A stretch of 59,532 nt of DNA from Verrucomicrobiota bacterium (GCA_026398235.1 JAPLTE010000031.1:1-59532); one strand, 5' to 3'; shown: positions 1 through 59,532, counted from the stretch's first letter. Numbers and translations are program-made. The notes: generated by a model from the letters alone, not told the origin.

Positions 1-1158
1 TTCCACGGCTTTGAACCGGCCCACTTCTTTGTAAGCCTCCGGCGTCGGCTCCACCACCACGAGTTCGCCATTATCCGCCAATGCGAGCAGCTTGCCGTCG
101 GCAAGGATGACATTGCCTTGCCCAAACCCGGGCTGCGACCATTTGACCGCGCCCGTGGCGATCTCCACGCATTTCATTGGCCCCTTGCCGGGCATCTTGA
201 AGCTGAACATGCCGTAGAGGTAGCCGTCCTTGCAGACCGGGGTGCTCCAATGGTTGGCCGCCTCGATGTTGCCGGGGGTTTGCCAGAGCTGGGTCGCGGT
301 GAACGCGTCCCCGTTTTTGGTGATTTTGCACGCACCGCCGCCCACGTTATAGCCGGCAGAGCAGAAAACAATGTCGCCGCTCACCACCGGGGAGGCCGCG
401 GTGGAGGTTTTATACGGGTAAGGGAATTTCCAGAGCACCTTGCCGTCCTTGACGGAGAGCGCCACGAGCCCGCTTTGGCAGAAAAAGATCACCTGCCGCT
501 CGCCTTGAATCGTGGCCACCACCGGCGTCGCGTGGGTGATGGCTTCCGTTTCCCCTTTCCAGACGAGCTGTCCGGTTTTTTTGTGGAACGCGAGCAGGGC
601 TTGATTTGCTCCGCCGCCCATTACAAATACGAGATCGCCATCCACAATGGGCGAGGCGGCACTGTTCCAGGGAATATTTTTGGCGGCATTCTCCTTGATC
701 AGATCGTGCGTCCAGAGCTCTTTTCCGTTTTGCGCGTCCAGCCCGTGCAACACCAGGTTCGGGGTCAAAACGAGCACCACGCCGTCGCTGATCGCAGGAG
801 TCGCGCGGGGGCCGTCGCCAAGTCCGCCACCGCCATACCCTTTGCCCACGGCTACATCGGCAGCCCAAAGCTCGGCTCCCGTTGCAGCATCCAAGGCCAG
901 GCAGATTTCGCGCGGCTCGTTATTCAAAACCCGCACCACTTGAGTGAACGCCTTGCCGCCGCCGATTGCAAACGAGCTGAAGCCGGTATTAATCGGCACT
1001 TTCCAGAGCACCTTTGGCGGTGCCGCGTCCCATTTCAAGTTCAGCTTTTCTGTGGAAACCCCGTCTTGATTCGGTCCGCGATAACCGGGCCAATCGGCTG
1101 CAGGCATTAAAACCGGGTTGAGGAGAAGCAGCAGAGCCAGCAAACACAGTTTTTTCAT
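1..1158 (-). CDS. PQQ-like beta-propeller repeat protein, truncated by window start
   Basis: This is the N-terminal 386 codons of a secreted protein whose 3' end lies outside the window. It starts MKKLCLLALLLLL, a clear signal peptide, and the mature part begins ADWPGYRGPNQDGV, the usual opening of PQQ-binding-like (BamB-type) propeller proteins in this group. Propeller blades are visible as recurring hydrophobic-Asp-Gly-Leu-Trp patterns such as LDAATGAELW, LDAQNGKELW and KKTGQLVWKG. These folds act as periplasmic scaffolds or quinoprotein-like enzymes. The PQQ ligands and the C-terminus cannot be judged from the visible part, so no catalytic role is assigned. The ATG at 1156-1158 fits the signal peptide. 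The gene lies about 65 bases downstream of folP on the same strand and may be cotranscribed with it. Confidence 0.85.
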   Translation of the reverse strand, partial: MKKLCLLALLLLLNPVLMPAADWPGYRGPNQDGVSTEKLNLKWDAAPPKVLWKVPINTGFSSFAIGGGKAFTQVVRVLNNEPREICLALDAATGAELWAADVAVGKGYGGGGLGDGPRATPAISDGVVLVLTPNLVLHGLDAQNGKELWTHDLIKENAAKNIPWNSAASPIVDGDLVFVMGGGANQALLAFHKKTGQLVWKGETEAITHATPVVATIQGERQVIFFCQSGLVALSVKDGKVLWKFPYPYKTSTAASPVVSGDIVFCSAGYNVGGGACKITKNGDAFTATQLWQTPGNIEAANHWSTPVCKDGYLYGMFSFKMPGKGPMKCVEIATGAVKWSQPGFGQGNVILADGKLLALADNGELVVVEPTPEAYKEVGRFKAVE

Positions 1159-1222
1159 AAGATCAATTCCAGTGGGCGGATGGCCGCAATCGTAATCCGC
1201 AGCTCAAAAGAGACAAGTCTGA

Positions 1223-2092
1223 TTATACGCATCCCAGCACCGCCCCGGCTGTTCGGATCGTCTGCACGGCGGCGCGGACGTTGTGGACCCGGAAAATCTG
1301 TGCACCCCGGCGCAAGCCGCTCACGATGCAGGCCACGGTCCCCGCGTCGCGTTCGGCGGGAGCAACGCCAAGCACTTCGCCAATGACCGGTTTGCGCGAA
1401 ACCGGCAACAAAAGAGGGCGCTCGAACCGGTGCAGCCGCTCCAACTCGCGGTAGATGCGCAAATTGTCGTCATGCAATTTGGTGAAGCCGATGCCGGGAT
1501 CGAGCACGAGGCTCTCGCGCGCTACCCCGGCGGCCTCGGCCAGCGCGATTTTTTCCTCAAAGAATGCCTCCAGGGTCGCCATCACATCCGGGTAAGTGTG
1601 GTAAGGATGCCACACCTTCGGCTCCCCCTCGTTGTGCATGAGGAGCAGGGCCGCGCCGGTTTCCGCGCAGACGCGTGCATTGGCATCGGTGGGCAGCGCA
1701 CTTAGATCGTTGAGCAGATCGCCTCCCGCGGGGAGTACCGCTTCGACGACCCCCGTGCGCCATGTGTTCACGGAAAGCAACGGCGGGAACCACTGCGCGG
1801 CATCCGAAGGCGGCGCGAAATCGGCCCCCTCCGCCCCGAACCGCTGCACAAAGGGAAGCAAATGGCTGATCTCCTCGGCCTCGCTCATGGCGGCGTGTCC
1901 CGTCCCGGCGCTCTCGCCGCCCACGTCGATGATATCCGCCCCCTCCTCCACCATCTGCCGCGCCCGCCGCAGGGCAAGATCGACATTCGCCACGGCATCG
2001 CCGGAGAACGATTCGGAGCGCAGATTCAAAATTCCCATCACCAGCGGTCGGCGCGGGAAAGAGATCGTGCGATTGCGGGCGCGGAGGTTCAT
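1223..2092 (-). CDS. folP: Dihydropteroate synthase
   Basis: Cytoplasmic folate-pathway enzyme joining 6-hydroxymethyl-dihydropterin pyrophosphate with p-aminobenzoate. At 289 aa it has normal family length. Visible signatures are VMGILNLRSESFSG near residue 18 (family MGI.N.TPDSFSDG), GADIIDVGGESAGTG near 52, NDLSAL near 130, LVLDPGIGFTK near 197, the SRK motif near 232 that binds substrate, and FRVHNVRA near the C-terminus. The usual SVDT segment reads SVNT and the first loop reads SES instead of PDS, so the loops are somewhat divergent. The ATG at 2090-2092 sits 8 bases after the restored stop of the preceding phosphatase gene, which suggests coupled translation. The gene symbol rests on the family motifs; the assignment is secure. 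Confidence 0.93.
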   Translation of the reverse strand: MNLRARNRTISFPRRPLVMGILNLRSESFSGDAVANVDLALRRARQMVEEGADIIDVGGESAGTGHAAMSEAEEISHLLPFVQRFGAEGADFAPPSDAAQWFPPLLSVNTWRTGVVEAVLPAGGDLLNDLSALPTDANARVCAETGAALLLMHNEGEPKVWHPYHTYPDVMATLEAFFEEKIALAEAAGVARESLVLDPGIGFTKLHDDNLRIYRELERLHRFERPLLLPVSRKPVIGEVLGVAPAERDAGTVACIVSGLRRGAQIFRVHNVRAAVQTIRTAGAVLGCV

Positions 2093-2100
2093 GAATCGGC

Positions 2101-2876
2101 TTAAAACTGCACCAGCCGCCGTTTTCTGCCTTCAAACCGCACCCGGCGCCGACTTCCTCCGGCGCGTGGGCGTCGGAGTTGATGAGGAGCGCGGCTCCCG
2201 CCTCTTGGGCCAGCTTCAAAAATTCCGGGGCCGGGTAGCATTCGCCCGCCGGTTTGCGCAATCCCGCGGTATTGATTTCAAAGGCGGTGTCGGTTTCCGC
2301 GAGGGCCGCGATCACCGGTTCGTAAAAGCGGCGCAAATCCCCTTCGGGCCGGTGACCGAATTTTTTGGGCAGGTCGGGATGGGCCACAAAATCGAAAAGC
2401 CGACTCCTGATGCATTTTTCGTACACATCAAAATAAAGCTGCCAGATTTCCGCAATCGGCTGCGTTTTGAACCGCGAGAGATGCGCCGGGTTGTCCACGT
2501 CCCAGCCGGGAGCCAGGTAATGGACGCTTCCAATGAGAAAATCCCAGTCGGCCATCGCGGCAAGCTCTTCGATCCACCCCTCATGGCCGGGGATGTAATC
2601 GACCTCCAGGCCGAGCCGGATCGGGAGTTGCGGGAACGCGGCGCGCGCCTCATGCACGGCCTCGAAATAGCGGGGCAGATCGGCCAGCGCCATGCGCCAG
2701 TCGTCGAACGGCTCCAGTTTTGCGGGCATCGGGCTGTGGTCGGCAAAGCCGAGTTCCGCCAGGCCGCGCTCCACCGCCACGCGCGCGTAGTCGCGCGGCC
2801 ACCCTTCGGCATGATGACAGAGCGGGGTGTGGGTGTGGTAATCGGTCAATCCGTGAAAGACAGGACTGGAAGGCAT
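2101..2876 (-). CDS. Histidinol-phosphatase, PHP family, with a frameshift near its 3' end
   Basis: PHP-domain phosphoesterase of the HisK/HisJ type, expected to convert histidinol phosphate to histidinol. All the metal-binding motifs are present in order: DYHTHTPLCHH, FADHSPM, GLEVDY, GSVHYL, FVAHPDL and NSDAHAPEEVG. After EEVGAG (near 2142) the reading frame leaves the family pattern. As written it runs on to a stop at 1557, antisense-free but overlapping folP in another frame. In a different frame the sequence reads RFEGRKRRLVQF and stops at 2101-2103, which matches the usual C-terminus of this family and lies 8 bases before folP. About 16-18 residues between the two pieces are missing. 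The start is taken at the ATG 2874-2876 (MPSSPVFHG); an upstream GTG at 2924 is possible. The active site is intact, so the product may still work. Confidence 0.8.
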
Positions 2877-2949
2877 AACCCATGGATAACCTGAAACGGG
2901 CTGCGATGCAGCGAAATTATACACAGGTCATCCAGTGGCGGACGCCGTT

Positions 2950-3025
2950 CATCGCGCCCGGAGGTCGCGATCCACCAAGAGCAGTGGCGGTTAGGTGGAT
3001 CGACCGCTCCGCGGGCGATTCCGGG
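2950..3025. repeat. Family 1 palindromic intergenic repeat, copy A (inverted relative to B and C)
   Basis: About 76 bases that read, on the minus strand, GGAATCGCCCGCGGAGCGG then TCGATCCACC, a variable middle, GGTGGATCGCGACC and TCCGGGCGCGATG. The two halves are imperfect inverted repeats meeting at GATCCACC/GGTGGATC, so the RNA or single strand could fold into a hairpin. Near-identical copies lie at 14327-14395 and 31001-31073. The copy sits between two minus-strand genes and has no evident coding function. Confidence 0.85.
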
Positions 3026-3060
3026 AGGGCGTTTGGAAATCCCTAAGCGCAACTTAGCCT

Positions 3061-3666
3061 TTAGGTCGGCTTGACGAAAATCCCCAGCAGCGGCCGCTTG
3101 GAGGGAGTGCGGGATTCGAAATCGCTCACGAACCCGTCTTTGGTGCGAATCTCCACGTGTCCGGCCCCGCGTCCGCCATACACCAGCACCGAGCCGATGG
3201 GGGCTTTAAACGGATCATTGATGGAGAGTTTGCGGAAGCCGTGTCTTTTGATCAACTCATCCCCGGCTTGTTTGGCGAGGGAGGTTTGCGGATACGTATC
3301 GACGACATTCGCTTCCAAAAGCGCTTGCTTCACATAGCGCCAGCAACTCCGAATGGAATGGTGGCGGGCGCGTTCTTCGGCGATCTGCGCCGCGTGGATC
3401 ATCCGCGTATCGTAGCGGACGCCGTCGGCTTTCGGTCCAAACCAGCTCGTCAGCCACGAGTTGAGTTTCTCCGCCGAGCCTTTGTCGTAGAGAGAAGGAG
3501 CCGGGTCGCCCTGGGGAATCACCTCCACGGCAGGCTTGGAGAGCTTGGCTGCGGCTGCATCGGTTGCCTCTTGCGAATGGGTGCGCTTTTTATGCGTAGT
3601 TGTGGCTGCCTGCGTGGTCAGCGGCAGGAGCAAAAACAGCAATAAAATGGCGCGTCGGGAGATCAT
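3061..3666 (-). CDS. Secreted CHAP/NlpC-like hydrolase candidate
   Basis: A 201 aa exported protein starting MISRRAILLLFLLLPLTTQA, a good signal peptide with a cleavage site after QA. A low-complexity Ala/Lys/Thr stretch follows, then a globular C-terminal half. That half shows an invariant-looking Cys in SCWRYVKQAL (about residue 108), a PIGSVLVYGG segment and a His in GHVEIRT (about 170), followed by an Asp in SDFES. This Cys, then GD/S-V-x-V, then GHVEI order is the layout of CHAP and NlpC/P60 amidases that cut peptidoglycan peptides, so a periplasmic cell-wall hydrolase is the best guess by inference. An upstream start at 3711 would hide the signal peptide, so the ATG at 3664-3666 is preferred. 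A repeat copy and a short gap separate it from the phosphatase gene. Confidence 0.6.
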   Translation of the reverse strand: MISRRAILLLFLLLPLTTQAATTTHKKRTHSQEATDAAAAKLSKPAVEVIPQGDPAPSLYDKGSAEKLNSWLTSWFGPKADGVRYDTRMIHAAQIAEERARHHSIRSCWRYVKQALLEANVVDTYPQTSLAKQAGDELIKRHGFRKLSINDPFKAPIGSVLVYGGRGAGHVEIRTKDGFVSDFESRTPSKRPLLGIFVKPT

Positions 3667-3800
3667 CAAACGGAAACAAAGGATCAAAGCGTGATCCCCG
3701 CCGCCCGTCAACTGGTAATTGCCCCAAACCCTGAGAACCCCCTGCGTAAAAACCCCGAGAAAAGGCCGCTTCGTCCGGCTGAAGGGCTCTAAGAAGCTGT

Positions 3801-4835
3801 CTAGAACACCAGGGGCGTCCCTTCGGTCATCACGGCGACGCGGTCCTCGATTCCGAGCTTTTTCGCGGCGGCAAGCAGCCGTTGGAGCGGCTCCTCGGGC
3901 GGTTCGTAGCTGAGCCGGAAGGAGCCGTAGTGCATCGGCACCATCCGTTGCGCCCCCAGGTCCAGAAACGCCTGCAATGCTTCCTCCGGGTTCATGTGCA
4001 CCTCCCGGCCGCTCGGCGGGTCGTATGCGCCGATCGGCAGCAGGGCGATGTCGATTTTAAACCGTTTTCCGATCTCCTTAAACCCGTCGAAAAAGGCCGT
4101 GTCGCCGCAGTGATAGATCGTCCGGCCCCCCAGTTCGACGATGTAGCCGCCGAAACCGCGATGCGAATCGTGCAAAAAGCGCGCCCCCCAATGGTGGCAC
4201 GGCGTGAGAGTAATCCGCGCCTCCCCGTGCTCGAAGCTCTTCCAGTAGTCCAGCTCGTGGATGCTCTGGAACCCGAGCCCGCGCACCAGACTCCCCACTT
4301 CAAACGGGACGATGATCGGCTGGCCCTCGGCCACGCGCCGCAACGTGCGCCGGTCGAGGTGATCGAAATGGGCGTGCGTAACCAACACCAGGTCGATCGT
4401 GGGCAGGTCGTGGATTTCCATCCCGGGATGCCGGATGCGTTTGATGACTTTGAGCCATTTGGCCCAGTTCGGGTCCACCAGCAGGTTGGCCTTGGGTGTT
4501 TGGACCAAAAACGAGGCGTGGCCGATCCAGGTAAGGCCGATTTCCTGCGGCTTGAGCTTGGGAAGCTTCGGCGCGGTCTTTCTGCCGGAGCGGGGGGTAA
4601 AGAGCGAAGGGATCAGCACCTTGGTGAGAAAATTGCGCTTGTGCCAGCCGTCCCCCGGCTTGAGCCCCACCTTTTTGGCCCCCCCCGTAGAGAGTTTCCT
4701 CGGTTCTTTTCGGGCGGTTTTTTTGGGAACGCTTTTGGCAGCGGAGCGGGATTTGATAGAAGGGGTGTCCACGAGAAAGAGGGAGTGTAGCGCGAAATCA
4801 GCGGGAAGCAAAAGATTCGGACAGGGCAAGCGCAT
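3801..4835 (-). CDS. MBL-fold metallo-hydrolase, NAPE-PLD/UlaG-like
   Basis: A 344 aa metallo-beta-lactamase-fold hydrolase. The zinc motif THAHFDHLD is at residues 153-161, with further ligands in CHHWGARF and in the Asp of CGDTAFFDGF; PMHYGSFRL near the C-terminus supplies the last His. The overall plan (WIGHASFLVQT strand, then LLVDP, then the zinc motif) is that of the N-acyl-phosphatidylethanolamine phospholipase D-like and UlaG-like group, whose bacterial members mostly lack known substrates. The first 60 residues are rich in Lys and Ser and precede the fold; the true start may be internal. It is divergent from the ketoacyl synthase gene across a repeat-filled gap. Hydrolase activity is well supported, the substrate unknown. 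Confidence 0.85.
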   Translation of the reverse strand: MRLPCPNLLLPADFALHSLFLVDTPSIKSRSAAKSVPKKTARKEPRKLSTGGAKKVGLKPGDGWHKRNFLTKVLIPSLFTPRSGRKTAPKLPKLKPQEIGLTWIGHASFLVQTPKANLLVDPNWAKWLKVIKRIRHPGMEIHDLPTIDLVLVTHAHFDHLDRRTLRRVAEGQPIIVPFEVGSLVRGLGFQSIHELDYWKSFEHGEARITLTPCHHWGARFLHDSHRGFGGYIVELGGRTIYHCGDTAFFDGFKEIGKRFKIDIALLPIGAYDPPSGREVHMNPEEALQAFLDLGAQRMVPMHYGSFRLSYEPPEEPLQRLLAAAKKLGIEDRVAVMTEGTPLVF

Positions 4836-4877
4836 CTAAAGACCAGGTCAAGCGCTTCTAAATAAAGGAAACAGAGC

Positions 4878-5134
4878 ATCTGGAACTCAGGAACTCAAGA
4901 AACCGCAGTTCCCCGAGGAGCTGGAAGGGCGGGGGGGAATTCGATGGATCGCAGCGTCCAGCATTTGCCAAAGCGGAGGTGGGGTGGACAGCAATCCTAT
5001 CCGCCGCCCCGCCGTGGCGCATGCAATGGGACGCGTTCCGGTGGCTTGCGCCACCGGCTCATTTCCCGCGGCCCTCCGGGCCTCGAAATCTGCGGAGGAG
5101 TTTTGTTTTTTTTCTGAGTGCGTGAGTTCCAGAT
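4878..5134. repeat. Composite inverted element a (GGAACTCA arms enclosing family 2 repeat)
   Basis: The 378-base gap between the divergent hydrolase and synthase genes. The left arm at 4878-4902 reads ATCTGGAACTCAGGAACTCA; the right arm at 5111-5134 is its imperfect reverse complement ending TGAGTTCCAGAT. Each arm contains two imperfect copies of the octamer GGAACTCA. Between them lies a family 2 hairpin at 5038-5087. The same arms, with a different interior, occur at 40172-40299. No coding sequence was found here. Confidence 0.75.
5038..5087. repeat. Family 2 hairpin repeat, copy 1
   Basis: Contains the near-perfect hairpin CCGGTGGC TTGC GCCACCGG followed by CTCATTTCCCGCGGCCCTCC and GGGCCTCGAA. 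The reverse complement recurs at 33372-33418 with only a few differences. The hairpin closes on a four-base loop. No T-run follows, so it is not an obvious rho-independent terminator. Confidence 0.8.
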
Positions 5135-5213
5135 AAATTTGATGCTCTGGATGAGCAGCACGATCGACTTGCCCCACCGGAAAATTCCCGCCACAGTAGG
5201 GGCTTTGCCTTCC

Positions 5214-6458
5214 ATGAAACTTCGGCGCGTTGTGATTACCGGTCTTGGCCCGATCACTTGCTGCGGCACGGGACGCGACGCCTTCTGGCGCTCCATCCGC
5301 GCCGGAGTGAGTGGGATCGGTCCCGTCACGCAGTTTGACGCCCTCCTCTTCCACGCCCGTTGCGCCGGGGAGGTGCGCGATTGGGACCCGGCTTCGGTCT
5401 TTCCTCCCCACCGGCTCAAGCGCCTGGACCGTTGCTCCCAATTCGCCGTCGCCTCCGCCCTTTTGGCGCTCGAAGACGCCCGTTTCCCGTGGTCGCGGGA
5501 GCGACCCCAAGCGCGCGTCGGCGTCTCGTTCGGCTCGGCGCTGGGAGGGATCGCGCAGGCGGAATATGAGCATACCCGGTTTTTGAAAAAGGGAATGCGC
5601 GGGGTAAATCCGGCGCTGGCTCTGGAGATTTTTGGCGGGGCCACCCATGCGAACATCGCCATCGAGTGTGGGTTCCGGGGGCCGGGCACGACCAATGCCA
5701 ACTCGTGCGCCAGCGGCGTCGTCGCGGTGGGTGAAGCATTGCGCTACATCCGCGAAGGCCGCGCCGATGTGATGCTCGCGGGCGGTTCCGAAGCCCCCCT
5801 TTCGCCGCTCACCTTTGGCGCGTTTGACACCATCAAGACCCTGAGCCGCTGGCAGGGGGAGCCGCGCCTGGCTTACCGGCCTTTCGACCTGCACCGGGAC
5901 GGCTTTGTCATGGGCGAAGGGGCGGCCAGCCTCGTCCTTGAAGAATACGGCCATGCGGTTCGGCGCGGCGCGCACATTTACGCGGAGGTGTGCGGCTACG
6001 GGCTCAACAACGAGGCGTTTCACATGACCACGCCGCTCCCTTCGGGCGAATGCGTCACCGCCTGCATGCGCGAGGCGCTTGCCGATGCCGGGGTGCAGCC
6101 GGAGGAGATCGAATACATCAACGCCCACGCCAGCTCCACCCAGCTCAATGACGCCAACGAGACCGCCTGCATCAAAGAGGTTTTCGGCACACACGCCCGC
6201 CGCTTGGCCGTCAGCGGAACGAAACCGTTCACAGCGCATCCGCTCGGGGCCACCGGGGCCATTGAAACCGCCCTCTGCGCACTGGCGCTGGAGGAAGGCT
6301 ACATCCCGCCCACGCTGCATTACCAGATCCCCGATCCCGCCTGCGATCTCGACATCGTGCCCAATGAAGGCCGCCATCAGCCGCTGCGGGCCGCGCTGAA
6401 TAACGCGTTTGGGTTCGGCGGCATCAACGCGAGCGTGGTGCTGCGGCGGGTCATTTAG
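5214..6458 (+). CDS. fabF: Beta-ketoacyl-ACP synthase II-type
   Basis: Condensing enzyme of fatty acid synthesis, 414 aa, family length. It starts MKLRRVVITGLGPITCCGTG, the standard KAS II opening; the ATG at 5214 is preferred to upstream starts because they add 32 residues with no family match. The active-site Cys165 is in NSCASG, the two catalytic His are in NAHASST (His305) and AHPLGATG (His342), and the C-terminus has NNAFGFGGINASVVL. The family usually has NAHGTST and GHTLGAAG, so the His loops are slightly divergent, as in some secondary FabF paralogues. The triad Cys-His-His is intact, so activity is expected. The gene stands alone; its neighbours are unrelated, which leaves a specialised role possible. 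Confidence 0.88.
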   Translation: MKLRRVVITGLGPITCCGTGRDAFWRSIRAGVSGIGPVTQFDALLFHARCAGEVRDWDPASVFPPHRLKRLDRCSQFAVASALLALEDARFPWSRERPQARVGVSFGSALGGIAQAEYEHTRFLKKGMRGVNPALALEIFGGATHANIAIECGFRGPGTTNANSCASGVVAVGEALRYIREGRADVMLAGGSEAPLSPLTFGAFDTIKTLSRWQGEPRLAYRPFDLHRDGFVMGEGAASLVLEEYGHAVRRGAHIYAEVCGYGLNNEAFHMTTPLPSGECVTACMREALADAGVQPEEIEYINAHASSTQLNDANETACIKEVFGTHARRLAVSGTKPFTAHPLGATGAIETALCALALEEGYIPPTLHYQIPDPACDLDIVPNEGRHQPLRAALNNAFGFGGINASVVLRRVI

Positions 6459-6787
6459 TTTCACGCAAAAAATCTGACGATCTGCAACCGACGCGCACCG
6501 CCTTGGCCAACCCCAAAACCTGCTGCAATGCACCCCGCTCCCAATTTTTAGACAGCTTCTTGGAACGCGGAGGCGGAGCCCCGGATAACCATGTACTATT
6601 AGCAAATCTTCAATTTCCTGTTTACGGGATTGCTGATCTGTGAGAACCTCCGCCCCTTTCCGGTGTTTTTCCTTCTCGGCGTGGTGTCCTGCATGCGCGA
6701 CGGGCGGGTATGGAAATACCGGGTAACCTAGCACCCGCTTTTCATCTCCGGCTTTAAAATACCGGAGTCAACCCAACCAGAGATATT
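6459..6787. other. Intergenic region between fabF and ppdK
   Basis: A 329-base gap with no convincing gene. It includes AGACAGCTTCTT near 6549-6560, the reverse complement of AAGAAGCTGTCT at 3791-3802, and a small hairpin CTCCGG-N11-CCGGAG at 6745-6767 shortly upstream of the ppdK start. The ppdK promoter presumably lies here but no clear -35/-10 pair stands out. Confidence 0.5.
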
Positions 6788-9685
<2,898 letters not shown>

Positions 9686-9712
9686 GCGCAAAGCACTGAT
9701 TCCCATCAGAGG

Positions 9713-9745
9713 AAGGGCCGTTCGGAGCAATCCGGACGGCCCTTT
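9713..9745 (+). terminator. Rho-independent terminator after ppdK
   Basis: Inverted repeat AAGGGCCGTTCGGA, a four-base loop, then TCCGGACGGCCCTTT, running into TCGTTTTGT. It lies 28 bases past the ppdK stop. The stem is long and GC-rich with a single mismatch and has the T-rich tail of an intrinsic terminator. Confidence 0.85.
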
Positions 9746-9907
9746 CGTTTTGTGGGGAACGGAAATTTTCACACAGAGACACAGAGAACACGGAGGAAGA
9801 GATCGTCAGCCAATAGGCTTGTCTTCCCGAGCGGGCAGACCGGCGCGGCAATCGTAGGCGGGCCGATTCGGGGCAACCACTGAACGGTTTTCCGCCGATG
9901 CCCCGGC

Positions 9908-10615
9908 ATGAAACAATGGGTTGTGGGTTGGATATTGCTGTGCTGCCCGCTCGTGTGGGCCGATCTGGTGGTGGTGCAAAAAGTCGAGGAGAGCGGGCCG
10001 GGCAAACAGACCGGGGTGATCACCCTCAAGACGAAGGGAGACAAAATCCGCGTCGATCTTTCCCCGGAGATCAGCCTCCTCATGGACACCACCTCGGGTG
10101 AGACGATCACGCTCCAACACGGTCAGAAAACCTACCTTTCCGTCAGCAGCGACGCCGCCCGGCAACTTGCCCGGAAAATGGAACGCCAGCGCGAAAGCCA
10201 AGAGCGGGAGGGGATCGTGCCTGCACCGGTCCGGCTTGAGCCGACTGGCAAGCGGGAGAACATCGCGGGCCAGGCAACGCAAATTTACACGGCCCAGAGC
10301 GGGGCGGTGAAGATGAAATATTGGATTGCGCAAAACAGCCCCGATACCGGGAAATTCCTCGACCTGCTCGCCCTTCTGAGAAAAGCCCCGATGGTCCAAC
10401 TCGCAGGCGGCCTCGCCTCGCTGGCTCCCGATTTCAAACTCCCCGGCATCCCGCTCAAAACCGAGATGAGCTTGCCGGACGGCCGCAAGATCACCACCAC
10501 GATTGTTTCCATCCAAGAAGAGCCGCTGGAGAATCTCGACTTTACAGTTCCCCCGGGTTATCGTTCGCTTCCAAAGCCAAAATTTGGCGCCGACCCACCC
10601 CTGAAATCCCCATGA
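9908..10615 (+). CDS. Secreted DUF4412-like protein
   Basis: A 235 aa protein with signal peptide MKQWVVGWILLCCPLVWA. The mature part has alternating beta strands (GVITLKTKGDKIRVDL, TLQHGQKTYLSV, RENIAGQATQIYTA, KMKYWIAQ) of the kind seen in DUF4412/LolA-like outer-membrane-associated proteins, where GDKIRVD, the IAG segment and YWIA recur. It probably sits in the periplasm; no enzyme motif is visible. It overlaps the following response regulator gene by four bases (ATGA), so the two are translationally coupled and likely act in the same process. An ACACAGAGACACAGAG tandem lies upstream at about 9772-9788. Family assignment is from pattern recall, moderately sure. Confidence 0.65.
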   Translation: MKQWVVGWILLCCPLVWADLVVVQKVEESGPGKQTGVITLKTKGDKIRVDLSPEISLLMDTTSGETITLQHGQKTYLSVSSDAARQLARKMERQRESQEREGIVPAPVRLEPTGKRENIAGQATQIYTAQSGAVKMKYWIAQNSPDTGKFLDLLALLRKAPMVQLAGGLASLAPDFKLPGIPLKTEMSLPDGRKITTTIVSIQEEPLENLDFTVPPGYRSLPKPKFGADPPLKSP

Positions 10616-11166
10616 AAATTATCGTTGCCGAGGACGATCCCCTCTCGCAAGAGATTGTCGTCAAAATCCTTAAAAACCTGGGCCATGATGTGCGCGCTTT
10701 CCCATGCGGAGCCCAAGCCTGGACTTCATTCCAGGAGGAATGGGCCGATGTGATCTTTAGTGATTGGGTCATGCCGGGGATGGATGGCTTGCAGTTCTGC
10801 CGCAAGATCCGCCAGTCGGAATCGAAGAACTACGTCTATTTTATTTTGGTCACCGGGGGGCGCACCAGCGATACCGACCACGACGCCGCCGTGCGCGCCG
10901 GAGTGGACGACTTTTTGATCAAACCAGTCAACCCGGATGAAATTTGGCGGCGGCTTTTTGTCGCCAAGCGCATCTTGGAATTCACCCGCCACATCCGACA
11001 GATGAAGGCGCTGCTGCCCGCCTGCATGTATTGCAAAAAAATGCGCGACGACAGCGATTACTGGGAAAATTTTGAGGCGTTCATCCAGGAGCAGCCCACG
11101 GAAGATTCCGCGGCTTTTGTCTGCCCGGATTGCCAGCATTCCAAAGAGGCCGGGGCGCACCATTGA
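10612..11166 (+). CDS. Response regulator with C-terminal four-Cys module
   Basis: A 184 aa protein with a CheY-like receiver at residues 1-120: acidic pair EDD at 7-9, phospho-acceptor Asp51 in FSDWVMPG, Thr81 and Lys104 in FLIKPV. A short linker leads to PACMYCKKMRDDSDYW and FVCPDC, giving Cys138, Cys141, Cys171 and Cys174. This Cx2C-KKxRDD-x-YW ... CPxC pattern is a recurrent C-terminal module of bacterial sensor and receiver proteins with no known function to my knowledge; the spacing suggests a metal site. There is no DNA-binding domain, so output is probably by protein contact. Starts at ATG 10612 inside the stop of the upstream gene. The partial gene at the window end carries the same module. 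Confidence 0.85.
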   Translation: MKIIVAEDDPLSQEIVVKILKNLGHDVRAFPCGAQAWTSFQEEWADVIFSDWVMPGMDGLQFCRKIRQSESKNYVYFILVTGGRTSDTDHDAAVRAGVDDFLIKPVNPDEIWRRLFVAKRILEFTRHIRQMKALLPACMYCKKMRDDSDYWENFEAFIQEQPTEDSAAFVCPDCQHSKEAGAHH

Positions 11167-11177
11167 CCCGCTCCGCG

Positions 11178-11897
11178 ATGGAGAAAGATTACAAAGTCAA
11201 ACTGGAGGTTTTCGAGGGGCCGCTCGACCTGCTGCTGTATTTGATCAAGCGGGACGAGATCGACATTTACGACATCCCGATCGAGCATATTACCAAGCAA
11301 TATCTGGAATACCTCGATGCATTCCAGGTGCTTGATCTGGAGATCGCGGGCGAGTTCGTCGTCATGGCGGCCCACCTCATCTACATCAAGAGCCGCAGCC
11401 TGCTGCCCGTTCACCAGCAGGCCGAAGAAGAGCGGGAGGAAGAGGCCGACCCGCGCTGGGAGCTCGTCCGGCAGCTCCTGGAATACAAAAAATTCAAGGA
11501 AGCCGCCGCGCACTTGGGCGAGCGCGAGGTGCACCAAAGTAACCTGTTCGCGCGCGTGCCGGAAACGCAGGAAGTCCAGACCGAGCGCCCCCTGGCCGAA
11601 GTGAGCATCTTCGACCTGATCAACGCCTTCCAAAAAGCGCTCAAGCGGCTCAATAAGACCGAGGATTTCCGGGAAATATTCGCGGAGAACTACACCGTCT
11701 CGGACAAGATCGAGTTCGTCTTGAAAATGACCGTCTCGCGGGTCGCGCTGAAATTCAGCGAACTCTTCGCCGGTGCCGCCTCGCGCACAGAAATCGTCGT
11801 CACCTTCCTGGCCCTGCTGGAGCTGATCCGGCTCAAGCAAATCGGCATTTCCCAGAGCGAGGAGTTTGGGGAGATCGAACTGACGCGCAAGGAGTGA
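11178..11897 (+). CDS. scpA: Segregation and condensation protein A
   Basis: Kleisin subunit of the SMC-ScpAB condensin, which organises and segregates the chromosome. At 239 aa it has family length. It opens YKVKLEVFEGPLDLLLYLIK, the near-invariant ScpA N-terminus, and continues EIDIYDIPIEHITKQYLEYL and IKSRSLLP. The C-terminal winged-helix segment VVTFLALLELIRLKQIGISQ binds the SMC head. The ATG at 11178 gives the family start; an in-frame upstream GTG/ATG region would overlap the previous gene. Its partner scpB follows only after a 538-base repeat-filled gap, which is wider than the usual tight scpA-scpB junction. Confidence 0.95.
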   Translation: MEKDYKVKLEVFEGPLDLLLYLIKRDEIDIYDIPIEHITKQYLEYLDAFQVLDLEIAGEFVVMAAHLIYIKSRSLLPVHQQAEEEREEEADPRWELVRQLLEYKKFKEAAAHLGEREVHQSNLFARVPETQEVQTERPLAEVSIFDLINAFQKALKRLNKTEDFREIFAENYTVSDKIEFVLKMTVSRVALKFSELFAGAASRTEIVVTFLALLELIRLKQIGISQSEEFGEIELTRKE

Positions 11898-12435
11898 CGG
11901 GAGCGGGTTTTATTCTCACACGAAGGCACGAAGAGAAGAAGGGGAGGGAGGGAAAAGCACCCATGAACCCGGAGGGTTCACGGATATTAGCCGGGGGTTG
12001 AGCGAAGCGATACCCCCGGACCCCACCACCAACGCCTCACCCCGGTAGGGGTGGCGGAGAGCTTGGGAACGAGGAAAAAGCAACTCGGGTGGGTATTGGA
12101 TTATGTCGCCAACCAGAAGGAGCATCACCGGTGCGGCCATGTAATGAAACGGCTGGAGAGGAATGTGGGTTTGGCCGGTTTGTAATGTCGGATCGAGAAG
12201 CCCGGCTGAAGCCGGCTGGGTTCTGATGGGGGGCTTACCACCACCGGCTGAAGCCCGGCGGAAGGATAGTGCGCCGTGAGCCTTCCCCGTCTCCGCCTCT
12301 GTTTTCGTTGCCAGTCTTATCACCATCCTTTTCTTCGGGCATCCCCGGCATGGACCAAACGACTTTCCGGTGAGCAATTCCCCTCAATTTCCTGCGTGCC
12401 CTCCCTGCCCTTCGTGGTGTAATCTAGTCGAATCC
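11898..12435. other. scpA-scpB intergenic region, repeat-filled
   Basis: 538 bases without a credible gene. Outer arms at 11913-11934 (CACACGAAGGCACGAAG) and 12391-12423 (CCCTTCGTGGTGT) are inverted; inside is a family 3 repeat at 11966-12062 and further CCCGGCTGAAGCCGG-type small palindromes near 12195-12260. The region is element c of the composite set. Confidence 0.7.
11966..12062 (+). repeat. Family 3 repeat (CCGGAGGGTT / GAGCGAAGCGA / GGGGTGGC), copy 1
   Basis: Order of parts: AACCCGGAGGGTT, then AGCCGGGGGTTGAGCGAAGC forming a hairpin with ACCCCCGG, then CACCCC-GGTA-GGGGTGGC and GAGAG. The same parts in the same order occur on the other strand at 17814-17939. Each part is itself palindromic. 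Confidence 0.75.
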
Positions 12436-13183
<748 letters not shown>

Positions 13184-13206
<23 letters not shown>

Positions 13207-14254
13207 ACAAATCGACGCCTTGGACGAGCAACTCCTGCAGTTGCTCAAAGAACGGGCCGACCTCGTGCACGAAATCGGCGAGATCAAACGCAAAAACGGC
13301 GGCTCCATCTTTGCCCCGGAACGCGAGGAGATCATGCTGCGTTCGCTCGTCGAGCGCAACGCGCGTTTGGGCGGGCGTCTGCCTGCGGAGGCCATCCGCG
13401 CCATTTACCGCGAGATCATGTCCGCCTCCTACGCGCTGGAGAAAGGGCTCACCATCGCCTACTTCGGCCCGGCCGGCACCTACACGCATGAAGCGGCCCG
13501 CAGTAAATTCGGAGCCAGCGTGGAATACGCGGCTCAAGCGGGCATCTCCGATGTGTTCGCCGCCGTCGCGCGGGGAAGCGCGGATTTCGGCGTGGTGCCG
13601 ATCGAAAATTCCACCGAGGGAGCCGTGACGCACACCCTCGACGAGTTCATGGAGTCGGATTTGAAAATCTGCGCGCAAATCCTCCTGCGCGTGGAGCAGA
13701 ACCTCCTGGCCAAATGTCCGCGGGAGGAAATCAAGAAAATCTATTCCCATCCGCAATCGCTCGGCCAATGCCGGCAATGGTTGCGCGCCCAGTTTCCCAC
13801 GGCGGAAATCATCGCGGCTTCCAGCAACACCCGCGCGGCCCAGCACGCCGCCGAGGAGCCCGGTTCAGCCGCCCTCGCGGGGAAGCTTGCGGCGGAACTT
13901 TACGGGCTGAATATTTTGGAGCACTCCGTCCAGGATTCCGCGTTCAACACCACGCGCTTTTTGGTGATCGGCCCGGAATCGTGCCCGCCCACCGGCAACG
14001 ACAAAACCTCGCTCATGTTCGCCGTGCAGGACAAAAGCGGCACGCTTTTCGCCGCCTTGCAGCCGTTCGAGCGGCTCGCCATCTCGATGAGCAAAATCGA
14101 GAGCCGCCCCTCCAAGCGCAAAGCGTGGGAATACTTTTTCTTTGTGGACATTGAAGGCCACGCGCAGGATGCACGGGTCGTGGAAGCGCTGGAAGCCCTC
14201 AACCAATGCTGCACGCTGGTGAAGGTTTTGGGCAGTTACCCAAAAACGGGATAG
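13184..14254 (+). CDS. pheA: Bifunctional chorismate mutase / prephenate dehydratase (P-protein)
   Basis: Makes phenylpyruvate from chorismate in phenylalanine synthesis. 356 aa. An AroQ-type chorismate mutase helix bundle covers residues 1-85 (IRKQIDALDEQLLQLLKERA, KR.NGG.IFAPERE). The prephenate dehydratase domain runs from YFGPAGTYTHEAA near 93 through GVVPIENSTEGAV and the catalytic NTTRFLVIG. A C-terminal ACT domain has ESRPSKRKAWEYFFFVDIEG, the phenylalanine-binding ESRP motif, so feedback inhibition by Phe is expected. The start at ATG 13184 overlaps scpB. The stop codon TAG lies within the outermost ATAGCCGC of a flanking inverted repeat. Confidence 0.96.
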
Positions 14255-14457
14255 CCGCAAGACGGAACATTTGCCGCAAAAAGGCGCAAAAAGCGCAAAT
14301 TAAAAGGCGGCTTTCCACGCAACCCCCCCGGAATCGCCCGCGGAGCGGTCGATCCACCTTTGGGCCGTGGTGGATCGCGACCTCCGGGCGCGATGGGAAC
14401 GGCGCAACCCATGTCACTCTGCCCCTTTTGCGCCTCTTGCGTTTTTTTCGCGGCTAT
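14251..14457. repeat. Composite inverted element d (GGCGCAAAAA arms enclosing family 1 copy B)
   Basis: Left arm 14251-14308 starts ATAGCCGC and carries GCCGCAAAAAGGCGCAAAAA; right arm 14420-14457 reads TTTTGCGCCTCTTGCG and ends GCGGCTAT, the exact reverse complement of the left tip. Family 1 copy B lies between. The left tip includes the pheA stop codon. No gene lies inside. Confidence 0.75.
14327..14395. repeat. Family 1 palindromic repeat, copy B
   Basis: Reads CGGAATCGCCCGCGGAGCGG, TCGATCCACC, a short spacer, GGTGGATCGCGACCTCCGGG and CGCGATG. It differs from copy A mainly in the spacer between the two halves. Imperfect inverted repeat that can form a hairpin. Confidence 0.85.
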
Positions 14458-14623
14458 TCTTTCGTTCCCTTTTGAGTTTACTGTTGGCCCCAAACCGGGT
14501 TTGCTACTCCTTCCAAGAGACGCACCGCCATGGATCTTCTTTCCAATCTTCGTTCATTTCTCCATCTCAAACCGAAGGAACTCATTGTTCCCGGCGACAT
14601 CCCCGCCACAGTTCCCCGGCGTC

Positions 14624-15031
14624 ATGGATTTCTTTGCGCGCGAACTGATGCGCCTCTACCCGGCCCAGCTCGGCGAAGGCAAGGCGGCTTGCATGATCGC
14701 CGCAGCCTCCCCGGAAGCGCTGGTGCTGACCTCTCACATGGCCTATCTTGCCGGCTCCCGGTTCGCCTCGGTCCAGGTTGTCGAAGGGGTGCCGAAGCTG
14801 ACCCGCCACACCCTTTTGCCGAAAGAAAAAGTGGTGCTCGTCACCGACGAATGCAAAAATTTCATCCGCCTCAACGAAGCCATGGCGGCGCTCTCACCCC
14901 ATAAAGTGCAAGTCGTCGCGGTCGCCTGTGTGGTTAATTCCACTGGCCGCAACGAATTCTCGTTCCTGGACCGTGTGCCGATCCTTTCGCTGTACCACGG
15001 CACATTGCCTGCCGCACGCAACGCGCACTGA
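14624..15031 (+). CDS. PRTase-like protein without a canonical PRPP loop
   Basis: 135 aa from the ATG at 14624 (MDFFARELMRLYP). The central segment EKVVLVTDECKNFIRLNEAM followed by VQVVAVACVVNSTGR and VPILSLY resembles the PRPP-loop strand and the following hood strand of orotate phosphoribosyltransferases, where one expects VEDVVTTG. Here the acidic pair and the TTG turn are gone, so catalysis is doubtful. No Shine-Dalgarno precedes this ATG. A better N-terminus, MDLLSNLRSFLHLKPKEL from ATG 14530, is in another frame; deleting one C from CCCC at 14614-14617 would join the two into about 165 aa. Function is unknown; the fold assignment is a guess from pattern. Confidence 0.5.
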   Translation: MDFFARELMRLYPAQLGEGKAACMIAAASPEALVLTSHMAYLAGSRFASVQVVEGVPKLTRHTLLPKEKVVLVTDECKNFIRLNEAMAALSPHKVQVVAVACVVNSTGRNEFSFLDRVPILSLYHGTLPAARNAH

Positions 15032-15079
15032 TTCGGAGAAAACGCGACCGGGCTCTTGCTAATCTCTCCGGTCCGCGCC

Positions 15080-16810
15080 ATGAATCCAGGCATGCTCTCC
15101 AAGCGTTCGTTGCCGGATTTCGCATGGGTTTTCGTGTTCGCCCTCGCGGTGCGCCTGCTGGTGTTGAGCCGTTTTGGCGATTCCGCCTATTTCCTGCCCA
15201 CGTCGGAGGATATGAAATTTTACGCCGATTGGGCCCGGCGCATCGCCTCGGGTAACCTGACGGATCACCGCGCATTTTACGGCCTGCCGGGGTATCCGTT
15301 TTTCCTGGGAGGCATTTTTGCGCTCGTCGGGTTTGATCCGTTTGCCGTGGGCGTTTTGCAAGCGCTCTCGGAAGCGGCCATCGCGGCCCTGCTCTTTCAA
15401 ATCGCCGCCTGGGCTTTCCCGGGTCCGCGTGCCCGCGCAATCGGCGGGCTGGCTGCGCTGGGTTGGACCTTCTTCCAACCCGCTCAGGCGTTTTCTGTCA
15501 TCTTGATGCCGACGACCTGGGCCGTCCTGACGTTCTGGGGCATTTTCTGCTGGAGTGCGCGCACAGAAAGCCGTTCGCCCTGGCGGCCATGGCTTGGGAT
15601 GGGGCTGCTCACCGGGCTGGTGGCGACGATGGTGGCCACGGTTTTCTTTGTGTTGCCGATCCCCATCGCGGCGGCGGTGCGCAATCTCCGCAAACCGGGC
15701 GCAATCGTCGCGGCGGCGGTCTGCTTGCTGGGCGGCGTTTTTTTGGGCACCTCCCCGTGCTGGGTGCATAACTATTTTGTCGCGGGCGAACCGGTGTTCC
15801 TTTCCGCCCACAGCGGCTTGAATTTTTGGGTCGGCAACAACCCCGTCGCCAACGGCTACCCCAAGCTGCCGCCGGGGTTGCGGACGAGCCAGGATGGGAT
15901 GCTCAAGGATTCGATCCGGCTCGCCGAAGCCGCAGCGGGCCATCCGCTCCCACGGGCGGAAGTCTCCCGCTACTGGTCGGCCAAGGCGAGCGCCTACATC
16001 CACGAGCATCCGCGCGAATGGCTCAGGCTGATGGCCGCCAAAATAAAAAATCTTTGGAATGCCGCGCAATACGATGACTTGAGCATCATCACGCCGCTGC
16101 GGGAGGAGGGGGTGATCACCCCCGGCCTCCGTTTCGGATGGGTGGCCGGGCTCGCGCTCCCCGGTCTGTTTCTCGCCTGGAGGCGTTCGCCCCGCTCGCG
16201 CTGGATCGCGGCGGCGGTATGCCTCCATATGGCGGCTTTGCTCCCGGTATTTGTCACCGAGCGTTACCGGCTGGCCGCCGTGCCCGGCTTGCTGCTGCTC
16301 GCGGCCTACGGCCTCAGCGCACTTCAGGAAGCGTTGTTTAGCCGCCGCTTGCGAGATGCCGGTGTGTGGCTCGGCGCGGGCGCAGCGGCATATCTCTTCG
16401 TAACCCTTCCCCAACACGAGTCGTCGCTTCTTTGGCTCGACACTTACAACAGCGGCTTGAAGGCGCTGGAAACCGACAACCTGCCCCGCGCACGTGCGAA
16501 ACTGGAGCATGCGCTTGCCTTCGTGCCCGAAAACGCCGAGGTCAACGCGTCCCTGGGCAACTATTGGCTTCATGTGAGCGATTTCCCGCGCGCGAAATGG
16601 TTTTACCAGCGGGCGCTTCGGCTCGATCCAAAAACGCTGGGGGCATTGAACAATCTCGCCCTCATTGAAATGACCGAGAGCCACTTTGCGGTTGCCAAAG
16701 AGCTTCTCGCCGTCGCGCTCCAAATCGAGCCCGATGACGCGCATCTGGTCGAGTTGATGGGAATCTGCGAGAGCAAATTGCAAGTCCCTCCCTCACAAGC
16801 CAAGCCATAG
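15080..16810 (+). CDS. GT39-like membrane glycosyltransferase with C-terminal TPR repeats
   Basis: A 576 aa inner-membrane protein with about ten hydrophobic segments between residues 12 and 430, then a soluble tail. The first loop reads SEDMKFYADWARRIASGN and YGLPGYPFFLGG, the acidic-Tyr-Ala...Pro-Gly-Tyr-Pro layout of the GT39/ArnT/PMT family that moves sugars from polyprenyl phosphate to lipid or protein. The soluble tail has two to three TPR units (ALETDNLPRARAKLEHALAF, AKWFYQRALRLDP, AKELLAVALQIEP). The ATG at 15080 is chosen over a TTG at 15056. Substrate cannot be told. It stands between the PRTase-like gene and a convergent sigma factor gene. Confidence 0.75.
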   Translation: MNPGMLSKRSLPDFAWVFVFALAVRLLVLSRFGDSAYFLPTSEDMKFYADWARRIASGNLTDHRAFYGLPGYPFFLGGIFALVGFDPFAVGVLQALSEAAIAALLFQIAAWAFPGPRARAIGGLAALGWTFFQPAQAFSVILMPTTWAVLTFWGIFCWSARTESRSPWRPWLGMGLLTGLVATMVATVFFVLPIPIAAAVRNLRKPGAIVAAAVCLLGGVFLGTSPCWVHNYFVAGEPVFLSAHSGLNFWVGNNPVANGYPKLPPGLRTSQDGMLKDSIRLAEAAAGHPLPRAEVSRYWSAKASAYIHEHPREWLRLMAAKIKNLWNAAQYDDLSIITPLREEGVITPGLRFGWVAGLALPGLFLAWRRSPRSRWIAAAVCLHMAALLPVFVTERYRLAAVPGLLLLAAYGLSALQEALFSRRLRDAGVWLGAGAAAYLFVTLPQHESSLLWLDTYNSGLKALETDNLPRARAKLEHALAFVPENAEVNASLGNYWLHVSDFPRAKWFYQRALRLDPKTLGALNNLALIEMTESHFAVAKELLAVALQIEPDDAHLVELMGICESKLQVPPSQAKP

Positions 16811-16827
16811 GCCCCCGTGCGGGCGCT

Positions 16828-17499
16828 CTAAATCTTGTGCCGAATGCCGCGGATCGATTCGGAAAGTTTCCGCAATCCCAGTTCCAGGCGCGTCTTGATG
16901 GTGCCGAGCGGGGTTTCCGTCGCCAGGGCGATTTCCCGCTGGCTCATTCCTTTGAAGAACGCCATCTCGATCGCCTGTCGCTGGAACGGCGGCAGCACGT
17001 CGATTTTGGCTTTAAGGAAGGTGCGCATGTCTTCGAGGTGAATATCATCCTCGATCCGATTATGCACCCATGCCTCGGGCTGGCGGTCCGTCGTCACCTC
17101 GAACCGGTCTTTGGCCCGGCAATACGCCTGCCGTTTGCGCAGCCGGTCGATGGCGCGGCGGCGCGTTAAAGTAACAATCCACCCGAGCGGTTTGCCCTTC
17201 TCGGACGAATAGTTTTTGGCCTGTTGCCAAACCTGCATAAACACTTCCTGCAACAAATCGTCCGCCTCCGCCTCGTCATGAACCACCCGGATCGTGAGCG
17301 CTTTGAGGATCGAGGCGTAGCGGTCGTACAGAGTGGAGAGGGCGGCGGGGTTGCCGTGGGCGATGGCTTGCATCAACGATTCGTCGCTTATGGCGCCTTG
17401 CTCCACCACAGGGGTCGGCAATGTGACGTTGGGCTCATTTTCGGCGAGCACTTCGTCCAGGGTTTCGGTTTCAGACAAATCATGAATAATCTCAAGCAT
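16828..17499 (-). CDS. ECF RNA polymerase sigma factor (SigK-like)
   Basis: 223 aa. Region 2 is seen in PAALSTLYDRYASILKAL and EAEADDLLQEVFMQVWQQA, then WIVTLTRRRAIDRLRKRQ. Region 4 is LPPFQRQAIEMAFFKGMSQ then REIALATETPLGTIKTRL, a good helix-turn-helix. The GTIKTR helix and overall pattern are those of SigK-type ECF factors, whose partner is usually a RskA/DUF4880-type anti-sigma; none lies next to it here. A 35-residue acidic N-terminal extension precedes region 2. A clear Shine-Dalgarno AAAGGAAC stands upstream of the ATG at 17497-17499. Regulon unknown. Confidence 0.93.
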   Translation of the reverse strand: MLEIIHDLSETETLDEVLAENEPNVTLPTPVVEQGAISDESLMQAIAHGNPAALSTLYDRYASILKALTIRVVHDEAEADDLLQEVFMQVWQQAKNYSSEKGKPLGWIVTLTRRRAIDRLRKRQAYCRAKDRFEVTTDRQPEAWVHNRIEDDIHLEDMRTFLKAKIDVLPPFQRQAIEMAFFKGMSQREIALATETPLGTIKTRLELGLRKLSESIRGIRHKI

Positions 17500-17626
17500 T
17501 GGAGTTCCTTTCGGTTGCGCATGAGCCTAGAAGCCCGCGCGAACTCCCACAATCGGAGCGCCCCCGTTGCCCCCGGGGGTGGAACAACGATGCCCGGCTA
17601 CGTGTTGACCCGGTGAGAAAACAGCC

Positions 17627-17679
17627 TGTGAATAACTTGTGGATAGCAGGGGAGCCTCTTGTGCATCCCCTGTGGATAA
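17627..17679 (-). promoter_or_regulatory. Cluster of DnaA-box-like sites
   Basis: TGTGAATAA at 17627-17635 and TGTGGATAA at 17671-17679 are exact reverse complements of the DnaA box TTATNCACA; TGTGGATAG at 17638-17646 has one mismatch. All three point the same way. The flanks are not strikingly AT-rich and no dnaA, dnaN or gidA lies near, so an origin is not claimed; titration or DnaA-regulated transcription are alternatives. Confidence 0.4.
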
Positions 17680-17813
17680 CTCACGGATTTGGGATTGTAT
17701 CAGGAACTCAGGAAACCAGGAAAAGGCGATGCGAATGCCCCAAATGGCTGTCCTCCCGAGCCTAGCGAGGGACGAGCCGCGTTGAAGCATTCCATTCTTT
17801 TGAAACCATCAGC

Positions 17814-17939
17814 GCTACCCCAACGGGGTGGCAGAACCTCGCTCTCTCTGCCACCCCGTTGGGGTGAACCGTGGGCTTTTGCAAACCGGTGGTGTCGCTT
17901 CGCTCAACCACCGGCTATTGTCTGGAAACCCTCCGGGTT
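17814..17939 (-). repeat. Family 3 repeat, copy 2, with a perfect 19-bp stem
   Basis: ACCCCAACGGGGTGGCAGA at 17817-17835 is an exact inverted repeat of 17847-17865 with an 11-base loop. Downstream, CCGGTGGT and ACCACCGG flank GTCGCTTCGCTCA, and AACCCTCCGGGTT closes the element. On the minus strand the order of parts equals copy 1. Confidence 0.8.
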
Positions 17940-18004
17940 ACAGGATCAAGTCAAAAAAGGTGTATTGACGAGCAGAGTTCTCTCTTCCCGCTTTTCACAG
18001 ACTT

Positions 18005-19129
18005 CTATGGCGCTTTGCCGCCGATGAGGCGGATGGTTGTCACGAGGTCCACGGCCCGTTGGAGCACGGTGTCAAACAAGGGCGCTTCCTCCTGCGTGTC
18101 GCCGCCCTGTTGGGCTGCCTCTTCGGCGTCGATCTCGGGATTGGTCCCGGCGACCAGCGCCGCCTCATTCATCCGCGCCCGCTCGGTTTCGTAGACCAGA
18201 CCGCCGACCCCTTTTTCGAGCCCGATTTTGAGCACCTCTTCTTCATCGCGCCCGGAAACTTCCACGGGCAGATCCGGCTTGAGCCCATCCGGGAACACCG
18301 CGAAATCCTGCGGCAGCTTGACTTCGGCGATGGCCACGCGCAGGACCTTCCCGCCGCGCAACGGCAGTTCGACAAACTCTGCAGCCTGGCCCGAGGTCCG
18401 TTGACCAACCGCCAAACTATGGTCCACAGCGCGCAATACCGCGGCGATCACTTCAGGCGCCCCGGCTGTTTCGCGGTGGATAAGCGTCACGGTCACGCCT
18501 TGAAAAACCGGGTCCCGATCCGAAGTGTACATCCGTTCCTGCTTGACGCTGGGCCGGTGGACGGCAAAGAGCATTTTGCCCTTGGGCGTGAGCCGTTTGA
18601 CGACCTCGGCGGCCAATTCAAAATCGCTGTTGGAAGGGGTGGCGCGCAAATCGAGGATCAGCGACTCAATCTTCTTTGTTTTGAAATTGCCCAATGCGGC
18701 ATCGAACTCGGCCAAGTGGCCTTTGGTCAACGAACCGAACCGGACGTAGCCAATCTGTTCGTCGAGGATTTCACTGCGAAACGGGCTGTCGGCTTCCGGC
18801 GCGGTGGTGGCGGGGCGGATGGACGCGCCGCCTCCGAGCCGTTCGAGCAACCCTTGCAGCGTCGCGCGGTTGAGGGAAGATTCGTCGAGGCCCGTGGAGC
18901 GGACGTAGTTGGAATGCAGCAGATCCAACGCCTGCTTGGCGTCGCCATCGGAAAGGGAGTCGATGACATTCCGCAAGGCTGGCGGCTTCACCGCTTTGGC
19001 GGGCGCGGGAGAGGGGCTCGCTTGCGCGACCGGGCTCGGCTGGGGCGTGGAGCCGGGGGCATCCGGCTCGGCCGAGGCGAGAGAGGCGGCCAACAAAACA
19101 GGGGCCGCAACGCGGAGGACGGTTTTCAT
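18005..19129 (-). CDS. Secreted S41 (tail-specific protease)-like protein, catalytic residues apparently lost
   Basis: 374 aa with signal peptide MKTVLRVAAPVLLAASLASA and a Pro/Ala/Ser linker to residue 50. The core follows the S41 pattern: IGYVRFGSLTKG, LILDLRATPSNSDFELAAEVV, VTVTLIHRETAGAPEVIAA and GQRTSGQAAEFVEL, then LPQDFAVFPDGLKPDLPVEV. In active C-terminal processing proteases the segment reads GSASASEI with a catalytic Ser and the next GE.TFGKG with a catalytic Lys. Here they read ETAGAPEV and GQRTSGQA, so both are missing. No PDZ domain is seen. Likely a non-proteolytic periplasmic S41-fold protein, possibly peptide-binding. It ends with no close partner, and purD lies upstream 12 bases away on the same strand. 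Confidence 0.75.
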   Translation of the reverse strand: MKTVLRVAAPVLLAASLASAEPDAPGSTPQPSPVAQASPSPAPAKAVKPPALRNVIDSLSDGDAKQALDLLHSNYVRSTGLDESSLNRATLQGLLERLGGGASIRPATTAPEADSPFRSEILDEQIGYVRFGSLTKGHLAEFDAALGNFKTKKIESLILDLRATPSNSDFELAAEVVKRLTPKGKMLFAVHRPSVKQERMYTSDRDPVFQGVTVTLIHRETAGAPEVIAAVLRAVDHSLAVGQRTSGQAAEFVELPLRGGKVLRVAIAEVKLPQDFAVFPDGLKPDLPVEVSGRDEEEVLKIGLEKGVGGLVYETERARMNEAALVAGTNPEIDAEEAAQQGGDTQEEAPLFDTVLQRAVDLVTTIRLIGGKAP

Positions 19130-19140
19130 TGGCGGGGATT

Positions 19141-20409
19141 CTACAACCCTTTTGCCCCGATGTCGCGCCGGAATGTGGCTCCTTCAAAATGGATTTTTGC
19201 AACGGCCTCATAAGCCCGCGCCTGGGCGGCTTGGAGGTCTTCGCCGAGCGCGGTGACGCCTAAAACGCGTCCACCCGCCGTCACGAGCCCTCTTTCGCTC
19301 TGCTGGGTGCCCGCGTGAAAAACGGTGACTCCGGGCAGCGACTCGGCGTCCTCAATTCCCGTGATCTCCTTGCCTTTGGCATACGCTCCGGGGTAGCCGC
19401 CGGAAGCCAGGATGACGCACACCGCCGCGCGCGTGTCCCACTCGGGCCGGACGGTGTCGAGCGTGCCGTCCACGGTCACTTCGAGCAAATCGACCAGATC
19501 GCTCTTGAGCCGGGGGAGCAGCGCCTGCGTCTCGGGATCCCCAAAACGGCAGTTAAATTCCAGCAATTTCGGTCCCTCCGCCGTGACCATCACGCCAGGG
19601 AAAAGCAATCCGCTAAAACGCAGTCCGTCTTTTTTGAGCCCCGCCATGAACGGTTCCATCACTTCGCGGTGAATCCGGTCGATGAGCTCCGGCGTGACCA
19701 GTTTCGCGGGCGGCGAAAACGTGCCCATGCCGCCGGTGTTCGGCCCCTGGTCGCCGTCAAAAATTTGCTTGTGATCCTGCGCGGCGGGAAAGAGCAAATA
19801 ATGCGCGCCGTCCACGAGCGCATGCACCGAGCATTCCTGGCCGGTGAGAAATTCTTCAATGACGACCTGCTCGCCCGCGGCGCCGAACTGTTTTTTTTCC
19901 ATGATGTCCTGGATCGCCTGCGCGGCTTCCTCCGGGGTTTGCGCAATGATGACCCCCTTGCCCAGCGCCAGCCCGTCGGCCTTGATGACCAACGGGTAGC
20001 GGCTCGCCTGGCAAAAGCGGTGCGCCGCCGCGCTGTCGGAAAAATGGCCGCTCGCAGCCGTCGGGATGCCGTGGCGCTGCATGAATTCCTTCGCGAACAC
20101 CTTGCTCGATTCCAGCCGCGCGGCGCTCTGTGTCGGCCCGAAGATTTTCAGCCCGGCTTGTTCAAACCGATCCACCATCCCGGCGGCCAGCGCATCATCC
20201 GGACCGACCACGGTGAGGGCGATCCCATTATCACAAGCGAATTGCACCAGCGCGTCGTGATCCGTGATGGGGATCGGGAGATTGGTGGCGATTTGCGCGG
20301 TGCCGGCATTGCCCGGCGCGCAGAAGACCGCCGCGACGCGCGGCGATTGCGCCAGCTTCCAAACCAGAGCGTGTTCGCGCCCGCCGCTGCCAATAACGAG
20401 GATTTTCAT
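19141..20409 (-). CDS. purD: Phosphoribosylamine-glycine ligase (GAR synthetase)
   Basis: Second step of purine synthesis, ATP-dependent ligation of glycine to phosphoribosylamine. 422 aa, family length. It opens MKILVIGSGGREHALVWKLA. The ATP-grasp part has GPTQSAARLESSKVFAKEFM, YPLVIKADGLALGKGVIIA, EEFLTGQECSVHALVDG and DGDQGPNTGGMGTFSP; the C-terminus has EFNCRFGDPETQALLPRL. All substrate and ATP motifs are present. It follows thiD by about 60 bases on the same strand and precedes the S41-like gene by 11 bases, so the three probably form one transcript. Confidence 0.97.
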   Translation of the reverse strand: MKILVIGSGGREHALVWKLAQSPRVAAVFCAPGNAGTAQIATNLPIPITDHDALVQFACDNGIALTVVGPDDALAAGMVDRFEQAGLKIFGPTQSAARLESSKVFAKEFMQRHGIPTAASGHFSDSAAAHRFCQASRYPLVIKADGLALGKGVIIAQTPEEAAQAIQDIMEKKQFGAAGEQVVIEEFLTGQECSVHALVDGAHYLLFPAAQDHKQIFDGDQGPNTGGMGTFSPPAKLVTPELIDRIHREVMEPFMAGLKKDGLRFSGLLFPGVMVTAEGPKLLEFNCRFGDPETQALLPRLKSDLVDLLEVTVDGTLDTVRPEWDTRAAVCVILASGGYPGAYAKGKEITGIEDAESLPGVTVFHAGTQQSERGLVTAGGRVLGVTALGEDLQAAQARAYEAVAKIHFEGATFRRDIGAKGL

Positions 20410-20471
20410 GAGTAAAGAGCAAAGCAGGAACCGGCGAAAAGCGGAACCGAAAAACCAAAGGTCTCAATTCC

Positions 20472-21269
20472 CTAATCGCGAGCCTGGTGATTGAGTGCGT
20501 GGGTTTCCCCGTTCGCTCCGTTCCAGCGGTAATGCTGCGCAATGGCCCGCGTGACAAACTGTTTCGCGCTCCGAACAGCCTCGACCAGCGGCATACCTCC
20601 AGCTAGTCCCGCCGTGATTGCCGCCGAAAGCGTGCAGCCGGTGCCGTGGGTGGAGACCCCCGGAACGCGCGGCGCGGTGAACTCCGACGCCGTTCCCTCC
20701 GGCGTGAGGAGCAGGTCCACCGCTTCGCCCTTGAGGTGGCCGCCTTTGAGCAGGAACGCGCAGCCAAACCGGTCACAGAGCGCCCGCCCGGCTTCGCGCA
20801 TTTCCGCGAAACCGCACACGGGGCGACCCCAAAGCACGGCGGCCTCGTCCAGATTGGGCGTCACCAGCGTTGCCAGCGGAAACAGCCGGTTGCGCAGGGC
20901 GTCCACACCCTCCGGTTCCAAAAGCGGTGCGCCGCTGGTGGCAATCATGACGGGGTCAATGACCAAAACGGGCCGGGCGGTTTCGAGCACGCCGCAAATG
21001 GCCTCGATGGCTGCTCGCGAATGCAGCATCCCGGTTTTCACCGCCCCCACCGGATAAGCCTCCAGCGAGAGGCGGACCTGTTCGGCCACGATCTCCGGCG
21101 GCACGGGCGCGATGGCGCTCACGCGGCCCGGCACCTCGGCCACGACGCAGGTGATGGCGGTAAGTCCATAGACGCCCAACGCGGTGAACGTCTTCAAATC
21201 CGCCTGCGCTCCCGCTCCGGCGCTGTTGTCGGAACCGGCGATGGAAAGGGCTACGGGAGGGGTCTGCAT
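20472..21269 (-). CDS. thiD: Hydroxymethylpyrimidine/phosphomethylpyrimidine kinase
   Basis: Phosphorylates HMP and HMP-P for thiamine synthesis or salvage. 265 aa. Ribokinase-like fold with SIAGSDNSAGAGAQADLKTF at the N-terminus, VKTGMLHS near 78, VIDPVMIATSGAPLL near 103, LVTPNLDEAAVL and the nucleotide-site DGTGCTLSAA-type motif here HGTGCTLSAAI near 217, where the first residue of the usual D-GTG motif is absent from the visible T-H-G-T-G-C string as in other ThiD. The C-terminus ends HALNHQARD, in keeping with the family. No other thi gene and no TPP riboswitch is visible in the 148-base upstream gap, which it shares divergently with apaG. Confidence 0.94.
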   Translation of the reverse strand: MQTPPVALSIAGSDNSAGAGAQADLKTFTALGVYGLTAITCVVAEVPGRVSAIAPVPPEIVAEQVRLSLEAYPVGAVKTGMLHSRAAIEAICGVLETARPVLVIDPVMIATSGAPLLEPEGVDALRNRLFPLATLVTPNLDEAAVLWGRPVCGFAEMREAGRALCDRFGCAFLLKGGHLKGEAVDLLLTPEGTASEFTAPRVPGVSTHGTGCTLSAAITAGLAGGMPLVEAVRSAKQFVTRAIAQHYRWNGANGETHALNHQARD

Positions 21270-21282
21270 TGGGGCAAATCTA

Positions 21283-21353
21283 TCAGGAAATCAGGAAATC
21301 AGGAAGGGAATGCGCTCTCAAAAGCGTCCTCCCGAACGAGCGCTGCGCTCGGG
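21283..21353. repeat. TCAGGAAA tandem plus GTCCTCCCGA element
   Basis: In the gap between divergent thiD and apaG: three imperfect copies of TCAGGAAA from 21285, then GTCCTCCCGAACGAGCGCTG followed by CGCTCGGGA. The latter is an inverted repeat with related copies at about 17750, 23997 and 50341. No inverted second arm of the octamers was found here. Confidence 0.55.
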
Positions 21354-21417
21354 ATCGCTTTCACGCCTCGGGAAAACTACTTGTGGAAAACGGGGAAAGC
21401 CGCGCCATATTAACCTG

Positions 21418-21795
21418 ATGCCTCTCTTCCGAGAACTCGAAAGTCTGCGTGTGACGCTGGACAAGCTGGTGTACTCGCCTCAACTCGAGACCCCCGCAGA
21501 GCGCCCGCATCCTTTTGCGTATTATTTAACCATCGAGAATCTTTCCGAGGAGACCCTCACCATCAAGGGCCGCAAATGGGTGGTAACCGACTCGCTCGGG
21601 CACCGGATCGTGGTGGAGGGCGACGGGATCGTGGGCAAAACCCCGCGCCTCAAGCCGGGCGACCGTTTTTCGTACCATTCCTACCACGTCATTGCCTCGG
21701 ACAGCGTCGCGGAAGGCGGTTTCTTTGCCGTCAACCAGTCGGGCGAAGCGATTGTGACCCGGATTCCGCGTTTCGAGATGAAGGTGCCGAGGTGA
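21418..21795 (+). CDS. apaG: ApaG-domain protein
   Basis: 125 aa, the length of a stand-alone ApaG. The fibronectin-like fold is seen in HPFAYYLTIENLSEETLTIK, GRKWVVTDSLGHRIVVEGDG, VVGKTPRLKPGDRF-type segment (here IVGKTPRLKPGDRF) and YHSYHVIASDSVAEGGFF. ApaG proteins bind nucleotides or pyrophosphates and are linked to Ap4A and metal effects; the exact biochemical role is not settled. The ATG at 21418 matches the family start; upstream in-frame codons run through a repeat. It is convergent with the DUF2249 gene. Confidence 0.92.
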   Translation: MPLFRELESLRVTLDKLVYSPQLETPAERPHPFAYYLTIENLSEETLTIKGRKWVVTDSLGHRIVVEGDGIVGKTPRLKPGDRFSYHSYHVIASDSVAEGGFFAVNQSGEAIVTRIPRFEMKVPR

Positions 21796-21798
21796 GGC

Positions 21799-22077
21799 TT
21801 AGTGGCCGCGGCAGGTCGGGAAGTCGGTGACGGCGGCGGTCGCTTGGAGCTTGGAGATTTTGATGCGGCACGACTCCGGCTCGTTTTCCAGATATTCCCA
21901 CGTGAAACTGCCCGCGAGGGCGGTTTCGAAATAGCGCAGAAGCGGGATCGGGTTGCTGCGGTTCCACAAAATAAAGAAGTCGCCCGGAGCGGTTTCGTTC
22001 CAGCGTTGGAAAATTTGGCGGTGCTTGTCCGAGCACGGGATTTCGCGGACATCGAGGATGTGGCTGGCTGCGTTCAT
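21799..22077 (-). CDS. DUF2249 domain protein
   Basis: 92 aa. The pattern ILDVREIPCSDKHRQIFQRW, then APGDFFILWNRSNPIPLLRY and FTWEYLENEPESCRIKISKL, is that of DUF2249 proteins, small cytoplasmic proteins often found beside hemerythrin, nitric oxide or denitrification genes and under FNR/DNR-type regulators. The protein ends CRGH. It is divergent from hcp, and the perfect TTGATN4ATCAA box lies between the two starts, so joint control by the nearby Crp/Fnr protein is likely. Biochemical role unknown. Confidence 0.85.
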   Translation of the reverse strand: MNAASHILDVREIPCSDKHRQIFQRWNETAPGDFFILWNRSNPIPLLRYFETALAGSFTWEYLENEPESCRIKISKLQATAAVTDFPTCRGH

Positions 22078-22184
22078 AAAGGGTCAAGGGTTGAGGCGGT
22101 CAGGATCGCCCCATCCCGCACGGAATTCCTTGAGGGGAATCAAGCAATCCGCGGATTGCTCCCGCCGGGCCATTTTGAAAAGTC

Positions 22185-22198
22185 TTGATGTAGATCAA
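22185..22198. promoter_or_regulatory. FNR/DNR-type box between DUF2249 gene and hcp
   Basis: TTGATGTAGATCAA is an exact match to the palindrome TTGATN4ATCAA. It lies 107 bases upstream of the DUF2249 start and 88 bases upstream of the hcp start. The Crp/Fnr protein encoded 2 kb away has the ETLSR recognition helix that is expected to read this half site. Confidence 0.8.
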
Positions 22199-22286
22199 TG
22201 TCACACGCAAGCACACAAAGTAAATCTCTCCGGGTCAAGGCGGTCCAGTGCCGTCCGGACAATCACCCCAAAAATTATCAAGTACT

Positions 22287-23939
22287 ATGTTTTGTTTTCA
22301 ATGTGAGCAAACTTCCAAAGGAACCGGCTGCAACAGCTTCGCCGTTTGCGGCAAGGACGGCGATACCGCGATTCTGCAAGACCTCTTAATCCATGCCGCC
22401 AAAGGGGTCGCGCAATATGTGCACCGCGCAAGCTGTCTGGGCGCACGAGACCGCGCGTTGGATCATTTTATTCTCGAAGCGCTCTTTATCACCGTGACGA
22501 ATGTCAATTTCGACGCCCCTGCCATCGCGAAAGTGATCCAGCGCGGAGCCGCGGTACGGGATGCCGCCCGAGAACTGTATGAAGCTGCCGCAGGAAACGC
22601 CGGGCAACTCCCGGAAATCCTGCGCGGACCGGCCACCTGGGTTCCCGAGGAGACGCTTTCGGGCCTCGTCAAGCAGGGCGAGGTGGTTTCCGTGCTCGCC
22701 CGCCGCGACCAATACGGACCGGACATCAGCGGGTTGCAGGAGTTGCTGCTCTACGGGATCAAAGGCGCGGCGGCTTACGCGGATCATGCGTTGATCCTCG
22801 GTCATGAATCCGACGAGGTATACGACTATTTCGCCGAGGCGTTGAGCTATCTCGCGCAAGAAGAGCCGAGCGTGGACGGTTTGTTTGCGCTCTCCATGCG
22901 CTGCGGCGAAATCAATCTCAAGATCATGGAGATGCTCGATCTCGCGCACACGGCCACCTACGGCCATCCCATGCCGACGCCGGTGCGCATCGAGCCGCTC
23001 CAAGGAAAGGCGATTCTGGTTTCGGGACACGATTTGAAGGATCTGGAGAAGCTGCTCCAGCAGACTGAAGGGCTCGGCATCAATATTTATACCCACGGCG
23101 AAATGTTGCCCGCGCATGGGTATCCCAAACTCAAGGCGTACAAACATCTCGCCGGAAATTACGGCGGGGCGTGGCAGGACCAGAAGGTGGAGTTTGCACA
23201 ATTTCCGGGAGCGATCCTCATGACCACCAACTGCATCCAGGAGCCGCAGCAGAGTTACCAGGGACGCATCTTTTCCGCAGGCCATGTCGGTTGGCCCGGG
23301 GTGCGGCACATCAGCGATGGCGACTTCGCTCCCGTGATCGAAGCGGCCCTCGCCGCGCCCGGCTTCGCCGAAGACGGATCGGACAAGACCATTCTGACAG
23401 GGTTCGGACACCACGCGGTATTGGGTGTTGCGGATAAAATCGTCGAGGCGGTCCAGGCGGGGGCAATCAAGCATTTCTTCCTGGTGGGCGGCTGCGATGG
23501 CGCGAAGGTGGGGCGCGATTATTATACCGAGTTCGCCGAATCGGTGCCGGACGATTGCGTAATCCTCACACTGGCTTGCGGCAAATACCGCTTTAACAAA
23601 CTCGAGTTTGGAGACATCGGCGGCATCCCTCGCCTGCTTGATATGGGCCAGTGCAACGATGCGTACTCGGCGATCCAAGTGGCGGTGGCGCTGGCGAACG
23701 CGTTTAAGTGCGGCGTCAACGAACTGCCGCTCTCGATGATTCTCTCCTGGTATGAGCAAAAAGCGGTCGCCATTCTGCTCACGCTGCTCTTTTTGGGCAT
23801 CAAAAACATCCGGCTCGGGCCGACTCTGCCCGCGTTCCTCACGCCTGCGGTGCTGGAGGTTCTGGTGGAGAAATTCAACCTGATGCCGATCGGCACGGTG
23901 GAGAACGATCTGGCCGCGATTCTGGGAAAAGCCGCATAA
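22287..23939 (+). CDS. hcp: Hybrid cluster protein (hydroxylamine reductase / NO reductase-like)
   Basis: 550 aa cytoplasmic iron-sulfur protein. The N-terminal cluster ligands are Cys3, Cys6, Cys15 and Cys21 in MFCFQCEQTSKGTGCNSFAVC. The hybrid-cluster part shows ILVSGHDLKDLEKLL, NIYTHGEMLPAHGYP, NCIQEP, VGGCDGAKVGRDYYTEFAES, LACGKYRFNK and LSMILSWYEQKAVAILLTLLFLG split over the C-terminus, all with their Cys, His and Glu ligands. Hcp reduces NO or hydroxylamine and belongs to nitrosative-stress regulons. No hcr reductase is adjacent. The ATG at 22287 begins directly with the cluster motif. An FNR box lies 88 bases upstream. Confidence 0.97.
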   Translation: MFCFQCEQTSKGTGCNSFAVCGKDGDTAILQDLLIHAAKGVAQYVHRASCLGARDRALDHFILEALFITVTNVNFDAPAIAKVIQRGAAVRDAARELYEAAAGNAGQLPEILRGPATWVPEETLSGLVKQGEVVSVLARRDQYGPDISGLQELLLYGIKGAAAYADHALILGHESDEVYDYFAEALSYLAQEEPSVDGLFALSMRCGEINLKIMEMLDLAHTATYGHPMPTPVRIEPLQGKAILVSGHDLKDLEKLLQQTEGLGINIYTHGEMLPAHGYPKLKAYKHLAGNYGGAWQDQKVEFAQFPGAILMTTNCIQEPQQSYQGRIFSAGHVGWPGVRHISDGDFAPVIEAALAAPGFAEDGSDKTILTGFGHHAVLGVADKIVEAVQAGAIKHFFLVGGCDGAKVGRDYYTEFAESVPDDCVILTLACGKYRFNKLEFGDIGGIPRLLDMGQCNDAYSAIQVAVALANAFKCGVNELPLSMILSWYEQKAVAILLTLLFLGIKNIRLGPTLPAFLTPAVLEVLVEKFNLMPIGTVENDLAAILGKAA

Positions 23940-23962
23940 GCACAGTCCAGGCATTCCCATCG

Positions 23963-24143
23963 ATCAGGAAATCAGGAAAAAGCAGCCCACTTGCTTGTCC
24001 TCCCGAGCGACGCGAGGGACCTCACAAACCACTCGAACGCATGCCGTGCGGAGCTGGAAGTAGCTTGCGGGATCCCTCACGTTCGTCCGGGACGACACCG
24101 TTTTGGGCCTCTTCTTCCATTCCTGATTTCCTGATTTCCTGAT
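23963..24143. repeat. Composite inverted element g (TCAGGAAA arms)
   Basis: Between convergent hcp and the Crp/Fnr gene. Left arm 23963-23980 ATCAGGAAATCAGGAA; right arm 24119-24143 reads TTCCTGATTTCCTGATTTCC then TGAT. The interior holds GTCCTCCCGAGCGACGCGAG near 23997 and an inverted relative, GGGATCCCTC...GGGACGAC, near 24089. Confidence 0.75.
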
Positions 24144-24157
24144 AAAATCCTCCGGGG

Positions 24158-24880
24158 TCAAACCTCGCCCAGGTTTCGGCGCAACAATTGCTCGATGGCG
24201 ATGGGTTTCGGCAAGGTGATCGCCTTTCCCGAAACGATCAGCAGCCCGCTATCGCGGAATTTGGCGAGGGTGCGCGAAAGGGTCTCGCTCGTGGTGCCAA
24301 GTTCCGCCGCGAGCACCCGCTTGGTGCCTTCCAGGTGAATAAGCTGCGCGGCGGCTCCCGGCGGTTTTTTGCAACGCTTCAAGAGCCAGTGGGCCAGCCG
24401 CGTCTCGACATCCTTGAGCGTCAAATCGTCCAGCAACCCGACAATCACCCGCAAATGCTGGCTCATCGACGCGAGCATGCGCAGGGCGAGTTCCGGCCGT
24501 TTGCGCAGCAGTTCGATGAAATCCGCCTTGGGCACCAACAACACGTTGGACGGCTCAATCGCGCGTGCATCCGCTGGGTAGCCGCCGTGGCTGGCGACTG
24601 CCGCCTCGGCGAACGACTGGCCCGCCCGGAACACGCTGATCACCTGCTCCCGGCCGGTCGGGCTGACCCTGTGCACGTTGATGGAGCCGGTTTGCACCAC
24701 ATAAAAACCTTCGGCGGGCGCGCCCTCGTGGAATAGGTACCCCCCCTTTTTCACCGCCTTCAGCACCACAAACTCGGCAAGGCTTTCCAGATCGTCCACC
24801 GAGACCCCCGCAAATAATGGGCAGGCGCGCAGCGAATTGAGAATCGCCGGGAGCCGGAATGCGGTGGGGTCTTGTCGCAT
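24158..24880 (-). CDS. Crp/Fnr-family transcription regulator (DNR/FNR-like)
   Basis: 240 aa. The cyclic-nucleotide-binding-like beta roll spans about residues 18-130 (LFAGVSVDDLESLAEFV, GGYLFHEGAPAEGFYVVQTG, SVFRAGQSFAEAAV). The C-terminal winged helix has TLKDVETRLAHWLLKR and the recognition helix ELGTTSETLSRTLAKFRDSG; the E-x-x-S-R pattern is that of FNR-type proteins that read TTGAT. The N-terminal Cys cluster of oxygen-sensing FNR is absent, with only one Cys near the start, so a heme/NO sensor of DNR type is more likely. It is convergent with hcp and may control it through the box at 22185. Start at ATG 24878-24880; the open frame continues upstream antisense to metX but has no family match. 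Confidence 0.92.
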   Translation of the reverse strand: MRQDPTAFRLPAILNSLRACPLFAGVSVDDLESLAEFVVLKAVKKGGYLFHEGAPAEGFYVVQTGSINVHRVSPTGREQVISVFRAGQSFAEAAVASHGGYPADARAIEPSNVLLVPKADFIELLRKRPELALRMLASMSQHLRVIVGLLDDLTLKDVETRLAHWLLKRCKKPPGAAAQLIHLEGTKRVLAAELGTTSETLSRTLAKFRDSGLLIVSGKAITLPKPIAIEQLLRRNLGEV

Positions 24881-25003
24881 GGCTCCGATCGTAGCAGGCA
24901 GCCCGGTCGGTGTCTTCCCCGAAATCCCCCCGGTGCGGGACATGGGTGCCAAAAAGCTGGAGAAAATCCCGATTCGGGTCCAAGATACCCGCTTACCCAA
25001 AAG

Positions 25004-26170
25004 ATGAAGCGATCCAAAGATTCCATCGGCGCGGTCAAAACCCGGTTTTTCGAGTTCTGCGATTCGCAAAACCCGATGCGCCTCCAGTGCGGCACCACCC
25101 TGGAGCGGTTTACCCTTGCGTACGAGATGTACGGCAAAATGAACGCCGCCCGCTCCAACGTGATCCTGCTTTTTCACGCCATGACGGGCAGCCAGCACGC
25201 CGCCGGATTCAACCCGGACGTGCCGGGGCTCGACGGCCGCTGGTCGGAGGAGATGCACGAAGGGTGGTGGGATGGATTTATCGGGCCGGGCAAGGCGCTC
25301 GACACCCGTAAATATTGCATTATCTGCGCGAATTACCTCGGCGGCTGTTACGGTTCCACCGGGCCCGCTTCCCTGGACCCGGCGACCGGCAAACCGTGGG
25401 GCCGCAATTTCCCGGTGTTGCGCGTAAGCGACATTGTCGACTCCCAAGTCCGCCTGCTCGATCACCTCGGGGTCGGCAAACTGCACGCCGTGGTCGGCAG
25501 TTCGCTGGGCGGTTTTCTCTCGCTGAGTTTTGCGACGCGCTACCCCGAGCGCGCCGGGATCGTGATCCCGATCGGCAGCGGCACGGAAACCACCATGCTG
25601 CAACGGATCATGAATTTCGAGCAGATCACCGCGATTGAGGCGGACCCGAATTTCCGGGGCGGCGACCATTACGAGGGGCCGCGGCCGGACACCGGATTGG
25701 CGTTGGCGCGCCGAATCGCCCACAAGACGTTCATCTCGCTGGAAGCCCTCAAACAACGGGCGCGCGACGTGGTCGTCAGCGATGCGCCGCCCTTTGGCTG
25801 GTATGCGATGAACAGCCCGGTCGAATCGTACATGCTCCACCAAGGGGTCAAATTTGTGAGCCGCTTCGATGCCAATTCCTACCTGCGCATCCTCGATGCA
25901 TGGCAGTGGTTCAACCTGCTCGCGGAATCCGGCGCGGAGAGCTACACCGACCTTTTCTCCCGGTGCCGCAACCAGGAGTTTCTGGTTTTCAGCATCGACT
26001 CGGACGCCGCGTTCCCGCCCGCCGAGCAAGCGCGGCTGGTGAAGGCGCTCAAAGCCGCCCATGTGCCGGTGATCTGGATCACCGTGCACTCGGACAAAGG
26101 CCACGACTCGTTCCTGATCGAGCCACATCTCTTCGCCCCGCATGTCAGCCAGGCGCTTCAGCAAGGCTAA
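25004..26170 (+). CDS. metX: Homoserine O-acetyltransferase
   Basis: Activates homoserine for methionine synthesis. 388 aa alpha/beta hydrolase. Family signatures are LAYEMYGKMNAARSNVILL, HAMTGSQHAAG, GWWDGFIGPGKALDTRKYC, NYLGGCYGSTGPASLDP and the nucleophile Ser167 in VVGSSLGGF. The Asp of the triad lies in VFSIDSDAAFPPAEQ and the His in SDKGHDSFLIE. The family cannot be told apart perfectly from succinyl- or serine-acyltransferases without a tree, but GGCYGSTGP is the acetyl-type pattern. The ATG at 25004 is chosen; the longer open frame upstream is antisense to the regulator gene. No adjacent metW or metY. Confidence 0.93.
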   Translation: MKRSKDSIGAVKTRFFEFCDSQNPMRLQCGTTLERFTLAYEMYGKMNAARSNVILLFHAMTGSQHAAGFNPDVPGLDGRWSEEMHEGWWDGFIGPGKALDTRKYCIICANYLGGCYGSTGPASLDPATGKPWGRNFPVLRVSDIVDSQVRLLDHLGVGKLHAVVGSSLGGFLSLSFATRYPERAGIVIPIGSGTETTMLQRIMNFEQITAIEADPNFRGGDHYEGPRPDTGLALARRIAHKTFISLEALKQRARDVVVSDAPPFGWYAMNSPVESYMLHQGVKFVSRFDANSYLRILDAWQWFNLLAESGAESYTDLFSRCRNQEFLVFSIDSDAAFPPAEQARLVKALKAAHVPVIWITVHSDKGHDSFLIEPHLFAPHVSQALQQG

Positions 26171-26207
26171 GGCCAACGCCTTCCCTGCGCGCGAAGAGTA
26201 GCACAAA

Positions 26208-26675
26208 ATGGACATCCCAAACCCCTCCCTGAACTACCGGCTCAACGCCGCCGGCATTCTCCAGCGCACCGATGGGCGGATTCTGGTTTGCGAGCGCCTG
26301 CGGGAACCGGGTTCCTGGCAGTTTGCCCAAGGCGGGGTCGATCCCGGCGAGACCATGGAGGAAGCGCTCGTGCGGGAAATGGAAGAGGAGCTTTCGCTGC
26401 GCCCCGGCGATTACCTCATCATCAGCCACAAGGGGCCGTACCGGTATCTTTTTGGCAAGGGGCGCAAAAAGAAAGGGTTCCACGGCCAGGAGCAGACTTA
26501 TTTCCTCACCTTGATGACGTGCCCCGAAACGCAGATCAACGTCGCCACGCCGCACCAGGAATTCCGCCGTACGCGTTGGATCAAGCCGGAGGAATTCGAC
26601 CTCTGCTGGCTGCCCGATTTCAAGCGCGAAGTGTACCGGACGGTGCTGTTCGATTTTTTCGGGATCGAAAGGTAA
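26208..26675 (+). CDS. Nudix hydrolase, RppH-like
   Basis: 155 aa. The Nudix box is complete: GGVDPGETMEEALVREMEEE, giving the G-x5-E-x7-REUxEE pattern. It is preceded by YRLNAAGILQRTDGRILVCE and WQFAQGGVDPGET, and followed by the KGRKKKGFHGQEQTYFL segment. WQFPQGG and the QEQ..F segment are typical of RNA pyrophosphohydrolase RppH, which removes pyrophosphate from 5' ends of mRNA; diadenosine polyphosphates are other possible substrates. The start at ATG 26208 leaves 37 bases to metX, so cotranscription is possible. Confidence 0.88.
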   Translation: MDIPNPSLNYRLNAAGILQRTDGRILVCERLREPGSWQFAQGGVDPGETMEEALVREMEEELSLRPGDYLIISHKGPYRYLFGKGRKKKGFHGQEQTYFLTLMTCPETQINVATPHQEFRRTRWIKPEEFDLCWLPDFKREVYRTVLFDFFGIER

Positions 26676-26771
26676 GCTTTGGGATGGGATTGCTACCGGG
26701 TAATTCCTGATATTTTCAATTTTGGGGCAATGGGATTGACGTTTGGGGCCGATTCCGGCACACACCCTTGC

Positions 26772-26861
26772 ATGCTTTCTTTCGGGACGTTTTTCCTTCT
26801 CTTTGCTTTATTCCTTGGCGGCGTCTGGTGGGCGTGCGCCAACGAGGACACGGCAAAGTAA
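26772..26861 (+). CDS. Possible small single-span membrane peptide
   Basis: A 29-codon frame from ATG 26772 reads MLSFGTFFLLFALFLGGVWW then ACANEDTAK: one strong hydrophobic span, a Trp pair and a charged tail. It lies between the Nudix and VOC genes on the same strand. The composition is that of real small membrane proteins, but length alone gives little proof and no good Shine-Dalgarno is seen. A longer start at 26679 is possible. Treat as a candidate only. Confidence 0.25.
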   Translation: MLSFGTFFLLFALFLGGVWWACANEDTAK

Positions 26862-26978
26862 TCTCCCGGCGTGATCCCGCGCAAAATTGCCTTACAGCGG
26901 GACACCGAAACCAGCAGGCGACTCCTTTCCCCGCTTTTCCTGCTTTCCTGCCGCCTCTTTTCACCGCATGGTTGGCGT

Positions 26979-27356
26979 ATGGTCGCGAATATCTCGAACC
27001 CCACTTTCAACGGCGGACTCAACATCGCCATCAAGGTGCCCCTGCACCAGTATGACGCCACGATCGCGTTTTACCGCGACACCCTGAACCTCCCGCTCGT
27101 GGAGGAGGAACCCGAGGGATGCATTTTCCAATTCGGCGCGGCCCGACTCTGGGTGGATAAAGCCCCCCAGCTTGCCAAAGCCGACGTCTGGCTGGAACTG
27201 GAAACCAACGACACGCTTTCCGCCGCTCGCTATCTCAAAAATCACGGCGTGTCGCGGCGCGACGAAGTGGAGGCGTTGCCGGAGGATTTCGACGGTTTTT
27301 TCATTACCGACCCGGCAGGGACAATCCACCTGGTTGTGGGCGAGGCGAATTACTAA
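26979..27356 (+). CDS. VOC-superfamily (glyoxalase-like) protein
   Basis: 125 aa with the paired beta-alpha-beta-beta-beta units of the vicinal oxygen chelate fold: LNIAIKVPLHQYDATIAFYR, DTLNLPLVEEE, IFQFGAARLWVDK, VWLELETND, and GFFITDPAGTIHLVVGE. Metal-ligand positions are partly present (Glu and His at the strand ends) but not certain, so enzyme activity cannot be claimed. Start chosen at ATG 26979; upstream residues do not match the family. It is convergent with the FAH-family gene, their stops overlapping by four bases. Confidence 0.8.
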   Translation: MVANISNPTFNGGLNIAIKVPLHQYDATIAFYRDTLNLPLVEEEPEGCIFQFGAARLWVDKAPQLAKADVWLELETNDTLSAARYLKNHGVSRRDEVEALPEDFDGFFITDPAGTIHLVVGEANY

Positions 27357-28171
27357 CCCGCTGTTTCGGGGGATTCTTCCGCCACCGGATTGGTCAGCGC
27401 GCCGATGCCGTCGATCTCGATCGTCACCGTGTCGCCCGGTTTGAGGAACAGACGCGGGCGGCGCGCCATCCCGACCCCGTGCGGCGTGCCGGTGAGGATC
27501 ACGGTGCCGGGAAGGAGCGTCGTGCTGCCGCTCAGGAATTCGATCAGCGTCGGAATATCGAAAATCATGTCGTCGGTGTTCCAGTCCTGCACGGCCTGCC
27601 CATTGAGAATCGTGCGGATGCCGAGCGCGTTCGGGTTGGGGATTTCATCGGTCGTGACCAGGCACGGGCCGAGCGGGGCGAACGTGTCAAACGTCTTTCC
27701 CCGGCACCATTGCGTGCCGCCTTTGCGGGTCTGCCAGTCGCGCGCGCTCACGTCGTTGGCGCAAGTATAGCCGAGCACGTACTCGAGCGCGTTGGCGCGC
27801 GTGGCGTTTTTGCAGGCTTTGCCAATGACGACGGCCAGTTCGCATTCGTAATCCACCTCGTCACTGCGGAGATGGCGCGGGAGCAGAATCGGGTCGCCCG
27901 GATTTTGCACCGCATTGGGAGCCTTGCAGAAAAGCACGGGGTATTCCGGAACTTGCCCCTTGGTTTCCTCCGCGTGCCGACGGTAGTTAAGGCCGATGCA
28001 CAAAATCGCCACGGGGTTGACCGGAGCAAGCAGTTTGGCAACGTTCGCCGGTTTCCCGGTGGGGGTGATGCCCTCGAAAATGCTTCCGGCGAGTTGTTCG
28101 CGGGAGCCGTCCGCATGCTGCACCGCATAATGGGAGACCCCTTCCGGATCGAGATAACGCAAAAGCTTCAT
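27353..28171 (-). CDS. Fumarylacetoacetate hydrolase-family protein
   Basis: 272 aa. FAH fold with metal ligands in VDYECELAVVIGK (Glu pair) and the earlier CIGLNYRRHAEETKG, YPVLFCKAPNAV, GYTCANDVSARDWQ, KTFDTFAPLGPCLVT and TGTPHGVGMARRPRLFLKPG. This layout is shared by ureidoglycolate lyase, acylpyruvase and 2-hydroxyhepta-diene-dioate isomerase subfamilies, which cannot be separated by eye. A role in catabolism of an acylpyruvate-like compound or oxaloacetate decarboxylation is the usual reading. Start ATG 28169-28171 gives MKLLRYLDPEG; an alternative lies four codons upstream. Confidence 0.9.
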   Translation of the reverse strand: MKLLRYLDPEGVSHYAVQHADGSREQLAGSIFEGITPTGKPANVAKLLAPVNPVAILCIGLNYRRHAEETKGQVPEYPVLFCKAPNAVQNPGDPILLPRHLRSDEVDYECELAVVIGKACKNATRANALEYVLGYTCANDVSARDWQTRKGGTQWCRGKTFDTFAPLGPCLVTTDEIPNPNALGIRTILNGQAVQDWNTDDMIFDIPTLIEFLSGSTTLLPGTVILTGTPHGVGMARRPRLFLKPGDTVTIEIDGIGALTNPVAEESPETAG

Positions 28172-28212
28172 GGCCCGATCCAAACCGATTCCGGTTCAAA
28201 GGAAAAGACAGA

Positions 28213-28315
28213 AGAGTTGTCCGCAGATTGCGCAGATGAACGCAGATTAGGAAGGAGCTATTGCCGTAAACGGGGAGTATTCATCTGCGAAAATCTGCGC
28301 AATCTGCGGATTCCT
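28213..28315. repeat. Composite inverted element h (CGCAGATT arms)
   Basis: Between the divergent FAH-family and HIT genes. Left arm 28221-28253 CCGCAGATTGCGCAGATGAA then CGCAGATTAGGAA; right arm 28279-28315 CATCTGCGAAAATCTGCGCA then ATCTGCGGATTCC. The arms are inverted with 25 bases between. Each has three copies of (G/C)GCAGAT(T). Confidence 0.8.
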
Positions 28316-28441
28316 CTTTTTCCCCGAGGGAAAACGGGAAAAACTTTAGTGAGGACGCCGACCCGGGGGCAGGGGGGGCTTGGCCGGCGTCCTCACACAC
28401 TATTCTCTTCAGCAGCCCGCGTGCTCGTGTTAAAAAAAAGC

Positions 28442-28780
28442 ATGACAATCTTCGAGAAAATTGCTCGGCGGGAAATCCCCGCCGCCATCGTGCATGAGGA
28501 AGACGACTTCTTTGCGTTCCAAGACGTCAACCCCCAGGCGCCTGTGCATGTGTTGATCGTGCCCAAGCGGGTCATTCCGGGAATCAGCGGCAGCGCGCCC
28601 GGCGATGCGGAGTTGCTGGGGCGAATGCTGGTCGCCTCGAAGGAGATCGCGAAGAAGCTCGGCGTGGCCGAAAGCGGGTACCGGCTCGTGATCAATCACG
28701 GCGCAGACGCCGGAGAAAGCGTCCCGCATCTGCACATCCACTTGCTGGGCGGCCGGGCAATGGCCTGGCCTCCGGGGTAA
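28442..28780 (+). CDS. HIT-family nucleotide hydrolase (HINT-like)
   Basis: 112 aa. Typical histidine triad protein: TIFEKIARREIPAAIVHEED, APVHVLIVPKRVIPGIS, GYRLVINHGADAGESVPHLH and the active-site HLHIHLLGGRAMAWPPG. HINT proteins hydrolyse phosphoramidates of AMP such as aminoacyl- or lysyl-AMP; the physiological role varies. The ATG at 28442 is the family start, and a longer frame upstream is through repeat DNA. It is convergent with the phosphodiesterase gene across element i. Confidence 0.95.
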   Translation: MTIFEKIARREIPAAIVHEEDDFFAFQDVNPQAPVHVLIVPKRVIPGISGSAPGDAELLGRMLVASKEIAKKLGVAESGYRLVINHGADAGESVPHLHIHLLGGRAMAWPPG

Positions 28781-28792
28781 GGGGGAGGCGCA

Positions 28793-28878
28793 AAGTTGAG
28801 AGTTTTTAGTTGAGAGTTGAGAGAAGGAAAAACGCGGGCGCATTTTCTCTCAACTCTCAACTTCTGCCTCTCTCAACT
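28793..28878. repeat. Composite inverted element i (AGTTGAGAG arms)
   Basis: Left arm 28793-28825 AGTTGAGAGTTTTTAGTTGA then GAGTTGAGAGAA; right arm 28844-28878 TTCTCTCAACTCTCAACTTC then TCTCTCAACTT. The loop is short (18 bases, GC-rich), so it would form a strong hairpin between the convergent HIT and phosphodiesterase genes and could act as a two-way terminator. Confidence 0.8.
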
Positions 28879-28880
28879 TC

Positions 28881-29666
28881 CTACTCCACCACCCGCGTGA
28901 ACCGCTGGATGCTCAACGCTTTCCCGGTGGATTCGTCGATGTCGATGATCGCGCCGTTGAGGGCAACCGGCCCCTTGGCCACCGGGAATGTCGCGGGGAG
29001 ATTCGTAATGAAGCGCGAAATGATCGGCTCGATCTCCCGCCCTAAAACCGACTCGGTCGGGCCGCACATCCCGGCATCGCACAGGAAGGCTGTGCCGCCG
29101 GGGAACACCCGTTCATCCCCCGTCTGCACATGGGTATGGGTGCCGACAACCGCCGAAACCCGGCCATCCAAAAACCGGCCCACGGCAATTTTCTCGCTCG
29201 TGGTCTCGGCATGGACATCCACAAAAATGACCGCCGTTTCCTCGCGCATTTTCGCGACGGCTTCCTCCAGCGCCCGGAACGGATTTTCCAGCGGCGGCTG
29301 CATAAAGGTGCGGCCTTGGACGTCGATCACGCCGACTTTGCCCTTGGGAGTTTCCAGGATCACGCTCCCCTGGCCGGGGGTGTCCTCGGGGTAGTTGATG
29401 GGCCGCAGCAGGCGCGGCTCGGTATCGATGTAATTAAAAATCTCTTTCTGATCCCAGACATGATCGCCGGTGGTGACGACCGCGATGCCCGCCCGCAGCA
29501 GATCGATCGTGATTTTCGGGGTGATGCCGCGCCCGCCAGCGGCGTTCTCGCCGTTGACGATGACGAAATCGAGTTCATACTCTTTTTTGAGCACGGGCAC
29601 GAGGTCGATCACGGCGCGGCGTCCGGGTTCGCCCACCACATCGCCCAGGAACATCATTCGTAACAT
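28881..29666 (-). CDS. YmdB-type metallophosphoesterase (TIGR00282-like)
   Basis: 261 aa. Calcineurin-like fold with MMFLGDVVGEPGRRAV, the metal-binding VNGENAAGGRGIT, TTGDHVWDQKEI, RPINYPEDTPGQG, VDVHAETTSEK and VVGTHTHVQTGDE, FLCDAGMCGPTESVLG. This is the YmdB family, which hydrolyses 2',3'-cyclic nucleotides in Bacillus and also affects biofilm and motility decisions. All metal ligands look intact. The start at ATG 29664-29666 (MLRMMFLGD) is taken; the second Met three codons on is equally good. It is divergent from the amidase gene with only 51 bases between. Confidence 0.93.
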   Translation of the reverse strand: MLRMMFLGDVVGEPGRRAVIDLVPVLKKEYELDFVIVNGENAAGGRGITPKITIDLLRAGIAVVTTGDHVWDQKEIFNYIDTEPRLLRPINYPEDTPGQGSVILETPKGKVGVIDVQGRTFMQPPLENPFRALEEAVAKMREETAVIFVDVHAETTSEKIAVGRFLDGRVSAVVGTHTHVQTGDERVFPGGTAFLCDAGMCGPTESVLGREIEPIISRFITNLPATFPVAKGPVALNGAIIDIDESTGKALSIQRFTRVVE

Positions 29667-29717
29667 AGAGGTTCCTTAGCGGAAAACCCCGACTCTCCAC
29701 AAACGATTTCATCCAAG

Positions 29718-30974
29718 ATGCGTCATTTCCTTGTTCTTTTGCTGGCCGCCCTCGCGTGGCCCGCGCTCCTCCGCGCCTCGCAACCGGTGAGCGTGCTCGC
29801 CGAGGTGCCCCGCTGGTCGGATCTCGCGCCATTCCAAAAAACCATCACCCGGGCCGATTTCCTGCGCCTGCTCGACACGGTGTATGCCCCCGGTGGAGCG
29901 TGGAAGGAATGCATCGAGGTCGGGTCGGACTCCGCGCGGATTCATCAACCGGGCGAGCCAGGGGCCGATTTCCGGCTCGAATTTGCGAAGGATGCAGCCT
30001 CCGCTGTTCCCGTGCCCCGGTATTGGACTCCGCCGGGCGCTCTCAAAAAAATCCCCGGCAAACCGCTCGCGGGCTACACCATCGCACTGGATCCCGGCCA
30101 CTTGGGCGGGCGTTGGGCCCGGATGGAGGAGCGCTGGTTTCAGATCGGCGACGCCGCTCCGGTGATGGAGGGGGAGATGGTCTGGCTCACGGCCCAACAC
30201 CTTTCGGATCGGCTCAAAACGCTCGGGGCCAACGTGGTCCTGGTGCGCAAAGGGTCCGAACCGGTGACCGGCGAACGTCCGCGTTCCCTTCGCCGCGAGG
30301 CCAAGGCGGAACTGGCGCGCGAGGGGATTGAAGCGCCCCGTGACCGCTACGACGGCCCCAGCGATCCGCTCAAAAGCCAAACCGTCCAATGGCAGAGCGA
30401 ATTGCTGTTTTACAGGATCAGCGAAATCCGGGCACGCGCCCAGCGGATCAACCACCAACTCAAGCCGGATTTAGTCATCTGCCTCCACTGCAACGCGGAA
30501 GAATGGGGCGACCCGGCCCATCCGCAACTTACCGACAAAAACCATCTGCACCTGCTTGTAAACGGAAACTACCATTCCGGCGAACTCGCCTTGGCGGATA
30601 TCCGGCACGAGATGCTGCTCAAACTCCTGGGCCGTTCCGCGCGCGTGGAATTGCCGCTCTCCAGCCGCGTGGCCGCTTCGCTGGCCCGCGCCACCGGCCT
30701 GCCGCCGTATGAATACCACAGCGGCAAAGCGCGGGTAACGGACAGTCCCTACGTCTGGACGCGCAATCTGCTGGCGAACCGGCTCTACCGTTGTCCGGTG
30801 GTTTATTGCGAGCCGTACGTCATGAACAGCCAAATCGTTTTCGACCGGGTGCAACTCGGCGATTACGCGGGGATGAAGAGCATCGGCGGCATGGAGCGCA
30901 AAAGCCTCTACCGCGAATACGCCGACGCCGTGGCCGATGGGGTGGCGAACTATTTCGCCGAAAAGGGGAATTAG
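29718..30974 (+). CDS. N-acetylmuramoyl-L-alanine amidase (Amidase_3-like), secreted
   Basis: 418 aa with signal peptide MRHFLVLLLAALAWPALLRA. The Amidase_3 zinc motifs are in the second half: IALDPGHLGGRW (His), GEMVWLTAQHLSDRLKTLGA (Glu), VICLHCNAEEWG (His), and a final acidic VVYCEPYVMNS. The N-terminal 110 residues are a separate unknown domain. There is an insertion of about 100 residues between the Glu and second His. The predicted action is cleavage of the amide between MurNAc and L-Ala in peptidoglycan, for cell separation or recycling in the periplasm. Family placement is good, subgroup uncertain. Confidence 0.82.
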   Translation: MRHFLVLLLAALAWPALLRASQPVSVLAEVPRWSDLAPFQKTITRADFLRLLDTVYAPGGAWKECIEVGSDSARIHQPGEPGADFRLEFAKDAASAVPVPRYWTPPGALKKIPGKPLAGYTIALDPGHLGGRWARMEERWFQIGDAAPVMEGEMVWLTAQHLSDRLKTLGANVVLVRKGSEPVTGERPRSLRREAKAELAREGIEAPRDRYDGPSDPLKSQTVQWQSELLFYRISEIRARAQRINHQLKPDLVICLHCNAEEWGDPAHPQLTDKNHLHLLVNGNYHSGELALADIRHEMLLKLLGRSARVELPLSSRVAASLARATGLPPYEYHSGKARVTDSPYVWTRNLLANRLYRCPVVYCEPYVMNSQIVFDRVQLGDYAGMKSIGGMERKSLYREYADAVADGVANYFAEKGN

Positions 30975-31000
30975 GGGCTGAGCAAGCTGGCTGCCACCGT

Positions 31001-31073
31001 CCCGGAATCGTCCGCGGAGCGGCCGATCCACCTGATCACCGGCACCGGTGGATCGCGACCTCCGGGCGCGATG
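31001..31073. repeat. Family 1 palindromic repeat, copy C
   Basis: Reads CCCGGAATCGTCCGCGGAGC, GGCCGATCCACC, spacer with CACCGG, then GGTGGATCGCGACCTCCGGG and CGCGATG. Lies between the amidase stop and the rpsT terminator. Same orientation as copy B. Confidence 0.85.
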
Positions 31074-31089
31074 GGGATGGCGCCTCGCA

Positions 31090-31129
31090 AACAAAAACGA
31101 GCACAGGCCCCGTGCGGAACCTGTGCTCG
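31090..31129 (-). terminator. Terminator of rpsT
   Basis: On the minus strand CGAGCACAGG, a 12-base loop and CCTGTGCTCG form a perfect 10-bp stem followed by TTTTTGTTTG. It lies about 28 bases past the rpsT stop. The plus strand also has a run of A on the other side, so it could serve both directions. Confidence 0.88.
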
Positions 31130-31156
31130 AAAAAAAGTTACGGAGCCCCGCCCGCC

Positions 31157-31420
31157 TTACGCGAGGGTGGCGACCTTCTTGGCCAGACGGCTCTTGCGGC
31201 GGTCGGCCAGATTCTTGTGGACGCGACCGTCGTTGACGGCTTTGTCGAGCGCCGAAACCAACACTTGCAGGCTGGCTTTGGACTCGTCCTTCTTGCCGGA
31301 CTTGATTGCGGCATCGAAGTTCTTGGTGTAGGTCTTGATGGCGCTCAAGGCGGTGCGATTTTGCCCGGTGCGGACAACGGTTTGTTTGGCGCGTTTGGCG
31401 GCGGATTTAGTATTAGCCAT
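31157..31420 (-). CDS. rpsT: 30S ribosomal protein S20
   Basis: 87 aa, family length. The sequence starts MANTKSAAKRAKQTVVRTGQ then NRTALSAIKTYTKNFDAAIK, and continues KASLQVLVSALDKAVNDGRV, HKNLADRRKSRLAKKVATL: the basic three-helix bundle that binds 16S rRNA. The start at ATG 31418-31420 is fixed by the family. It stands alone, as in many bacteria, with its own terminator, and is divergent from typA. Confidence 0.97.
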   Translation of the reverse strand: MANTKSAAKRAKQTVVRTGQNRTALSAIKTYTKNFDAAIKSGKKDESKASLQVLVSALDKAVNDGRVHKNLADRRKSRLAKKVATLA

Positions 31421-31585
31421 GGCTTATCTCAAAAGTAAAAGGACAGTAAAAGGAGGCGGAAAATGACCTCCCGGAGGCCACTTGTCAACAAGAGATATGC
31501 GGTTGGGCACTCTAATCCGTTGACTCCGGGCGCGTCTGCCCCCATATTCCCGGCCTTTTTGAACGAGAATCCTGAGATTATTGAT

Positions 31586-33373
31586 ATGGAGCACATCCGA
31601 AACATCGCCATCATTGCGCACGTCGACCATGGCAAGACCACTTTGGTGGACCAACTGCTCAAGCAGTCGGGCACCTTCCGCGCCAACCAAGCCATCGCCA
31701 GCGAAGAGCGGATCATGGATTCCATGGACCTCGAACGCGAAAAGGGGATCACCATTCGCGCCAAAAACGCGGCCTACAAGTGGCACGATTACCATGTGAA
31801 CATCGTGGATACTCCCGGGCACGCCGATTTCGGCGGCGAGGTCGAGCGCATCATGAAAATGGTGGACGGGGTGCTGCTCGTGGTGGACGCCCATGACGGC
31901 CCGCAGGCGCAAACCAAGTTTGTTTTGAAAAAAGCGCTGGAGAACGGCGCGAAACCGATTGTGGTCATCAACAAGATCGACCGCGAGAACGCCCGGCCTC
32001 ACAAGGTCCTCGATATGGTGTTCGACCTCTTTATCGAGCTCAACGCCACCGACAAGCAGCTCGATTTCCCGGTCGTGTACGCCAGCGCCCGCGACGGCTA
32101 CGCGATGAACGAGGTGGGCCAGACTGCGGACAACCTCCAGCCGCTCTTTGAGGCGATCGTCAAGCACATCCCGGCCCCGCCGAAATCCGACGTCTCCTAT
32201 TTCCAGATGATCGCCTCCAATCTGGACTACTCCGATTACCTCGGCCGGATCGCCTACGGACGCATCGTCAGCGGCCGCGTGAGCGTGGGCGACACCATCG
32301 TCTGCATCCACAAGGACGGCACCCGCGAACGGGCCAATGTCACGGCGCTTTTCAGCCACCAGGGGCTTGCAAAAATCGAGATCAAGCACGCCAGTGCGGG
32401 CGACATCATCGGCTTGTGCGGCTTTGAAGACGTGTTCATCGGCGAGACCCTCACCGACACCGAAGAACGCCTCCCGCTGCATTTCGTGGACATCGATCCG
32501 CCGACGATCACGATGCAGATATGCATCAACGACGGCCCGCTCGCAGGTCGCGAAGGCAAGCTGCTCACCGCCCGCCAAGTCCGCGAACGGCTCGTGCGCG
32601 AGACCCGCACCAACGTCTCCATTATCTTCAGCGACACCGATACCGCGGGCCACTTTGAAGTCCAGGCACGCGGCGAAATGCAAATCGCCATCCTCGTGGA
32701 GCAGATGCGCCGGGAAGGCTTCGAGATTCTGGTTTCGCGGCCCGAGGTCATTTTCCACCGGGACGACAACGGCAACCTGATGGAGCCGATCGAAACGGTT
32801 TACGTCGATGTGCCGAACGAAAACCTCGGCGACATCTTGCAAAGCCTCGCGGGCCGCAAAGCCGACATCGTCAGCATGGACCACCAGGCGCACAGCGTCA
32901 CCGTCCAAGCCGACGTCCCCACGCGCGGCCTCATCGGCTTCGAGACCGACCTGGTCAACTGCACGAAGGGCCACGGCATCATGTCGCACCTCTTCAAGGA
33001 ATACGCTCCTTACAAAGGGGACATTCCCACCCGCTACAACGGCGTGCTGATCTCCATGGAAGGCGGCATTTCCACCGCCTACGCCCTGGAAACCATCCAG
33101 GAACGCGGACGCCTTTTCATTGGGCCACAGGTCGACATTTACGAAGGGATGATCATCGGCGAAAACGCCCGTCCCGACGACATGCCGGTGAACCCCTGCC
33201 GGGCCAAGAAGCTCAACAACATGCGTTCCTCAGGCGACGGCAAAGGCATCGCCCTCGCTCCGCCGCTCGTCATGACGCTGGAGCGTTCGCTCGAATACAT
33301 CGCCCCTGAGGGAATAACCGCAAAGAGGCGCAAAAAGGCGGACAGGATCAGCCACTTCGCCCACGAGATTTGA
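31586..33373 (+). CDS. typA: Translational GTPase TypA/BipA, C-terminus replaced by repeat DNA
   Basis: 595 aa ribosome-binding GTPase active in cold, stress and subunit assembly. G motifs: [15 protein letters not shown] (G1), effector RGITIRAKN-type segment (here [12 protein letters not shown]), [16 protein letters not shown] (G3), [10 protein letters not shown] (G4). The later domains have [20 protein letters not shown] and [18 protein letters not shown]. The expected ending, E(F/Y)I-DDELVEVTP..IRLRKR, is missing: after SLEYIA the protein reads [20 protein letters not shown] then EI, coded by an intergenic repeat arm, with its stop in the family 2 repeat. The start ATG 31586 begins [19 protein letters not shown]; an upstream frame lacks family match. 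Confidence 0.93.
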
Positions 33374-33547
33374 GGCCCGGAGGGCCCGTGGAAGTGAGCC
33401 GGTGGCGCAAGCCACCGGTAGGAGCACAAAACGTATTCGCCCCGGAGGGGCGGGGGAGTTTGGTTTTGCTCTCGTCCCCCATCTGGCGATTGGGAACGAG
33501 GGGAATCCTCCAGTTCTTTCTTTGCGTCCTTTGCGCTCTTTGCGCGA
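33318..33547. repeat. Composite inverted element j (GCGCAAAGA arms enclosing family 2 copy 2)
   Basis: Left arm 33318-33341 CCGCAAAGAGGCGCAAAAAG lies inside the typA reading frame; right arm 33517-33547 reads CTTTCTTTGCGTCCTTTGCG then CTCTTTGCGCG. Family 2 copy 2 lies between them. The arm unit is the same type as in element d. Confidence 0.78.
33372..33418. repeat. Family 2 hairpin repeat, copy 2
   Basis: GAGGCCCGGAGGGCCCGTGG, AAGTGAGCCGGTGGC, loop GCAA, GCCACCGG. It is the reverse complement of copy 1 at 5038-5087. The typA stop TGA overlaps its first bases. Confidence 0.8.
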
Positions 33548-33611
33548 GACCTTCTGCGGAATTTAGGGATAATTTCTCGCGCTTTTTCACTCGCTTGCCT
33601 AAAACGTAGCC

Positions 33612-34493
33612 ATGCAATTGATCGATGGCAAACGGATCGCGCAAGAAGTCCACGCGGAGACGCGAATGGCGGTGGAAGGGCTGAAGGCCAAGGGAATCAC
33701 TCCCGGCTTGGCGGTGGTGCTGGTGGGGGATGACCCCGCTTCGCGCGCCTACGTGCGTTCCAAGGATAAAATGTCCCACGAACTCGGGATTTACTCGGTC
33801 AAACACGAGCTTCCGGCGGAAACGACCCAGGAAGAACTCGTTGCTCTCGTGCACCGGCTCAATGCTGATCCGGCCATTCACGGCATCCTCGTGCAATCGC
33901 CTCCGCCCGCGCACATCGACGAGGCGGCGGTGGTCGCGGCCATCGACCCGCGCAAGGACGTGGATGGCTTTCACCCGGTCAACGTCGCCAAGCTCGCCCT
34001 GGATGATCCCACCGGCTTTGTCCCGTGCACTCCGTTGGGCTGCCAGCGGTTGCTGCTCGCCAGCGGCATCGACCCGGCGGGCAAACATGCTGTCGTGCTG
34101 GGCCGCTCGATGATAGTCGGCAAGCCTCTGGCCTTGCTGCTCATGGCCAAAGGCAAAGGGGGCGACGCCACGGTCACGGTCGTCCATTCGCGCTCGCGCA
34201 ATCTCCCCGAGCTCACCCGCCAGGCGGACATCCTCATCGCCGCGATCGGACGACCCGGGTTCGTCACAGCCGGGCACGTGCGCGAAGGAGCGGTGGTCAT
34301 TGACGTGGGGATCAACCGCGTGGAGGACTCGGCAAACGCCAAGGGATACCGGATCGTGGGCGACGTGGCCTTTGAAGAAGTGGCCCCAAAATGTTCGGCC
34401 ATCACCCCGGTGCCCGGCGGAGTCGGCCCAATGACCATTGCGATGCTCATGGCCAACACCGTCAAAGCATGCCGGCAGATCACCGGCGGGTAG
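33612..34493 (+). CDS. folD: Methylenetetrahydrofolate dehydrogenase / methenyltetrahydrofolate cyclohydrolase
   Basis: 293 aa cytoplasmic C1 enzyme interconverting 5,10-methylene-, methenyl- and 10-formyl-THF. Signatures: [20 protein letters not shown] (catalytic Tyr and Lys), [57 protein letters not shown] (NADP site) and [15 protein letters not shown]. All key residues are present. The ATG at 33612 is the family start. It is convergent with metF, the enzyme using the same methylene-THF. Confidence 0.97.
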
Positions 34494-34525
34494 GCAGGAC
34501 TTTCTTTCGATGCTGAGAGCCAGTG

Positions 34526-35449
34526 TTACTGTGGCCTCTGTCCCGTGCCGCGCGAGTCGCGCAAGCCAAGGCTGGCGAAGATTTTGCGGGTCGCGTCCGA
34601 GCGGTTCAATGTGTAGAAATGGATGCCGCGCACCTCGTTTTCCAGCAGGTCGTGGCATTGCTCGGAGGCGTAGTGGATCCCCACTTGCGCCATCATTTGC
34701 GGATCGTTCTGGCAACGCGCCAGTGCCCGCAGCAATTTGGCCGGGAACCGCGCTCCTCCGGCCAGTTCCGCCATCCGTTTCAATCCGCTCACTGAAGTGG
34801 CGGGCATGATCCCGGCGAGGATCGGCACTTTGATTCCCGCCAGTTCGCACCGATCCCGAAAATCGTAGAAATCGCGGTTCTCAAAGAAAAGCTGGGTCAC
34901 GATGTAGTCTGCCCCGGCGTCCACCTTGGCCTTGAGATAATCGATCTCCAAAAGCCGGTTGGGAGTGGCGGGATGCCCTTCCGGGAAACCGGCCACGCCG
35001 ATGCCGAAGCCGCGCCGGTCCGGGTGTGCGCCCGAGGCGTTGAATTTACGGATGAACGCCACCAGATCGGCCGCGTGCTGGAAATCGTCCTGTTCGTGGC
35101 AGTAGCCGGGCGTGCGGGGCGGATCGCCGCAGAGCGCGAGGATGTTGCCGATCCCCTCGGCGGCGTACCGTTCGAGGATTTTTCCGATTTCCGCCTCCTT
35201 ATGGCAGACGCAGGTGAGATGGGGGATGGGGTTGAGCGAGGTCTGCGTCTTGATGCGCATGACCAGTTCATGCGTCAACTCCCGGGTGGAACCGCCTGCC
35301 CCATAGGTAACACTTACGAAATGGGGGAGATACGGCTCCAGTTCGAGGATTGTTTGAAACAGGCTTTCCGCTGCTTCCGGCGTTTTTGGCGGGAAAAACT
35401 CAAATGAAAACGTGGTGGGGTGGCTGGAAAGGATGTCCTGGATGTGCAT
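34526..35449 (-). CDS. metF: Methylenetetrahydrofolate reductase
   Basis: Reduces 5,10-methylene-THF to 5-methyl-THF with FAD. 307 aa, bacterial length. The barrel shows FSFEFFPPKTPEAAESLF, FVSVTYGAGGSTRELTHELV, IPHLTCVCHKEAEIGKIL, ILALCGDPPRTPG, IGVAGFPEGHP, GADYIVTQLFFENRDFYDF and IMPATSV. The ATG at 35447-35449 begins MHIQDILSSHP as in the family; an upstream start would add 43 residues without match. The 284-base upstream gap holds no recognisable SAM or SAH riboswitch. Works with folD and metX in methionine supply. Confidence 0.97.
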   Translation of the reverse strand: MHIQDILSSHPTTFSFEFFPPKTPEAAESLFQTILELEPYLPHFVSVTYGAGGSTRELTHELVMRIKTQTSLNPIPHLTCVCHKEAEIGKILERYAAEGIGNILALCGDPPRTPGYCHEQDDFQHAADLVAFIRKFNASGAHPDRRGFGIGVAGFPEGHPATPNRLLEIDYLKAKVDAGADYIVTQLFFENRDFYDFRDRCELAGIKVPILAGIMPATSVSGLKRMAELAGGARFPAKLLRALARCQNDPQMMAQVGIHYASEQCHDLLENEVRGIHFYTLNRSDATRKIFASLGLRDSRGTGQRPQ

Positions 35450-35733
35450 GCGCTGGAAGTTTGGGCCTGCAAACGCAAGCGCCGCTGATGCGTTTTTATA
35501 CCACCCGCAAGAGAACCTTTCAACCGGTTTGAATTGGGCAACCCCGCCCGTCCTCGTAACGGATGCGGGGAGTGACATCTTACAATGTATTTACGTTGCC
35601 CCCACAACTTTGAAAAAAAAGCGGCTTTGGGCTCCGCAGAACGCCCTTCCTGCGACTTCTCATTGGACAAACCCCGCGCGCCTCTTCATTTTCTAAAACA
35701 GTCCAGCAATCCTCCCCCCCCTTTATCCCCCCT

Positions 35734-37026
35734 ATGCCTAAATTTAACTACGTTGCTCTTGACTCCCGCGGAACTGAATCCACGGGCGTGGTCGAAGCCG
35801 CCAGCTCCAACGAAGCCATTGGCCAATTGCGGCAAGCGGGCTTTTTCCCGACCAGTGTGGTCGAGGAAGGCAAAGGGGGGGCGCGCAAGAGCGCTGCCTC
35901 CAAGAAAGCAACCAAAACAATGGCTGCGCCCGGGACGCCAGCCAAAAAGGGAAGCGGCATCGAGCTTTTCAAGAAATCGACCGTCAAGAGCAAGACGCTC
36001 ATGATTTTCACCCGCCAGCTTGCCACGCTCATTGATGCGGGCCTGCCGCTGTTGCGGGGTTTGACCGTTTTGGCCAAGCAGGAAAAAGATCTGGTGCTCA
36101 AGAAGACCATCAACATGCTTGCGGACTCGGTGCAAGGGGGCAACACCTTCTCCGAATCGCTGGCCCAGCACCCCAAGATTTTCAACAAGCTCTACATCAA
36201 CATGGTCAAAGCCGGTGAGCTGGGCGGTGTGCTTGAGCTCGTGCTCAACCGACTGGCCGAGTTCCAGGAAAAAGCGCAGAAGATCGCCAACAAGGTGAAG
36301 TCGGCGATGGCTTACCCGATGATTGTGCTCGTGATCGCCATCTTGATCATGTGGTTTTTGCTGGTCTTTATCGTGCCAAAGTTCGAGGCGATCTTCAAAG
36401 ACATGTTGGGCAACAAACCGCTGCCGGACATCACGCAGATCGTCATCGGAATCAGCAAGGGAATCCAGGAGCACTTCTTTGGGATTATCGGCACCGTTGT
36501 GGGTCTGGTCATCGCCTATCAACTCTTTGCCCGCAGCAATGCGGGGCGCGTCATTCTGGACCGCATCAAACTCAAAATCCCATTAATGGGCGATCTGCTC
36601 CGGAAATCGGCCATCTCGCGCTTCACCCGCACGCTGGGCACCCTGGTGGAAAGTGGCGTGCCGATCCTTCAGGCGCTCAACATCACCAAAGATACTTCGG
36701 GCAACGCAGTGATCGCCGACGCCATTCTCAAGGTGCACGATGCCGTCAAGGAAGGGGAATCGATTGTCGCCCCGCTGGAATCCAGCGGAGTTTTCCCGCC
36801 GTTGGTCATCAGCATGATCGACGTGGGTGAGGAAACCGGCCAATTGCCCGCCATGCTGCTCAAAGTGGCCGACGTGTTCGACGACGAAGTGGACAACGCC
36901 GTCGCCGGGCTGACCGCCATGCTCGAACCGCTCATGATCGTCTTTCTGGCGCTCGTCGTCGGCAGCATCGTCATCGCGCTGTTCATGCCGCTCATTTCCA
37001 TCATCCAGCAGATGCAGAGCCAGTAA
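35734..37026 (+). CDS. Type II secretion / type IV pilus inner-membrane protein (GspF/PilC family)
   Basis: 430 aa. Opens MPKFNYVALDSRGTESTGVV, the GspF/PilC N-terminus; a Lys/Ala-rich linker follows at residues 48-75. Two T2SF domains: the first has IFTRQLATLIDAGLPLLRGL and EPFSESLAQHPKIF-type segment (FSESLAQHPKIFNKLYINMV), the second ISRFTRTLGTLVESGVPILQ and ALNITKDTSGNAVI. Three membrane spans lie near 190, 245 and the C-terminus LEPLMIVFLALVVGSIVIAL. It anchors the assembly platform for pseudopilins. The next gene is a GspG-like pseudopilin 14 bases downstream; no ATPase or secretin is present, so the rest of the machine is elsewhere. Confidence 0.93.
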   Translation: MPKFNYVALDSRGTESTGVVEAASSNEAIGQLRQAGFFPTSVVEEGKGGARKSAASKKATKTMAAPGTPAKKGSGIELFKKSTVKSKTLMIFTRQLATLIDAGLPLLRGLTVLAKQEKDLVLKKTINMLADSVQGGNTFSESLAQHPKIFNKLYINMVKAGELGGVLELVLNRLAEFQEKAQKIANKVKSAMAYPMIVLVIAILIMWFLLVFIVPKFEAIFKDMLGNKPLPDITQIVIGISKGIQEHFFGIIGTVVGLVIAYQLFARSNAGRVILDRIKLKIPLMGDLLRKSAISRFTRTLGTLVESGVPILQALNITKDTSGNAVIADAILKVHDAVKEGESIVAPLESSGVFPPLVISMIDVGEETGQLPAMLLKVADVFDDEVDNAVAGLTAMLEPLMIVFLALVVGSIVIALFMPLISIIQQMQSQ

Positions 37027-37040
37027 CGGTTTTCCCATCC

Positions 37041-37655
37041 ATGAAACACGCTTTTCCCAGATCGGGGGGGTTCACCTTGATCGAACTGTTGGTGGTGATC
37101 TCGGTTATCACCATCCTCGCCGGGCTCACCCTTTCCATGCTCGACTACGCCAACAACAGCGCGGCGAGAAACCGGGCCAAGGCGGAGATTGGCGCATTAA
37201 GTCTCGCCCTCGAATCCTATAAAATCGACAACGGCGATTACCCGCGGAGCAGCAGTACCGATACGCTCAACGCCCGCACCACTACCGACTCGACCATCGC
37301 GGGAGGCCAATACAACGCCGCCTCCCTCACCCTCTACAAGCAACTCAGCGGAGACGGCGCGGACGGCAGCACCCCGGACCGCACCCTGAGCACGGCGGAA
37401 AAGGCGTTGGGGAAAGCCTATTTCACCTTCAAACCCAACATGCTCTATCCACGGGTTCCGGCCGGCACGGCAGCCACGGTTACCGCCCTCCTCGATCCGT
37501 TCCGCAACTGTTACGGCTATTCCACCATCGGCAGCCTCTCCACTTCAGGTACGACGGCAGCCACCTCGGGCTACAATCCCACCTTTGACCTCTGGAGCAC
37601 CGGCGGCACCAGCGGAACCAGCGGCACCGCTGGCTGGATCACCAACTGGAACTAG
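37041..37655 (+). CDS. GspG-like major pseudopilin
   Basis: 204 aa. The prepilin peptidase site is GGFTLIELLVVISVITILAG, with cleavage after the second Gly and Glu at +5. The following LSMLDYANNSAARNRAKAEI and ALSLALESYKIDNGDYPRS are the GspG helix and start of the head. The C-terminal third is rich in Gly, Thr and Ser (TGGTSGTSGTAGW), longer and lower in complexity than classical GspG. The short distance to the GspF gene indicates an operon. It could serve secretion or another pilus-like structure of this phylum. Confidence 0.9.
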   Translation: MKHAFPRSGGFTLIELLVVISVITILAGLTLSMLDYANNSAARNRAKAEIGALSLALESYKIDNGDYPRSSSTDTLNARTTTDSTIAGGQYNAASLTLYKQLSGDGADGSTPDRTLSTAEKALGKAYFTFKPNMLYPRVPAGTAATVTALLDPFRNCYGYSTIGSLSTSGTTAATSGYNPTFDLWSTGGTSGTSGTAGWITNWN

Positions 37656-37711
37656 GGCGAGGCCCAACTTTTCCTTGGCAGCGCCCGCCATTCACGTTCA
37701 GACTTGGCGAT

Positions 37712-38692
37712 ATGGATTTTGTTGCACAAGCCCGCCGGGTATTTGAAATCGAGCTCGCCGAAGTTCGCCGCGTAGCGGATCGCCTGGATGCCTCCTTCGG
37801 CCTCGCCGTGGAGACCGTTCTGCGGAGCGTTGAGAGCCGGGGAAAAATCGTCGTGATTGGCGTTGGAAAATCGGGGCACATCGGCGAAAAAATCGCCGCG
37901 ACGCTCACCAGCACCGGCTCTCCTGCCGTGGTGCTCAATTCGCTCAATGCCATGCACGGGGATCTCGGGGTGATTGCCGATGGCGACGTGATTCTGGCCC
38001 TGAGTTTCTCCGGTGAAACCGAGGAGCTCTTAAATATCCTCCCCGCCCTGGGCCGGTTCGACGTGAAGATCGTCTCCATCACGGGGAACCCGGCGTCCAC
38101 GCTCGCCAAAAATTCGCACGTTCACCTCGACGCCTCGATCCAGGAGGAAGCGTGCCCGCTCGGGCTGGCTCCCACTTCGAGCACCACCGCCGCCCTTGTC
38201 CTCGGCGATGCGCTGGCCATGGTGCTGCTTGAGGCGCGCGGCTTTAAAAAAGAGGATTTCGCGCGCTACCATCCCGGCGGAAGTTTGGGGCGTTCGCTCC
38301 TGCTTAAAGTCACCGACATCATGCGCACGGGCGACCAACTCGCGCTCCTGCCGCCCACGGACACCGTGCGCACTGTTTTGCAAAAAATGGCGCGCGCCCG
38401 CACCGGGTCCGCCATCCTTACCCACCCGGACGGCACGCTCGCGGGCGTCTTTACCCACGGCGATTTTGGCCGCCATTTTGAAACGGTGCCCGATCTTTTG
38501 GAGCGCCCGGTATGCGAGTTTATGACCCCCAAACCGATCACGGTCGTGGCCGATAAAATGGCGGTGGAAGTTCTGCGCATCCTGGAAATGCACGCCATCG
38601 ACGATCTCGTTGTGGTGGACGCCTCCAGCGGCGGACTGGTGCCGGTCGGCCTGGTCGATTCCCAGGACCTCGCCAAGTTCAGGCTTGTCTAA
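37712..38692 (+). CDS. kdsD: D-arabinose 5-phosphate isomerase (KpsF/GutQ family)
   Basis: 326 aa. N-terminal SIS domain with VVIGVGKSGHIGEKIAATLT, AMHGDLGVIADGDVILALSF, SGETEELLNILP and SSTTAALVLGDALAM; two CBS repeats follow (VTDIMRTGDQLALLPPTD, and EFMTPKPITVVADKMAVEV). It makes arabinose 5-phosphate for Kdo and thus lipopolysaccharide, which fits a Gram-negative envelope. The usual P-EALHGDLG reads LNAMHGDLG, with the His retained. The symbol is by family; paralogues in sugar-alcohol pathways exist. It precedes efp by 52 bases. Confidence 0.94.
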   Translation: MDFVAQARRVFEIELAEVRRVADRLDASFGLAVETVLRSVESRGKIVVIGVGKSGHIGEKIAATLTSTGSPAVVLNSLNAMHGDLGVIADGDVILALSFSGETEELLNILPALGRFDVKIVSITGNPASTLAKNSHVHLDASIQEEACPLGLAPTSSTTAALVLGDALAMVLLEARGFKKEDFARYHPGGSLGRSLLLKVTDIMRTGDQLALLPPTDTVRTVLQKMARARTGSAILTHPDGTLAGVFTHGDFGRHFETVPDLLERPVCEFMTPKPITVVADKMAVEVLRILEMHAIDDLVVVDASSGGLVPVGLVDSQDLAKFRLV

Positions 38693-38744
38693 GGGGGCGA
38701 ACGCTGCTCTATTTGACTATTCCAACCCTTCTTTTTTTACCTCA

Positions 38745-39302
38745 ATGGCATCCGCAAACGATCTCCGCAAAGGCATGGCAATCCGTTACAACAGTAACGT
38801 CGCCATCGTCCTTGAAGTCATGCACCGCACCCCTGGCAACCTCCGCGCCTTTGTGCAGTTGATCATCCGCTATATCGGCACCGGCAAAAGCGCCGACGTC
38901 CGCTTCGGATCGACCGACAAAGTCGAACTCGTGGAAGTCAACCGCCAGAAGGTGGAGTTCAGCTATAAAGACCAGACCGGCTACCATTTCATGGACCCGG
39001 AAACCTACGACACCATTTCGCTGAACGAAAACCTGCTCACCGAGGCGAAGGATTATCTCGTGGAAAATCTGCAAGTGGAAGTGCTCTACGCCGAAGGCAA
39101 AGCGGTGCAGGTCGAGCTCCCGTCCACTGTCACCCTGAAAGTCGTCGAATCCGCCGAAGGCGTGCGCGGCGACTCCGCCAATAACGTGCAGAAGCCGGCC
39201 AAGCTCGAAACCGGCAAAGTCATCAACGTGCCGCTCTTCATCAAGGAAGGCGAACTCGTAAAGATCGATACCCGCACCGGCGATTACCTCGGCCGGGCCT
39301 AA
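38745..39302 (+). CDS. efp: Elongation factor P with Asn at the loop tip
   Basis: 185 aa factor that rescues ribosomes stalled on polyproline. Domain I: ASANDLRKGMAIRYNSNVAI, HRTPGNLRAFVQLIIRYIG, TGKSADVRFGSTDKVE. Domains II and III include FMDPETYDTISLNENLL, VELPSTVTLKVVESAEGVRG and the C-terminal VKIDTRTGDYLGRA. The loop that reads PGKGxAF in the Lys34-modified type reads PGNLRAF here, so position 34 (E. coli count) is Asn32; there is Arg two residues later. The modification route is therefore unknown, and no epm or earP gene is nearby. The ATG at 38745 is the family start. Confidence 0.96.
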   Translation: MASANDLRKGMAIRYNSNVAIVLEVMHRTPGNLRAFVQLIIRYIGTGKSADVRFGSTDKVELVEVNRQKVEFSYKDQTGYHFMDPETYDTISLNENLLTEAKDYLVENLQVEVLYAEGKAVQVELPSTVTLKVVESAEGVRGDSANNVQKPAKLETGKVINVPLFIKEGELVKIDTRTGDYLGRA

Positions 39303-39323
39303 GCGCCGCCACCGCTTTGCTCC

Positions 39324-40133
39324 ATGTCGCGCCTCCCCAAGCGCCCACGAAAAGCAAGGCGGAATCCCCAACAACTTCAAACCGGCTCGGCAACGCTCTT
39401 TGGCGAAACCGAGCCGTTTGCTGTACCGGCCTCTCGCAACCGGCTCGTGGTTCCCACAAGGGCGCTGAATACCGTCATCGCGGTGTTCCTCCTCCCGCTG
39501 GCGGCGATCTGGAGTCTCACGTTTTTCCACCTCGTCGCGCGGGAAACCGTCCATCACAACTATTGGGCCACCGAGGAGTTTTGGTTCTTCGGGCTGGGTG
39601 CGCTGCTGTGGATCATCGCCTTCTTTGGGCTCCCGCGCCAGGCGGTCGTCTATGTCTATGTTTACGGGCACGAGTTGACCCACGCGGTCTGGGTCTGGCT
39701 GATGGGCGGACGGGTCAGCGCGTTTGAAGTGCGGCGCGACGGCGGCCACATCATGACCAACAAGAGCAACGTCTGGATTGCGCTCTCTCCTTATTTTTAT
39801 CCGATCTACAGTGTGCTGGTGATGGTCCTCTACGCCATCGGCTGGATGTTCTGCGATATGACTCCGTACACACGATGGCTTTTTCTCGCGCTCGGGTTCA
39901 CCTGGACTTTTCACATGAGCTTCACCTTGTGGATGATCCCCAAAGGCCAGACCGACCTCTCCTCGCACGGCACCTTTTTTTCGCTTGTCGTCATTTACCT
40001 CATGAACCTGGCGCTGCTCACCGCGCTGCTTTTGCTCACGGCCCCGCACCTGACCCTGCACGGGTTTGGTCGCGAATTTCTGCACAACGCCGTGGAGTTT
40101 TCGAGCTGGGTGGCTGGGTATTTGCGGGGGTAG
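39324..40133 (+). CDS. Membrane protein with HEXXH motif (M50-like)
   Basis: 269 aa with a basic cytoplasmic N-terminus (RLPKRPRKARRNPQQ) and about six membrane spans. The second or third span carries YGHELTHAVWVWLMGGRVSA, a HEXXH zinc motif inside a hydrophobic segment as in M50 intramembrane proteases. A second ligand motif such as the NPDG of classical S2P proteins is not seen, so protease activity is uncertain. It lies 21 bases after efp on the same strand. Function unknown; could be a site-2-like protease or a degenerate relative. Confidence 0.65.
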   Translation: MSRLPKRPRKARRNPQQLQTGSATLFGETEPFAVPASRNRLVVPTRALNTVIAVFLLPLAAIWSLTFFHLVARETVHHNYWATEEFWFFGLGALLWIIAFFGLPRQAVVYVYVYGHELTHAVWVWLMGGRVSAFEVRRDGGHIMTNKSNVWIALSPYFYPIYSVLVMVLYAIGWMFCDMTPYTRWLFLALGFTWTFHMSFTLWMIPKGQTDLSSHGTFFSLVVIYLMNLALLTALLLLTAPHLTLHGFGREFLHNAVEFSSWVAGYLRG

Positions 40134-40171
40134 ATCGCATTAGGAAGTGTTCACGATCTGAAGGAGAAGAA

Positions 40172-40299
40172 AATCTGGAACTCAGGAACTCAAGAAGATT
40201 CAGAAAGGGAACGACTGTTGCCCTTTTTGGTCTCCATTCCAATTTTGGGGTTCCGCACCCTCATTTTTCCTGAGTTCCTGAGTTCCTGAGTTCCAGATT
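40172..40299. repeat. Composite inverted element k (GGAACTCA arms)
   Basis: Between convergent genes. Left arm 40172-40196 AATCTGGAACTCAGGAACTC then AAGAA; right arm 40264-40299 TTTTTCCTGAGTTCCTGAGT then TCCTGAGTTCCAGATT. The tip AATCTGGAACTCA is exactly inverted. Interior has no listed family. Same arms as element a. Confidence 0.8.
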
Positions 40300-40304
40300 G
40301 TTTT

Positions 40305-41075
40305 TCAACTCGATTTACCGGAAGGATTCTCTCTCCACGCTGCCAAATCATGCGCCAGCGGGGCATTCCATTCGAGCGGGCCGTCTTGCTCCGTCTCCAG
40401 CCGCAGCCGCGTGGAATGGAGCGCGTGGCGGGGAAGCAGCAAACGGCTTTCCAGGCTGGGCGTCCAGCCGGTCTCGATGAATTCCAAATAACACCGCTCA
40501 TCCGGGCCGTAGATTTTGTCCCCCACAATAGGGTGCCCGGCATGGGCCAGATGCACACGGATTTGATGGGTGCGCCCCGTCTCCGGAAACGCCCGCACCA
40601 GTGCAAAGCGGTTCCCGGCGCTCGTTGCTTTTTCAAAGCGCTGCTCCACCTGGAAGCGCGTCCCCGCTTCCGCTCCCTCGGGGTGCACGCACCGCTTCAG
40701 GTAAATCGCCGTGGGGAGCTGTTCCCCCTGGCGGAGAATCGGCGCGCAAACCGTGAATGCGTCGTGCTCCGGCCAGCCCCAAACGAGGGCGAGATATTCC
40801 TTGGCCACCGCCCGGTGGCTCATCGCCGTGTGGAAGCGCCGCGCGGCCGCCGCCGTTTTGCAGACAAGCACAAGGCCGCTGGTTTCGCGGTCGAGCCGGT
40901 TGACGATCGAGACCTGCCCGCCGTTGGCCAGCTCAAATGCGAGCAGTCCACGCAACCCATCCCAAAGCGTTTTGGGCCCGTCGGGTTTCTTGGGATGCAC
41001 CAGCAAAAACGGCGGCTTGTCCACGACGATCCATGCGTCGGTCTCATCAATAATCGTAAATGCGGGGTCACCCAT
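40305..41075 (-). CDS. RluA/RluD-family pseudouridine synthase
   Basis: 256 aa. Catalytic motif VNRLDRETSGLVLVCK contains the Asp that attacks uridine; the usual HRLD reads NRLD. DAWIVVDKPPFLLVHPKKPD stands before it, KEYLALVWGWP and GRTHQIRVHLAHAGHPIVGD after it. There is no S4 domain. Target rRNA or tRNA position cannot be told. The ATG at 41073-41075 has a Shine-Dalgarno GGAG 8 bases upstream; a TTG at 41090 is less likely. The start overlaps the end of acr3 by 8 bases, so it is the last gene of the arsenic operon. Confidence 0.9.
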   Translation of the reverse strand: MGDPAFTIIDETDAWIVVDKPPFLLVHPKKPDGPKTLWDGLRGLLAFELANGGQVSIVNRLDRETSGLVLVCKTAAAARRFHTAMSHRAVAKEYLALVWGWPEHDAFTVCAPILRQGEQLPTAIYLKRCVHPEGAEAGTRFQVEQRFEKATSAGNRFALVRAFPETGRTHQIRVHLAHAGHPIVGDKIYGPDERCYLEFIETGWTPSLESRLLLPRHALHSTRLRLETEQDGPLEWNAPLAHDLAAWRENPSGKSS

Positions 41076-42129
41076 TAGCCGGAGCTCCAAACCAATGCCG
41101 GGTGCGGTTGCAAACGTTGCAGACTGAAAGCATCACCGGCACTTCTACGAGCACGCCCACCACACACGCCAGGGCCGCCGGCGAGGAGGGGCCAAAGAGC
41201 GTAATCGCCACCGCCACCGCCAGTTCAAAGAAGTTGCTCGCGCCGATCAATGCGCCCGGAGCGGCGACATTGTGCTCGACCTTGAGCCAGCGCATGAGGA
41301 GGTAGGTGAGGCTGGAGTTGAAATAGACTTGGATAAGGATCGGCACCGCGATCAAGAGAACCGCGAACCAGCGCTGGGTCAGGTTTTCGGCCTGGAACGC
41401 AAAAATCAGCACCAGCGTGATCAGCAGTGCCGCGATGGTGACGGGATGAAAAATCGGGAGGAATTTCGTTTCAAACCAGTCGCTCCCATGGGATTTGAGC
41501 AATGCCGTGCGCGTCAGCCAGCCTGCCGCGAGCGGGATCACAATAAAAACCACGACCGAGGTGATGAGCACTTTGGAAGGCACCACGACGTTGGCCACGC
41601 CGCAGAGGAACATCACGATGGGAGCGAACGCGACGAGCATGATCAAATCGTTCACCGCGACTTGGACCAGGGTGTAAACCGGGTCGCCATCGGTCAGATA
41701 CGACCAGACGAAAACCATCGCGGTGCAGGGTGCCGCGGCGAGGATGATCAAACCGGCGGTATAATTCTTTGCCACCTCGGGGGCGATCCAGGGGGCAAAG
41801 AGGTTTTGCATGAACAGCCATGCGAGAAACGCCATGCTGAACGGTTTCACCAGCCAGTTCACAAAGAGGGTAATCATCAACCCCTTCGGTTTTTTGGCGA
41901 TACCTCCCAGCGCGGTGAAATCCACTTTGAGCATCATCGGGTAAATCATCAGCCAGATGAGCACGGCGATGGGGATGTTCACCTGCGAGCCCTGGCCGAA
42001 TTCCAGCTTGCTCAAGGCCGAGATGAGCGCCGGAGCCAGCTTGCCCAGCACGATCCCCACCAGCATACAGAGAAATACCCAAACGGTGAGGTAGCGTTCA
42101 AAAAACGCGAGTTTCTTGGGGGCGCTCAT
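41068..42129 (-). CDS. acr3: Arsenite efflux permease Acr3
   Basis: 353 aa with ten membrane spans. Family features are [75 protein letters not shown] (with the conserved Cys of the transport site), [20 protein letters not shown]. It exports As(III)(OH)3 from the cytoplasm by proton exchange. The ATG overlaps the stop of arsC by four bases. Its substrate is the product of ArsC. Confidence 0.96.
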
Positions 42130-42563
42130 AATGAAATCCCTTCCTTGTAACCCGCCGCATACGCCTCGAAAACGAGCCGGATCTGGTCCCGCACGCGCCG
42201 GAAATCGTTCAGGATTTCCTCCTCCGTGCCGGTGGCGTGGGCCGGGTCGTCAAACCCCCAATGGTGCCGGTGGACCTGGCCGGGGAAGAGCGGGCACGCC
42301 TGGTCGGCATTGCCGCAAACGGTGATCACTGTGGTGATATCCCGGTCGAGGAACTCGTTCATGTGTTTGGAAGTGTGAGCGGAAATGTCGATGCCGATTT
42401 CTTTGAGCGCCGCGATGGCTTTGGGATGCACATAACCGGCGGGATGGGACCCGGCGCTTTGCACATCCAGCAAACCGCCCGCCGCGTGCCGAAGAATCCC
42501 TTCGGCCATGTGGCTGCGACAGGAATTCCCGGTGCAGAGAATGAGGACGTTGGGTTTGTTCAT
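42126..42563 (-). CDS. arsC: Arsenate reductase, thioredoxin-coupled (LMW-phosphatase fold)
   Basis: 145 aa. The P-loop [13 protein letters not shown] has the CX5R active site, and the two further redox Cys are spaced seven apart in [15 protein letters not shown], as in the thioredoxin-linked class (Cys10/82/89). The domain order then gives [19 protein letters not shown]. It reduces arsenate to arsenite, which Acr3 exports. Electrons would come from thioredoxin, and two thioredoxin-like proteins are encoded upstream in this operon. Stop overlaps acr3. Confidence 0.96.
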
Positions 42564-42569
42564 AAACGA

Positions 42570-43664
42570 TTACATGAGGAGGTTAAAAAGGGTGCCGACG
42601 AGCATGATGCCGATCGCAACGATGCCGAAGAAAGTGAGGATGAGCGGCCATTTGAGCACTTTGCGGAGGATGACCGCCTCGGGCAGGGAAAGGCCGATGA
42701 CCGACATCATGAAGGCCAGCGCCGTTCCCAATGCGGCTCCTTTGCCCAAAAGCGCCTGCACCACGGGGATGATTCCGGCGGCATTGGAATACATGGGCAC
42801 CCCGATCACCACCGCCGCAGGGACCGACCACCATGCGCCTTTGCCCATCACCGAGGCCATCAAACCCTCCGGCACATAGCCGTGAATCCCGGCCCCAACG
42901 GCGATTCCAAGAATGACGTAAAACCAAACCCGGCCTACGATGTCGCGCACAGCCTCCCAGCCATACTGGATGCGGGCGGGCCAATCCAGCGGCGCCTCCT
43001 CTGAAGCCGACCCCGTGGGCGTCGCATAGACCCATTCCTCGACGTGGCGTTCCATGCCCAGACGCCCGATCACCCAACCCGCGATCAACGCAATCAACAG
43101 GCCGGTCCCCATATAAAGGGCCGCCACCTTCCAGCCAAAAAGTCCGAAGAGCAGCACGAGGGCGATTTCGTTGACCATCGGCGCGGAAATGAGAAACGAA
43201 AAAGTGACTCCAAGCGGCACTCCCGTGGTGACAAATCCGATGAACAGAGGGACCGCCGAGCACGAACAAAACGGCGTCACCACCCCGAGCAATGCGGCAA
43301 GGAGGCTGCCGACCCACTCCCCCTTGCCGGAGAGAATGCGGCGCGTGCGTTCCGGCGTGAAGAATGAGCGGACGATGCCTATGCAAAAAACCACAAGCAC
43401 AAGCAGCATGAGCACCTTGGGCACCTCGAAGACGAAAAATTCCACGGCGGCGCTTAAATGCAACCCGTGTTTTAGGCCAAACAGATCATAGGTGACCCAA
43501 GTAGCGAGCTTGGAAAGTCTGCTATAGCCAAGCCACCAAATCATCCATGCGGCAAAGCCGCGCAGGAGATATTGATACCCTCCGTGGCTATGCACAGCCG
43601 ACACGGCAGCGGGCGTATCGCCTGTGTTCTTACAGCAGCAATCGGGTTTCTGAACTGGGTCCAT
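42570..43664 (-). CDS. Permease, ArsP/DUF318-like
   Basis: 364 aa with eight to ten membrane spans. It has the ArsP/UPF0718 signature VTPFCSCSAVPLFIGFVTTG, and matching SAPMVNEIALVLLFGLFGWK and VPMYSNAAGIIPVVQALLGK. The N-terminus contains a Cys cluster PDCCCKNTG that could bind As(III). ArsP exports trivalent organoarsenicals such as methylarsenite; the family also includes members of unknown substrate. It lies 6 bases upstream of arsC on the coding strand, so it belongs to the operon. Confidence 0.86.
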   Translation of the reverse strand: MDPVQKPDCCCKNTGDTPAAVSAVHSHGGYQYLLRGFAAWMIWWLGYSRLSKLATWVTYDLFGLKHGLHLSAAVEFFVFEVPKVLMLLVLVVFCIGIVRSFFTPERTRRILSGKGEWVGSLLAALLGVVTPFCSCSAVPLFIGFVTTGVPLGVTFSFLISAPMVNEIALVLLFGLFGWKVAALYMGTGLLIALIAGWVIGRLGMERHVEEWVYATPTGSASEEAPLDWPARIQYGWEAVRDIVGRVWFYVILGIAVGAGIHGYVPEGLMASVMGKGAWWSVPAAVVIGVPMYSNAAGIIPVVQALLGKGAALGTALAFMMSVIGLSLPEAVILRKVLKWPLILTFFGIVAIGIMLVGTLFNLLM

Positions 43665-43721
43665 GATTATGTTTGGAGGCGGTTCAAGGATCTGGATTTT
43701 GATTCGGCGAGGGAGTGGTTT

Positions 43722-44420
43722 CTAGCGGGCAGCGTAAACAAGGTAGATTCCGCCCAGAATCACCAGCACGCCGCAGATGGCTTTGAGGATGGCGACTCCT
43801 TTGGAGGTTTCATTCCAGTCGAGGTAACGCTGCACGAGCTCGGTCGAAGTGCCCGCCAACACGATCACCGCGCAATGCCCGATCCCGTAGGCCAGCAGCA
43901 TCGCCGCGGCTTGGAGGGCGTTGGTTTTTGCCAGCTTGAAAGTGACGCCAAGGACTGGGGCCATGTAGGCAAACGTGCACGGTCCAAGTGCGATCCCGAA
44001 GACCAGCCCCAGAACCAGCGCCGCCAGCAAGCCTCTGCTCTTCATCCCGACCTGGCCGGGGCCTGACCATGGCGCGGGAAGGATGCCCAAGAGAAACAAT
44101 CCCACCGCAAAAAAAACGCACGCCACCAGATAATTCCCCCCCACGCCGATGTCGCCCAGCATGCGACCCGCCGCCGACGTAATCCCCCCGATCGCCGCGA
44201 TGGTAATGAGGATGCCGCCTGAAAAAAGCGTCGCCGTCCAGAATGCGCGTGCCGTGGAAGCTTTGCCCTGGCCGCCGATAAAGCCTACGATCAGTGGAAT
44301 GCTCGCAAGATGGCAGGGGCTTAGGATAATACTCAGGATACCCCACACGAATGCCGCGCCGAGCGCGACCACTGCGGATCCCTCCACCGCCCGGCTTAAG
44401 GTAAGAAAAAGCGTTTCCAT
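43722..44420 (-). CDS. CcdA/DsbD-like thiol-disulfide electron carrier
   Basis: 232 aa with six membrane spans. The two redox Cys stand in ILSPCHLASIPLIVGFIGGQ and in FGIALGPCTFAYMAPVLG, the CcdA pattern for passing electrons from cytoplasmic thioredoxin to the periplasm. The other elements, GLFLLGILPAPWSG and a C-terminal GVLVILGGIYLVYAA, fit. In this operon it may reduce the anchored thioredoxin encoded next upstream. The ATG at 44418-44420 (METLFLTLSRAVEGS) is chosen. Confidence 0.9.
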   Translation of the reverse strand: METLFLTLSRAVEGSAVVALGAAFVWGILSIILSPCHLASIPLIVGFIGGQGKASTARAFWTATLFSGGILITIAAIGGITSAAGRMLGDIGVGGNYLVACVFFAVGLFLLGILPAPWSGPGQVGMKSRGLLAALVLGLVFGIALGPCTFAYMAPVLGVTFKLAKTNALQAAAMLLAYGIGHCAVIVLAGTSTELVQRYLDWNETSKGVAILKAICGVLVILGGIYLVYAAR

Positions 44421-44425
44421 TGGGT

Positions 44426-44887
44426 TCAGGGAGCCGCTTTCTTCTCTCCAAAATGGATGCCAAGTTCCTTCCATTTCGCTAAAATTTCTTCTTTCGCGAA
44501 AAAGCCTTCGTGCCGGAACAGTTCCTTCCCGGCAGTGTCGTAAAAGATCTGCGTGGGGATCATTTTAACGGCGTATTGCTTGCTGGCTTGGGGATTCTGC
44601 CAAACGTCTATGAAATCCACCTGCATCCGTCCCTCATACTCCTTCTTCAATGCCTCAAGAATGGGCGCCATCATTTTGCACGGAATGCACCGGCTCGCCC
44701 CCAGGTCCACGAGACGCGGCACGGGGGCGGGTGAAGGAGCGTCCACAGCCCTGGCTTTCGAGGCAAATAGCGACGCTCCGCAGCCGCACCCCGCCTGCGG
44801 CAAGGGATCGGCGCGCATGAATACCCAAGCGATCGAGAGACCGGTGAGCGCCATGGCAACCAGCGTTTTTTTCGAGAGCGATTTCAT
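44426..44887 (-). CDS. Membrane-anchored thioredoxin-fold protein
   Basis: 153 aa. An N-terminal hydrophobic stretch LVAMALTGLSIAWVF acts as signal or anchor, followed by Cys-rich GCGCGASLF and a linker. The thioredoxin domain has LGASRCIPCKMMAPILEALK with the CIPC redox site, IDVWQNPQASKQYAVKMIPT with the cis-Pro and IFYDTAGKELFRHEGFFAK. It should face the periplasm and take electrons from the CcdA encoded just downstream, 5 bases apart. Target proteins unknown. Confidence 0.9.
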   Translation of the reverse strand: MKSLSKKTLVAMALTGLSIAWVFMRADPLPQAGCGCGASLFASKARAVDAPSPAPVPRLVDLGASRCIPCKMMAPILEALKKEYEGRMQVDFIDVWQNPQASKQYAVKMIPTQIFYDTAGKELFRHEGFFAKEEILAKWKELGIHFGEKKAAP

Positions 44888-44898
44888 TTGAGAGAAGT

Positions 44899-45132
44899 TT
44901 ATTGGATCATCTGCCTGATCTCATCCGATGAAGGCAATCTGCCGCTTGCCTTTACCACGCCATCCACGACCAGCGCCGGTGTCCTCATCACGCCAAACGC
45001 CATGATGCGCTGAATTTCGGTTACTTTCTCGATTTCGTACGGCACCCCCAGCAGTTGGGCCGCATGTTCCGTGGCTTCGGCAAGTTGGGTGCACTTGGCA
45101 CAACCCGTGCCGAGGATTTGCAGTTTTTTCAT
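44899..45132 (-). CDS. Small thioredoxin-fold CxxC protein
   Basis: 77 aa. MKKLQILGTGCAKCTQLAEA carries the CxxC site and FGVMRTPALVVDGVVKASGR the cis-Pro loop, as in the redox-active disulfide protein 2 type found beside ars and ccdA-like permease genes. It is a good candidate for the electron donor to ArsC or a metal-thiol handler. Start ATG 45130-45132 overlaps the arsR stop by four bases. Confidence 0.92.
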   Translation of the reverse strand: MKKLQILGTGCAKCTQLAEATEHAAQLLGVPYEIEKVTEIQRIMAFGVMRTPALVVDGVVKASGRLPSSDEIRQMIQ

Positions 45133-45557
45133 AAAAAGGCTCCGTGTTTTGCGACTCGCTTCCGGCCGGGTTCCTTGGCTGCAGAGGCCGAGAGCCGGGC
45201 GCAGCACCCCTCGGCCAAGAGGCTTTGCACATCCTTGGCGCCCATCAATTTTTTGAGTTTCTCCCGGTCCTCCCGGAAGAGAGTATGATGAGACGCTGCG
45301 TCTTGAAGGCATTGCAAATTCGCCTCCAAGGCTGACGGACGCTCGGAAGGCAGCGCGTAAATCATCCAGTTCTGGTAGCGCCGGGCCGTGACGACGTTGC
45401 GCTCGCGCAAATACGCCAGATGTTGGGAAACGAGCACCTGCGATTTTCCGAGCACGGCCTGGAGGTGGCAGACGCACAACGGCGAGACGCAGAGCAGGTT
45501 CAGAATGCGCAGCCGGGTTTCGTCGCAGAGACATTTGTAGATTTCGAGAAGCTCCAC
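45129..45557 (-). CDS. arsR: ArsR-family metalloregulator
   Basis: 142 aa winged-helix repressor. Helix-turn-helix: YKCLCDETRLRILNLLCVSP, then HLQAVLGKSQVLVSQHLAYL and RYQNWMIYALPS. The metal site is CVSPLCVCHL (Cys pair near helix 3, as in the As(III)-sensing type), and the C-terminus has GCC and another Cys. Start is GTG 45555-45557, giving the normal family N-terminus MELLEIYKCL. Promoter -35 TTGACG and -10 TATGAT place the transcript start at or near this GTG, so it may be leaderless. An inverted repeat ATAGC-N6-GCTAT overlaps the -10. Confidence 0.95.
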   Translation of the reverse strand: MELLEIYKCLCDETRLRILNLLCVSPLCVCHLQAVLGKSQVLVSQHLAYLRERNVVTARRYQNWMIYALPSERPSALEANLQCLQDAASHHTLFREDREKLKKLMGAKDVQSLLAEGCCARLSASAAKEPGRKRVAKHGAFL

Positions 45558-45563
45558 GCGAGA

Positions 45564-45591
45564 ATCATAGCTCCTGGGCTATATTCGTCAA
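45564..45591 (-). promoter_or_regulatory. Sigma70-type promoter of the ars operon
   Basis: On the minus strand TTGACG (45591-45586), 16-base spacer, TATGAT (45569-45564), close to the consensus. The start point would be about 7 bases further, at the arsR GTG. The ArsR operator candidate overlaps it. Confidence 0.7.
45567..45582. promoter_or_regulatory. Candidate ArsR operator
   Basis: ATAGC-TCCTGG-GCTAT is a perfect 5-bp inverted repeat with a 6-base gap inside the arsR promoter spacer and -10 box. Position fits repression by steric block. No footprint, so inference. Confidence 0.55.
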
Positions 45592-45607
45592 GAGCAGTAT
45601 TCGGGAT

Positions 45608-45635
45608 TTGATTGGATAGGGTCAGCTTTTATTAA
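45608..45635 (+). promoter_or_regulatory. Possible promoter of the respiratory operon
   Basis: TTGATT and TATTAA separated by 16 bases, upstream of the first gene at 45707. Reasonable match to a sigma70 promoter but the region is A/T-rich in part, so it may be chance. Confidence 0.3.
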
Positions 45636-45706
45636 GGAAAACCCTCAAAAAAACTTGAAAACCCCCTCATGCTATTCAACAAGTGTGCGGCACAAAGCCG
45701 ACAGGT

Positions 45707-46852
45707 ATGCTCGCACTCGCCAATTTCTCGCCGCCCGACCCCATTCCGTTGCCCGCGCCGGTATGGATTTTTAAAGTATTGCACTGCACCGTGCTCTCCC
45801 TGCATTTCGTGACCGTCCAATGGATGCTCGGATGGCTGCTGATCGGCCTCGTCTGGAATTTCTTTGGTCGTGCGCGGCAAAACGCCCCGATGATCGCCGG
45901 GTCCGGCCGGATCGCCGGCACTTTGCCGATCCTCATGACCTATTTGATCAACTTCGGCATTCCGCCGTTGCTGTTCGCCCAAGTTTTATACGGCAATTTT
46001 CTCTACACCAGCAGTGTGCTGATCGGCGCTTGGTGGATGAGCGTCATTGCGTTGGTCATTTTGACCTATTCCGCGCTCTACGCCGGAAGCATGCGCGCGG
46101 AAAAAACCCGGGGATGGTGGGGCTTCGGCTTGGTGGCGCTCCTCCTGGCGGTTTCCATTGCCAAAATTTACAGCACAAACATGACCCTGATGCTACGCCC
46201 GGAGGCGTGGGTGGAAATGTTCCGGGCCAATGCGCATGGGACGGGGTTGCCCCCGGCTGATCCCACGACGACCCCGCGCTGGCTCTTTATGCTGGCGGGC
46301 GGCCTGACCGTGGGGGGGCTCGCATTGATCACGACCGGAGCGCGTAAAAAAGCGAGCGCCGAGAACGGTTTCCTCGTTTTCCATGGGGGATGGATCGCCG
46401 CAGTCGGAGCGCTCCTCCAGGCGGCAGTTGCGTGGCGGGTTTTCCATGCGCAGCCGCAAGTGATCCAGGCGAAGCTGAGTGCCAGCGCCTTTTATGGGCC
46501 GCTCCCGATCGTGTGGCTCGCGCTGGCGGCGGTTGTGGTTGGGCTGGGATTGCTCGCAACGGTGCTCCGCGAAAAAGCCACGGGCTGGCTTGCCACGGGC
46601 GCGGCGCTCCTGGGTGTGCTGCTTACGGCCACGATGACGATCTACCGCGACGGCATCCGCGATCTCACGCTTTTGGCAAACGGCTTTAATGTGTGGGACG
46701 CGAAAGTGGTCGCCAACTGGCCGGTCGTCCTTCTGTTTTTGGCCATTTTTGTGGCCGGCCTGCTCGGAATGGGCTGGCTGATTGCTGTGGTTCTGAAATC
46801 CAAACCCCAAGTTGCGGAGTCTCAAATTCAAATAGAGGAGCCTGTCCAATGA
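45707..46852 (+). CDS. Polytopic membrane protein, first gene of the bc/bd-like respiratory operon
   Basis: 381 aa with about nine membrane spans. The first spans read WIFKVLHCTVLSLHFVTVQW and MLGWLLIGLVWNFF, with two His (in LHCTVLSLH) that could be heme or metal ligands. It resembles no family I can name firmly; the pattern of His in the first span and its place before a Rieske gene and a CydA-like gene suggests a subunit that belongs to the same membrane complex, perhaps also a bd-like module. The ATG at 45707 is preferred to a GTG at 45683. It overlaps the Rieske gene by four bases. Confidence 0.7.
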   Translation: MLALANFSPPDPIPLPAPVWIFKVLHCTVLSLHFVTVQWMLGWLLIGLVWNFFGRARQNAPMIAGSGRIAGTLPILMTYLINFGIPPLLFAQVLYGNFLYTSSVLIGAWWMSVIALVILTYSALYAGSMRAEKTRGWWGFGLVALLLAVSIAKIYSTNMTLMLRPEAWVEMFRANAHGTGLPPADPTTTPRWLFMLAGGLTVGGLALITTGARKKASAENGFLVFHGGWIAAVGALLQAAVAWRVFHAQPQVIQAKLSASAFYGPLPIVWLALAAVVVGLGLLATVLREKATGWLATGAALLGVLLTATMTIYRDGIRDLTLLANGFNVWDAKVVANWPVVLLFLAIFVAGLLGMGWLIAVVLKSKPQVAESQIQIEEPVQ

Positions 46853-47307
46853 GCGATGCGCCCGAAGAATCGATTACGCGCCGCGTTTTCGTAAGAACCG
46901 GCATAGCCGCCGCCGGAGCCTGTTATGCCGCGGCTATGGGATACCCCGTTTTCCAATACCTCGCCGCCGCCGCGCAAAAGGCGGAAGCGGAATCGGCGGT
47001 GAAGGAAGTCATTCTCAACGACGTGGAGAAACTCCCGGCTCCCTCGGCGTTGATGTTCAAATTTGGAGGCCACCCGGCGCTCTTGATTCACCACGCCGAC
47101 AAATCATGGACGGCGTTGAGCGCCGTCTGCACGCATCTCGGCTGCACCGTGGAGTATGATCCGCACCAAGAGCGGATTGCCTGTGCGTGCCACGGCGGGG
47201 TTTACAATCCGCACACCGGCGGGAACGTCTCCGGCCCGCCGCCCAAACCGCTGACGCTTTTTCACGTGGTCGTGGCAGATGGAAAGGCGGTGGTCTCCCG
47301 TGTTTAA
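46849..47307 (+). CDS. Rieske iron-sulfur protein
   Basis: 152 aa. N-terminal SITRRVFVRTGIAAAGACYA has a Tat-type RR and a hydrophobic anchor. The [2Fe-2S] ligands are Cys94 and His96 in CTHLGC and Cys112 and His115 in CACHGG; Cys99 and Cys114 form the usual disulfide. It carries electrons from quinol to cytochrome c in bc-type complexes. A GAGGAG Shine-Dalgarno precedes ATG 46849. Second gene of the operon, followed by cytochrome b. Confidence 0.95.
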   Translation: MSDAPEESITRRVFVRTGIAAAGACYAAAMGYPVFQYLAAAAQKAEAESAVKEVILNDVEKLPAPSALMFKFGGHPALLIHHADKSWTALSAVCTHLGCTVEYDPHQERIACACHGGVYNPHTGGNVSGPPPKPLTLFHVVVADGKAVVSRV

Positions 47308-48391
47308 TCCAGGCAACCTCCTCAAGGCGATCTGGCAATGGGTGGACGCCCGGCTCGATCTCTCTCCCATCGTGCAGCATGCCAGCGAAAAGCAAGTGCC
47401 CGAGCATCGGCATTCCTCCTGGTATTACTGGGGCGGCATCTGCCTCTTTCTCTTCGTGGTGCAAGTGCTCACCGGCGTTCTCTTGATGGTCTATTACCGG
47501 TCCGGCCCGGACGCGTATGATTCGGTGCGGGAGATCACCTACCAGATCCGTTTCGGCTGGCTGATCCGCTCGGTCCACGCCTGGTCGGCCAACCTCATGA
47601 TCTTCGCCGTGTTCGTGCACATGTTCTCGGTGTTCTTCATGAAAGCCTACCGCCAGCCCCGTGAATTCGGATGGTGGAGCGGCCTCGGGCTGCTCGGGCT
47701 TTGCATGGTGTTCGGCTTCAGCGGCTATCTCTTGCCCATGGACGAATTGGCGTTCTTCGCAACGCGCGTCGGCCTTGCGATTCCCGAGACGTTGCCTGGA
47801 ATGAGCGGCATCATTTCGGCGGTGTTGCGGGGCGGCCCCGAGGTGGCGAGCGCCACGCTGCAACGCTTCTTTGCGCTGCATGTGGTGGTCCTGCCCGCGC
47901 TGTTCGCCCCCTTGCTGGGGATCCATCTTTGGCTGGTCCAAAAACACGGCAACGCCCTGCCGCCCAGCGAAGAAGCCAAACCGGAGGCGGAACGCAAATC
48001 GGTTCCCTTCTTCCCGAACTTCGCCATGCGCGACATGGCTGTGTGGCTGGTCGTCTTGAACGTGATCGCCGTTCTCGCGGCCTTGTTCCCCTGGCAACTC
48101 GATGCGGCCGCCGATCCGCTCAAACCCGCGCCTCCCGGCATTCATCCCGAGTGGTATTTCATGAGCCAGTTCGAGGCCTTGAAGCTCCTGGGGCGTGTGA
48201 TTCCAGGGACGCTGGGAGAATTCGCCGGGGTCGGGCTGTTTACAGTCGCTCTGCTGATGTGGGCTGCGGTGCCGCTCTTTGACACCCGCACCGCGCCGGG
48301 CCAGCGCAGTCGCAACACGACCCTTTTCGGCCTGCTCGTTCTCATCGCCGTGATCGCCCTGACGGTCATCGGCTACATCGAAGTTTTGTAA
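47300..48391 (+). CDS. Cytochrome b, b6/IV fused type
   Basis: 363 aa from GTG 47300 (overlap of 8 bases with the Rieske gene); an ATG at 47279 would add 7 residues. Heme ligands are His93/His107 and His194/His209. Spacings of 14 and 15 residues are those of cytochrome b6 rather than mitochondrial-type b. The Qo motif PEWYF is present in HPEWYFMSQFEALKLLG, which in b6f systems lies in subunit IV, so the protein is a b6 plus IV fusion. It should take quinol in the membrane and pass electrons to the Rieske protein and a c-type heme. No c1 gene follows. Confidence 0.93.
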   Translation: MFNPGNLLKAIWQWVDARLDLSPIVQHASEKQVPEHRHSSWYYWGGICLFLFVVQVLTGVLLMVYYRSGPDAYDSVREITYQIRFGWLIRSVHAWSANLMIFAVFVHMFSVFFMKAYRQPREFGWWSGLGLLGLCMVFGFSGYLLPMDELAFFATRVGLAIPETLPGMSGIISAVLRGGPEVASATLQRFFALHVVVLPALFAPLLGIHLWLVQKHGNALPPSEEAKPEAERKSVPFFPNFAMRDMAVWLVVLNVIAVLAALFPWQLDAAADPLKPAPPGIHPEWYFMSQFEALKLLGRVIPGTLGEFAGVGLFTVALLMWAAVPLFDTRTAPGQRSRNTTLFGLLVLIAVIALTVIGYIEVL

Positions 48392-48407
48392 CCCTACCCT
48401 ATCGCTC

Positions 48408-49832
48408 ATGAACTACCCGGTTTGGGATGTCACTTTCCTTGGCAGCGGATTGATGATCGCTCTGATTGCCATTTTCCACGTTTTCATTTCGCACTTCGCG
48501 GTCGGCGGCGGCTTTTACCTCCCGATGACGGAAGCGCTGGCGTTGCGCAAGGGGCGCAAAGACTGGATGGAGCAGCTTAAAAAACACTCCAAATTCTTCC
48601 TGATCCTCACCGGCGTTTTCGGAGCGGTCACGGGCGTTGGCATCTGGTTTGTCATCGGGCTGGCCAATCCCGAAGCCACCAGCACGCTCATCCATTTCTG
48701 GGTCTTCGCGTGGGGCATTGAATGGGTGGTCTTCCTGGTGGAGCTCTCGTCCATCGCCGCTTATTACTATCTGTGGGGCCGCGTTTCCGATGCGCTCCAT
48801 ATCAAAATTGGCTGGGTTTATGCGATCACCGCCTGGCTTTCCCTTTTTGCCATCAACGGCATTTTGACCTTCATGCTCACGCCGGGCCAGCCCTGGCTGG
48901 CGGTGGCGGGCAGCGGGAATGAAACCTTCGCTTTTTGGTCGGCCTTCTTCAACCCGACCTTCTGGCCGAGTCTCTTTGTGCGCACCTTGATCTGTCTTTC
49001 CATGGCAGGCGTGTTTGCGCTGGTAAGCGCCAGCCGCATCGACGGCGAGAAGCATCCGGAACTCAAAACGGAAACGATTCTTTGGGCGCGCAAATGGCTA
49101 CTCCCCTCCTTCCTCCTTCTGCCGGTCGGGCTGTTCTGGTACCTCTCGCAGGTGCCGGAAGGGCACCGGGCCTTGCTCAGCCTGGGGGCGGCCACCGTGG
49201 GGCAGGGGCTCTTTACGATCTTGACCCGGTTGACGATCGTCCTCGCCCTGGCTTCCTTTGGAACCGTCGCGAGCGTTTACCTGCTTACCAGCCAACGCAA
49301 CGCCGTCGGATTCCGGCTCGGAGCCGCGTTGGGGATTGCGTCGCTGGCATACATGACCATCGGGGCAACCGAAATGCTGCGCGAGATGCTGCGCAAACCG
49401 TATGTGATCGGTCAGCACATGTACTCCAATGGCGTGCGCAAGAGCGAAGTCGCGGGGTTCAACCAAAACGGCTATCTCACCAAAACACTCTGGGTGCGCC
49501 CGGAGGAACGGGCCCGGTGGGCGGCGGAGGATCAAGCCGCAGCCAGTGGCGCACCGCGGATCGCCAACCCGGCCCGGGGCGAACTGATGTTCCGGGGTCA
49601 ATGCATGTCGTGCCATACTTGGGACGGCTACCGGGGAATGCGGACCTTCCTCAAGGGCCGGGATCGCCAGGGAATATCCAATATTGTAAATGTCCTGCAC
49701 GCCTATCGCGCGGACTCGCCGTATCGTCCTTTCATGCCGCCCCTCGTCGGCACGCAACCCGAGGTCGAATCGCTCATCGATTATCTGACCTCACAGGTTT
49801 CGGCTCCCAAGCCGCAACCATCCAAACCGTAA
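48408..49832 (+). CDS. CydA-like membrane protein with C-terminal c-type heme domain
   Basis: 474 aa. Residues 1-340 have nine or so membrane spans in the pattern of cytochrome bd oxidase subunit I: IFHVFISHFAVGGGFYLP with His near 24, and GVFGAVTGVGIWFVIGLA, WGIEWVVFLVELSSIAAYYY like the CydA FGATTG and later helix motifs. The quinol-binding Q-loop (GWxxxExGRQPW) is absent. A soluble C-terminus has CMSCHTWDGYRG with Cys399, Cys402 and His403, a CxxCH heme c site, and FMPPLVGTQPEVE with a possible Met ligand. Cytochrome c1 is missing from the operon, so this domain may take that role. It is not a normal bd oxidase. Confidence 0.85.
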   Translation: MNYPVWDVTFLGSGLMIALIAIFHVFISHFAVGGGFYLPMTEALALRKGRKDWMEQLKKHSKFFLILTGVFGAVTGVGIWFVIGLANPEATSTLIHFWVFAWGIEWVVFLVELSSIAAYYYLWGRVSDALHIKIGWVYAITAWLSLFAINGILTFMLTPGQPWLAVAGSGNETFAFWSAFFNPTFWPSLFVRTLICLSMAGVFALVSASRIDGEKHPELKTETILWARKWLLPSFLLLPVGLFWYLSQVPEGHRALLSLGAATVGQGLFTILTRLTIVLALASFGTVASVYLLTSQRNAVGFRLGAALGIASLAYMTIGATEMLREMLRKPYVIGQHMYSNGVRKSEVAGFNQNGYLTKTLWVRPEERARWAAEDQAAASGAPRIANPARGELMFRGQCMSCHTWDGYRGMRTFLKGRDRQGISNIVNVLHAYRADSPYRPFMPPLVGTQPEVESLIDYLTSQVSAPKPQPSKP

Positions 49833-49845
49833 CCGGAGAAATCTT

Positions 49846-50325
49846 ATGAAACTGCCCCGTTTTTTTGAAACGGTGGATTCGTTCGGCCCGTTGCTGATGC
49901 GCCTGGGCCTCGCCGTGGTGCTTTTCCCGCATGGCGCGCAAAAAGTGCTCGGCTGGTGGGGCGGCCACGGCTTCAGCGGCACCATGGGTTATTTCACAGG
50001 CGCAATGCACATTCCGGCGGTTTTGGCGTTCCTCGCGATTGCCACCGAGTTCGCCGCCCCGATCGCCCTCTTTTTCGGGTTCTTCACCCGGCTCGCGGCG
50101 TTGGCGGTCAGCATTCATTTTGTCGTGGCAGCCATCCTGGGCGGCCACATCTACAATGGGTTGTTCATGAACTGGATGGGGAATCAGAAAGGGGAAGGGT
50201 TTGAATACCACATTCTGATGGTCGCGCTCGCGCTGGGGCTCCTCTTCCTGGGCGGCGGCAAATGGGCGCTCGATCGCGTGATTGCCCGGATGCTTTACGG
50301 CAGCCCGCGCCGCGCTGGAATGTAG
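49846..50325 (+). CDS. DoxX-family membrane protein
   Basis: 159 aa with four membrane spans. Pattern: PLLMRLGLAVVLFPHGAQKV, GTMGYFTGAMHIPAVLAFLA, IATEFAAPIALFFGFFTRLA, IHFVVAAILGGHIYNG. DoxX proteins are quinone- or redox-associated membrane proteins of mostly unknown role. It starts 13 bases after the CydA-like gene, so it belongs to the operon. A 10-bp hairpin (50341-50366) follows. Confidence 0.92.
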   Translation: MKLPRFFETVDSFGPLLMRLGLAVVLFPHGAQKVLGWWGGHGFSGTMGYFTGAMHIPAVLAFLAIATEFAAPIALFFGFFTRLAALAVSIHFVVAAILGGHIYNGLFMNWMGNQKGEGFEYHILMVALALGLLFLGGGKWALDRVIARMLYGSPRRAGM

Positions 50326-50340
50326 GGTTTTCCCAAAGCG

Positions 50341-50366
50341 GTCCTCCCGACTCCGCTCGGGAGGAC
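50341..50366. terminator. Hairpin between convergent doxX-like and PP2C genes
   Basis: GTCCTCCCGA, six-base loop, TCGGGAGGAC: a perfect 10-bp stem. It belongs to the GTCCTCCCGA repeat group and may stop transcription from both sides, but no strong T-run follows. Confidence 0.55.
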
Positions 50367-50402
50367 GGGCCCACGCTCTTTTAGAGTTCCAGTTCTCGTT
50401 GT

Positions 50403-51182
50403 TTACCCCACCAGCACGGCGGCGGTGGTGACATTGTCCTGCTTGGGATTGTCCCGTTCGGTGATGGCGGTGAACAGCCCCCGGATCAATTGCGGAGCCG
50501 TCATTCCTTGGCTCTCGGCCAGGTGAGCGGCAAGCTCGGACTCGTCCAGGACTTGCAGCCCGTCGCTTGCGAAGAGCAGGATGTCCCGGGGTTGCAGGCT
50601 GAACGGGTGGGCGGGCGAGTCAATGATCGGGATCTCCTCTCCCAGCAATGCCGAACGGATGACATTGCGCTGCGGGTGGATCGAGAGCGCCTCCGGAGGC
50701 AATTTGCCCTTGGCAATTTCGCTCGCGATGAAGGGCCGCATGGAATGATCCGCGTTGAGCCGATGCAAGACTCCCTCCCGGAAAAGGAACAGCGGCGAAT
50801 CCCCCACGCTGATCCACTGAAGATCGGTGCGGGAGACGGTTGCGGCGAGCAAGGTTGTCCCCATGCCGCTCAATTCCCCCCGGGAATTGTCGATGGCTTG
50901 CGCGATGCGCTCGTTGGCGTAAAGCAGGCTTTCCTGCAATGCAAACGCGTCGTTGGAATCCAACGTCGGTTTGTGCTGGAAGAACTCCTCCACAAAGGCT
51001 TCCACCGCAGTCTGGCTGGCACGTTGCCCGGCCAAATGGCCGCCGAGCCCATCGGCGATCACCACCAGCAGCTTTTCGACATCCTCGCCGGAGTCGGAAA
51101 TAATCGAGAAGGCATAGGAATCCTCCTGCATTTTCCGGCTGCCCAAAAGTTGCCTTCCTGCGAAATCACGACCGACTTTCAT
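50403..51182 (-). CDS. PP2C-type Ser/Thr protein phosphatase
   Basis: 259 aa. PP2C (PPM) motifs are complete: LGSRKMQEDSYAF (Arg/Asp), VIADGLGGHLAGQRAS, SGMGTTLLAATVS, WISVGDSPLFLFRE, ILLFASDGLQVLDE and the last metal Asp in PKQDNVTTAAVLV. It should reverse the kinase encoded three genes upstream. Last gene of the signalling operon, 51 bases after the FHA gene. Confidence 0.95.
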   Translation of the reverse strand: MKVGRDFAGRQLLGSRKMQEDSYAFSIISDSGEDVEKLLVVIADGLGGHLAGQRASQTAVEAFVEEFFQHKPTLDSNDAFALQESLLYANERIAQAIDNSRGELSGMGTTLLAATVSRTDLQWISVGDSPLFLFREGVLHRLNADHSMRPFIASEIAKGKLPPEALSIHPQRNVIRSALLGEEIPIIDSPAHPFSLQPRDILLFASDGLQVLDESELAAHLAESQGMTAPQLIRGLFTAITERDNPKQDNVTTAAVLVG

Positions 51183-51233
51183 GCTCGGTGGCTTTTTTGG
51201 GGTTGGCTGGCGGGAAACTGCTGGGACATTTTT

Positions 51234-51833
51234 TTAACCCTGCTGTTGCGACCAGTCGAAATCAGGGCCGCAGAGTGGGATAAATTTGAGACTGGTTTTC
51301 CCCAGCGAAATGAGTTCGCCGCCCGTGAGAAGGGCCGGTTGCAGGACAGGCGTTTCGCCGAGGTAGGTCAAGTTTTGGCCGCCGCCATGCATGAGGTAAA
51401 ATTTTCGTCCGCGCGGATCGTAGGTGATCGTGGCATGCACTTTGCGGGAAATTTCGGTGTCCCCAAAATCCAGGCGGCAGCGCTGCCCTTCCGCCCGCCC
51501 GATGCTGTTCATTCCGTGCCCGAGCCGGGCGAAGTTTCCCTGGCCCGGACCGGCAATGACCACCAGCCAGCCGACCAGCGGATCGGCCATCGGGTCGTTG
51601 GCGGGAATTTCCCCGGCCTCACGGTTACGGGAAGAAGGGCGCAGGATCACGGTCTTATCCTCCTCGGCTTGCATCAGGTTCTCCTGGGGCTCCTCCGAAT
51701 CCGTGGTGCGGCGGGATAAAATCCGGGTCTTTTCGAGGTCGTCCTCGGGTTGAGGCGTCGATTCCGGGTGGGGCGGTGTCGGCGGCTGAGCCATCGAACG
51801 GCGGATGAGGCGTGTTTTTTCGTGGTCTTCCAT
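51234..51833 (-). CDS. FHA-domain protein with repeated KTR-type N-terminal motifs
   Basis: 199 aa. A low-complexity N-terminus contains three similar short motifs, HEKTRLIRRS (res 4-13), LEKTRILSRR (33-42) and EDKTVILRPS (58-67), each with a Thr. An FHA domain covers 88-185 with SIGRAEGQRC and TEISRKVHATI, the Arg and Ser/His that bind phospho-Thr. The Asn-Gly of the last loop is changed to QNLTYLG. The three motifs could be phosphorylation sites for the kinase and docking sites for other FHA proteins, by inference. It is cytoplasmic (no signal). Confidence 0.85.
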   Translation of the reverse strand: MEDHEKTRLIRRSMAQPPTPPHPESTPQPEDDLEKTRILSRRTTDSEEPQENLMQAEEDKTVILRPSSRNREAGEIPANDPMADPLVGWLVVIAGPGQGNFARLGHGMNSIGRAEGQRCRLDFGDTEISRKVHATITYDPRGRKFYLMHGGGQNLTYLGETPVLQPALLTGGELISLGKTSLKFIPLCGPDFDWSQQQG

Positions 51834-51853
51834 GTTGGGTCGGGATGAAGAGG

Positions 51854-53404
51854 TTAGGCGCGGTAAAAACGAAAGCGCACTTCGCCCAGCTCGATTAAAT
51901 CCCCCTCCTTGAGGTTCGATTGGGTGACGCGCTGGTCATTGACGCTCAAGCCATTGCCGGAGCCGAGGTCGGTGATGTAAAAGGTGCCGTCCCGCTGGGC
52001 ATGGATTTCGGCGTGATATCCGGAAATACTGGTATTGGTAAAAACAATGTCATTGTCCGGGCGGCGTCCGATCCGGTTGGCGGTTTTCAGCAGCGGAATG
52101 CGCTTGGATTCCGCGTCCTGCATTTCCAGAAAAGCGGCTGGTGCGGGATCGGGATTGGTTTTGGGCTTCCGGCCCCGGAGGACCACCACAGCGGCGATCA
52201 AGACGAGAACGGTGCCGGTGCTGAAAAGGCGGGCCGGAGTCAGCCAGGAACTTGCGGCGGGCGGAACAGGGGTGGCGAGCGGCTTGGCAGCAGGGGCCAC
52301 GGGTTGGAAGGGGGCCGGGGTGGGGGTTGGGCTCGGGCTCGGAGTGGCGCTGGGAAGTGGCGTCGCAGTGGGCGCGGGATTAGCCGTCGGGGAGGGAAGG
52401 GCAACCGCAGGCGCGGGGGCGGGCGTCGCCGAGGGGGTGGGCTCTTCGATCAAGACGGGGCGCTTGTGAACGTAGCGGAAGGTCTCGCCGCCCTGGGTCA
52501 CGATCTCAAAAGTGACCTCTTTGCCGGGAGGGAGGGATGCGAGCGGCACCACGATTTCCCCACCGGAATTGACCGACTCGAGCACCGCTTGGGCAAAGTC
52601 GCTGCTCTCCTTGAGCCGTGCGCCGCGTTCCGGGGAACCCATCCGCGCGCGGAGATAGAGGCCCCGGGTCTCGCTGGAAATCTTCTCCAGGTTGCCCAGC
52701 GCGGGGACGTCTGCCCCGGTTTCCGGGCAGCCCATCGAAAAGACCATCACGTTGTGTTTGATCGCGGTTTTGACCAGATCGTCCACCGTGAAGCCGTTGT
52801 CCTCGTCTTTCCCGTCGGAGAGAATGAGCAGCGCTTTGCGCGTGGCGGGGAGGGGGGCAAGTTTTTCAATGGCGAGCATCCCCTGACGGTAAATGCGTGT
52901 GCCGAGGCCGTCCGCCTTGAGGTGGGCGATTTTATAGCGAATCTCAGCGAACGGAGCCCCGATGGCAGCCACCTCGACCAGATCGTTGGCAAAGGAGCAA
53001 ACGCCGATGAGATTGCCCGGCTGGGCTTGGGAGAGCAACGCCTGGATAAACTGTTTGTTGTCTTCGATCGTATGATCCCGTGGTGCCCGGGAAGAGCCGA
53101 CGCTGGTATCCACCAACACCAAAATGGCGCTGCTGTTGAGCGGGTTGTTGGCGAAGGGGGTGTGGCGAAATTCCAGCGGTTTTCCTGCCTGCGTCACGGC
53201 GACTTTTTGCAACGCGGCGGCGGGAAAAAGCCGATATTGGAATTTGAGTTGGGCCGTGGGGGTGGTTTCTTCGCTCGAACGGGAGAAGGCCGGATCAAGC
53301 TCCGCCCGGGCGACGGGAAGAAAAGCGGCCAAAAGGAGGAGGGCAGCGAGCCGGGAGGAAAAATTGCGAGCGCGCGAGAACGGCTTATTCCGAAGGGGCA
53401 ACAT
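51854..53404 (-). CDS. Membrane protein with vWA and FHA domains
   Basis: 516 aa. A signal peptide (LAALLLLAAFLPVARA) is followed by a von Willebrand A domain: AILVLVDTSVGSS (MIDAS, the usual DxSxS with Gly at the last place), FIQALLSQAQPGNLIGVC, ALLILSDGKDEDNGFT. Then a 60-residue Pro/Ala/Thr linker, a membrane span FSTGTVLVLIAAVVVLRG near 410 and a cytoplasmic FHA domain with RIGRRPDNDIVFTNTSISGY and DLGSGNGLSVND. It appears to link periplasmic binding to phospho-Thr-dependent contacts inside. Ends 20 bases before the FHA gene. Confidence 0.88.
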   Translation of the reverse strand: MLPLRNKPFSRARNFSSRLAALLLLAAFLPVARAELDPAFSRSSEETTPTAQLKFQYRLFPAAALQKVAVTQAGKPLEFRHTPFANNPLNSSAILVLVDTSVGSSRAPRDHTIEDNKQFIQALLSQAQPGNLIGVCSFANDLVEVAAIGAPFAEIRYKIAHLKADGLGTRIYRQGMLAIEKLAPLPATRKALLILSDGKDEDNGFTVDDLVKTAIKHNVMVFSMGCPETGADVPALGNLEKISSETRGLYLRARMGSPERGARLKESSDFAQAVLESVNSGGEIVVPLASLPPGKEVTFEIVTQGGETFRYVHKRPVLIEEPTPSATPAPAPAVALPSPTANPAPTATPLPSATPSPSPTPTPAPFQPVAPAAKPLATPVPPAASSWLTPARLFSTGTVLVLIAAVVVLRGRKPKTNPDPAPAAFLEMQDAESKRIPLLKTANRIGRRPDNDIVFTNTSISGYHAEIHAQRDGTFYITDLGSGNGLSVNDQRVTQSNLKEGDLIELGEVRFRFYRA

Positions 53405-53471
53405 TGGTTTTACTCTCTATCCCAAAAGGGTTGAAACACAACGACAAAAAGTGATCGGCAAGGGTGTAGCA

Positions 53472-55376
53472 TCATCGGGGGCCGGCTTTTTTTTCCACCG
53501 TCACACAGCGGAATCCGATATTGTCGTATTGATCGGTGGGAAAAGAGTAGTAGCGGAAGGAGGAGAGCAGAATGTCTTGGGTGCAACTGTTCCAGGCACC
53601 GCCGCGCAAGACCCGCCGCCGCTGGAAGGTGTCATACCAATCCTCGCACCATTGCCAGACATTGCCGCTGAGATCAAAGAGGCCGTAGCGATTCGCCGGG
53701 AAAACCCCCACCGGGGAAGTCTTTTCGTAATCATCGGCCGAGAGAGCGCGGTTGTAGTTTCCCGCTCCTTTGGGAGGGGGCCAGAAGTCTCCCCAGGGGT
53801 AGTTTCGCTTCATGTTTCCGTCCTTATCCTTGGGCGTGGAGCCGTTCTCCGGCGGCAACCCGGCCGCAAGGCTCCATTCCGCATCCGTTGGCAGACGGTA
53901 TTCCCTGTTTTCCTTGGTGGAAAGCCAGCGGCAAAAGGCGTTGGCATCTTCCCAGCTCACATTCACCGCAGGGTGGTTCACCTCCTGCGCGAACGACGGT
54001 TTGGTCCATCCCCTGCCGGTCGCCTGGACAAAAGCCCTGTAGTCCTGAACCCGCGTATCCCATATGCTAAAGAGCAGTCCCGTTCCCGGCACCGGCACGA
54101 ATTTCATTCCCAGGCTGTTTTCAAAAACCACAGGGTTGCGCGCGGGGGCCGGCTTCTCGGGAGCTCTGGGTGCGGGCGCGGAAATCGGTTCTGCGGTTTG
54201 CAGGGGGGCCGGTTCGTTGGGGCGGGTGAGCAACGCCAGTGTGCCCCCCACGACGGTGAGCAAGCCGCTGGCCGCCAAAAACAGCAGCACCGGCACGATG
54301 AACGGAAATTTACGGACGGTTTTCAAGATCCGCAGTTCCGGCATGGTGACAGTCGGAGCGCGGGAGGTGTTGGGCGGGGCGGTGCCGGGGCGCGCTGTGG
54401 AGGGTGCGCCGGAAGTGGCTGGGCTGGGCTGCGCTCCCGGTTGAGCTCCCAAAGCCGCTTTTGCGCGCGAGACCGGCACGGGTCTGCGCACGGGGAAGCT
54501 CACCCGGGGGGTCCATCCAAAACTCGCCTGCCATTCGCTGATATTCTGGGGCCGATCCTTGGGTTTGACCCGCAGCGCCCAGTCAATGGCCTGCATGAAC
54601 AATGGCCGGAACCCTTCCAGGCCGCGGTAACTCAGCCACACAAAATCATCTTCGCTCATCCGGTCTGCGGACATGGGCGGCTTATCGCCGGTGATCGCCC
54701 GCGCGGCCACAGCCCCCAGCGCATAAATATCCGTCCACGGCCCCTGTTTGCCTTTCACCTGGTATTGCTCGATGGGCGAATACCCATGGGTCACCAGCGA
54801 GGTCATCGGGGTCGTTCCCTCCAGGAGTTTGCGGGCCGAGCCGAAATCGAGCAGGATCGGCTGAATGCCCCGGCGCAGGAGGATGTTGTCCGGTTTGATG
54901 TCCCGGTGCAGCAAGCCGGCCGCATGGACTTCCTCGAGCCCGGCCAGCAACGGCTCCAAAATCAGGCGCATGCTATGTTCGTCCGCCTCGCGCCCGATCC
55001 GGCGCAGGCGCGCCTCGTAACTTTCGCCTTCGATGTAATCCATCACCATGTACACCGTCCCGTTCGCTTCGATGAGCTGATGGACTTCGACAATATTGGG
55101 ATGTTTAAAGCTGGCCAGCACGCGGGCTTCCTCCATGAACCGCTCCTTGGCCCATTCCCAGTTGGACGCCAGTTCTTCGCTCTGCGGGGCGACGTGGCCT
55201 TCCTTGATGCGCGTGACAATCGTATCCGGCAGCAACTCTTTGACCGCCACTCTTCGCCCGAGATGCCTGTCCTCGCCCAGGTAGGTGATGCCAAACCCCC
55301 CCTTGCCGAGGACTCGCGTCAGTTCGTAATTCGCCAGCCTAAAGCCGCTAGGCAATGCGAGTCGGTGGGTTTCCAT
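53472..55376 (-). CDS. Ser/Thr protein kinase with periplasmic FGE-sulfatase-like domain
   Basis: 634 aa. Kinase residues 15-300: GKGGFGITYLGED loop, Lys46 in VAVKEL, HRDIKPDNILL (Asp159), DFGSARK (Asp177), SPIEQY after the activation segment TTPMTSLVTHGY. A Pro/Ala linker and a span PFIVPVLLFLAASGLL near 375-400 follow, then an FGE/SUMF1-like domain from 440: NSLGMKFVPVPGTGLLFS, DANAFCRWLS, YRLPTDAEW, NVWQWCEDWY, RVLRGGAWN and GFRCV. The kinase would be cytoplasmic, the FGE part outside; such domains often bind ligands rather than act on sulfatases. Start ATG 55374-55376, 52 bases after the VanZ-FHA gene. Confidence 0.93.
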   Translation of the reverse strand: METHRLALPSGFRLANYELTRVLGKGGFGITYLGEDRHLGRRVAVKELLPDTIVTRIKEGHVAPQSEELASNWEWAKERFMEEARVLASFKHPNIVEVHQLIEANGTVYMVMDYIEGESYEARLRRIGREADEHSMRLILEPLLAGLEEVHAAGLLHRDIKPDNILLRRGIQPILLDFGSARKLLEGTTPMTSLVTHGYSPIEQYQVKGKQGPWTDIYALGAVAARAITGDKPPMSADRMSEDDFVWLSYRGLEGFRPLFMQAIDWALRVKPKDRPQNISEWQASFGWTPRVSFPVRRPVPVSRAKAALGAQPGAQPSPATSGAPSTARPGTAPPNTSRAPTVTMPELRILKTVRKFPFIVPVLLFLAASGLLTVVGGTLALLTRPNEPAPLQTAEPISAPAPRAPEKPAPARNPVVFENSLGMKFVPVPGTGLLFSIWDTRVQDYRAFVQATGRGWTKPSFAQEVNHPAVNVSWEDANAFCRWLSTKENREYRLPTDAEWSLAAGLPPENGSTPKDKDGNMKRNYPWGDFWPPPKGAGNYNRALSADDYEKTSPVGVFPANRYGLFDLSGNVWQWCEDWYDTFQRRRVLRGGAWNSCTQDILLSSFRYYSFPTDQYDNIGFRCVTVEKKAGPR

Positions 55377-55428
55377 GGGGGTGAGAAAGGGCAGGGATGG
55401 CTGGAAAAAAGGAGTTTTACAGCTTTGA

Positions 55429-56292
55429 TCATGCCAGACGCCGGAAATGTAGCAGGACTTCGCCCGCTTCGATCCGGTCGCCATCGGCAATCTGCACCGG
55501 CCGGAACGGCGCGAGCTTGCGACCGTTGACCCGTGTGCCGTTGGAGGAGTCCAAGTCTTCGACCTCAAACTGCCCGTTGCGGAAGAGGAGCGAAAAATGC
55601 TGGCCCGAAATACTGGTGTTTTTGATACACAAATGGGCGGATTTGCTGTTGCGCCCCAGAATAAGCCGCCCGCCGTGTTCCCGTTGGAGCCGGTCCTGCA
55701 CTGAAAAGCGGACCTCGGAGCGGTTTTCCATATCCTGGCCTTGCAGGGTGCACAGGAGTTGATCTGCGAAACTGGGGCGCTTGCCGACCGGGGCCGCTTC
55801 GCTGTGCTCCGGCTTTAGCGGTTTGGGTGCGCTCGAATTTGCCCGGAAGCGGAGGACGAGAGAGCATACCCACAGCCCGAAGGCGGCCCCCATCGAGTCG
55901 AGCACCACGTCGAGGATTTTGCCGTCGCGTCCGGGCACAAAGAGCTGGTGGAGTTCGTCGCTGGCTGCATAGGCAGTCGCCAGCACCCAGGCCGAAGAGA
56001 TCCATTTGCGGGCATCACCCCGCTCATACGAGAGGGCTCGCAGGAAGAGCAGCGCAAGGAGGGCGAACTCCGAGACGTGGGCCGCCTTGCGCGCCAACAG
56101 TTTCACCATTTCCAGTTGGGCGAAGGTGATGTTGGGGAAGAAGAAGCGCAGGAGCGGCTCGAGAATGCGTGAAGAATGCACCACGGAGCCGGAATCGGCC
56201 GAGGCCGAAAAGATCACGAACATCCAGAAAACAACAGGCCCCCAGCGCTTCAGTGCCACCAGCCAAACGGTGTAATTCAGTTTCGGAATCAT
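55429..56292 (-). CDS. VanZ-like membrane protein fused to FHA domain
   Basis: 287 aa. Residues 15-150 are VanZ-like: four spans with WMFVIFSASADSGSV, KAAHVSEFALLALLFLRALS and AYAASDELHQLFVPGRDGK, and LDVVLDSMGAAFGLW, including the conserved His/Glu of that fold. The C-terminal FHA domain (about 195-285) has LILGRNSKSAHLCIKNTSIS then GQHFSL and DLDSSNGTRVNGRKL, with all phosphate-binding residues. VanZ-like proteins have no clear enzyme role; the fusion links the membrane to phospho-Thr signalling. First gene of the minus-strand signalling operon. Confidence 0.88.
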   Translation of the reverse strand: MIPKLNYTVWLVALKRWGPVVFWMFVIFSASADSGSVVHSSRILEPLLRFFFPNITFAQLEMVKLLARKAAHVSEFALLALLFLRALSYERGDARKWISSAWVLATAYAASDELHQLFVPGRDGKILDVVLDSMGAAFGLWVCSLVLRFRANSSAPKPLKPEHSEAAPVGKRPSFADQLLCTLQGQDMENRSEVRFSVQDRLQREHGGRLILGRNSKSAHLCIKNTSISGQHFSLLFRNGQFEVEDLDSSNGTRVNGRKLAPFRPVQIADGDRIEAGEVLLHFRRLA

Positions 56293-56314
56293 GGGTATGC
56301 GCTGCGATTAAAGC

Positions 56315-56346
56315 AAAAAACCCCGCCTATCGCTAGACGGGGTTTT
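56315..56346 (-). terminator. Terminator of the coiled-coil DNA-binding-like gene
   Basis: AAAACCCCGTCTAGCGATAG then GCGGGGTTTTTT on the minus strand: stem CCCCG/CGGGG with U-rich tail, 19 bases past the stop at 56365. The plus strand also ends in AAAA/TTTT, so it may work both ways. Confidence 0.88.
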
Positions 56347-56364
56347 ACGTATTTCATGTTTTGT

Positions 56365-56766
56365 TTAGGGCAGGAAAAACCGGGTGCCTGGTCCCGCCCC
56401 CTGGCGCTTGAGAGCGGTCGGGTTGTTCGCGATGAACTTGCGGATTCGCAGCGGATCCTGTCCCACGCGGGCAGCGATCTCCTTGGCGTTGAGGCCGTTC
56501 ATCCCGTGTTGGGCCATGGCTTTGAGAACCATCGGCTTCAACTCTTCGTCAGAGATGGATTGGCGGCGGGTGCGGCGGGCAGACGGCGCAGCCCCGGATT
56601 CTTCCGCCGGTTTGCCGGTTAATTGGGCCAGTTCTTTTTCCAGATCGGCCACGGTCTTGCGGGCTTCAGCGAGTTGCTCATGCAATTCGATCAATGCTTG
56701 TTTCTTTAAACCTTGGATTTGGCGTTCCAGTTGTTCGATCTGTTCGGAAGCAGTGGGTGTGGACAT
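56365..56766 (-). CDS. Small coiled-coil protein with winged-helix-like C-terminus (H-NS-like)
   Basis: 133 aa. The N-terminal half is a coiled coil (SEQIEQLERQIQGLKKQALI and EARKTVADLEKELAQ) as in oligomerising H-NS-type proteins. A basic linker RRTRRQS follows. The C-terminal third (ELKPMVLKAMAQHGMNGLNA, KEIAARVGQDPLRIRKFI, RQGAGPGTRFFLP) looks like a winged helix. This layout is found in xenogeneic-silencer-like or nucleoid proteins, but the AT-hook motif of true H-NS is absent. Likely a DNA-binding protein of unknown targets. It is expressed as a single gene with its own terminator. Confidence 0.6.
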   Translation of the reverse strand: MSTPTASEQIEQLERQIQGLKKQALIELHEQLAEARKTVADLEKELAQLTGKPAEESGAAPSARRTRRQSISDEELKPMVLKAMAQHGMNGLNAKEIAARVGQDPLRIRKFIANNPTALKRQGAGPGTRFFLP

Positions 56767-56951
56767 GGATTGGGATGGTGCTTGCTAAAGCTCTTTTACG
56801 AGAATTGTGGTTCAAAGCATAACGTTGCAACGTGGCAGCATATGCCGAAACAACGCGATGCGACGGTTTTCCTGCGCAAAAGCTATAGAGCTTCCCGGCC
56901 AATGACTGCAAGCGCCAATTTTTTGGGCAAAGCGTGAACTGTTCGAAGAAG

Positions 56952-57023
56952 TGGGTTGGGTGGGACTCGAACCCACAACCAACGCCTTAAAAGGGCGCTG
57001 CTCTACCATTGAGCTACCAACCC
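56952..57023 (-). tRNA. tRNA-Lys (anticodon TTT)
   Basis: 72 nt cloverleaf: acceptor GGGTTGG/CCAACCC, D arm GCTC-AATGGTA-GAGC, anticodon arm GCGCC-CTTTTAA-GGCGT with TTT at 34-36, variable TGGTT, T arm GTGGG-TTCGAGT-CCCAC and discriminator A. CCA is not encoded. It reads AAA and AAG. All stems pair fully; the TTCGAGT loop is standard. Confidence 0.96.
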
Positions 57024-57168
57024 GCATGTCTCCGGCGGCGGAAACGAGCAAGGGCCGGACTGTTTACGCCAGCCCGGCTCAAGAGGCAAGAAAAATGCGC
57101 GCAGAGAGGACAGCTTGGAGCAGTTTCACCAGAACTCAGCCTGAAAAAAAGGAAGAAAATGCCGCTAT

Positions 57169-57210
57169 AAAAAATAGAGCCCCCCGCGACCGAATGGTCA
57201 CGAAGGGCTC
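57169..57210 (-). terminator. Terminator of the sugar transferase gene
   Basis: On the minus strand GAGCCC...GTGACC...GGTCGC...GGGCTC followed by TATTTTTT; the inner stem has one mismatch. It lies 80 bases past the stop of the transferase. Confidence 0.82.
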
Positions 57211-57289
57211 ATGTTCCCCCCAGAACATCTTTTAAATCCTGATGAAAAATAACGTTTCCTTCAGCGGTTGCAAGTAAAAAAGAGGGTTA

Positions 57290-58678
57290 TCAACGCGCCC
57301 CCGAGCCAAAAAGGACCACCGGAATGGTTTTCAGGAGGATTTCGAGGTCGAGCCAGATGGACCAGTTGTCGATGTATTCGAGATCGAGTTTTACCCATTG
57401 CTCGAACACCTGGACGTTGTTGCGCCCTCGGATTTGCCAAAGGCAGGTCAGGCCTGGCTTTACGCTGAGCCGCCGCCGCTGGGCGTCGTTCTGGAAATTG
57501 GCCACCTCGTAAAGGGGGAGCGGGCGCGGCCCGACAAGGCTCATGTCTCCCAAAATCACATTCACAAGCTGCGGCAGCTCGTCGATGCTGGTTTTGCGCA
57601 TCCAGCGTCCGAAGGGCGTGATTCGGGGGTCTTCCCCCACTTTAAACACCGGGCCGCTCATTTCGTTGAGATTTTCCAGTTCCGCCCGGCGCATCTCGGC
57701 GTCCGTGGTCATGCTGCGGAATTTATACATCGTGAAGGGACGCCCGTTTTTGCCTCCCCGTTGCTGGGAAAAAACGACCGGGCCGGGAGAGGTCAGCTTG
57801 ATCCCAAGAAAGGCCAGGAGCATCAGGGGGCTGGTAAGCAAGAGGAGAAAAAACGCGCCCACCCGGTCGATGAGGTTTTTGACCAGCAACTCCCACGAAA
57901 GGGAGGGCGTGGTGCGGAAGACGAGCATGGGAAGCGAACCGAGCGCGTCAAAACTCGGCTTGGCAATCGCCGTTTTGATGAAATCGGCCACGAGCCAGGC
58001 CTCCACTCCTTCGACTTCACAGGCACCGATCGCTTTTTGGAGCAGGCTCATGTTCGCCTGGCCGCCGGTGAAGATCACGCGGTTGACGGAATGCTTGTGC
58101 AGGGCGGCAATGAGTGCCGAGGTCGGCTGCTGCTCGATGTTGATTTCGCCCACAATATCCATCTCGATCAACTGCACCGGCGTCAGCATCTGGCGCAGCG
58201 CTTTGATATCCACGGGGCTTCCCGCCAGCAGGACAGGCTCGCGGTTGGTGCCGTTGCGAGCGAGGTTGCGAAAAAAAACGGCGGTGGCACGTTCGCGCAG
58301 GGTGAGCAGCATGAGGGCGAGGAGCCCAAAGAGCGGCAATACCGCGCGACTGGGCACATGGAGCCGGAAGAAGATCACGCAGCCGCCCAGAAGCAAGGCG
58401 ATCCAGAAAGCCGCGCTGGCCATCTGGCGCAGGGAGGTGGCGAGCGTTTTTTGCAGCGGGTGCGTGTAAAATCCCTGGAGCTCCAATAAAATCGGGCCGA
58501 AAGGCATGATGATAAAAATCATCCACTGGTTTTCGGAAAACACGCCAATCGGCTCCAGGCCGAACCAAAACTGGCCGAGATGCCTCAAGACATAGGCAGC
58601 CCAAAAAGCGAAGGCCAGGAGAAGCGCATCCGTGATTTGGTACAGCTGGAGATTAAATTCTTGTTTGCGGCCCGTCAT
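57290..58678 (-). CDS. Polyprenyl-phosphate sugar phosphotransferase (WcaJ/EpsA-type)
   Basis: 462 aa. Four to five N-terminal spans with a CoA-binding-like domain between (residues 140-240), then the catalytic bacterial transferase domain: NLIDRVGAFFLLLLTSPLML, LTSPGPVVFSQQRGGKNGRP, FTMYKFRSMTTDAE, FGRWMRKTSIDELPQLVNVI and GDMSLVGPRPLPLYEV, RRLSVKPGLTCLWQIRGRNN. It moves a sugar-1-phosphate from UDP-sugar to undecaprenyl phosphate at the inner membrane, starting exopolysaccharide units. No polymerase or flippase is next to it. The N-terminus (from ATG 58678) covers the membrane part; its promoter region lies before divergent aroD. Confidence 0.95.
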   Translation of the reverse strand: MTGRKQEFNLQLYQITDALLLAFAFWAAYVLRHLGQFWFGLEPIGVFSENQWMIFIIMPFGPILLELQGFYTHPLQKTLATSLRQMASAAFWIALLLGGCVIFFRLHVPSRAVLPLFGLLALMLLTLRERATAVFFRNLARNGTNREPVLLAGSPVDIKALRQMLTPVQLIEMDIVGEINIEQQPTSALIAALHKHSVNRVIFTGGQANMSLLQKAIGACEVEGVEAWLVADFIKTAIAKPSFDALGSLPMLVFRTTPSLSWELLVKNLIDRVGAFFLLLLTSPLMLLAFLGIKLTSPGPVVFSQQRGGKNGRPFTMYKFRSMTTDAEMRRAELENLNEMSGPVFKVGEDPRITPFGRWMRKTSIDELPQLVNVILGDMSLVGPRPLPLYEVANFQNDAQRRRLSVKPGLTCLWQIRGRNNVQVFEQWVKLDLEYIDNWSIWLDLEILLKTIPVVLFGSGAR

Positions 58679-58733
58679 GCAATGGATCAGACTATCGGAG
58701 CTTTCCTTTATTTAATCCACCCTGTTTTTTCAA

Positions 58734-59420
58734 ATGCTTACTCCTCCTTTTGCGGGTGCAGTCGTAGGGACGATCCCCAGTCCGGGTGCGCTGGCGGCCG
58801 CCCTCAAGCTCCCCCGCAAAGCTGTGGATTTTTTGGAGGTGCGCGTCGATGCCTTTGCGGGATCGCAACGGCTTGAGGCGCTCGAGAAAAGCCTCCCCCT
58901 GCTCAAGGCACCCCTCATTCTCACCGTGAGGCATCCGCTGGAGGGAGGGGCCGCCCCCCTTTCCTTGGCGCGAAGGCGTGCCTTGTTTAAGCGCTTTTTG
59001 CCCTACGCGAGCTTTGTGGATGTGGAGCTTCGGTCGGCGGCGGGGCTCCGGGCGATCACCGAAGAAGCGCGCCTAAGAGGGTTGGGCGTCCTTTTTTCGC
59101 ACCACGATTTCCAAAAAACGCCCTCGCTGGCCCGCCTTGGAGCCCTTCGGCGAGCGGCGGCCCTCGCTGGGGCGGACGTATTCAAGGTGGCGGCCGTGAC
59201 GCATACGGCGCGCGACCTGGCGACCCTGCTGGATTTTTTGTCGGCTCACAGCCCCGCCGCTCCGCTTCTTGCGGTCATGGGGATGGGCAAGTTCGGAAAA
59301 GTTTCCCGGGTTGCGCTGGGAAAGGCCGGGTCCGTGCTCAATTACGGCTACCTGGACAAGCCGCAGGTCTCGGGGCAATGGGCGGTGGCCGTGCTCAAGG
59401 AACGGCTGCGGGAATGTTAG
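58734..59420 (+). CDS. aroD: Type I 3-dehydroquinate dehydratase
   Basis: 228 aa TIM barrel, family length. Shikimate pathway: 3-dehydroquinate to 3-dehydroshikimate by a Lys Schiff base. Visible: FLEVRVDAFAG, ILTVRHPLEGGAAP, FVDVELRS, VLFSHHDFQKTPSL (His pair), ADVFKVAAVTHTARD (catalytic Lys) and MGMGKFGKVSRVALGKAGSV, LNYGYLDKPQVSGQW. All active-site residues are intact. Starts at ATG 58734 divergent from the transferase gene by 55 bases, and its stop overlaps the minus-strand gene that ends at 59417. Confidence 0.92.
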   Translation: MLTPPFAGAVVGTIPSPGALAAALKLPRKAVDFLEVRVDAFAGSQRLEALEKSLPLLKAPLILTVRHPLEGGAAPLSLARRRALFKRFLPYASFVDVELRSAAGLRAITEEARLRGLGVLFSHHDFQKTPSLARLGALRRAAALAGADVFKVAAVTHTARDLATLLDFLSAHSPAAPLLAVMGMGKFGKVSRVALGKAGSVLNYGYLDKPQVSGQWAVAVLKERLREC

Positions 59421-59532
59421 TCTTCCTTCTCAAACTCCCGAACATATTCGGGAAAGAATTGCTCGGCACAATGGGGGCATAGACTGTGGGTGAAGTCGAT
59501 ATCCAGGTTGAGCTCCAGATAGCTTTCCACGC
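59417..59532 (-). CDS. C-terminal end of a signalling protein with CPxC module, partial
   Basis: Only 38 codons are in the window, on the minus strand, ending TAA at 59417-59419. They read ESYLELNLDIDFTHSLCPHC then AEQFFPEYVREFEKED. This is the second half of the Cx2C...CPxC C-terminal module that ends many bacterial sensor and receiver proteins, the same as in the response regulator at 10612. The N-terminal part lies beyond the window, so domain content is unknown; a PAS or receiver protein is likely. Stop overlaps the aroD stop by three bases. Confidence 0.7.
   Translation of the reverse strand, partial: VESYLELNLDIDFTHSLCPHCAEQFFPEYVREFEKED

Follow-up and report, generated by a model that had tools for sequence, protein, structure and literature searches.

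Organization of the locus

The window—the whole stretch of DNA analyzed here, 59,532 nucleotides from a Verrucomicrobiota bacterium—carries on its minus strand, at positions 50403-56292, five open reading frames (ORFs) encoding, in this order, a VanZ-FHA protein, a kinase-FGE protein, a vWA-FHA protein, a small FHA protein (termed the adaptor) and a PP2C phosphatase (Table 1). All five genes had been named in the original prediction; the ORFs were recovered at the same positions, with Pfam assignments in agreement. The genes are separated by gaps of 52, 67, 20 and 51 bp, figures that depend on the ATG at 55376, the best choice for the kinase start, and they support the operon that had been proposed from spacings of 20-67 bases on one strand. 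The hairpins on either side of the set fit a transcription unit of exactly five genes, with terminator-like matches as a class being no more frequent in the window than in shuffled sequence. No promoter was identified for the five-gene unit.

Table 1. Features of the five-gene locus and its borders (positions count from the first nucleotide of the window).
Feature	Position	Strand	Basis or remark
Terminator-like hairpin	56317..56346	minus	13-bp stem and T-run, between upstream H-NS-like gene and gene 1
Gene 1, VanZ-FHA, 287 aa	55429..56292	minus	Pfam, motifs, hydropathy
VanZ lipocone of gene 1	56235-55855	minus	Pfam VanZ 5.1e-17
Cytoplasmic FHA of gene 1	55662-55465	minus	Pfam FHA 4.7e-17
Gene 2, Ser/Thr kinase - TM - FGE-like domain, 634 aa	53472..55376	minus	Pfam
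Kinase domain of gene 2	55328-54660	minus	Pkinase 1.2e-35
FGE domain of gene 2	54023-53502	minus	Pfam FGE-sulfatase 7.2e-37
Gene 3, signal peptide - vWA - Pro-rich linker - TM - FHA, 516 aa	51854..53404	minus	Pfam, hydropathy, predicted structure
vWA domain of gene 3	53122-52811	minus	Weak Pfam VWA_2 6e-4
FHA domain of gene 3	52075-51884	minus	Pfam FHA 6.6e-20
Gene 4, adaptor, 199 aa (tail, residues 1-84; FHA, residues 85-190)	51234..51833	minus	Pfam FHA 1e-7
Motif 1, EKTRLI (Thr7), candidate phospho-Thr site	51804..51821	minus	K6, T7 and R8 invariant in 8 orthologues
Motif 2, EKTRIL (Thr36), candidate phospho-Thr site	51717..51734	minus	T36 and R37 invariant in 8 orthologues
Motif 3, DKTVIL (Thr61), candidate phospho-Thr site	51642..51659	minus	K60 and T61 invariant in 8 orthologues
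Gene 5, PP2C phosphatase, 259 aa	50403..51182	minus	Pfam PP2C_2 2.8e-10
Hairpin 3' of gene 5	50341..50366		10-bp stem, between convergent genes

The genome that contains the window (2.58 Mb in 144 contigs, about 95% complete) has four kinase matches, i.e., gene 2 and three further kinases, together with six FHA-domain matches and a single PP2C_2 match, that of gene 5. Upstream of the operon, positions 56365-56766 hold a small H-NS-like gene, whose product combines a coiled coil with a C-terminal helical domain; the gene is syntenic and adjacent to the operon in congeners, and its closest copies are confined to the genus. It was left out as a sixth member of the unit because the terminator-like hairpin separates it from gene 1. 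A polyprenyl-phosphate sugar transferase gene (57293-58678; Bac_transf 4e-67, Pfam) lies just upstream in this genome and in two congeners, a circumstantial association that would fit a role in envelope-polymer metabolism. On the other side of the operon, a convergent respiratory gene set (45683-50325) encodes a membrane protein, a Rieske-like protein, cytochrome b, a cytochrome bd-like subunit I with a CxxCH-type tail and DoxX.

Domain architecture and conserved residues

The kinase catalytic residues of gene 2 (K46, E83, HRD at 157-159, N164 and DFG at 177-179) are invariant in 11 homologues, and its sequence carries the VAIK lysine, HRD and DFG that characterize Hanks-type kinases. A single hydrophobic stretch, near residues 350-385, separates the kinase from the FGE domain, for which the nearest solved relative is SUMF2 (a known inactive paralogue), followed by ToxD, which is kinase-associated, and by PvdO-type proteins. 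The Cys pair of active FGE, located after the RGGS/T motif, is absent from all aligned gene 2 homologues. With SUMF2 closest and the Cys pair missing, an active formylglycine-generating enzyme was rejected, and the domain looks like a non-enzymatic binding domain. Based on hydropathy, both this domain and the vWA of gene 3 should face the periplasm, and it is from this topology only that we infer envelope sensing by the module.

In the vWA-FHA protein, a transmembrane segment (residues 391-409, followed by RGRK) precedes the FHA domain. The weak Pfam match to vWA is backed by the predicted structure, whose vWA part resembles BatB and integrin I domains (the FHA part matches GarA), and by the MIDAS-type residues D99, S101, T169 and D197, invariant in 11 homologues; the FHA residues R447, S459, S461 and H464 are invariant in the homologues aligned. 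Full-length relatives were found in the genus and in two further genomes (G101 and G001), and partial ones in Chthoniobacter flavus (G136) and G039. In C. flavus Ellin428 (L080:5094-6787), the two halves of the protein, vWA and FHA, are encoded in separate but overlapping frames, representing a gene fission, a frameshift or a sequencing error.

In the VanZ-FHA protein, both VanZ-2 motifs, RKxxH (RKAAH at residue 68) and DxxxD (DVVLD at residue 128), are present and are conserved in the three congeners aligned, and the phosphothreonine-binding residues GR, SGxH and NGT of its FHA domain are present in the three species aligned. The PP2C protein has its metal-site motifs (QED19, DGLGG44, SDG206 and DNVT249) and an Stp1-like match of 7e-37, under the cut-off for the Stp1 family. 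The assignment of a writer (kinase), an eraser (PP2C) and FHA readers made in the original prediction is supported, and signature residues are intact in all three classes. The prediction had also counted two membrane FHA proteins with outside domains, listing FGE among the latter; outside domains are indeed supported, but FGE belongs to the kinase, which leaves VanZ-FHA and vWA-FHA as the two FHA proteins of the membrane.

The adaptor combines a well-folded FHA domain with a tail of 84 residues for which disorder is predicted (pLDDT 50-63, no secondary structure). Only M1, K6-T7-R8, T36-R37, K60-T61 and P66 are invariant in the tails of 8 orthologues, the remainder being divergent, and T61 is invariant in 25 relatives from several phyla. 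All three motifs of the window adaptor (KTRLI, KTRIL and KTVIL) have hydrophobic residues at +2 and +3. The pattern T-x-[ILVM]-[ILVMFY] occurs 54 times in the 25 tails, which share ancestry and are not 25 independent cases, against 3.9 on average, and no more than 12 in any one, of 2000 shuffles. Moreover, two homologues from roseobacter plasmids, with unrelated long acidic tails, keep KTRLL just before the FHA domain. Across the window genome, a DNA pattern for [DE]KTR-hydrophobic (excluding AGR arginine codons) gave seven matches, two of them in the adaptor tail; none of the other five fell in an evident gene, the frames being short or antisense-looking. Threonine sites with such hydrophobic residues are bound by FHA domains of the pT-x-x-I/L type, and the three adaptor motifs fit ligands of this kind (pThr-x-x-Ile/Leu). 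They could instead bind another partner in unphosphorylated form. The FHA domain itself retains G112, R113, S129, R130, H133 and N154 in all 25 relatives, with GarA and OdhI as nearest solved relatives. The adaptor looks like these proteins but fails their models, scoring 31.8 bits against FhaB (cut-off 125) and not being listed for the OdhI model NF041660.

Conservation in the genus and relatives in other phyla

The same five genes occur in the same order in two congeners (L051 and G083/L054). In a third, G142, the set extends over two contigs with the break inside vWA-FHA, and in G032 it is split, with VanZ-FHA and kinase-FGE on one contig and vWA-FHA, the adaptor and PP2C on another. Linkage is thus conserved outside this strain, contrary to the outcome that had been named as refuting the original prediction. 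The five-gene order, whose conservation throughout the phylum that prediction had put forward as a check, nevertheless does not extend beyond the genus: VanZ-FHA fusions were found in four of 147 genomes of the order, all from the window genus (other matches cover VanZ alone). The adaptor was detected in 3/388 genomes of the phylum at E<=1e-25, a stringent threshold at which remote members escape detection. Since the kinase gene of G032 lies apart from the adaptor gene and this genome holds a second kinase-FGE paralogue, the pairing of kinase and adaptor is not exclusive. That paralogue (L113:5202-7046) sits beside a response-regulator gene, away from FHA genes.

To gain a broader view of the adaptor, its alignment was scanned against 84,980 species genomes, which returned 35 loci in Verrucomicrobiota, Gammaproteobacteria (relatives of Beggiatoa, Thiomargarita and Thiothrix, and others), Alphaproteobacteria, Latescibacterota, Gemmatimonadota and Binatota—most of them from metagenome-assembled genomes (MAGs), so that single phylum labels may be binning errors. 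In most of these loci PP2C is the next annotated gene after the adaptor, usually accompanied by kinase and membrane FHA genes. The adaptor and the PP2C beside it form the core of a cluster that is rare, patchy and multi-phylum. In 21 of the 35 loci, a MotA/TolQ/ExbB-family protein (PF01618; E-values of 6e-10, 5e-9 and 4e-11 in three tested proteins) with a GF[IM]GTV signature stands before the adaptor, usually with another small FHA protein ahead of it. Further members of many clusters are a one-TM protein that has an invariant Asp (RELNIFSMSALDLF...) and matches ZorB weakly, HtrA-like protease-TM-FHA proteins, vWA-FHA proteins and kinases, some with FGE. On plasmids of Azospirillum, Leisingera and Ruegeria, the adaptor-PP2C pair occurs with a kinase and with OmpA/vWA-FHA/protease-FHA or dynamin-family genes. 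In view of the TolQ/ExbB-like, ZorB/MotB-like and protease-FHA proteins in the relatives' clusters, the term self-contained, previously applied to the module of the window, fits a reduced form at best. Both these multi-phylum relatives and the conserved tail motifs had escaped the original prediction.

The relatives with a PF01618 protein resemble the Zorya ZorAB, MotAB and ExbBD motors in that protein, in the motif P-[TS]-[LM]-G-F-[IM]-G-T-V and in the one-TM partner with its invariant Asp; they differ in that the pair lies under FHA and kinase genes. In the window genome the motor pair is absent, and no TolQ-like relative was found there or in G032. A TolQ-like match in G083 (E 1.5e-11, L116) was set aside, since it belongs to another gene set, one that includes ExbD-like genes of its own. 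An unrooted tree of adaptor and PP2C places L055, a locus with a TolQ-like gene, as sister to the window genus; support is 94-100 on the surrounding branches and weak (37-61) on deeper ones. The simplest reading, which falls short of proof, is that the channel pair was lost in the window genus; VanZ-FHA would then replace another membrane FHA output.

Several observations on the relatives stand apart from these comparisons. Adaptors outside Verrucomicrobiota (L057, L058 and L066-L079) mostly begin with MP[IV][FY]RG.[DN]G.[IV], in contrast to the Verrucomicrobiota adaptors. In L066, L067, L071, L074 and L075, adaptor and PP2C are nearly identical between MAGs labelled Latescibacterota and Gemmatimonadota, as a result of either recent transfer or a binning error.

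A candidate threonine-phosphorylation relay and competing explanations

We propose, with a probability of about 0.6, that the five genes encode a membrane-anchored threonine-phosphorylation relay and that this module derives from a kinase/adaptor/PP2C core present in several phyla. The kinase would sit in the membrane, exposing the non-enzymatic FGE-type binding domain on the outside and keeping its catalytic domain inside; binding of an envelope cue to FGE, and perhaps also to the vWA of vWA-FHA, would lead to kinase dimerization and activation. The active kinase would then phosphorylate Thr7, Thr36 and Thr61 in the disordered adaptor tail, creating pThr-x-x-Ile/Leu sites that vWA-FHA and VanZ-FHA would bind through their FHA domains—as might the FHA domain of the adaptor itself, in a GarA-like self-binding. 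The phosphorylated adaptor could thereby assemble or switch the membrane FHA proteins, and PP2C would strip the phosphates to reset the system. Outside Actinobacteria, few bacterial Ser/Thr kinases have known targets; here, the sequence alone names a kinase, a phosphatase, an adaptor, three exact threonines and three candidate readers, which makes the circuit testable with purified domains.

The likely output of the relay is VanZ-FHA, a VanZ-2 lipocone predicted to target lipid-carrier head groups of peptidoglycan or exopolysaccharide. VanZ-2 lipocones have been proposed to act on such head groups in peptidoglycan synthesis, and the same survey gives FHA fusions for VanZ-1 (PMC12419801). Those proteins share with ours a lipocone membrane domain and a cytoplasmic FHA, and differ in that the window protein has VanZ-2 motifs and sits in a kinase/PP2C operon. 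Because outputs vary between relatives, the case for a VanZ output comes from one genus.

TagR resembles an FGE-like fold, and the parts of the module recall the type VI pathway (TagQRST-PpkA-Fha-PppA) to which it belongs. There, a periplasmic regulator activates the membrane kinase PpkA, Fha is phosphorylated and PppA reverses the reaction (PMC10482370); in addition, Pseudomonas PpkA has a vWA domain fused to it (PMC1262709). The window circuit probably works like this pathway, with which it shares a membrane kinase with an outside domain, a periplasmic FGE-like regulator, vWA, an FHA target and a PP2C reset, yet it is not a member, as neither this genome nor its congeners have a VipB gene and the FHA proteins fall far below the TagH cut-off (31.9 bits for vWA-FHA against TIGR03354, cut-off 120.25; adaptor not matched). 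Furthermore, the kinase here carries FGE, and an FHA protein carries vWA, as fused domains, the adaptor joins a three-site disordered tail to a GarA-like FHA, and the output is VanZ. The common parts might still suggest an orphan remnant of a PpkA/TagR/Fha/PppA cassette left after the loss of secretion genes, but this origin appears highly improbable. VipB (PF05943) is absent from seven of eight genomes with the module, among them the window genome and its three congeners; the inspected genes of 36 annotated neighborhoods include no type VI genes; and the proteins are under constraint rather than decaying. The earlier remark that no secretion genes adjoin the set holds for the neighborhood and, with respect to VipB, for the 95%-complete genome.

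The layout of the adaptor, i.e., a small soluble protein with an N-terminal tail bearing Thr sites and an FHA domain, points to another explanation: a soluble GarA/OdhI-like switch, in which an enzyme, metabolic or structural, docks on the unphosphorylated FHA surface, self-binding of the phosphorylated tail closes this surface and the membrane FHA proteins independently read autophosphorylation sites of the kinase. Both GarA and OdhI indeed undergo phosphorylation of the tail, and in GarA the pThr is bound by the protein itself (PMC5448819, PMC2784874). We nevertheless regard such a switch as unlikely, since the adaptor has three conserved T-x-x-I/L motifs of different sequence, not one site accessible at a time, and its linkage to membrane FHA partners and PP2C is stable across other phyla. 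For the actinobacterial GarA and OdhI, linkage to vWA-, VanZ- or protease-FHA genes is not known. A somewhat less probable alternative is a defence or conflict module, in which kinase, adaptor and PP2C restrain a membrane effector (VanZ-FHA here; TolQ/ZorB-like proteins or dynamin elsewhere) until envelope attack by phage or contact releases it. The patchy distribution and plasmid carriage would suit such a role, as would partners with defence relatives (MotA/ZorA-like and ZorB-like PADLOC matches, dynamin and zeta-toxin genes), the use of VanZ-1 as a toxin tip elsewhere (PMC12419801) and the anti-phage kinase-phosphatase precedent of the KKP prophage module (PMC11341870). KKP likewise unites a Ser/Thr kinase, FHA and PP2C, but it comprises two cytosolic kinases (CSD and FHA fused), with no adaptor and no membrane FHA proteins. 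Against the defence reading, no PADLOC system model matches the adaptor, PP2C, vWA-FHA or VanZ-FHA, and the ZorA and ZorB matches are weak (1.6e-6 and 2e-4). The window locus is syntenic in the genus beside housekeeping genes and not in an island, and no phage or viral contig carrying the module was found. A known defence system was rejected for lack of specific matches to PADLOC models, those of the kinase being generic kinase-domain matches.

TerY-P triads bring kinase, PP2C and vWA genes together. GAP1-N2 triads do the same (PMC7159879), but in both systems vWA is a standalone protein, whereas the window vWA is extracytoplasmic and FHA-fused, and neither GTPase nor Ter genes accompany it. 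The literature searched, with most subscription papers outside its reach, holds no description of the composite cluster, which is weak evidence for novelty.

Beyond the relay itself, we tentatively suggest, at somewhat less than even odds, that the window shows one branch of a regulatory cassette found in several phyla, with a portable core made up of the kinase, PP2C and a multi-site pThr adaptor bearing KTR-hydrophobic motifs—one phospho-switch serving interchangeable envelope effectors through FHA domains, these effectors being a TolQ/ZorB-like motor with protease-FHA, dynamins or a VanZ lipocone. If the core is truly portable, the KTR-hydrophobic motif would be a marker for phospho-controlled membrane machines, including TolQ/ZorB-like motors, across phyla. 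Eight clusters (L066, L067, L070, L074, L075 and L079 from Latescibacterota and Gemmatimonadota, together with L061 and L073) share the order FHA1 - TolQ/ExbB-like - FHA adaptor - PP2C and add a ZorB/MotB-like one-TM protein and one or two HtrA-protease-TM-FHA proteins; as putative phospho-controlled, ion-driven envelope machines, they would be worth a study of their own. Finally, three roseobacter plasmids (L128:7866-15758, L129:3007-14979 and L130:1-11122) carry kinase - FHA adaptor - PP2C with paired dynamin-family genes, in clusters that also contain a zeta-toxin gene or substrate-binding-domain genes.
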